From IMG/VR virus record IMGVR_UViG_3300046476_000200, positions 1 through 30,076 of that record: 30,076 bases of DNA; one strand, 5' to 3'. A program made the translations under genes and the position numbers. Source of the stretch: a virus. The notes beneath the pieces are model-generated. The model did not search any database, was not told the DNA's origin, and was given only the letters and a program-made list of their open reading frames with translations. Each line of letters begins with the position of its first letter. The first letter of the stretch is position 1. Below are positions 1 through 30,076 of the stretch, piece after piece.

Positions 1-1194
1 ATGGCCGTAGGGGCTTTCAATGTCGGTGGGCGCCCACTGCCCCTTGGGGGTCTGCTCCCCCTGCACCGGGTTCCCCTGCCGCTCACGCACGTTGTAATAA
101 CTGCCCGTGCGAATGTTCTGGCCCACGTCGGAACCGGCGGACACGGCCCCCACTGTTCGCATGTATTGGGCGAACGTCGCGTTGCCCTGCTCCGGACCCA
201 GTTCAGTCACGAACGCCATACGCAGCGGTTCGGCGTTGTACCAATAGGCGCCACCGACCTTAAGCCCGGCCTCGGCGACCGTCCGCATTTTGGCGCGTAT
301 GTCGGGGTCGGTCGTCGCATCGATGATATGCTGGGGCAAGCCCTTGCGGCGACCGGCGTCCGGGTCGATGCGGGATAGTTCCGTCTGCGGCACGCCGGGC
401 ACACGCCAGGTGTCCGAGAGGTCGAAAACATTGCCGGACTTGACGACGTTCTCGCCGCCCGCGCGAACCTGTGCCTCGGATACCGGGCCGGTGTTGGTCG
501 AGGGGATGATGTCGCCATAAGCGGGGAGGCCCAGGCTCTCCAAGGTCGTGTCAGCGTTGGAGCCCATGCGGCCCCTGGTGGCGACCGCGGCGGTACGCGT
601 GACCGGGTTAGCCCAGATGGCGTTCCTGGTCGGAGCCTTGTTGCTGCCGATGCCGGGGATTGGCACGCCCTCGGCGGCGGCGACGTATGGCTCGCCGGGC
701 GACACGTAAGGCGGCTCGCCCGGTGCGTATTCCGGCACATTCGTCATCCGCGTGGCCATGCGCGGGGGCACCGGGTTGCCGCGAACGCCCCTTACGGAGC
801 CGATGCCGAGGGCACCGATGTCGCCGGGGCCCAGACCCATGGCCGGGTTGTCGAAGCGGGCCACGCCCTGCTCGGTTAACTGCCCGGTATAAGGATTAAC
901 GAACTGCCCGACCAGACCGGCGTAGTTGGTCGGCTGTGGCATTCCCATCGACTGGAGCGTCTCGGTGCCCACCGGATTATTGGGGTTCCAGATCGGCGCC
1001 GTGGGCCGACTGCCCTGCATCTTCGCGAGTTGCGCCGCCATCCATTGGCCGACCGCGTCCGCCCCGGCGCCGATGGACGGCGCGCCGACGCTCGTATCCG
1101 CCCCGTCCGTGGTCCAGGGAGCGGCGTAGGCGGCGGCGCGGGCCAGCGGGTTGTCGCTGTCCGTGTCACCGTAAGAGAGGGCGTTACGGGCCAC
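1..1194 (-). CDS. Virion-associated protein of unknown function, 3' end outside window
   Basis: Open for 398 codons from a GTG at 1194 to the left edge with no stop. The GTG overlaps the portal stop by 11 nt and has GGAG about 9 nt upstream, which decides the start. The N-terminal half is Pro/Gly/Asn-rich and low in predicted structure (NPNNPVGTETLQSMGMPQP). The C-terminal half looks folded (LPQHIIDATTDPDIRAKM, then ELGPEQGNATFAQYMRTVGA and GSYYNVRERQGNP). I do not recognise the family. Its place directly after the portal and in the same late operon suggests a structural or morphogenesis role such as scaffold, protease or head-associated protein. This is inference only. No signal peptide or membrane helix is seen. 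Confidence 0.75.
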   Translation of the reverse strand, partial: MARNALSYGDTDSDNPLARAAAYAAPWTTDGADTSVGAPSIGAGADAVGQWMAAQLAKMQGSRPTAPIWNPNNPVGTETLQSMGMPQPTNYAGLVGQFVNPYTGQLTEQGVARFDNPAMGLGPGDIGALGIGSVRGVRGNPVPPRMATRMTNVPEYAPGEPPYVSPGEPYVAAAEGVPIPGIGSNKAPTRNAIWANPVTRTAAVATRGRMGSNADTTLESLGLPAYGDIIPSTNTGPVSEAQVRAGGENVVKSGNVFDLSDTWRVPGVPQTELSRIDPDAGRRKGLPQHIIDATTDPDIRAKMRTVAEAGLKVGGAYWYNAEPLRMAFVTELGPEQGNATFAQYMRTVGAVSAGSDVGQNIRTGSYYNVRERQGNPVQGEQTPKGQWAPTDIESPYGH

Positions 1195-3406
1195 CGGAGG
1201 CCGCTCCGTTCGCCGTCCCGTTCACCGGCACCGGCGGCGCCAGCGTCTGCTGCAACTCGCTCTCGTTCGCCGCGTGCTGCTGGAGAACGGGGTGCAACTC
1301 GGTCTGGAGCATGTCGGAGACAAGCTGTCGAACGACCACCTGAAGCGCAATGGGATCGATGCCGCCGACCACGTCGAGGCGCTTCGTCTCGGCCTCGTAA
1401 TCTTTAATCGCCAGTTCCGCGCTCTTGTCCTTCGCCGACTCTTGCGCGTGAACAAGCTGCGCCTTGAGCATCGCGATCTCGGCGTCCGCCTTCTGCAGCA
1501 ACCCCTGCGCCTGCTGCTGGGCCTGTTGCGCCTGTTGCGCGATCTGCTGCACCTGCGGGTCGGGACCGGCCTTGTATTGCGGCGGCAATCCTCGTTTCAG
1601 CCGGTCAGCCAGTTCGTCAGCGCCGGGAAAGTCGCTGTTGGTGGCCCAGAAATCACCGACAACCTGGAACGCGGCCGGGTTCTGTTGCATGATCTGGCTG
1701 AAAGCGTTCGCCGCCTCCTGCCGCTGCGTGCCGTAGCTCGGCCCCACGTCGGCCTCAACGTCATAAGTCCCGACATTCGGGTTGAATATCACGGTCGGAT
1801 CAGGTCTTGCCGGGTCTTCCTGTTGTTCCTGTGCCTCGGCCTGCGAAATCGGCCCGATCGTTGGCTCCGCCTGGACGCCCGGCGGTTGATTTTGCCCTTG
1901 CTGCTGCGGCGGCGGTTTCTGCTGGCCGATGAACTGGTGCGCCTCGTCAGCATTCGGCACCACCACGGCCTTGTTCTCGGTCCCGTCCTCGGCGAGCGTC
2001 ATCACCACGCGCCGCACGTCATAGATTTTCGGGATCAGGTCAATCAAAATCCGGCCTACCTGCCGGATCGCCTTGGCCTGATTGTCGATGTAATGATACG
2101 TCGCCGTATCGCCCTGACGCTGCCGCTGCTGGATGGCCACGCCAGACCGTTCGTTGCTCGGCATCCCCAGTTCGGCCTGGTATTGCCCGGTGACGCTCAT
2201 CAGATCCTGGCGCGCGATGGTCATGCCCTGAATGTAGGCCTGCGCCATGGTCGGCGGCTCGACGCGCGCGGGCGGCGGGATCGTCTTCCCGGCTTCGTCC
2301 ACGCCATTGTAGACCAGCACGCTGTAATTCTTGACGTTCGCGGTGGCCCACTGCTCCGTCCGATTCTCGATCGCATCGGCGCGGGCGATGTAGGGCGTCT
2401 TCGTCTGTAGCGCCACCTGTTCGACGGCCGCCGACGCCCAGTAATTGTAGATTCTCTGCGCGTCGATCTGGCTGCGTGTGTGGCCCTTGCGGTCCATCAC
2501 GCCGTCGATCACCGTTTCCTCGCCGATAACGGGCACGATCGGGATGTACTTCCCAGGCCAGTCCCTGCGATCAATAATCTTGTCGCCGGCGATCTTGAAC
2601 CACTCGATCTCGGGTTCACTGACATCCCGCGACTTGACGATGCGTTTCTTGATCTCGTCGCGCAGTTCCTCGGGGATTTCGTCGTCGTCCACGACCGCGC
2701 CATTGTCCAGCATGTGAATCGTGCGGTTGGCCTCGCCCCGGCGCCAGTATTCCGCGATCCTGACGTGGTCCTTGTCGTTCCACCCGTCCGTCTTGTCGAA
2801 CGTGGCCGGCGCGGTGTTGTCCTCCTCGCCGTATTCTTCCTCGTAACGATCTCTCGGAACGTCCGAGAACACGAACGCGAACGCGGCGTCGCTTTTGTCA
2901 TACAATTTGCAATCCGGGTCCATGTAGACGCAGCGCGGATCGGGCACGCGGCGAATGAACAGGTCGAGGTCGAAACTCTGGTCGTCAACATAGTCCGTCT
3001 CGACGCGGACGTAGCCCATGCCGCTCTCGACCTGATGATAGGTCGCCGTGGAATACGCATCGACCGCCTTGGAGGTGTATTCAATGCGGCGGATGATACC
3101 CGAGAACACCTGCGCGGCCTCGTATGACGCCCGGCCGCCGGTCGGCGTCACCTTGATCTGGGCCTTGTTCTGTCTCGCGTCGTTCACGACCTGGAGGTTG
3201 TGCTGGCGCACCTGATTGTAGGTCAGCGACGGGCGGGAACCGCGCTCCGTGCGGACGTTGGTGTCCCACTGCCACATATTTTGCGAATCACCGTTGGCGA
3301 ACTTGATATCGAACAGCGCCCGCTCGCGCCATTGCCGTTCCCACGCCTCGCAGCGGTCAAACCGCGTCTTCGCCTCGCGGATGGTCTCGGCGTCGTCACG
3401 GGCCAT
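1184..3406 (-). CDS. P22-type portal protein
   Basis: 740 residues, close to the 725 of P22 gp1. The dodecameric portal sits at one head vertex, is the docking point for terminase and is the DNA channel. Family-like features are an N-terminal helical part (EAKTRFDRCEAWERQWRERA), the block GMGYVRVETDYVDDQSF followed by RRVPDPRCVYMDPDCKLYDKSDAAF near residues 130-185, and a Gln/Ala-rich C-terminal coiled coil (QQAQQAQQQAQGLLQKADAE, about 620-690) matching the P22 portal barrel. The ATG at 3406 overlaps the preceding tail gene by 11 nt, and the stop overlaps the next gene by 11 nt, so translation is probably coupled. The family call rests on sequence pattern and context; no search was run. Confidence 0.9.
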   Translation of the reverse strand: MARDDAETIREAKTRFDRCEAWERQWRERALFDIKFANGDSQNMWQWDTNVRTERGSRPSLTYNQVRQHNLQVVNDARQNKAQIKVTPTGGRASYEAAQVFSGIIRRIEYTSKAVDAYSTATYHQVESGMGYVRVETDYVDDQSFDLDLFIRRVPDPRCVYMDPDCKLYDKSDAAFAFVFSDVPRDRYEEEYGEEDNTAPATFDKTDGWNDKDHVRIAEYWRRGEANRTIHMLDNGAVVDDDEIPEELRDEIKKRIVKSRDVSEPEIEWFKIAGDKIIDRRDWPGKYIPIVPVIGEETVIDGVMDRKGHTRSQIDAQRIYNYWASAAVEQVALQTKTPYIARADAIENRTEQWATANVKNYSVLVYNGVDEAGKTIPPPARVEPPTMAQAYIQGMTIARQDLMSVTGQYQAELGMPSNERSGVAIQQRQRQGDTATYHYIDNQAKAIRQVGRILIDLIPKIYDVRRVVMTLAEDGTENKAVVVPNADEAHQFIGQQKPPPQQQGQNQPPGVQAEPTIGPISQAEAQEQQEDPARPDPTVIFNPNVGTYDVEADVGPSYGTQRQEAANAFSQIMQQNPAAFQVVGDFWATNSDFPGADELADRLKRGLPPQYKAGPDPQVQQIAQQAQQAQQQAQGLLQKADAEIAMLKAQLVHAQESAKDKSAELAIKDYEAETKRLDVVGGIDPIALQVVVRQLVSDMLQTELHPVLQQHAANESELQQTLAPPVPVNGTANGAASGGP

Positions 3407-5627
3407 CGACGCGGGTCCATTCCACGGTGGCGACGATACGCCAGATCGACGTATTTCCGGTGGGCGGCGTGAAGGTCAGATTGTAACCGGCGTTGACGGT
3501 ATCGGCGGCCTCGGAAATGACGATCCCGGCCGTCGTGCCATTACTCTGCGTGATCGGCGTTCCCGGTTTATAAACCAACCCGCTCGCGCCGACGCGCCAG
3601 ATCAGGCCCATCGGCTGCGTCCATGCGAAGTAATTGTTCCCGGCCTCATCCATCGCGATCAGTTGCGCTTTGAGCGCGTTGGCCTGATTGCTGAAAGTCA
3701 GATTGCAGACATTGCGGATACCGGACGCGAGGCCGTCCGCGGTCAACCTGACTGGCGTCGTATTCGGGGCCGAGACGGCGCGAATGATCTGTCTGGTGTG
3801 TTGAGCGTGACGGCCAGTGGAGATATTCCCACCGGCATGGACGCTGGCCGCGAACAGTTCGGCGGTGGCATTGTATCCGGTCGCGACGCTGTAACTGCCG
3901 AGGGCGAGGTTGTTGACGCCGTTGAGCACGCCGGCGCCGATGCCGGACGCGGTGTTGCCGGAACCGCCCGTCACGACCGAATCCCAGCCCGACGCGATGT
4001 TGCCCGATCCGCCGCTGATCACGCTCGTCAGGCCGCTGGCGACCTGGGTCGGATCATCGCGGCTGGCTTGCAGGTCAACCGCGCGAATGCCTCGGTTATT
4101 ACCACCTAGCACCGAGTTGTCGGGAATGTGCGCGGACACCGCGTAGCCGGAAAACGGGTTGCTGCCATCACCGGCAAACGCCAGAGCCGGGGCAGCGTTA
4201 TCGGCGCCGACGCGAACCGATGCTCCCGCCCCGATGATCGGAAAGGGCGCGCCGTTCTGCCGGTCAAGAAACTCTATGACGCAGGCCAGGGCGCCGCTGG
4301 TGAAACCGCCGGTATCAGTGCCGGCGAACACGGAAGCGCCGCCCATGTGGAAGAACTTATGGAACCGCGCGCCGCCGTTATGCGGATCGAGCGTGCCATT
4401 GCAGACCAGCACGTTACCGGGGCCGGAGCCGATTTTCTGCGGAGTAATGTTCTGGTGGAAATTGTGATCGCTGTTGTTGCATACGCAAAAGTGACCGTTA
4501 TTGTAGACGCCCTGAAGGTCGTCGAACCAACAGAGCGAGGTATTGCCCCAATGCGTGCCGCCGCTGCCGCCGACAACGCCGGAGCCGCCGATCATGACCA
4601 GCGGCGCCGTGGCGTTGGCGGCGCCAGCCAGCGCATAACCGGCGAACCGGCAACGAACGAATTGCGTGTCGTTGCTATCCGAGAGGCCATCGACCACGTC
4701 GAAGCGGATACCCTCGCCGCCGATCGTCACCGTCTCCGTGCCGGTGGCGTTCGCCTGCATGGAAGCGTTGAAGTGCGTTCCGTCCGTGATCGAGGCGACG
4801 TAGGCCCCTCCCGGCATACTGGCGCTGACCACGCTCTCGCCGACCCGCAGGCCAGCCGTGGACGACACCGCGACGGCCTGCGACCCGGCCGTCAGGTTCG
4901 CGCCGGGATAGGCCACGCCGGCCGGTTCCCAGGTAGCCACATCGATGAGCGCGTGACGCACGCTGGCGATCAGCGGTCCCGCCGCGCCCGCGATGTGGTT
5001 GCAGTAAAATAAGATACCGCGAACATTGGTGCCGGAGAGCAATCGGCCACCGTCAGTCGGCGCGATCGTCAGCATGTTGGCCTGACGCTGGCCCGGCGTT
5101 TTTGGCGCACCGGTCCAGGTCAGCCGGGTCGGCGCGGACGGAACCGGGCGCGAAATATTGGAGTTCACCATGAACTCGGCGCCCTGGCTGACCAACGAAA
5201 TATTTTCTTTGCTAATAGCCAACGGTTGGTTGACGAGCCCGTTCCCGTTGGGAATAAAGACCGTCCCGCCATAGCTATAATTTAAAACGCGCGCCTGACA
5301 GAAATTGATCGCCGCCTGGAGCGCCACGCCGTCGATTTCGTCGGTCAGCGAAATGGCGTGCGGATAGACCGCCTGGGCGGCGGCCAGCGATGGGTAATAC
5401 GCCGAGAGCGGGTGCGAGGCGCCATCGAAGACGGCCCCGAAATCGCGCGCGTGAATAATATCGGCGGCGCGATCCTGGGCCGAACGAGCAACGGTGCCGC
5501 CGGTCGCGGTGTAGTAGAGCGGCCCCGTTAGCGTACCGCCGCTCAGATCGCCGGAGGCATTCGCGATGGCCGCGTTAAGATCCTCGGCGAAAAGTTGCTC
5601 GCCGGGTTGCCACGGGTATCCGGTCAT
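3396..5627 (-). CDS. Tail spike / tail fibre adhesin with beta-helix and YadA-like repeats
   Basis: 743 residues. The N-terminus (about 1-60: WQPGEQLFAEDLNAAIANAS) looks like a virion-anchoring segment. Residues about 70-130 (ARDFGAVFDGASH, DGVALQAAINFCQ) match the entry of pectate-lyase-like beta-helix tail spikes. Residues about 530-590 hold repeats of the type SGGSGNIASGWDSVVTGGSG and LALGSYSVATGYNA, the pattern of trimeric autotransporter (YadA-head) repeats. The C-terminal 120 residues (NLTFTPPTGNTSIWRIVATV) form a beta-rich cap. The likely role is host surface recognition, possibly with glycan cleavage, but no catalytic residues can be assigned. The start ATG overlaps the previous stop (ATGA). 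Confidence 0.8.
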   Translation of the reverse strand: MTGYPWQPGEQLFAEDLNAAIANASGDLSGGTLTGPLYYTATGGTVARSAQDRAADIIHARDFGAVFDGASHPLSAYYPSLAAAQAVYPHAISLTDEIDGVALQAAINFCQARVLNYSYGGTVFIPNGNGLVNQPLAISKENISLVSQGAEFMVNSNISRPVPSAPTRLTWTGAPKTPGQRQANMLTIAPTDGGRLLSGTNVRGILFYCNHIAGAAGPLIASVRHALIDVATWEPAGVAYPGANLTAGSQAVAVSSTAGLRVGESVVSASMPGGAYVASITDGTHFNASMQANATGTETVTIGGEGIRFDVVDGLSDSNDTQFVRCRFAGYALAGAANATAPLVMIGGSGVVGGSGGTHWGNTSLCWFDDLQGVYNNGHFCVCNNSDHNFHQNITPQKIGSGPGNVLVCNGTLDPHNGGARFHKFFHMGGASVFAGTDTGGFTSGALACVIEFLDRQNGAPFPIIGAGASVRVGADNAAPALAFAGDGSNPFSGYAVSAHIPDNSVLGGNNRGIRAVDLQASRDDPTQVASGLTSVISGGSGNIASGWDSVVTGGSGNTASGIGAGVLNGVNNLALGSYSVATGYNATAELFAASVHAGGNISTGRHAQHTRQIIRAVSAPNTTPVRLTADGLASGIRNVCNLTFSNQANALKAQLIAMDEAGNNYFAWTQPMGLIWRVGASGLVYKPGTPITQSNGTTAGIVISEAADTVNAGYNLTFTPPTGNTSIWRIVATVEWTRVDGP

Positions 5628-7006
5628 GTCGTCGCCGCCACGAGTTCGCTGGAGGAAAGTTGCCGCGGCCAGTAAGCCGCGCGCCTGATCCAGCCGTTCA
5701 GCGCGAAGAGGCTGTTCTGACCGTCGGTGCCGAAACGGACGGTCGTGCCGCTGATCGTGAACGTCGTCGCGACCGGCCCGACCGCTGTTCCGTTGGTGGC
5801 GCCCGTGCTGGCGCCGCTCAGATAGGCGAACGCGGTCTTGTTGACGGCACCCATGGTGAAAAGCGGCCCCAGTCCCGAGAGCACGGTGGCGGCACCGCGA
5901 ATGGACGCATTGAGCCGGCCGTCGGTGCCGACGCCAATGGTAGGGGAACCAATGTTACCGCTGACGATGTTGGCCGAGACGTTGGCCGCGCCGTTTGGAA
6001 TAAACTCCGCCTGCCAGGTGCCGGTGGTGGCGTTGAAAGACGCGTCGTTGGGCATCCCCACGACATCGATGGCGCGTGCGACCGTCGTGCCGGTGGTGGG
6101 AATCCACGAAGTCGCCGCCGTGCCCGTCTCAAGCTGCGCGTTCAGAACGGAGCCCGTTACCGTCAGCGTCAATGTCCCGGCGGTCGGCGTGAACGTGACG
6201 GCGGCGCGTTGCGGAAAAGCGCCGGCGCCGACCAGCGTGCCGGTCGCCACGCCGCTGTAGGCGACGCTGCCCGTGCCGTAGAAGCTGAGCGTGGTGGCCG
6301 CCGCGGTGACGGTGGCCGACTGCGTGCCGAGGACGGCGCTGTTGAGCAACAGGTTGGTGCGCCCGTCCTCGACCAGCAGGCCGCGCAAGGCGTGGCTGAC
6401 GGGGTCGTAGTCCCAACGCGGCGCGTTCGCCGCCGCCGTCTGAAGCGTGCCGGCGACATCGAAATACGTGGCCGTGCCGGCGCGCGTGACGGTGACGTTG
6501 GGCGGCAGCGTGCCGGGCGTCATGAAGTTGAGAGAAAGCGATGGGGGCGCCGGCACGGCCCAGGCGCTGCCGTTCCAGTTGAACATGGCCACGCCCTGCA
6601 ACACCCCGAACGGCGTGGCGACATCCGGGCCGGCCTGCCCCGCCGGCTGCCACGCGGTGCCGTCCCAACTGAACGCCGCGACACCGCGCAACACGCCTGT
6701 CGGTGTCGCCGATCCCGGACCACCACCCGCCGGCGTCCATGCCGAGCCGTTCCAGATGTAGACGGCCACGCCCTGCAACACGCCGCTCGACGTGGGCACG
6801 GATGGCCCGGCCCGGCCCGCCGGGGTCCACGCCGAGCCGCTCCAGGTGAACGGAGCGACGCCGCGCAACACCCCGGTCGGCGTTCCAACGCCATAAGCGG
6901 CGCGTCCGGACGGCTGCCACTGGCTGCCGTCCCAGCCGAACGCGGCGACGCCCTCCAGAACGCCGGTCGGTGTCGCCACGCCCATCGTCGGATCGGAGAC
7001 AGCCAC
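5624..7006 (-). CDS. Tail-associated protein with five 29-residue repeats and a lectin-like region
   Basis: About 460 residues from GTG 7006; ATG 6985 is the alternative, and neither has a clear Shine-Dalgarno. The first 150 residues are five copies of a unit of the form TPTGVLxGVAxFxWxGSAWxPAG. Next comes FMTPGTLPPNVTVTRAGTATYF and RWDYDPVSHALRGLLVEDGR, a pattern common in phage tail/appendage proteins of alphaproteobacteria, then a beta-rich half that looks concanavalin-like (TGTWQAEFIPNGAANVSANI, RRAAYWPRQLSSSELVA). Probably a host-binding or decoration protein. The open frame runs upstream to 7174 inside the Ig-like gene in another frame; that part is low-complexity shadow and was excluded. 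Confidence 0.7.
   Translation of the reverse strand: MAVSDPTMGVATPTGVLEGVAAFGWDGSQWQPSGRAAYGVGTPTGVLRGVAPFTWSGSAWTPAGRAGPSVPTSSGVLQGVAVYIWNGSAWTPAGGGPGSATPTGVLRGVAAFSWDGTAWQPAGQAGPDVATPFGVLQGVAMFNWNGSAWAVPAPPSLSLNFMTPGTLPPNVTVTRAGTATYFDVAGTLQTAAANAPRWDYDPVSHALRGLLVEDGRTNLLLNSAVLGTQSATVTAAATTLSFYGTGSVAYSGVATGTLVGAGAFPQRAAVTFTPTAGTLTLTVTGSVLNAQLETGTAATSWIPTTGTTVARAIDVVGMPNDASFNATTGTWQAEFIPNGAANVSANIVSGNIGSPTIGVGTDGRLNASIRGAATVLSGLGPLFTMGAVNKTAFAYLSGASTGATNGTAVGPVATTFTISGTTVRFGTDGQNSLFALNGWIRRAAYWPRQLSSSELVAATT
6545..6985 (-). repeat. Five tandem ~88-nt coding repeats
   Basis: Five consecutive units encode variants of GVLxGVAxFxWxGSAWxPAG, separated by short Gly/Pro/Ala linkers. Conserved Trp and Gly positions with variable intervening residues suggest beta-hairpin or carbohydrate-binding units. 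Units differ by many substitutions, so the array is old or diversifying, not a recent duplication. Confidence 0.8.
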
Positions 7007-7011
7007 GCTGG

Positions 7012-7488
7012 TTACATCGCGGCCGGGATCGCCACGGCGTTGCTCATGGGCGCGACGGTGGCCCCCATCGCGTTGGTCGCGGTGACGACGCAGGCGAGAC
7101 TGTGGCCCGCGTCCTCGGGCTTCACTGTGTACGTCGCCTCTGTGCCGCCGTTGGCCACGCCATCGGCCATCCACGCGTAGGCATACGCGGTCGGCTCGCC
7201 GTTCCAGTTGCCCATCGTGCAGGTTAGCGTGGCGCCCTCTTGCGAAACGAACGGCACATCGACGTTGACCGGCGGCCCAGCGGCGGCGGTGAGCGAGGTC
7301 ACCAGGGCTGCGATCTCGCGAGCGTGGGTGCGGTCATTGTTGAGCCAGTCGCCGGCGAGCAGCAGCAGCAGGCGCGTCTGATCCGCCGTGGTGTCGCGCG
7401 GCGTGGCGGCTCTGGCCGTCGGTCTGGCGGGCGCCGCCTTGTCGTCGTCGTCTTTGTGCGTGGGGTGCGTCGTGGGCGTATGCGCCAT
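7012..7488 (-). CDS. Ig-like domain virion protein
   Basis: 158 residues from the ATG at 7488, which follows the previous stop by 1 nt; the longer open frame upstream is a shadow. Residues 1-50 are Thr/Ala/Lys-rich and disordered, containing HKDDDDK. About 50-75 may be helical (LLLLLAGDWLNNDRTHAREI). Residues about 80-158 resemble a bacterial Ig-like fold: GATLTCTMGNWNG, then YAYAWMADG, then EATYTVKPEDAGHSLACVVTATNAMG. Such domains are common on phage tails and capsids and usually mediate weak glycan or surface binding. The gene sits between a coiled-coil membrane protein and the tail genes, which favours a virion accessory role. Confidence 0.7.
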   Translation of the reverse strand: MAHTPTTHPTHKDDDDKAAPARPTARAATPRDTTADQTRLLLLLAGDWLNNDRTHAREIAALVTSLTAAAGPPVNVDVPFVSQEGATLTCTMGNWNGEPTAYAYAWMADGVANGGTEATYTVKPEDAGHSLACVVTATNAMGATVAPMSNAVAIPAAM

Positions 7489-7489
7489 G

Positions 7490-7792
7490 TTATTTCGCCT
7501 TTTCCTGTGCCTTGATCCGTTCCTCGAGCCGCGCGAGTGCCTCGCGGTGCGCGGCGTCGTTCGCTTCCAGCGAGCGGCGCACGTCAGCAACCACCTTCCT
7601 GTTTTCGAGCATGGTCGCCTGCATCACCGTCACGTCGCCGCGAATGACATCGACCCGCTTTTCCAGATGCGCGATCGAGCCGACCCAGAGCGTGCCGGCG
7701 ACGACGCCGCCGAGGATGGTGCCCATGACGGCCGTGATGGCGACCGCCACGCCGAGGTTGGTGCGGACCCAACTGGCGACGGATTCAGCCAC
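7490..7792 (-). CDS. Small membrane protein with C-terminal coiled coil
   Basis: 100 residues from GTG 7792. One strong transmembrane helix at about 14-38 (AVAITAVMGTILGGVVAGTL) is followed by a charged heptad-rich tail (HLEKRVDVIRGDVTVMQ, then REALARLEERIKAQEKAK) predicted as coiled coil. The topology would fit a spanin-like or holin-accessory protein, or a membrane anchor, but no family was recognised and no lysis gene is adjacent. The start is uncertain because no strong Shine-Dalgarno precedes it. The 150-nt region upstream carries inverted hexamers that may control it. Confidence 0.65.
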   Translation of the reverse strand: MAESVASWVRTNLGVAVAITAVMGTILGGVVAGTLWVGSIAHLEKRVDVIRGDVTVMQATMLENRKVVADVRRSLEANDAAHREALARLEERIKAQEKAK

Positions 7793-7810
7793 GTCATTGT
7801 TCGGAAACGG

Positions 7811-7899
7811 TGTCCGTTAAGATCATGTGTTCAGAACACCGAAACGCTATATTCCGGACAGGGGGAAATGAGATGTCCGTATACGGTCGTTTTCGGACA
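7811..7899. promoter_or_regulatory. Cluster of inverted hexamers and palindromes in an intergenic region
   Basis: Within the 150-nt gap 7793-7942, TGTCCG occurs at 7811-7816 and 7874-7879, and its reverse complement CGGACA at 7855-7860 and 7894-7899. Two perfect palindromes lie between or on them: GTGTTC-A-GAACAC at 7827-7839 and CCGTATACGG at 7877-7886. Four half-sites in alternating orientation suggest operators or RNA hairpins inside the late operon. I could not place a convincing leftward -35/-10 pair. No gene is supported in this gap. Confidence 0.5.
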
Positions 7900-7942
7900 G
7901 GCCCATTCTTGCTAACGGGCGCGATAAACATCGCTAACAACG

Positions 7943-8167
7943 TCACTCATTGGCCTCCGCCAACAGATCGTAAGCCCTCAGATTCACCAACTCCCCTCGG
8001 GAGTCTCTTTCGTAATGTCCACGCACCTCGCGCTCGATCATTTCTTCCAGGTCCATCCACTCGTGCCGATTCATGCGGATATTCGGATGCAACATGGAGA
8101 ACGCGGCGATTACTTCCTTGGCGATTTCCCTGGCTCCAGCCCAGACTTCATCCGGGTCGTCGCTCAC
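7943..8167 (-). CDS. Small hypothetical late protein
   Basis: 74 residues, acidic and helical (EVWAGAREIAKEVIAAF, DLEEMIEREVRGHYERDS). The GTG start overlaps the previous stop (GTGA). I do not recognise it. It lies between a small membrane protein and the regulatory cluster in the late operon. Confidence 0.65.
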   Translation of the reverse strand: MSDDPDEVWAGAREIAKEVIAAFSMLHPNIRMNRHEWMDLEEMIEREVRGHYERDSRGELVNLRAYDLLAEANE

Positions 8168-8397
8168 CGCATCCTCGGCACGCCACCGGCACAGGTCAGC
8201 AAATCAAATGCGAACCACACCAGAACGATCAGCACGAACGCGATCAAAACGACGTTTATGACCTGCATCACCACGCCGCCCGCGACGCCGAGCCAGCCCA
8301 GCACGATCGGCAACACGATGCGACCGATGGCGACGACGGCGCACACGATGATGAGCCAGATCAGCAATGACACGAACCATGCGGCGCTAAAGCACAT
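8164..8397 (-). CDS. Small membrane protein (holin-like size)
   Basis: 77 residues from ATG 8397, which overlaps the terminase stop as TGATG; a GTG at 8412 would add five residues. Two hydrophobic helices of 20-25 residues: AAWFVSLLIWLIIVCAVVAI at about 5-24 and VVMQVINVVLIAFVLIVLVW at about 40-62, joined by a Gly/Pro/Leu turn. Size and topology fit a class II holin, but many phages keep small two-helix proteins of unknown role beside terminase, so holin is only a candidate. The short C-terminus ends in charged residues. Confidence 0.7.
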   Translation of the reverse strand: MCFSAAWFVSLLIWLIIVCAVVAIGRIVLPIVLGWLGVAGGVVMQVINVVLIAFVLIVLVWFAFDLLTCAGGVPRMR

Positions 8398-15594: not shown

Positions 15595-16131
15595 TCAGCG
15601 TGTCCTGATGGTGAGAGACGGCAACCCGGAGACGAGTTCGCAGCCGGGCACGGCCTCGCCGCTCTTGAGCACCGCGAGGATGGCGCGGAGGTCCGGTTTC
15701 CTGGTGGTCTCGGTGACCACGTAGAGGTCGGGGATGGCGTCCGGGTCGGCGACCTCGGGCTTCTGCCGCCCGCTCGTCACGCTCGCGGTCAGATCCTCCA
15801 TTTCGAACCGCCGCATGCCGTTTTCGTCGAGCATGGCCATGGCCGTGCCGCGCATCATGAGCGCGCGGGCGGCGTAGCGTTTCTCGCGGGCCTTCAGCGC
15901 GTCGGCGCGCGTGCCCGCCGCCTCGGCCATGGATTCGGCATGCACCACGGCGCGGAGCAGCCGCGACAACGCTTCCTCGACGTTCGCCTGTTCCGGGCCA
16001 AGCAGGTCGATCAGCGCGGCCTCGTCGTGTTCGAGGTCGGGGTCTTCGGCGAGCAGCCGGGCGCGGGCGGCGTGCCACGCGCTCATCACCGCTTCGATGC
16101 GGAGGCCCGAGGGGGGTCGGATTTCGTTCAT
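15595..16131 (-). CDS. Gp157-family protein
   Basis: 178 residues. N-terminal helical half (LSRLLRAVVHAESMAEAAGT, ADALKAREKRYAARALMMRG) followed by the Gp157-like beta segment: RRFEMEDLTASVTSGRQKPE, DPDAIPDLYVVTETTRKPDL, RAILAVLKSGEAVPGCELV. Siphovirus Gp157-like proteins are encoded next to recombination genes; reported roles are unsettled. AAGGAG sits 7 nt before the ATG, so this first gene of the operon is well translated. Confidence 0.75.
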   Translation of the reverse strand: MNEIRPPSGLRIEAVMSAWHAARARLLAEDPDLEHDEAALIDLLGPEQANVEEALSRLLRAVVHAESMAEAAGTRADALKAREKRYAARALMMRGTAMAMLDENGMRRFEMEDLTASVTSGRQKPEVADPDAIPDLYVVTETTRKPDLRAILAVLKSGEAVPGCELVSGLPSLTIRTR

Positions 16132-16161
16132 GTGTTGACTCCTTGACTAAAGACGCCACTT

Positions 16162-16190
16162 GTCATACACAGTTTGCCCATACAGCGCAA
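16162..16190 (-). promoter_or_regulatory. Candidate leftward promoter and repeat operator in the divergent region
   Basis: On the minus strand TTGCGC (16190-16185), 17-nt spacer, TATGAC (16167-16162) would start transcription near 16155 into the Gp157-like gene. On the plus strand two TTGACT hexamers (16135-16140, 16143-16148) could serve the divergent gene. CATACA is repeated at 16164-16169 and 16179-16184, a spacing suited to a ribbon-helix-helix repressor. Promoter matches are moderate. Confidence 0.5.
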
Positions 16191-16206
16191 GACACAGGAT
16201 GCCACC

Positions 16207-16392
16207 TTGACACACAAAAAGCCCTTTACGTTGCGATTGGACGACGAATTGCGCGAGCGCGCTGAGCGAGTCGCACGGAGCCAGGAGCGCACGCTCACGT
16301 CGCTGATGACGTACGCGCTTGCCCGTGAAGTGGCTGAAATAGAGGCCAACACGGCCCGCAAGCCCGTCACGGATCAACCCCGGGCAGCCTGA
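16207..16392 (+). CDS. Ribbon-helix-helix regulator
   Basis: 61 residues from TTG 16207, preceded by AGGA 7 nt upstream; a TTG at 16174 is possible but has no ribosome-binding site. KKPFTLRLDDELRERAERVA forms the beta strand and first helix, and ERTLTSLMTYALAREVAEIE the second, the Arc/CopG pattern. It is divergent from the recombination operon and probably represses it and itself through the CATACA repeats (inference). The last 26 nt overlap the convergent gene at 16367. Confidence 0.7.
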   Translation: MTHKKPFTLRLDDELRERAERVARSQERTLTSLMTYALAREVAEIEANTARKPVTDQPRAA

Positions 16393-16696
16393 GCCACTCC
16401 GGCACCGGCACGTCGGGCTGGGGCACGGCGCGCGGGTCGTCGCGGATGGCGGCTGAGAAGTCGAATGGCCGTGTTGGCGGCGGATTTGTGTTTGTGCTAA
16501 CCTGAAGACCGGTGGGATGCTTTCCACACCCCACCAGCCTCCGGCGGGCTACAGACGGATCGCGAATACGATCCTGACCCGTTTGTGGCGATGTGCTAGC
16601 ATCGTTTTCTCCCACGGTTGCGCCGGTCAGGTGATTCTGGCCGGCGTTTCCGTTTGTAGAGCAGTCCCCGAACAATTCCATCTGACGCGCGCTCAC
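16367..16696 (-). CDS. Hypothetical protein after RusA
   Basis: About 109 residues from GTG 16696, which overlaps the RusA stop (GTGA); GTG 16711 in the same frame is possible. Starts SARQMELFGDC and ends with a Pro-rich segment (DDPRAVPQPDVPVPEWLRLP). Low complexity in the middle (Asn/Thr/Gly). Supported mainly by the operon overlap style and by filling a 300-nt gap that otherwise has no gene. Function unknown. Confidence 0.45.
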   Translation of the reverse strand: MSARQMELFGDCSTNGNAGQNHLTGATVGENDASTSPQTGQDRIRDPSVARRRLVGCGKHPTGLQVSTNTNPPPTRPFDFSAAIRDDPRAVPQPDVPVPEWLRLPGVDP

Positions 16697-17184
16697 GCCG
16701 GCGGTATCCACGTCAGGCCCGGCTTCGTCCGCGTCACCGTCCGCCCCGCCCCCTTGGCCCCCTTGGCCCCGCGTGGCTTCGCCGCCCGCCGCACCGCGCC
16801 CATCTCCGGCAGCGCCCAGATCGCCACCATCACGTCCTCGCGCGCGACGGGACGCACGATCAACTCATGCAGGTTCCCATCGTTGCTGATGAGGCCTACG
16901 GTTTCGCATAAGTCGAGAGTTGCCTTAGCCCAATTATCTGAATCACGGCGGCTGATCGGCACCTCGATCAGCGCGTTGAACCGGCAATCCACGGGCGGGA
17001 TGCCGCACAACTGTCGCCGCAGTTCCCAGCCCGCCGAGAATGCCCACGCGCGGTAAGCGGGCGAGCGGACGCGCGGCTGGCCCGGTGCCCTGATCCACAG
17101 CGCGTTGAGGCTGGGACAGCGCGGCATCGTCACCACCCGATCGGGCGTGGCGTCTGACCAGTGCGCCGTGCCGCCGCCGCTCAC
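16693..17184 (-). CDS. RusA-like Holliday junction resolvase
   Basis: 163 residues from GTG 17184 (GTGA overlap with the methyltransferase stop); the longer frame is a shadow. Core pattern: PSLNALW at 24-30, YRAWAF at about 44-49, then RRDSDNWAKATLDLCETVGL with Asp81, Asp83, Asn84, Lys87 and Asp91, and SNDGNL with Asp102, matching the D-x-DN-x2-K and downstream acidic residues of RusA (about 120 residues in E. coli). It would resolve branched DNA before packaging. The C-terminal 40 residues are Lys/Arg/Gly-rich and unlike RusA; they could bind DNA. Confidence 0.82.
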   Translation of the reverse strand: MSGGGTAHWSDATPDRVVTMPRCPSLNALWIRAPGQPRVRSPAYRAWAFSAGWELRRQLCGIPPVDCRFNALIEVPISRRDSDNWAKATLDLCETVGLISNDGNLHELIVRPVAREDVMVAIWALPEMGAVRRAAKPRGAKGAKGAGRTVTRTKPGLTWIPPA

Positions 17185-17834
17185 GCGAACAGATCCGCGA
17201 TGACGGCGGCCTTGGGCGCGGGACGCTGAACGAACAGGTCGGGCTGCCGATACGCCTGCTCGATGCGGCGGCACGCGATGTCGAAGTATCGTGGCTCTAT
17301 CTCGATTCCGATGAAGCGGCGGCCGAGCCGCGCGCAGGCGACGCCTGTCGTGCCGCTGCCCATGAACGGATCGAGGATGGTGCCCTTGGTCCGCTCCACC
17401 AGTTCGGCCATGAGGTTTTGGTTTTTCTCGGTCGGGTGGCCGCTTGCCTCGATGCCCGTCAAACCCGGAAAGACGACATAATGAGACATGACGCGGCTTG
17501 CGCGCTTTCGCCCGTCAGCATGGAACTCGAACACGGGTTCGTAATTGTCCGGCCGGTTGCTGTTTGAGCGATGCCATACGTGAACGGCAACGAGGGGGCG
17601 CGGAACGCGCGGTCTCGCCATCTCGGTCCAGAACACCAGCCAATGCACCGCGCAAGGCTCCATTCGGAAGGTTGCGCGGGCGGCCTCAATACCATCGGTA
17701 AAATGGCCCGCGCCGTTCGGATACGGTGGATCGGTCACCACGGCATCGACCGGGCCAAGCATCGGCAGCACGTCGCGGCAGTCGCCGAGGTAGAGCGTGG
17801 CATCCCCGATCCGCTCGACGCGCGGCGCGCTCAC
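17181..17834 (-). CDS. DNA amino-methyltransferase (N6-A or N4-C)
   Basis: 217 residues from GTG 17834, chosen because it overlaps the zinc-ribbon stop (GTGA). Catalytic motif DPPY at 35-38 precedes the SAM-binding motif DPFMGSGTTG at 155-164, the beta-class order. HPTEKN at 133-138 and GRRFIGIEIEPRYFDIACRR at about 171-190 are typical. The target-recognition part between them is short (about 90 residues), so specificity cannot be inferred. No restriction nuclease is adjacent, so it is an orphan methylase, probably for evasion of host restriction or for gene control. It follows a zinc-ribbon mini-protein and a radical SAM gene. Confidence 0.9.
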   Translation of the reverse strand: MSAPRVERIGDATLYLGDCRDVLPMLGPVDAVVTDPPYPNGAGHFTDGIEAARATFRMEPCAVHWLVFWTEMARPRVPRPLVAVHVWHRSNSNRPDNYEPVFEFHADGRKRASRVMSHYVVFPGLTGIEASGHPTEKNQNLMAELVERTKGTILDPFMGSGTTGVACARLGRRFIGIEIEPRYFDIACRRIEQAYRQPDLFVQRPAPKAAVIADLFA

Positions 17835-18007
17835 CGGGCGGGTTCCTTGACGGGGTATTTCCCGCCGTTCGCATCCGCGATTTGTGTCAGGCAGACGCCG
17901 CAATAAGGCCGCCACCACTGGATAAACGACGCGTGTCCCTGACACCTGACGCACGTCAGGTCATGGAACGCCGAACGGCCTGAAGCCACGAACGGCGGGC
18001 CGCTCAT
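17831..18007 (-). CDS. 58-residue zinc-ribbon mini-protein
   Basis: Short gene with ATGA overlap to the radical SAM stop and GTGA overlap to the methyltransferase start. Residues: MSGPPFVASGRSAFHDLTCV, then RCQGHASFIQWW, then PYCGVC. CxxC at 19-22 and CxxC at 36-39 form a classic zinc-ribbon knuckle pair. The doubly overlapping position and the two knuckles make it a convincing gene. It may be an adaptor for a nucleic-acid enzyme; this is inference. Confidence 0.75.
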   Translation of the reverse strand: MSGPPFVASGRSAFHDLTCVRCQGHASFIQWWRPYCGVCLTQIADANGGKYPVKEPAR

Positions 18008-18996
18008 GACGCGTCCGCCAGTTCAATCTGCCTTGTGTCGGGATACCGGTCGCGTTTTGCGTTGGCGTCGTAAGCGGAGAACGGCACCGCCCGGTAAAGT
18101 CCCGTGATCGCCCACCGTTGGAACTGCTTCAGGCCCCGGTAACGGGCCGGATCGGTGGCGCGGCAGTCGAAGACCATGGGGTATGGCTCGATGCCACGCT
18201 CCACCATCCGCTCGAAACGATGATGGATGCGCTCCCACGTCTCGTGCTTGTCCCAGCCCACCAGCATGTAAGCGCGCAGATGCCGGGCGGGCACGCCGGC
18301 CGCCTCCAGCATGGCCACGCCCCGGAAGAACACGCCTTCGTCCTTGAGGTTGTCCCATGCCGTGTAAAGACGGCGCTCCGAAAACCTGTCGTCGCGATAC
18401 TCCACCGTCGCCAGCGCCTCGGCTGCTTCCGGCGACAGGTGGCGCACGTTGATGCCCTGGTTCAGACAGACCTTGAAATCGCCGTCGCGGATTTCGGCGA
18501 TGCGATCACGCCATTCCGGGGCGCCGAAGAAATCGTTGTCCAGCAAATGCAATTTCCTGGGATGTTCGGGGCCGCGCCATATCTCCGCGATGCGGTTGGT
18601 CGAGCGCGCTTTGCCCTCTTTGGCGGGCACCACACAGAACTTGCACGACAGGCGGCAGCCGCGTTGCGTGAAGCCGATGGACGGCTCGAACGCCGGATAC
18701 AGTGAATAGTCGTAATGCTCATATGGGCCGATCTCGTCTTCGACCGTGCGCTGGCTGGCCGTACCGGTTCCACCCAGGATCGCGCCCGGCCACGCGGCGA
18801 GGAAGCGTGCGATCTTTGGCGCGCTGAATTTGAAGATGGTTGAGCCGTAGACGCGATCGTAGTCGCCCTCGAACAGATCGCGCTCGGCCTGGTGCGTGAA
18901 CGTCACTTCGTCGCCGCGCGCCTTGTGCCAGTGCGCCAGCTTCATCAGCGCCAGGTTCGGGAGAGACCCATCAAGTTGCGTCAACCGGACGCGCAT
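18004..18996 (-). CDS. Radical SAM enzyme
   Basis: 330 residues from ATG 18996. The radical SAM cluster motif CxxxCxxC is at Cys114, Cys118 and Cys121 (QRGCRLSCKFC), a [4Fe-4S] site that generates the 5'-deoxyadenosyl radical. LHLLDNDFFG near 149-158 fits a following barrel strand. Residues 1-100 (MRVRLTQLDGSLPNLALMKL, YDRVYGSTIFKFSAP) look like a degenerate cobalamin-binding-type fold, as in MiaB- or B12-type relatives, but no DxHxxG motif was seen. Reaction and substrate are unknown. Neighbours (methyltransferase, zinc-ribbon, PP-loop protein) suggest nucleic-acid modification. Confidence 0.82.
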   Translation of the reverse strand: MRVRLTQLDGSLPNLALMKLAHWHKARGDEVTFTHQAERDLFEGDYDRVYGSTIFKFSAPKIARFLAAWPGAILGGTGTASQRTVEDEIGPYEHYDYSLYPAFEPSIGFTQRGCRLSCKFCVVPAKEGKARSTNRIAEIWRGPEHPRKLHLLDNDFFGAPEWRDRIAEIRDGDFKVCLNQGINVRHLSPEAAEALATVEYRDDRFSERRLYTAWDNLKDEGVFFRGVAMLEAAGVPARHLRAYMLVGWDKHETWERIHHRFERMVERGIEPYPMVFDCRATDPARYRGLKQFQRWAITGLYRAVPFSAYDANAKRDRYPDTRQIELADAS

Positions 18997-19069
18997 CAAA
19001 AGACCCCGGCGCCTGGGGAGGTTGTCGCGCGGCGCCGGGGGATCGTTGGCGCCAATTCCGTTGCTCGTC

Positions 19070-19156
19070 TCACTGCAACAGCGCCCAGAGCGCCCAGATC
19101 CACATGCCGACCACGACGGCGGCGACGGCGCGAGCGGCGAGGGGGAGGTGGCTCAT
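19070..19156 (-). CDS. 28-residue single-helix membrane peptide
   Basis: Short frame starting MSHLPLAARAVAAVVVGMWI and ending WALWALLQ, one hydrophobic helix. GAGAGGA lies about 10 nt before the ATG. It is in the leftward operon between the PP-loop gene and the radical SAM gene. A gene this short is uncertain; the ribosome-binding site and clean hydrophobic sequence are the only support. Confidence 0.45.
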   Translation of the reverse strand: MSHLPLAARAVAAVVVGMWIWALWALLQ

Positions 19157-19256
19157 GCGACAAGATCCTCTCGTCTGAAAGTAGCTGGCGAAAAGTATTG
19201 CGATATGCAGCCAGCACGCGCAAAGACGCCGCCGTGGTCAATAAAGGACAGCGATA

Positions 19257-19466
19257 ATGAAATGGCGCATTGACTATTCCGACGAAACCGGCGCGGGCGA
19301 TTTCGATCCGGTCGAGTATGAAGCCCGCGATTTGGCCGAACGAGAGGCGCGTGAACGGCTCGCGAGCGCCGATATGCCATGGGCGGTCAGGGCGCGGCTG
19401 TTCGCCGTGACGAACGATGGTGAGCCCGCCGACGACCAAAGCGGCGCCGTCACGATCAGGAAGTAG
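19257..19466 (+). CDS. Small acidic protein on the opposite strand of the leftward operon
   Basis: 69 residues with AAAGGA 8 nt before the ATG. Sequence KWRIDYSDETGAGDFDPVEY, then EARDLAEREARERLASADMP, then ARLFAVTNDGEPADDQSGAV. Strongly acidic, codon usage like the other genes, and it ends 5 nt before the end of the convergent PP-loop gene. No family recognised; small acidic phage proteins sometimes act as DNA mimics or inhibitors, which is speculation here. No clear promoter was found upstream. Confidence 0.6.
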   Translation: MKWRIDYSDETGAGDFDPVEYEARDLAEREARERLASADMPWAVRARLFAVTNDGEPADDQSGAVTIRK

Positions 19467-19471
19467 CGGCA

Positions 19472-20329
19472 TCATACGCCGCACCCCGCGTCTTCGCAGG
19501 CCAGAGCCTTCTCGTTCAAATCGAACGGGAGGGTGCCCTGGTCCCTGACCACGCGCGCCATGGTCGCGTAGTCCTCGCGGTCGATGCGAAACGTCGCGCC
19601 GCTCTTTTCGCGGGTGCGGGTTTGCTTCGCGTTGACTTCCATGTTTTCCCACCACGTCATGCGGGCGGGATGGTCCTGATACATGCGTGAGAGCGCGGCG
19701 CGGCTCTTGAGCATGCAGCCGTCGCAATTGCCTTCCCACGGGCCGGACAATCGTAAATCGAACGGCTGCGCTTTCCAGAACCGCAGCACGTCGATTTCTT
19801 CGATCCCCGCCGTGGCGAGCGGGCAAATCGTCGGGTAGCCGTCCTTTTTCTGCTTCGCCGGATCGGTGGCTTTATTGACCCTGGCCGGTTCGTCGGCGCG
19901 CAGACCAATAACGTTCAGCCATTTCCGCCATCCGCGCGTGGCGATGATGAAGCGCCGCATCGTGCGGATTTTCAGTTCGACCGTGCAAAAGCGCGTGACC
20001 GGGTTGGGCAGGAACTGCCGCGCCCGCACCACCGCTTCGAACGGTTCGCCGTCCCGGGCCGCGCTGTTGTGCGAGACCTCGCGAAATGTCGGTCCATCGT
20101 CGCGCGCGTATTCCAGCCAAATGATCGGCGCATTCCACGCCGCCCCGCAGTCGCGCACGAAGTCGAGCGTGGCGGGCATCTCGCGCCCGGTGTTCGCGAA
20201 GCAGACCACCACATCTTCGGGAAGTCGCCCGCCGTGCGCCTGGAGGATGCGGTGCAGCATGTACGCCGACGTGCGCCCGCCTGAGAACGAGATCACCGCC
20301 GGCCCATGGATCAGGAACGGATCGCTCAT
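19472..20329 (-). CDS. PP-loop ATP pyrophosphatase, PAPS-reductase-like
   Basis: 285 residues. The PP-loop SFSGGRTSAYM lies at 14-24. The family activates sulfate or nucleic-acid targets through an adenylate. Candidate metal or Fe-S ligands: Cys115 (RFC), Cys169 (TICP), Cys202 and Cys205 (NCDGC), Cys278 and Cys283. It resembles phage 'phosphoadenosine phosphosulfate reductase' proteins whose substrate is unknown, and more distantly DndC/TtcA-type thiolation enzymes. The ATG overlaps the upstream stop (ATGA). Radical SAM and methyltransferase neighbours favour DNA or RNA modification over sulfur assimilation. Confidence 0.82.
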   Translation of the reverse strand: MSDPFLIHGPAVISFSGGRTSAYMLHRILQAHGGRLPEDVVVCFANTGREMPATLDFVRDCGAAWNAPIIWLEYARDDGPTFREVSHNSAARDGEPFEAVVRARQFLPNPVTRFCTVELKIRTMRRFIIATRGWRKWLNVIGLRADEPARVNKATDPAKQKKDGYPTICPLATAGIEEIDVLRFWKAQPFDLRLSGPWEGNCDGCMLKSRAALSRMYQDHPARMTWWENMEVNAKQTRTREKSGATFRIDREDYATMARVVRDQGTLPFDLNEKALACEDAGCGV

Positions 20330-20541
20330 CGCCAGCCGGCCGGGTGATCAGGTCCGGCCTCCCGCGTTGGACATTTTCGCGGGATCGGCGCCCCGGACTT
20401 TCCGCGTCCTCGCCGCGCGGCGTTTTCGGTTTTGCTCTGGCTTTGCCGATCGTACGCCATTTCCCGTTGCCGGCGCATGACGCGCCCGACGACGCGGGCC
20501 ACCAACTCGCCGATCGGGATGAAGTCGCGGAGCGGGCTCAT
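20326..20541 (-). CDS. Small basic hypothetical protein
   Basis: 71 residues from ATG 20541 (ATGA overlap with the upstream stop). Short helix (IGELVARVVGRVMRRQREMA) then a Lys/Arg-rich disordered tail. Possibly nucleic-acid binding; no family recognised. Confidence 0.55.
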   Translation of the reverse strand: MSPLRDFIPIGELVARVVGRVMRRQREMAYDRQSQSKTENAARRGRGKSGAPIPRKCPTREAGPDHPAGWR

Positions 20542-20729
20542 GCCGCCCGCCGCCCGTATCGTTTCGACCAGCACGCGAGGCACCACGCGGCGTCAGCCAC
20601 GCCCGCTTCCACCGCTTTGTCCCGGCGTGTGAACAGGTCGATGGCGTCCAGCCGCGACGGCTCCACGCCCGGCCGCAGCGCGAAAACCTCCGCCGAGCCG
20701 CACGCGCAGGACGGGAACAACGCGGCCAC
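20538..20729 (-). CDS. Small Cys-containing protein, zinc-binding candidate
   Basis: 63 residues from GTG 20729, directly after the Cro-like stop. Cys pairs CACGSAEVFALRPG near the N-terminus and WCLACW near residue 51 form CxC and CxxC knuckles, consistent with one zinc site. Resembles phage zinc-ribbon mini-proteins; function unknown. Confidence 0.6.
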   Translation of the reverse strand: MAALFPSCACGSAEVFALRPGVEPSRLDAIDLFTRRDKAVEAGVADAAWCLACWSKRYGRRAA

Positions 20730-20936
20730 CTAGTCGGCCAGCGCGGCGGCGATGAACGCGCGAATGCGTGCCCGCGTCGCCCGCCTCGGCTCGCGACCGT
20801 TTCTCAGATCCAGCACCAGCACGGGGTCGCCCATGACGGCGAGGCCGAACGTCGAGGCGGACATACCGGTGGCGCGCAAGAACAACTCGACGCTGGCCAG
20901 GATAGGATCGGTATCGCTGTCGAGGTCTGGGCACAT
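20730..20936 (-). CDS. Cro-like HTH regulator
   Basis: 68 residues. SVELFLRATGMSASTFGLAV then MGDPVLVLDLRNGREPRRAT then RARIRAFIAA is the short XRE-like fold found in phage Cro-type and accessory regulators of alphaproteobacteria (helix-turn-helix at about 21-45). It is the first gene of the leftward early operon and divergent from a CI-like gene, the layout of a Cro/CI switch. The upstream dyad at 20946-20965 is its probable target or that of its partner (inference). Confidence 0.72.
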   Translation of the reverse strand: MCPDLDSDTDPILASVELFLRATGMSASTFGLAVMGDPVLVLDLRNGREPRRATRARIRAFIAAALAD

Positions 20937-20945
20937 CGCCCTATT

Positions 20946-20965
20946 CCATAGGATTCAGCCTATGG
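20946..20965. promoter_or_regulatory. Operator dyad in the divergent immunity region
   Basis: CCATAGG-ATTCAG-CCTATGG is a perfect 7-6-7 inverted repeat just upstream of the Cro-like gene. Related half-sites lie nearby (ATCCTA at 20983-20988, TCCTA at 21010-21014, TAGGAT at 21024-21029). On the minus strand TTGACG (20973-20968) could be a -35 box whose spacer and -10 region overlap this dyad, but the spacing to TATGGA is short (15 nt). Confidence 0.65.
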
Positions 20966-21000
20966 CGTCAAGCCCGGCGATCATCCTACGCCAATCCCTC

Positions 21001-21029
21001 TTGGCAATTTCCTATGACCGGATTAGGAT
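21001..21029 (+). promoter_or_regulatory. Rightward promoter for the CI-like gene
   Basis: TTGGCA (21001-21006), 17-nt spacer, TAGGAT (21024-21029). The -10 box is also an operator half-site. The predicted start (about 21036) coincides with the ATG at 21037, so the mRNA may be leaderless, as for lambda cI from PRM. The same AGGA could alternatively serve as a Shine-Dalgarno for a transcript begun further upstream. Confidence 0.55.
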
Positions 21030-21036
21030 GCCCGCG

Positions 21037-21470
21037 ATGGCCGATCCTGACAGCGCGAGGGAATACCTCCGGGCGTCCCTGCCCAGTGGACGGAGGCGTC
21101 GCGCGCGTTGAGCCGCAACCCGACTTACGTGCAGCAGTACATCAGGCGGGGCAAACCACAATATCTGTTCGACGCCGACCGGCGCATTCTGGTCCGGCTG
21201 TATAAGCTCGACCCGGAGAAGTTACGCCCCCCGGTCAAGCGAGCGCGCCGCCTCGGCCGCCCGCCGGAGAATGTCGGCGGTCAGCATCTCGTAGACGCCA
21301 ACATCGCGCAGATATTGCTCGACACCCCGCAGGCGGCGCCGCTGCTCCGCGCTTTCGCCGGCATGTCCCCAAGCGATCGCCGCGCCATTCTTCAGCTTGC
21401 CAGGTCCATCCCGCGCGCCGCCAACGATCCGCCCGTCGATCCGGCGCGCGCGGTCGCGATAACCGTCTAA
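21037..21470 (+). pseudogene. CI-like repressor gene, apparently split by a -1 frameshift
   Basis: The frame from ATG 21037 (MADPDSAREYLRASLP) ends at a TGA at 21111 after 24 codons. The -1 frame, open from 21051, carries the rest of the HTH: QWTEASRALSRNPTYVQQYI, RRGKPQYLFDADRRILVRLY. Joined, they match N-termini of alphaproteobacterial phage repressors; separately, the second frame (usable only from TTG 21108, TTGA overlap) lacks the first helices. The break lies near 21076-21087 at short C runs. The C-terminus (LLDTPQAAPLLRAFAGMSPS) has no S24 peptidase. It could be an assembly error, a true loss of immunity, or translational coupling at TTGA. Confidence 0.6.
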
Positions 21471-21537
21471 AGACCAAATTTCTCCCAAGTGTGAACTCCC
21501 CTTCACCATTGATCGGAGCCGACGAATTTCGTCCCGT

Positions 21538-21556
21538 GCGTAGGATTAGCCTACGC
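21538..21556. promoter_or_regulatory. Second operator dyad upstream of the rightward operon
   Basis: GCGTAGG-ATTAG-CCTACGC, a perfect 7-5-7 inverted repeat sharing the TAGGATT...CCTA core with the dyad at 20946. It lies just upstream of the promoter at 21562, and a related half-site TCCTA sits at 21583-21587. This fits coordinated control of both operons by one repressor. Confidence 0.65.
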
Positions 21557-21561
21557 GCCGC

Positions 21562-21591
21562 TTGACCTTTATATAGGCAAAGTCCTACGAT
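21562..21591 (+). promoter_or_regulatory. Rightward promoter for the accessory operon
   Basis: TTGACC (21562-21567), 18-nt spacer, TACGAT (21586-21591), predicting a start near 21598 and a short leader before the gene at 21621. It is flanked by the dyad operator. The remaining gap, 21471-21537, shows no other signal. Confidence 0.55.
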
Positions 21592-21620
21592 GCCTCGAGC
21601 AACACGGCTTGAGGCTTCCA

Positions 21621-22073
21621 ATGTCATCCACGACGAGACTGTCCCCGTCCCCGCCGGTCGGTCATTTATCCGACACTGTCCGCGACATTACCTTACCCGC
21701 CACCCCTGGCAAGTCGCGTCTTGTATCGGAGCCGTTATCATTACACTGTGATTGCGAGGACGGTTGGGTCTGGCGAGGCCGTCGCGGCCCCAACGATCCA
21801 GATGGCGACATGGAAAGATGCGAGGCGCCGGGTTGCGAGTCTGGTGTCATACACATGCGCTGTGACACGCCCGGTTGCGCCGGCGAGGCGACGGCGGTCG
21901 TGGACGGCGAATATTTCTGCGAGCCGTGCGCGGCACACGTTCGGGCCGAGGCGGACCTCGCGGCGATCGAGGCGTTGACGGACCATTGCCGGGCCAGGGA
22001 GCACGCCATCCCCTTCACCGTGCTCTACGGCGCCGTGGCCGCCGTCCAACGCCTACGGGGCGAACGGACGTGA
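21621..22073 (+). CDS. Multi-zinc-finger protein
   Basis: 150 residues from ATG 21621, with GAGG 6 nt upstream; TTG 21609 would add four residues. After a disordered N-terminus come several Cys pairs: CDCEDGW, CEAPGCESG, CDTPGCAG and YFCEPCAAH, the DnaJ-like or rubredoxin-like arrangement of two zinc sites. A helical tail follows (RAEADLAAIEALTDHCRARE). First gene of the rightward accessory operon. Possible nucleic-acid or chaperone-like role; no family certain. Confidence 0.7.
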   Translation: MSSTTRLSPSPPVGHLSDTVRDITLPATPGKSRLVSEPLSLHCDCEDGWVWRGRRGPNDPDGDMERCEAPGCESGVIHMRCDTPGCAGEATAVVDGEYFCEPCAAHVRAEADLAAIEALTDHCRAREHAIPFTVLYGAVAAVQRLRGERT

Positions 22074-22267
22074 GTGAGCAGGCGGACATCGAGCAACTGG
22101 CCGACGAAGTCTCGCCGTGGTCCGCGTCGATCGCCACCCGGCTGCGGGCCGTCGCGTGGCGCGTGGGGCGGCTGGAGCGGGCGGCTGATGAGATCGTCGA
22201 TGACGCGAGGCAGACGGCCCTGGCCCGGCACGGCGCCGTCCTGGCCCTCGTCAGGCGGGTTGGCTGA
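22070..22267 (+). CDS. Small helical hypothetical protein
   Basis: 65 residues from GTG 22070, which overlaps the preceding stop (GTGA). All-helical (ASIATRLRAVAWRVGRLERA, ADEIVDDARQTALARHGAVL), coiled-coil-like. Unknown; part of the accessory operon. Confidence 0.6.
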   Translation: MSEQADIEQLADEVSPWSASIATRLRAVAWRVGRLERAADEIVDDARQTALARHGAVLALVRRVG

Positions 22268-22268
22268 C

Positions 22269-22391
22269 ATGACCGGGTGGTTGTGCGTCTTCACGACGCA
22301 GCACAAATGGCAATGGCATTTCAACGCCGGGGACGCGGGGATTTACCAATGCCATCGCTGCAAAACGATATCGGTCGGGTCGCCGCGATGA
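22269..22391 (+). CDS. 40-residue zinc-knuckle mini-protein
   Basis: Short gene starting 1 nt after the previous stop. MTGWLCVFTTQHKWQWHFNA then GIYQCHRCKTISVG: one Cys near the N-terminus, HKWQWH, and a CHRC knuckle. The spacing resembles very small phage proteins of the form C...HKW...CxRC. The stop overlaps the next ATG (ATGA). Confidence 0.65.
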   Translation: MTGWLCVFTTQHKWQWHFNAGDAGIYQCHRCKTISVGSPR

Positions 22392-22609
22392 CGGCTTACG
22401 AGCAACGCCGCGACGCCATGGCCCGCATTTTGGCGGCGTCTCTCATGGGTTTGGTGAGAGACCCGACCGGCGCGAAATTACCGGAAGATTGCTGGCGGCA
22501 GATGGTGCCGAAGGCCAACGCGATCCTGTTCATCGTGTCGCGTGGCGTCGAGCACGAGACCGCCGGCAAGGCGCTGGAGCACGATCTTTTCCCGGAGGCG
22601 GCGGAGTGA
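22388..22609 (+). CDS. Small hypothetical protein
   Basis: 73 residues from ATG 22388 (ATGA overlap). YEQRRDAMARILAASLMGLV then PEDCWRQMVPKANAILFIVS, helical, mildly amphipathic. Unknown. Confidence 0.6.
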   Translation: MTAYEQRRDAMARILAASLMGLVRDPTGAKLPEDCWRQMVPKANAILFIVSRGVEHETAGKALEHDLFPEAAE

Positions 22610-22618
22610 TGTGGCTCG

Positions 22619-22909
22619 ATGCCCCGGACGGACGGCGGTAACGGCCGGGCCGCCCAGTACCACCCGCTCGACGCGCGGGCGATGGAGCGGGCGTGCCGGA
22701 AGCTGGCCGCCGATCTGCGCCGGGAATACGCCGCGGGCTGGGGGCCGGTGCCGCTGACCTGCCCGGACGGCAACCGCTTCGGTGGGCGCGGCAACACCAT
22801 CAGCCGCCTGGAGGCCGCCGATAGCCTCGAATTACAGGCTGACAGATGGGAAGCGGAATGGCGAACGGGCGTCCTGAACACGACCGACCGGCCCAAAATC
22901 GGGTGGTGA
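22619..22909 (+). CDS. Small hypothetical protein
   Basis: 96 residues from ATG 22619. The start is not well set: GGAG lies 12 nt upstream, and the coupled start at the previous stop (GTGATG, 22606) would yield only 11 codons. Main body MERACRKLAADLRREYAAGW, CPDGNRFGGRGNTISRLEAA, DSLELQADRWEAEWRTGV. Unknown. The stop overlaps the next ATG (TGATG). Confidence 0.55.
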   Translation: MPRTDGGNGRAAQYHPLDARAMERACRKLAADLRREYAAGWGPVPLTCPDGNRFGGRGNTISRLEAADSLELQADRWEAEWRTGVLNTTDRPKIGW

Positions 22910-23210
22910 TGGCGTGCCAGCATGCCAGCATGCCAGCATGCCAGCATGCCACCACGGCATCATGCGGCGGGAGGCGTCTCGGTGGATGCCACGATCCGAA
23001 GGCTGGGCTTCTTGCCCTCGGCGCGCTCACGTTTTGCTTTGTGGTATGCCGGAGCACTGCCGCGCCAACCCAGCTTGAGCGCCAACCGCCACTGGGTTAC
23101 CGGCCCCGAGCCCCATTCTGCGCGTCTGGCTGCGGAGTTGGGTCGACTGGTGGATCGAGCGGGCGAGGGACGTGGGCCTGCACCCGTTCCCCGACGAACA
23201 AACCGATTGA
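22909..23210 (+). pseudogene. Small membrane protein gene with a probable -1 frameshift
   Basis: ATG 22909 overlaps the previous stop (TGATG) and opens a frame through ACQHASMPACQHATTA (from tandem repeats) and a hydrophobic helix KAGLLALGALTFCFVV, then LERQPPLGYRP. Around 23095-23115 the likely frame moves -1: ILRVWLRSWVDWWIERARDV, GLHPFPDEQTD and a stop at 23208-23210, where third-codon GC is about 85 %, much higher than the other frames. The downstream frame has no ATG, GTG or TTG start of its own. A missing base in CCCC runs, a real disruption or a programmed frameshift are the options. An antisense frame at 22960-23232 is less likely. Confidence 0.45.
22915..22954 (+). repeat. 8-bp tandem repeat (TGCCAGCA) x4 plus a variant
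   Basis: Four perfect copies of TGCCAGCA followed by TGCCACCA, just inside the coding start at 22909. Each gain or loss of one unit would shift the reading frame, the pattern of a slipped-strand phase-variation tract. The opposite strand reads TGCTGGCA. Confidence 0.8.
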
Positions 23211-23265
23211 CACGCGACGCCTTATGCACCACTTATGATGCATGAACGCATCATGGAAAACTCCC

Positions 23266-23397
23266 ATGCGACGGCTGTCGGTCAGCCTCACCGAAATACA
23301 AATGAAGCGGCTGTGGATGATGGCCGAGGCTTACGGCATTTCGGTCGGCGAGGCGCTGCGGCGCATTCTCGACCGGGACCAGTACAGAGAGAAATGA
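23266..23397 (+). CDS. 43-residue ribbon-helix-helix mini-regulator
   Basis: Short gene. MRRLSVSLTEIQMKRLWMMA then EAYGISVGEALRRILDRDQY: a strand (RLSVSLT) followed by two helices, the Arc/CopG fold. GGA lies about 8 nt before the ATG. Overlapping longer frames here are low-complexity shadows. It may regulate the accessory operon or itself. Confidence 0.65.
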   Translation: MRRLSVSLTEIQMKRLWMMAEAYGISVGEALRRILDRDQYREK

Positions 23398-23405
23398 CAG
23401 AAGGC

Positions 23406-23441
23406 GGGCCGGGCGGTGCAGCAAACACCGTGATCCGGCCC
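23406..23441 (+). other. Two-tier hairpin after the mini-regulator gene
   Basis: Outer stem GGGCCGG (23406-23412) with CCGGCCC (23435-23441), inner stem CGGTG (23414-23418) with CACCG (23426-23430), loop CAGCAAA. No U tract follows. Could be a terminator-like, regulatory or RNase-processed RNA element. The rest of the gap, 23442-23592, shows no supported gene; a TTG-started in-frame extension of the next gene is possible but would bury its signal peptide. Confidence 0.45.
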
Positions 23442-23592
23442 TGACCAACACCGAGAAGGACCCCCGGCATTGGCTTACCGCTACATAATTCCCCCGTTCG
23501 CCGCCGTCACCCACGGCGAAACACGATCTCCCGTGTCCGCGAACGGCCGCCCCACCGCCGCGCTGATGAGCCGGGGCATGGAGATTGTCACC

Positions 23593-23730
23593 ATGAGGTT
23601 TTTTGTTCTGGCCGCGATGTTCGCGGCGTCCATCGTCGTCGCGATGCCGCCGAAGGCGCACGCCGGCAGCTGCACCACCACCTGCTACGGGTCGGGTAGT
23701 TACCGGACCTGCAACACGTACTGCTATTGA
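23593..23730 (+). CDS. Secreted Cys-rich small peptide
   Basis: 45 residues. MRFFVLAAMFAASIVVAMPP then KAHAGSCTTTCYGSGSYRTC then NTYCY. Residues 1-24 form a signal peptide with likely cleavage after AHA, leaving a mature peptide of about 21 residues with four Cys in a CxxxC...CxxxC pattern, suited to two disulphides. Similar short secreted Cys peptides are familiar from rhizobial genomes. GGAG 9 nt upstream favours this ATG over an upstream one at 23578. A lysogenic-conversion or periplasmic role is possible (inference). Confidence 0.65.
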   Translation: MRFFVLAAMFAASIVVAMPPKAHAGSCTTTCYGSGSYRTCNTYCY

Positions 23731-23786
23731 CCGGGATGGCCCGGCCGGGTGAGGGCCGGGCAGCCTCTCAACTCAGGATGAAGTTG

Positions 23787-23996
23787 ATGCAAGCGGATCT
23801 CGACCTCAGACGCAAACAGATCGCCTGGGAAACCCCGCGCAACGTGGCCATCGTCGCGGGTGCCGTGGTCGCCATCTCGGCGGCGATCGGTGGCTGGACC
23901 GGCTACCAGATCGGCCGGTTTCCATCCCCCGCTGCGACGCAGATCGTCCTACCACCCGGCACCGTCATTCAGGTGCCCCAGGCACCGAAGCCATGA
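23787..23996 (+). CDS. Small single-pass membrane protein
   Basis: 69 residues from ATG 23787, chosen for AGGA 8 nt upstream; ATG 23778 and 23736 and TTG 23727 are in frame. DLDLRRKQIAWETPRNVAIV then AGAVVAISAAIGGWTGYQIG: a charged N-terminus, one membrane helix at about 17-40, and a Pro-rich end. Small rhizobial prophage proteins of this form are common; a holin-like role is possible but unproven. Confidence 0.6.
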   Translation: MQADLDLRRKQIAWETPRNVAIVAGAVVAISAAIGGWTGYQIGRFPSPAATQIVLPPGTVIQVPQAPKP

Positions 23997-24334
23997 CCAG
24001 CACCGACCGCCGCCGCCTCGCCGCCATCCTCGGGATGCTGGGCTCCGAGTTCGACGGCGAGCGCGCCGCCGCCGGGCTTCAGGCCGAGGCGTTTCGCAAG
24101 CGCCACGGGCTGACGTGGGAGCAGATGCTGGCGCCCCCGCCGCCCCAGGCCCCGGCAGAGCCCGATCCCTACGCGCACGCTCCGCCGCCGCCGGCGTCCC
24201 CGTTCGCCGATCATGAAAGGCGATGGGCCGACCCGGCATGGCGCCGTCATAATGCTTATGAAAGGGGCAAGGGGTTTGCCGTCGCCGCCGGGGCACTTGG
24301 GGTTGGTTTGGCGGCGGTGATGCACGTCTTCTGA
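23993..24334 (+). CDS. Hypothetical protein with C-terminal hydrophobic helix
   Basis: 113 residues, ATGA overlap with the previous stop. Residues 1-45 (RRLAAILGMLGSEFDGERAA, LQAEAFRKRHGLTWEQMLA) are a compact helical unit that I associate with phage and prophage proteins of alphaproteobacteria. A Pro-rich linker (PPPPQAPAEPDPYAHAPPPP) and a hydrophobic end (GFAVAAGALGVGLAAVM, about 94-110) follow. Last gene of the rightward operon; its stop is 4 nt from the convergent late gene. Confidence 0.6.
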   Translation: MTSTDRRRLAAILGMLGSEFDGERAAAGLQAEAFRKRHGLTWEQMLAPPPPQAPAEPDPYAHAPPPPASPFADHERRWADPAWRRHNAYERGKGFAVAAGALGVGLAAVMHVF

Positions 24335-24354
24335 CGAGTTAAGGCGGCGTCAGA
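24330..24354. terminator. Dyad at the convergent junction, possible bidirectional terminator
   Basis: TCTGACG-N11-CGTCAGA (24330-24336 and 24348-24354) spans the stops of the convergent genes at 24334 and 24339. Only a weak T-rich stretch follows on the rightward strand (GGGTTTGTCTGTT). The position at a 4-nt convergent gap supports the call more than the sequence does. Confidence 0.45.
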
Positions 24355-26615
24355 GGGTTTGTCTGTTGGGAAGATGGGCCAGGGAGGCCGCCTTGCCGGC
24401 CGAGAAAGCGCGCGGTCGCTACCGAGGCCCGTTGTGTTCCTGATGGAAGTCCAGCCATCTCACGCAAATATCTCTGGCCGTTTTGCGAGAACAAGTAATC
24501 ACCGATACTGTCCATGTTCCGCTTTATCATCCAATTCTGGATAACGTCAGCCGCTCTCCCCGGCAGGTCCAGCAACCGCTGCGGGCTCAGTCCTTTGAGC
24601 AGCCCCACGGCCCTGACACCAGCGGTGTTCCCCGCCGCCTCTTGCAACGCATTGGCGCCGGCCTGACGTGGCGCGGTGAGACTGTTCATTCCACGCGAAC
24701 GGGCCACGTTTTCCAATGTGCCCATGAAGTTTTCCAGTCCCTTAAAAGCATCGGGGTCCATGGCGGCGCGGATCGCCTCCCGTTTGTTTGTGTCGCTCCA
24801 CAACTGCCGACGCAACATTGACGGGTTAAGACCCTCCTGAGATTGCGTGGTTTTATCAAATATATCCTGAATATAGGCCCGCGTCCCGGCGTTCCACTCG
24901 GATTCACGTCCCGCTTTGATGAATGTATCCCTCGATGCGGCGATCGCCTGCGGATTGGAACTCTCGAACACCGGATTGAGAATGGCGCGTAATTTCTCGG
25001 TTCCAAGTTCACCACCGCGACCGACGACATCGGCCAGGCGCGCCGCCTCGCGCAATCCAGGCGCGGCAGTCTCGCGGGCAGTGGCGTATGTCGGGTAAGC
25101 ACTATCGAGGTTTGTAAGCAATCGTTGGCGAACACTGTCGAGCGCCATTTCACTGGTATGCTCCCCGGCCTTGCGCGCGGTGCCCACCGCGTCATCAAGT
25201 TTTCTCTTGGCCAGATCCCACAATTCAAAATCTGGCGCGTCGATGTTCGCGGCTTTGCCGGTCAGATTGTGATAGTCGGACGCTGCGGCCTTGAGTGCGT
25301 CCTGAACGGCGGGAAGCGCCTGGAGTTGCGCGAGATCCGGAGACATTACCTGACCTCCGGCCTTCGCCGCGTCATAGGATGGGCGGGCCTCGGCATTCGC
25401 TTTCTGACGGACGATGCGTTGCGCGTCCTCCGCGCCTTGCTGAAACTGTAAGGCGGCCTCTGTCTTATCCGCGACGGGCGAAATGTTCTCGGCGGCCTGA
25501 TTGAATGCGCCAACTACCTGTGGGCGTTGTCCGGCATAGAATTTCTGCGCGGTATTCGCTGCCCTCGGGCCAGCCGAACCGGAGGCGTAAACGTCTTCGA
25601 GATTGAGGAGTGATGGCAACCCACTCGCCTGACCTGGGGTTAAATCTATTCCCTGATTTTTTGCTCTGAAATAAGCCTCTGCGATGTTTTGCTGAACAGC
25701 GGGATCACGCATGCTCGCCAGATCATAAGAACTGACGCCTGGAGGATTTGGACGTACTGGCCCGCTGAACCGCAGGTCACCCGCTCCCGCCAGTGGCGCG
25801 GCCATCTGAAGCGCATTGACCCCGGTCGGAAACGGCCGCTCGGCCATCGCGGTCTGCCCGATCGCGGCGAACGGCGCGCCCAGGCTCCACAACAGGTGAT
25901 TGAAGCCGGGTTCTTTCGGTTCAAGCGCGAAGTATCCGGATTTGTTCGCGGTTCCCTCTCGCCGCTGTTCCTCGGCCACCTGCGCCGTGGTCATTTGCGT
26001 GTCGCCGGGGGGCATTGCCGGCGACGGTTGCGGTTGCGTTCGCGCTGGCGCTGTTGATTGTTCTGCCTGCGCTGGCGGCGCTACCTTGTTCATTAACGCC
26101 TGCAAATCGGCGTCTGACGGTGTCGCGGTATCGGGCGCGGCCTGTTTCGCCGCTGATGTCGGAGTGGGACCGCTTCCTTGGGACGGCGCGATGGGCGCGA
26201 CCTTGTTCATTAGCGCCTGTAGGTCGGTATCTGAGGGGGCCGAGGCCACCGTTTTCACTCCCCCAGGGTGATACTCGAAGTGCATCGGGTCGCGCGTGTC
26301 GCCTGACCACCCGCCGCCCCAGGTCAGGCCGTGTTGCTTGGCGATGTCGCCAATATTGGACGGCAGATCGCTGTCGGTGTGGGCGCCCCTCTGGTTCCAC
26401 TGGCTGTTGATGTCGATGGCATGCCCGAAAGAGTGCAGGCTCGGCGTGTCGGTGCCTGCGATGTTGCGCGGGTTATAGCCGCCGCTCTGGCCCTGATCGA
26501 TCTTGTAGCCGCGCCCTTCGAGGTCGGTGAGCAGGCCGGTAAACGCATCGGCCGCGTCCTTGGCGACGGTGAACTTCACGCCGGAGGGCGATGTGACCTG
26601 GGTGAGATCGACCAC
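24339..26615 (-). CDS. Large ejection protein with N-terminal M15 peptidoglycan peptidase domain
   Basis: 758 residues from GTG 26615. Residues about 1-120 form an M15/VanY-like peptidase: SLHSFGHAIDINSQ with His61 and Asp68, and DPMHFEYH with His112, the expected zinc ligands. This domain would cut peptidoglycan peptides during DNA entry or release. The rest is Ala/Gln/Pro-rich and helical, typical of internal virion proteins that form the trans-envelope channel in short-tailed phages. A short duplicate (PSDTDLQALMNKVAP at 127-141 and PSDADLQALMNKVAP at 166-180) flanks a Pro/Thr/Ser linker. Last gene of the late operon in this window. Confidence 0.75.
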   Translation of the reverse strand: MVDLTQVTSPSGVKFTVAKDAADAFTGLLTDLEGRGYKIDQGQSGGYNPRNIAGTDTPSLHSFGHAIDINSQWNQRGAHTDSDLPSNIGDIAKQHGLTWGGGWSGDTRDPMHFEYHPGGVKTVASAPSDTDLQALMNKVAPIAPSQGSGPTPTSAAKQAAPDTATPSDADLQALMNKVAPPAQAEQSTAPARTQPQPSPAMPPGDTQMTTAQVAEEQRREGTANKSGYFALEPKEPGFNHLLWSLGAPFAAIGQTAMAERPFPTGVNALQMAAPLAGAGDLRFSGPVRPNPPGVSSYDLASMRDPAVQQNIAEAYFRAKNQGIDLTPGQASGLPSLLNLEDVYASGSAGPRAANTAQKFYAGQRPQVVGAFNQAAENISPVADKTEAALQFQQGAEDAQRIVRQKANAEARPSYDAAKAGGQVMSPDLAQLQALPAVQDALKAAASDYHNLTGKAANIDAPDFELWDLAKRKLDDAVGTARKAGEHTSEMALDSVRQRLLTNLDSAYPTYATARETAAPGLREAARLADVVGRGGELGTEKLRAILNPVFESSNPQAIAASRDTFIKAGRESEWNAGTRAYIQDIFDKTTQSQEGLNPSMLRRQLWSDTNKREAIRAAMDPDAFKGLENFMGTLENVARSRGMNSLTAPRQAGANALQEAAGNTAGVRAVGLLKGLSPQRLLDLPGRAADVIQNWMIKRNMDSIGDYLFSQNGQRYLREMAGLPSGTQRASVATARFLGRQGGLPGPSSQQTNPLTPP

Positions 26616-26618
26616 GGC

Positions 26619-28259
26619 TCAGTGTCCCGGCATGGGCGCGGTCAGCATCACACCAGGATTTTGGTCCACCAGTTTCAAGGTGCGATAGTAGGCGGTCTTT
26701 TGTTCATTGGTCATGCTGGCCAGCATCTTCGTGCGTTGTGGGCCATCCATTTGATCAATCAGGAACGCGCGAGGATCGTGGGTGTTCTGCCAGTTGGACG
26801 CGAAATTTCCGAAATCAGCCGGCTTTCCGCTCTGGGATTTGAAATCGGTGTTTATCATTTGATTCATGCGTTCCATCCCGAGCAGGACCGGCCAGACATC
26901 CTTATTCGCCAGCGTGGAAACATGAGATCCGGGATTGCCTGTGACAGCCGACGCCAGTGCCTGGTCCGATCGCGCCGACAATCCCTGCGAGTTGATATAT
27001 TGCTGAGTATATTTCGATAGCTTATCGTAATCGGCCTGTTCGATTGACTGGGCATCCCATCCGAATGTTGATGCCACGGTCATCAGGCGGCTTTTGACGG
27101 CGTTCATGGCATCAGCGCCCTGTCCGGTCGTTACGTTGCCAGACTTCAGGAGATCAATCGCCTGGACGATCGGGAAGATACGCTGCTGGTAGCTCGCCGC
27201 GTTGGCGTTGGACGTGTTGAACAGGTCGGTTGATGCCTTCTGCGCGTCCAGATCCGCCTGCGACGGCGAACTGACGCTTGAGCCCGCGCCGAACACCGGG
27301 GCGGGCTTATTCGGGGATGGACCAGGACCGCCGCCCGGTGCCGTCGCCGGTCGGGGCGCTCCTGCTCCGGGCGCCCCCGGCGGGGCGGGGGCCTGTGTTC
27401 CTGGCGTCCCTGCTCCAGGCGCCCCTCCGCCCTGCAACGCACCGGGCCACACCTGGGCGGGATCGACGCCGCGTTCCTGGAAGTAGGCTCCGCGCGTGGC
27501 GTAATGCTTCATCTGCGATGGGTTCGCCGGGTCCGGCGCCTCGACCGGGGCCAGCAGCCATTGCTGGTATGCCGCGGATTGACTGGCGTCCAATCCGGTC
27601 GGCAGCCCTTGTTGCCCGCCAGCCGCAGGGTTCACGGCTCCCGTGACCATGTTTTGCGTGCCGCCGATCGTGTTGCCGTTGGGACCGGTTTGTCTGAACG
27701 GCACGCCATTCCCGTGCAGTTGCAGTTGCTGCAACGCGTCAAGGTTGGCGCCGATGCCCTTCAATGCTTCTTGCTGACGTTCCGGTTGAGACAAGGTTTG
27801 CAACCGGGCGAGCTCCGCCAATCCCCCATCCGGCAACCCGGCGGCATGACCGGACGCTGTTATCTTCGCGAGGTTCTCGTCGGAGGGATCGGCGATCAGC
27901 GACGCCTGCCATTTTCCGACCATGCTGTGCAACGCCCCGGCCTGATTGATCTGCGCCCCCCGCAACTGGGCATTGTTCGTCAGGTACGACTGCATCCCCA
28001 TCTGCACGACCGGCCCCGCCGCCGCCGCCCGCCGTTGCGCGTCCTGGTAGTCCACGTTACCGTTCTCGTCCGTAGCCTGCTGGAGGATGTTGCCGAGCGC
28101 CTGCTGCGCCTGAAGCCCGCGCGTCTCATACACATGCTGCGCGGCCTGGGTGCCGGCCTGGATGGCGGCGAGCGGGTTGACGACGGCCGGATGCGCGATG
28201 CCTTCGAGCACGGAACCGGCACGCTGGCCCTGGAGCAATGCGTTCAGTGAATCGCCCAT
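26619..28259 (-). CDS. Internal virion / DNA ejection protein
   Basis: 546 residues, ATG 28259 with AAGGGGA upstream. N-terminal helical repeats (LAAIQAGTQAAQHVYETRGL, NILQQATDENGNVDYQDAQR), a Gly/Pro/Ala linker at about 275-320, and a helical C-terminus (TTGQGADAMNAVKSRLMTVA, MERMNQMINTDFKSQSGKPA). Composition and neighbours match P22 gp16/gp20- or T7 gp15-type ejection proteins. No enzymatic motif seen. Lies 15 nt after the upstream gene and 3 nt before the M15 gene. Confidence 0.68.
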   Translation of the reverse strand: MGDSLNALLQGQRAGSVLEGIAHPAVVNPLAAIQAGTQAAQHVYETRGLQAQQALGNILQQATDENGNVDYQDAQRRAAAAGPVVQMGMQSYLTNNAQLRGAQINQAGALHSMVGKWQASLIADPSDENLAKITASGHAAGLPDGGLAELARLQTLSQPERQQEALKGIGANLDALQQLQLHGNGVPFRQTGPNGNTIGGTQNMVTGAVNPAAGGQQGLPTGLDASQSAAYQQWLLAPVEAPDPANPSQMKHYATRGAYFQERGVDPAQVWPGALQGGGAPGAGTPGTQAPAPPGAPGAGAPRPATAPGGGPGPSPNKPAPVFGAGSSVSSPSQADLDAQKASTDLFNTSNANAASYQQRIFPIVQAIDLLKSGNVTTGQGADAMNAVKSRLMTVASTFGWDAQSIEQADYDKLSKYTQQYINSQGLSARSDQALASAVTGNPGSHVSTLANKDVWPVLLGMERMNQMINTDFKSQSGKPADFGNFASNWQNTHDPRAFLIDQMDGPQRTKMLASMTNEQKTAYYRTLKLVDQNPGVMLTAPMPGH

Positions 28260-28274
28260 GGCGCGTCCCCTTCG

Positions 28275-29069
28275 CTATTTCGCGGCGTCGTAGATCGCCT
28301 GCCCTTGAGCAGGAGATATGCCGGTGTTGCCGTAGCCGCCCAGTCCAGGTTGTTTCAGAGCGTTATTGAGCACCTGATAGCCGAGGTAGTTGTTCACCCC
28401 AGATGTCAGCGCGTTGCCGACGCCCTGATAGCCCGCCGCCTGCGCGAGACCCGCCTGATTGAGATAATTGCCCGCCGTGGCCGCCGCCTGCGTGCCCTGC
28501 GCGCCCGTTTGGTTGGCCGCGTTCTCGCCGATCGTGGCGAGGCTCTGCAACCGGTTGAACTGGTTCGTCAGGTTGCCCTGCTGGGCTGTGTTCATGTTCA
28601 AATAATCGCCGAACCGTTGCTGCTGGACATTGAATTGATCGAGATACGTCTTGTCGGCCAACCCCGTGGCATAGGTGGCCGCGCCCTTCAGCGCCGCGCC
28701 GGAAACGCCGAGCCCGCGCGCCGCCGCCGCGCTCTGCGTGCTCTTGAGCCCTTGGTTGAGCGTGAACTGATAGCCCGGCGTCTGCTCCAGGTCGGCCTGC
28801 GTCATCTGGCCGGGAATGTGCGCCGCCGCCTGCGTCACGTAGTCGGGGCCGCCGCCGGTCTGCCCGGTCTGCGCGACCTGCAACGCGTTCTGCATCGCGT
28901 CCGAGCCACGCTCGAAATAAGGGGCCGACGTGGTCCGGTTGAGATTGTATTGCTGTTGCTGCTGCCCTGCGGCGGCCTTCGCCGATCCTGCCGCCGTCTG
29001 GCTTCCGAGGATCGATGTCCCGGCGCCCAGAACCGCGCTGCCGGCAATCGCCGCTGCCGTCCATGGCAT
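28275..29069 (-). CDS. DNA ejection protein (P22 gp7-like)
   Basis: 264 residues, ATG 29069, 3 nt after the cupin stop. N-terminal small-residue helix AAIAGSAVLGAGTSILGSQT (membrane-prone), then QQQQQYNLNRTTSAPYFERG and long Ala/Gln/Asn-rich helices (NQGLKSTQSAAAARGLGVSG, FNRLQSLATIGENAANQTGA). This composition is characteristic of short-tailed phage ejection proteins that leave the head ahead of the DNA. Confidence 0.72.
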   Translation of the reverse strand: MPWTAAAIAGSAVLGAGTSILGSQTAAGSAKAAAGQQQQQYNLNRTTSAPYFERGSDAMQNALQVAQTGQTGGGPDYVTQAAAHIPGQMTQADLEQTPGYQFTLNQGLKSTQSAAAARGLGVSGAALKGAATYATGLADKTYLDQFNVQQQRFGDYLNMNTAQQGNLTNQFNRLQSLATIGENAANQTGAQGTQAAATAGNYLNQAGLAQAAGYQGVGNALTSGVNNYLGYQVLNNALKQPGLGGYGNTGISPAQGQAIYDAAK

Positions 29070-29072
29070 GGC

Positions 29073-29411
29073 TCAGTCCTCCATCTGTAACAGGTGCTCG
29101 TCCTCGATCTCGACGCCGTCCGTGCCATGCAGCGCGTGGATGCAGGCGAATACGACCCCGTCCGTCAGCGTCGTCATCGTGTGTTTGACGCCGGCCCTGA
29201 TCAGGATGCCGGCCGGCCCGGTGTAGTCGCCCAGCACCACGCCATCCGCTTCCACCCGCATCGAGCCGTAAGCCAGCAACGTGATGTGGTCGTAACGATG
29301 CGCGTGGGTCGGAATGATCGTTCCCGCGTCGGCCACCGCCGCCGTCTTCACGAACAGGTCATCCGTCAGCTTGATTTCGACTGAAACCGGCTGGTTCGGC
29401 GCCCGCTTCAT
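29073..29411 (-). CDS. Cupin-fold protein
   Basis: 112 residues from ATG 29411 (ATGA overlap with the hydroxylase-like gene); the longer frame upstream is a shadow. Cupin motif 1 is clear: GTIIPTHAHRYDHITLLAYG with His36, His38 and His42, and a downstream AGVKHTM likely provides motif 2. A metal-binding jelly roll. Encoded between a 2OG-oxygenase-like gene and ejection genes, so it may act in virion maturation, surface modification or sugar metabolism; the substrate is unknown. Confidence 0.75.
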   Translation of the reverse strand: MKRAPNQPVSVEIKLTDDLFVKTAAVADAGTIIPTHAHRYDHITLLAYGSMRVEADGVVLGDYTGPAGILIRAGVKHTMTTLTDGVVFACIHALHGTDGVEIEDEHLLQMED

Positions 29412-29962
29412 GACTCCACCCGCATCGAAACGATCAGCGTTATCCGGTCGGTTTCGCCCTCGTTGACCGTCGAGTGCGTCTTGAGATTGTCGAACAGCCA
29501 ACACTCGCCGACGCCCATGACCACCTGCTCGTCCTCGCATGTGGAATAGCACCGCGGGTTGGTGGCGAGCGGGATATAGGCTTTCGTTTGAAAGAACGTG
29601 GGGTGCCACCGTCCCCGGTCGTCGTGCGGCTTCACCTGTTGACCGCCGGGAACGCGGGTTATGAGCACGCCGCCGAGTTGCACCGCCTCCAGCCGCGCCA
29701 TCAGCGAGAACACCAGCGGACGCAGGTGCGGCAGGGCGGCCCAGGCCGGATACATCACGGGAACGAACGGCTCCGCGAATGCCTCCCGGCCCGTCAGCTC
29801 CGCCGGGTCGCGGAAACGGACCCAGATATCGTCCGTGCCCTCGAATGCCCCGGCTCCGCCCGTGCGCGCGGTGTGCGCGTTCCACAACTCGGGTTGCCGG
29901 TGAAGATCGAGCACCAGAGGCAAGACATCGATGCCGGTGGCGACGAGCGCGAAGTTTCTCAT
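29408..29962 (-). CDS. Fe(II)/2-oxoglutarate oxygenase, aspartyl/asparaginyl hydroxylase-like
   Basis: 184 residues. Jelly-roll pattern: RVPGGQQVKPHDDRGRWHPT with His113 and Asp115 as Fe ligands, THSTVNEGETDR with His163 as third ligand and Arg173 as the likely 2-oxoglutarate-binding residue, and the strand LIVSMRV to close. This is the PF05118-type (aspartyl beta-hydroxylase) arrangement. The N-terminal 100 residues are a separate cap (LYLDLHR-like and WVRFRDPAELTGRE). In phages it could hydroxylate a virion protein or a host protein; this is inference. ATGA overlaps on both sides. Confidence 0.8.
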   Translation of the reverse strand: MRNFALVATGIDVLPLVLDLHRQPELWNAHTARTGGAGAFEGTDDIWVRFRDPAELTGREAFAEPFVPVMYPAWAALPHLRPLVFSLMARLEAVQLGGVLITRVPGGQQVKPHDDRGRWHPTFFQTKAYIPLATNPRCYSTCEDEQVVMGVGECWLFDNLKTHSTVNEGETDRITLIVSMRVES

Positions 29963-30076
29963 ACCGTTCCGATTCCCGCCCAGTAGAACCCCACGGCCAC
30001 ACCCGCGCCGGCGGCGCTCGCGTAAACATTCGCGCCCGTCGTGGTGGCCGTCACCGCGAGACTGACCGCGATCGGC
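29959..30076 (-). CDS. C-terminal end of a phage structural protein
   Basis: Open from the right edge; 38 residues to a TGA at 29961-29959, overlapping the next ATG (ATGA). The end, SLAVTATTTGANVYASAAGA then GVAVGFYWAGIGTV, is Thr/Gly/Ala-rich and beta-like, as in tail or fibre proteins. Too short to name. Confidence 0.55.
   Translation of the reverse strand, partial: PIAVSLAVTATTTGANVYASAAGAGVAVGFYWAGIGTV

Follow-up and report, generated by a model that had tools for sequence, protein, structure and literature searches.

In an early, mosaic phage operon, the radical SAM gene and the PP-loop gene are best described, tentatively, as a recurrent, exchangeable and non-obligate pair accompanied by three ordinary neighbours, a view that may well be right. 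The operon lies in a 30,076-nucleotide stretch of viral DNA (IMG/VR record IMGVR_UViG_3300046476_000200, positions 1 to 30,076), referred to below as the window. A loosely coupled modification pair is the best reading of the two genes, and their side-by-side excess hints at a shared modification, with DNA or RNA as its most likely target. The sequence-only reading had joined both enzymes with a zinc ribbon and a DNA methyltransferase in one nucleic-acid modification combination; what holds of it is that radical SAM and PP-loop genes are neighbours beyond chance across viral contigs, while the four-gene unit falls away. Viral auxiliary genes include many PP-loop genes named ‘cysH’, which at least one viral survey (PMC9301287) assigns to sulphur metabolism. 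The recurrent pairing with radical SAM, in which the PP-loop partner comes from many subfamilies, suggests that at least some of these genes serve another function.

Layout of the early block and its neighbours

All genes of the block are on the minus strand. The PP-loop, or PAPS-reductase-like, gene (phrog_424; 19472..20329, 285 aa) is followed by the radical SAM gene (phrog_9298; 18004..18996, 330 aa from ATG, or 331 aa from an alternative in-frame TTG start at 18999), by a zinc-ribbon-like 58-aa ORF with two CxxC motifs (17831..18007) and, between 17831 and 16693 in the ORF list, by the methyltransferase and RusA-like ORFs. The coordinates first given for the PP-loop gene, the radical SAM gene and the 58-aa ORF proved right to within one codon, and the overlaps described with them were confirmed: ATGA between the radical SAM gene and the 58-aa ORF, and GTGA both between the 58-aa ORF and the methyltransferase and between the methyltransferase and RusA. 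From these GTGA junctions, the methyltransferase likely starts at 17834 (17181..17834, 217 aa from the GTG overlapping the 58-aa ORF) and the RusA-like protein at 17184 (16693..17184, 163 aa from GTG).

The PP-loop gene stands outside the overlap chain, 475 nt from the radical SAM gene. Inside this gap lies a 28-aa hydrophobic, membrane-peptide-like ORF (19070..19156, minus strand), which has a counterpart in both L002 and L003, the two contigs most closely related to the window. A 69-aa ORF on the opposing plus strand (19257-19466) is also located between the two genes. On its other side, the PP-loop gene overlaps by ATGA with an 86-aa ORF to which no function was assigned (20326..20586, minus strand), and a near-identical copy of this ORF is found upstream of the different PP-loop gene of L002. 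A simple consensus scan of 16300-21700 gave a single promoter-like site (21007-20980) and no terminator-like site on the minus strand; judged from such matches, the layout is compatible with a single transcription unit. Around the block, the window carries D5-type primase, RecT-like, Gp157/Gam-like, RusA-like and DNA methyltransferase genes. The tRNA scan found no tRNA gene in the window, and its Rfam scan was empty.

The three genes downstream of the radical SAM gene look like ordinary, interchangeable phage neighbours. The ‘zinc-ribbon’ label of the 58-aa ORF rests on its CxxC motifs because the ORF has no accepted profile match. The methyltransferase is of the N6/N4 type (N6_N4_Mtase, PF01555, E 9.5e-20, 71.9 bits vs a 26.7 cut-off), and its translation contains the DPPY motif (TDPPY). 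The RusA-like Holliday junction resolvase scores 17.5 bits with Pfam PF05866, under the 22.8 cut-off; its match to phrog_34 (E 1.4e-8) indicates a RusA-like protein that has diverged. The gene is an ordinary recombination gene.

The radical SAM proteins of L002 and L003 are 95-97% identical to that of the window. Among the first 16 relatives, the CxxC ORF has a match in L002 only (93%) and thus none in L003, and the methyltransferase gene was found in neither of these two contigs. The DNA of the methyltransferase stretch (17165-17824) is missing from L002, where tblastn with the long methyltransferase ORF returns a 50% piece covering residues 1-100; the long ORF begins in an out-of-frame extension over the CxxC ORF. 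RusA is 95% identical to the window's protein in L002 and 48% in L003. The idea of a conserved four-gene module was therefore rejected, with the CxxC ORF present in one of L002 and L003 and the methyltransferase in neither: the cluster search that the sequence-only reading had proposed shows that the combination is not conserved as a unit among relatives.

Association of radical SAM and PP-loop genes

With the window's PP-loop protein as query, tblastn gave no match in 16 radical SAM relatives, and radical SAM was absent from all eight records with the closest PP-loop relatives (two named phages and six viral contigs, one of which matched the PP-loop protein over 54 residues only). The conclusion that the two genes are simply unlinked was overturned by a profile search, which found other PP-loop subfamilies in L002 and L003. 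Just upstream of radical SAM, the same short region holds a different PP-loop subfamily in each of the window, L002 and L003; the PP-loop partner is exchangeable beside nearly the same radical SAM enzyme. Elsewhere, the two genes directly overlap (L076), form a directly overlapping series of radical SAM, PP-loop and N6/N4 methyltransferase genes (L367), or are separated by 148 nt, with a PP-loop gene of the window's own subfamily (L074).

In the whole sample, a PP-loop gene occurs in 30 of 181 radical-SAM loci vs 3 of 160 terminase-anchored controls (Fisher p 1.7e-6), the controls sampling the packaging region and not the early region. Thirteen of the 30 linked PP-loop genes are within 200 nt of radical SAM, where 1.8 were expected and 10,000 placements reached a maximum of 9, and 24 are within 1300 nt (8.1 expected, placement maximum 16); distances were taken from stop-to-stop frames, which somewhat underestimates the gaps of every family. 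By comparison, seven other families of these loci, picked by the analyst from neighbour clusters, together give 24/169 within 200 nt vs 13/30 for PP-loop (p 5e-4). When each group of radical-SAM loci at 80% identity contributes one value, the comparison becomes 11/22 vs 21/131 within 200 nt (p 9e-4) and 16/22 vs 57/131 within 1300 nt (p 0.02).

The alignment scans took the best 80 loci each of at least 543, 592, 572, 490 and 580 relatives. Three loci were left out as the same contigs as others (L006, L010 and L029, equal to L051, L069 and L003), and three more (L001, L026 and L027) because each is either the window or a second stretch from one of the same records. The 80% identity grouping, which yields 130 groups, covers close copies between scans. 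The lone radical SAM of the control set, L220, is on the same contig as L096 and was counted as it fell.

The seed of the first PP-loop profile was biased, as 8 of its 10 rows came from radical-SAM loci. An independent profile was built from 37 PP-loop proteins whose loci have no radical SAM. Before iteration it gives a weak excess (12/181 vs 3/160, p 0.04; 3/12 within 200 nt), and after three rounds it recovers 27/181 vs 3/160, with 11 of the 27 within 200 nt. When every radical-SAM group from which a seed had come is left out, 20/169 vs 3/160 remain (p 3e-4), 11 of the 20 being within 200 nt. Clustering at 35% identity divides the linked PP-loop proteins into 15 groups; the pairing has therefore probably arisen more than once. 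The PP-loop hits include proteins that we take to be IbrA-like, e.g., L343.

That the PP-loop excess near radical SAM exceeds that of seven other families combined in the same loci, and that overlaps or gaps of almost zero are met repeatedly, in different phages and with PP-loop partners of different subfamilies, argues against the possible, less favoured account in which accessory genes gather as independent cargo in the same exchangeable early region, share no pathway and become adjacent through insertion hot-spots. This account draws on the mosaic character of the region, where three genes of the window (the PP-loop gene, the methyltransferase and the CxxC ORF) are swapped or missing in relatives 95-97% identical in radical SAM, and on the presence of only one of the two enzymes in most loci. 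The sequence-only reading had itself named unlinked genes in related phages as evidence against it, and this is the situation in the majority: the PP-loop gene is absent from 151 of 181 radical-SAM loci within the stretch sampled per locus, 23 of the 181 loci being shorter than 6 kb. Moreover, the window's own PP-loop subfamily usually occurs without radical SAM (0/80 loci, best 80 of at least 580), and none of the 20 named phages with an L301-type PP-loop gene is among the 14 named records with radical SAM. In whole virus records, phrog_424 has no significant enrichment: it is present in 10/50 vs 3/50 (p 0.07, minus one QueC-like hit), and in 6/43 vs 3/50 when IMG/VR records alone are counted (p 0.29). 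No PP-loop/radical SAM fusion protein was found among the loci surveyed.

Some adjacency excess, which also fits independent cargo, was seen for the N6/N4 methyltransferases; it is weaker, with 10 of 57 within 200 nt (3.1 expected, maximum of 2,000 placements 10). The C5-cytosine methyltransferase was rejected as a partner, being commoner in controls (85/160 vs 46/181 loci) and not clearly in excess next to radical SAM (8 within 200 nt vs 3.4 expected, with a placement maximum of 10). HNH, helicase, SSB, YopX-like and VRR-nuclease genes were rejected as well, as their counts within 200 nt were not above the placement maxima.

Fold and family of the two enzymes

The radical SAM protein matches phrog_9298 (E 8e-49), a family for which the PHROG library gives no tested function and for which a literature search found no description of a partner gene. 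Its score with the Pfam model Radical_SAM (PF04055), 16.0 bits under a 29.5-bit cut-off, is read as divergence because the CxxxCxxC motif and the barrel fold are both present. The motif, at residues 115/119/122 (numbered from 18999), is the single cluster site of the protein, and C115, C119 and C122 are kept in 78 of 78 aligned sequences. The predicted model combines a Rossmann-like N-domain with a radical SAM barrel (pLDDT 94.3). The fold came from VIA-align, in which the top 17 rows are whole-length radical SAM structures (Z 13.4-19.6), while Foldseek's own ranking held no match at E <= 0.001. Searched as a profile against solved structures, the alignment gave one radical SAM entry (E 0.0013); its main matches, designed PPR repeats, were rejected as spurious, no single stretch having passed alone.

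Homologues of phrog_9298 were found in 14 named phage records, including LoVEphage, BKO1-TP3, NatCom_21982 and vir215. Besides two centre genomes, 1 of 752 sampled bacterial genomes matched the alignment at E 1e-20; this match (L456) lies within a 708-aa ORF whose N-terminal part matched no identity. The family appears to be mainly viral.

In MiaB and RimO, three cysteines of the N-domain hold an auxiliary 4Fe-4S cluster. The window enzyme shares with MiaB, RimO and MtaB an N-terminal Rossmann-like domain followed by the barrel (Z 17.9-18.9), but it has no cysteine in residues 1-114, no N-domain position bears a cysteine in at least 8 of the 78 aligned rows, and there is no room for a TRAM domain, so MiaB-type chemistry is unlikely. 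With TIGR00089, the MiaB/RimO family profile, it scores 15.9 vs a 251-bit cut-off. Of the structural comparisons suggested by the sequence-only reading, the likeness to MiaB was thus borne out in fold (Z 18.9) and not in the auxiliary cysteines, and that to QueE (Z 9.4-9.9) is mostly the shared barrel, with no QueE model among the family matches. Whole-length fold matches also include AprD4, MgmA, TsrM and OxsB (Z 15.3-19.6; AprD4 19.6, TsrM 18.4). The N-domain fold of the model is compatible with the cobalamin-dependent class; the window protein is 13-17% identical to AprD4 and the cobalamin-type radical SAM enzymes. AprD4 itself is not known to use cobalamin.

The PP-loop protein matches the Pfam model PAPS_reduct (PF01507, 23.9 bits, cut-off 22.5) and phrog_424 (E 2.7e-54), which is annotated as ‘phosphoadenosine phosphosulfate reductase’ and, in some records, as NinC; 398 of 50,697 phage records match the window protein. 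Its PP-loop motif reads SFSGGRTS, with S16, G17, G18 and S21 invariant in 48 rows. C115 and C202-x2-C205 are invariant in ten proteins of several subfamilies and in the 48 aligned rows, and the three cysteines are a probable Fe-S site. The PP-loop alignment, used as a profile against solved structures, gave no match better than E 0.043.

True PAPS reductases (CysH) end in the catalytic motif ECG(I/L)H. The window protein has C-x4-CGV at its C-terminus instead (CEDAGCGV), reaches no NCBIfam model at its cut-off and is encoded within a replication/recombination operon, all of which makes it very improbable that the gene is a cysH serving auxiliary sulphur assimilation, with the radical SAM gene unrelated to it. 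What speaks for this assignment is that the best fold matches of the model are APS/PAPS reductases (Z 12.1 to APS reductases); viral cysH genes are so interpreted in the Baltic virus survey cited above.

Possible chemistry and target

The PP-loop model also resembles the tRNA thiolases NcsA (Z 10.8) and TtuA (Z 9.6), as well as LarE (Z 10.7). Together with the resemblance of the radical SAM model to MiaB and MtaB (Z 18.6-18.9), this would suit a pair that modifies host or phage tRNA by thiolation and radical chemistry, either to adjust translation or to counter defences that cut tRNA. Such a role is improbable: the N-domain is without the auxiliary-cluster cysteines of MiaB/RimO, there is no tRNA gene in the window, the neighbours of the two genes are DNA genes, and the best radical SAM fold matches include enzymes acting on sugars, peptides and proteins. 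A QueC/QueE route finds no support among the profile matches, where the window proteins reached no QueE or QueC model; a QueC-like hit, so labelled by the analyst, is present in one radical-SAM record (L033/G027).

For the loosely coupled pair, the PP-loop enzyme would use ATP to activate an oxygen atom, of either a carbonyl or a phosphate, and then transfer sulphur or another nucleophile, with its three conserved cysteines as the probable Fe-S site. The radical SAM enzyme would modify an unreactive carbon, either in this target or in one next to it. Gene context suggests that this target would most likely be phage DNA or its nucleotides, protected in this way against host restriction. A more specific proposal, which we consider rather unlikely, is an undescribed phage nucleic-acid route in which the PP-loop enzyme would supply activated sulphur via the three-cysteine site and the radical SAM enzyme would put sulphur or methyl on carbon to give a hypermodified base in phage DNA.

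DndC is described as a PP-loop protein with a three-cysteine 4Fe-4S site (PMC10853773). The window protein shares the three invariant cysteines, but no DndC model is among its matches listed up to E 0.1, and no other Dnd proteins were recognised among the scanned window proteins. In the Thermus phages Cumys/phiMa, PMC11437467 describes a module of radical SAM and DUF483 proteins, for which the authors suggest a possible DNA modification of unknown kind. There, the radical SAM partners are the DUF483 protein and another protein without known function, and the PAPS-reductase gene is placed in a different phage, Tsatsa, not in Cumys/phiMa. Finally, both the radical SAM and the PP-loop gene are present in a short list of named phages: LoVEphage, BKO1-TP3, NatCom_21982 and Dulem virus 39.

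Gene order and family assignment in the block

Genes for a PP-loop protein, a radical SAM enzyme, a 58-aa CxxC (zinc-ribbon-like) protein, a methyltransferase, and a RusA-like protein occupy 16693-20329 on the minus strand, as the sequence-only reading had placed them. The overlaps it described between the last four are also real: exact ATGA, GTGA, and GTGA junctions connect, respectively, radical SAM with the 58-aa ORF, this ORF with the methyltransferase gene, and the latter with rusA. Because of the GTGA junctions, the likely starts are 17834 for the methyltransferase and 17184 for RusA. Upstream, an 86-aa ORF shares an ATGA overlap with the PP-loop gene, which lies 475 nt from radical SAM. 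The gap bears a hydrophobic 28-aa ORF, MSHLPLAARAVAAVVVGMWIWALWALLQ (19070-19156, minus strand), that is also present in the two viral contigs closest to the window by radical SAM, L002 and L003, though their nearby PP-loop gene differs. A simple scan of the coding strand from 16300 to 21700 found no terminator-like sites.

A phrog_424 member, the PP-loop protein narrowly clears the Pfam PAPS_reduct threshold, while the radical SAM protein belongs to phrog_9298 and falls below the cut-off of the general Pfam model. In profile searches, the methyltransferase gave a good N6_N4 match, the RusA of the window appeared divergent, and the 58-aa ORF had no accepted match.

Linkage of radical SAM and PP-loop genes

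The statistics support a radical SAM/PP-loop pair as a phage module that recurs and is exchangeable without being obligate. The 181 radical-SAM loci (viral contigs retrieved by radical SAM sequence only, two bacterial contigs, seven named phage records, and the window) were compared with 160 loci retrieved by terminase sequence, which represent another part of phage genomes. An iterated profile detected a PP-loop gene in 30/181 versus 3/160 loci (Fisher p 1.7e-6), always on the strand of radical SAM (30/30). Thirteen of the 30 genes lie within 200 nt of radical SAM, versus 1.8 by random placement (maximum 9 in 10,000 placements), and 24 within 1300 nt, versus 8.1 (maximum 16); this test concerns position within the locus and is independent of the control set. 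Seven other families from the same loci, chosen from neighbor clusters, are found within 200 nt in 24/169 cases (p 5e-4 against the PP-loop value). With one value per 80%-identity radical-SAM group, the comparison gives 11/22 versus 21/131 within 200 nt (p 9e-4) and 16/22 versus 57/131 within 1300 nt (p 0.02). The linked PP-loop proteins form 15 clusters at 35% identity.

Since eight of the ten seed proteins of the first profile came from radical-SAM loci, detection could be biased toward such loci. A second profile was built from 37 proteins, all from loci without radical SAM. Before iteration it gave 12/181 versus 3/160 (p 0.04), with 3/12 within 200 nt, and after three rounds 27/181 versus 3/160, with 11/27 within 200 nt. 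Removal of all seed-supplying radical-SAM groups left 20/169 versus 3/160 (p 3e-4), with 11/20 within 200 nt.

The proposed joint set of radical SAM and PP-loop genes holds as an excess of adjacency; however, the link is far from obligate, as no PP-loop gene was detected in 151/181 radical-SAM loci, many of them partial. Radical SAM is absent from the best 80 (of 580) loci of the window's PP-loop subfamily and from all eight records with the nearest relatives of the window's PP-loop protein, although in locus L074 a gene of this subfamily lies 148 nt from radical SAM. None of the 20 named phages with a PP-loop gene of the type found in locus L301 is among the 14 named phages with radical SAM. 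In whole records, phrog_424 was found in 11/50 radical-SAM records (one match being QueC-like) versus 3/50 controls, and the contrast is not significant when the QueC-like match is removed (p 0.07; IMG/VR records only, p 0.29).

In individual gene maps, radical SAM overlaps the PP-loop gene in L076, and overlapping radical SAM, PP-loop, and N6/N4 methyltransferase genes follow one another in L367. The nearest echo of the window's gene set is L081 (PP-loop, radical SAM, HNH, RusA-like, methyltransferase), where RusA-like is a label from reading the sequence, without a profile. One phage locus, L343, has two tandem radical SAM ORFs of the window's family (9995-11689); upstream lies a PP-loop gene, which we take to be IbrA-like, with a presumably ParB-like neighbor. 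One phage with a phrog_9298-type radical SAM (L033/G027, 31197-31301; L138, 937-2070) has a PP-loop ORF that is QueC-like by sequence rather than by profile and is possibly a 7-deazaguanine gene. In a bacterial genome (L456, 1237-3363, minus strand), a radical SAM of this family lies inside a 708-aa ORF with roughly 350 additional N-terminal residues.

Exchange of the PP-loop gene in close relatives

Radical SAM proteins 95-97% identical to that of the window were found in L002 and L003. The L002 DNA flanking its PP-loop gene aligns to window positions 19030-19169 and 20323-21039, and between these flanks stands another PP-loop gene (247 aa, different subfamily). L003 lacks the window's PP-loop gene; its own encodes a 260-aa protein of a third subfamily and is located roughly one gene farther upstream. 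Between it and radical SAM stands a cytosine-methyltransferase-like ORF. Different PP-loop genes near almost identical radical SAM genes indicate that the kind of enzyme is kept and the gene itself replaced; this persistence is observed in a small sample of three phages. The four-gene pathway suggested earlier finds no support here, as the window's methyltransferase gene occurs in neither contig and the CxxC ORF only in L002.

Predicted structures, possible chemistry, and the wider window

The predicted radical SAM structure (pLDDT 94.3) combines a barrel with an N-terminal Rossmann-like domain and aligns nearly full-length with AprD4 (Z 19.6, rmsd 3.5, 296 residues); MgmA, MiaB (Z 18.9), TsrM, and RimO are also near full-length fold matches. 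MiaB and RimO draw sulfur from an auxiliary cluster. Only the three SAM-cluster cysteines occur in 78/78 aligned sequences, so a cluster of this type is not expected in the window enzyme, and sulfur, if any, would need another source. The PP-loop model (pLDDT 92.1) best matches APS/PAPS reductases (Z 12.1), followed by the thiolase NcsA (10.8) and LarE (10.7). Its C115, C202, and C205, invariant across ten proteins of several subfamilies and across 48 of the same kind as the window's, resemble the 4Fe-4S site with three cysteines reported for DndC (PMC10853773). A C-terminal cysteine pair ending CG/CT is present in 68/79 complete window-type proteins versus 6/28 complete radical-SAM-linked ones and, therefore, is not general to the pair.

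A split of tasks, in which the PP-loop enzyme would bring activated sulfur and the radical SAM enzyme would attack carbon, is compatible with these folds and cysteine patterns but not demonstrated by them. DNA as the target is favored solely by the neighbor genes and a modest N6/N4 methyltransferase excess. Within the portions of the literature searched, no description of such a phage pair was found, although one may exist. The closest parallel there is a Thermus phage module of radical SAM and DUF483, for which the authors consider a possible unknown DNA modification (PMC11437467).

The window, a 30,076-base virus record without an attached host genome, carries recognizable tailed-phage genes (portal, terminase, tail, and DNA-ejection proteins), along with D5-type primase, RecT-like, Gp157/Gam-like, and RusA-like proteins; tRNA and Rfam scans of it gave no matches. 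A perfect 8-base tandem repeat, TGCCAGCA (22915-22951, 4.6 copies, score 74), is surrounded by overlapping ORFs on both strands. A cluster of small plus-strand ORFs (21108-24334) opposes the early operon; the six scanned had no Pfam match at E 0.01. Near 21000, promoter-like sites are present on both strands.
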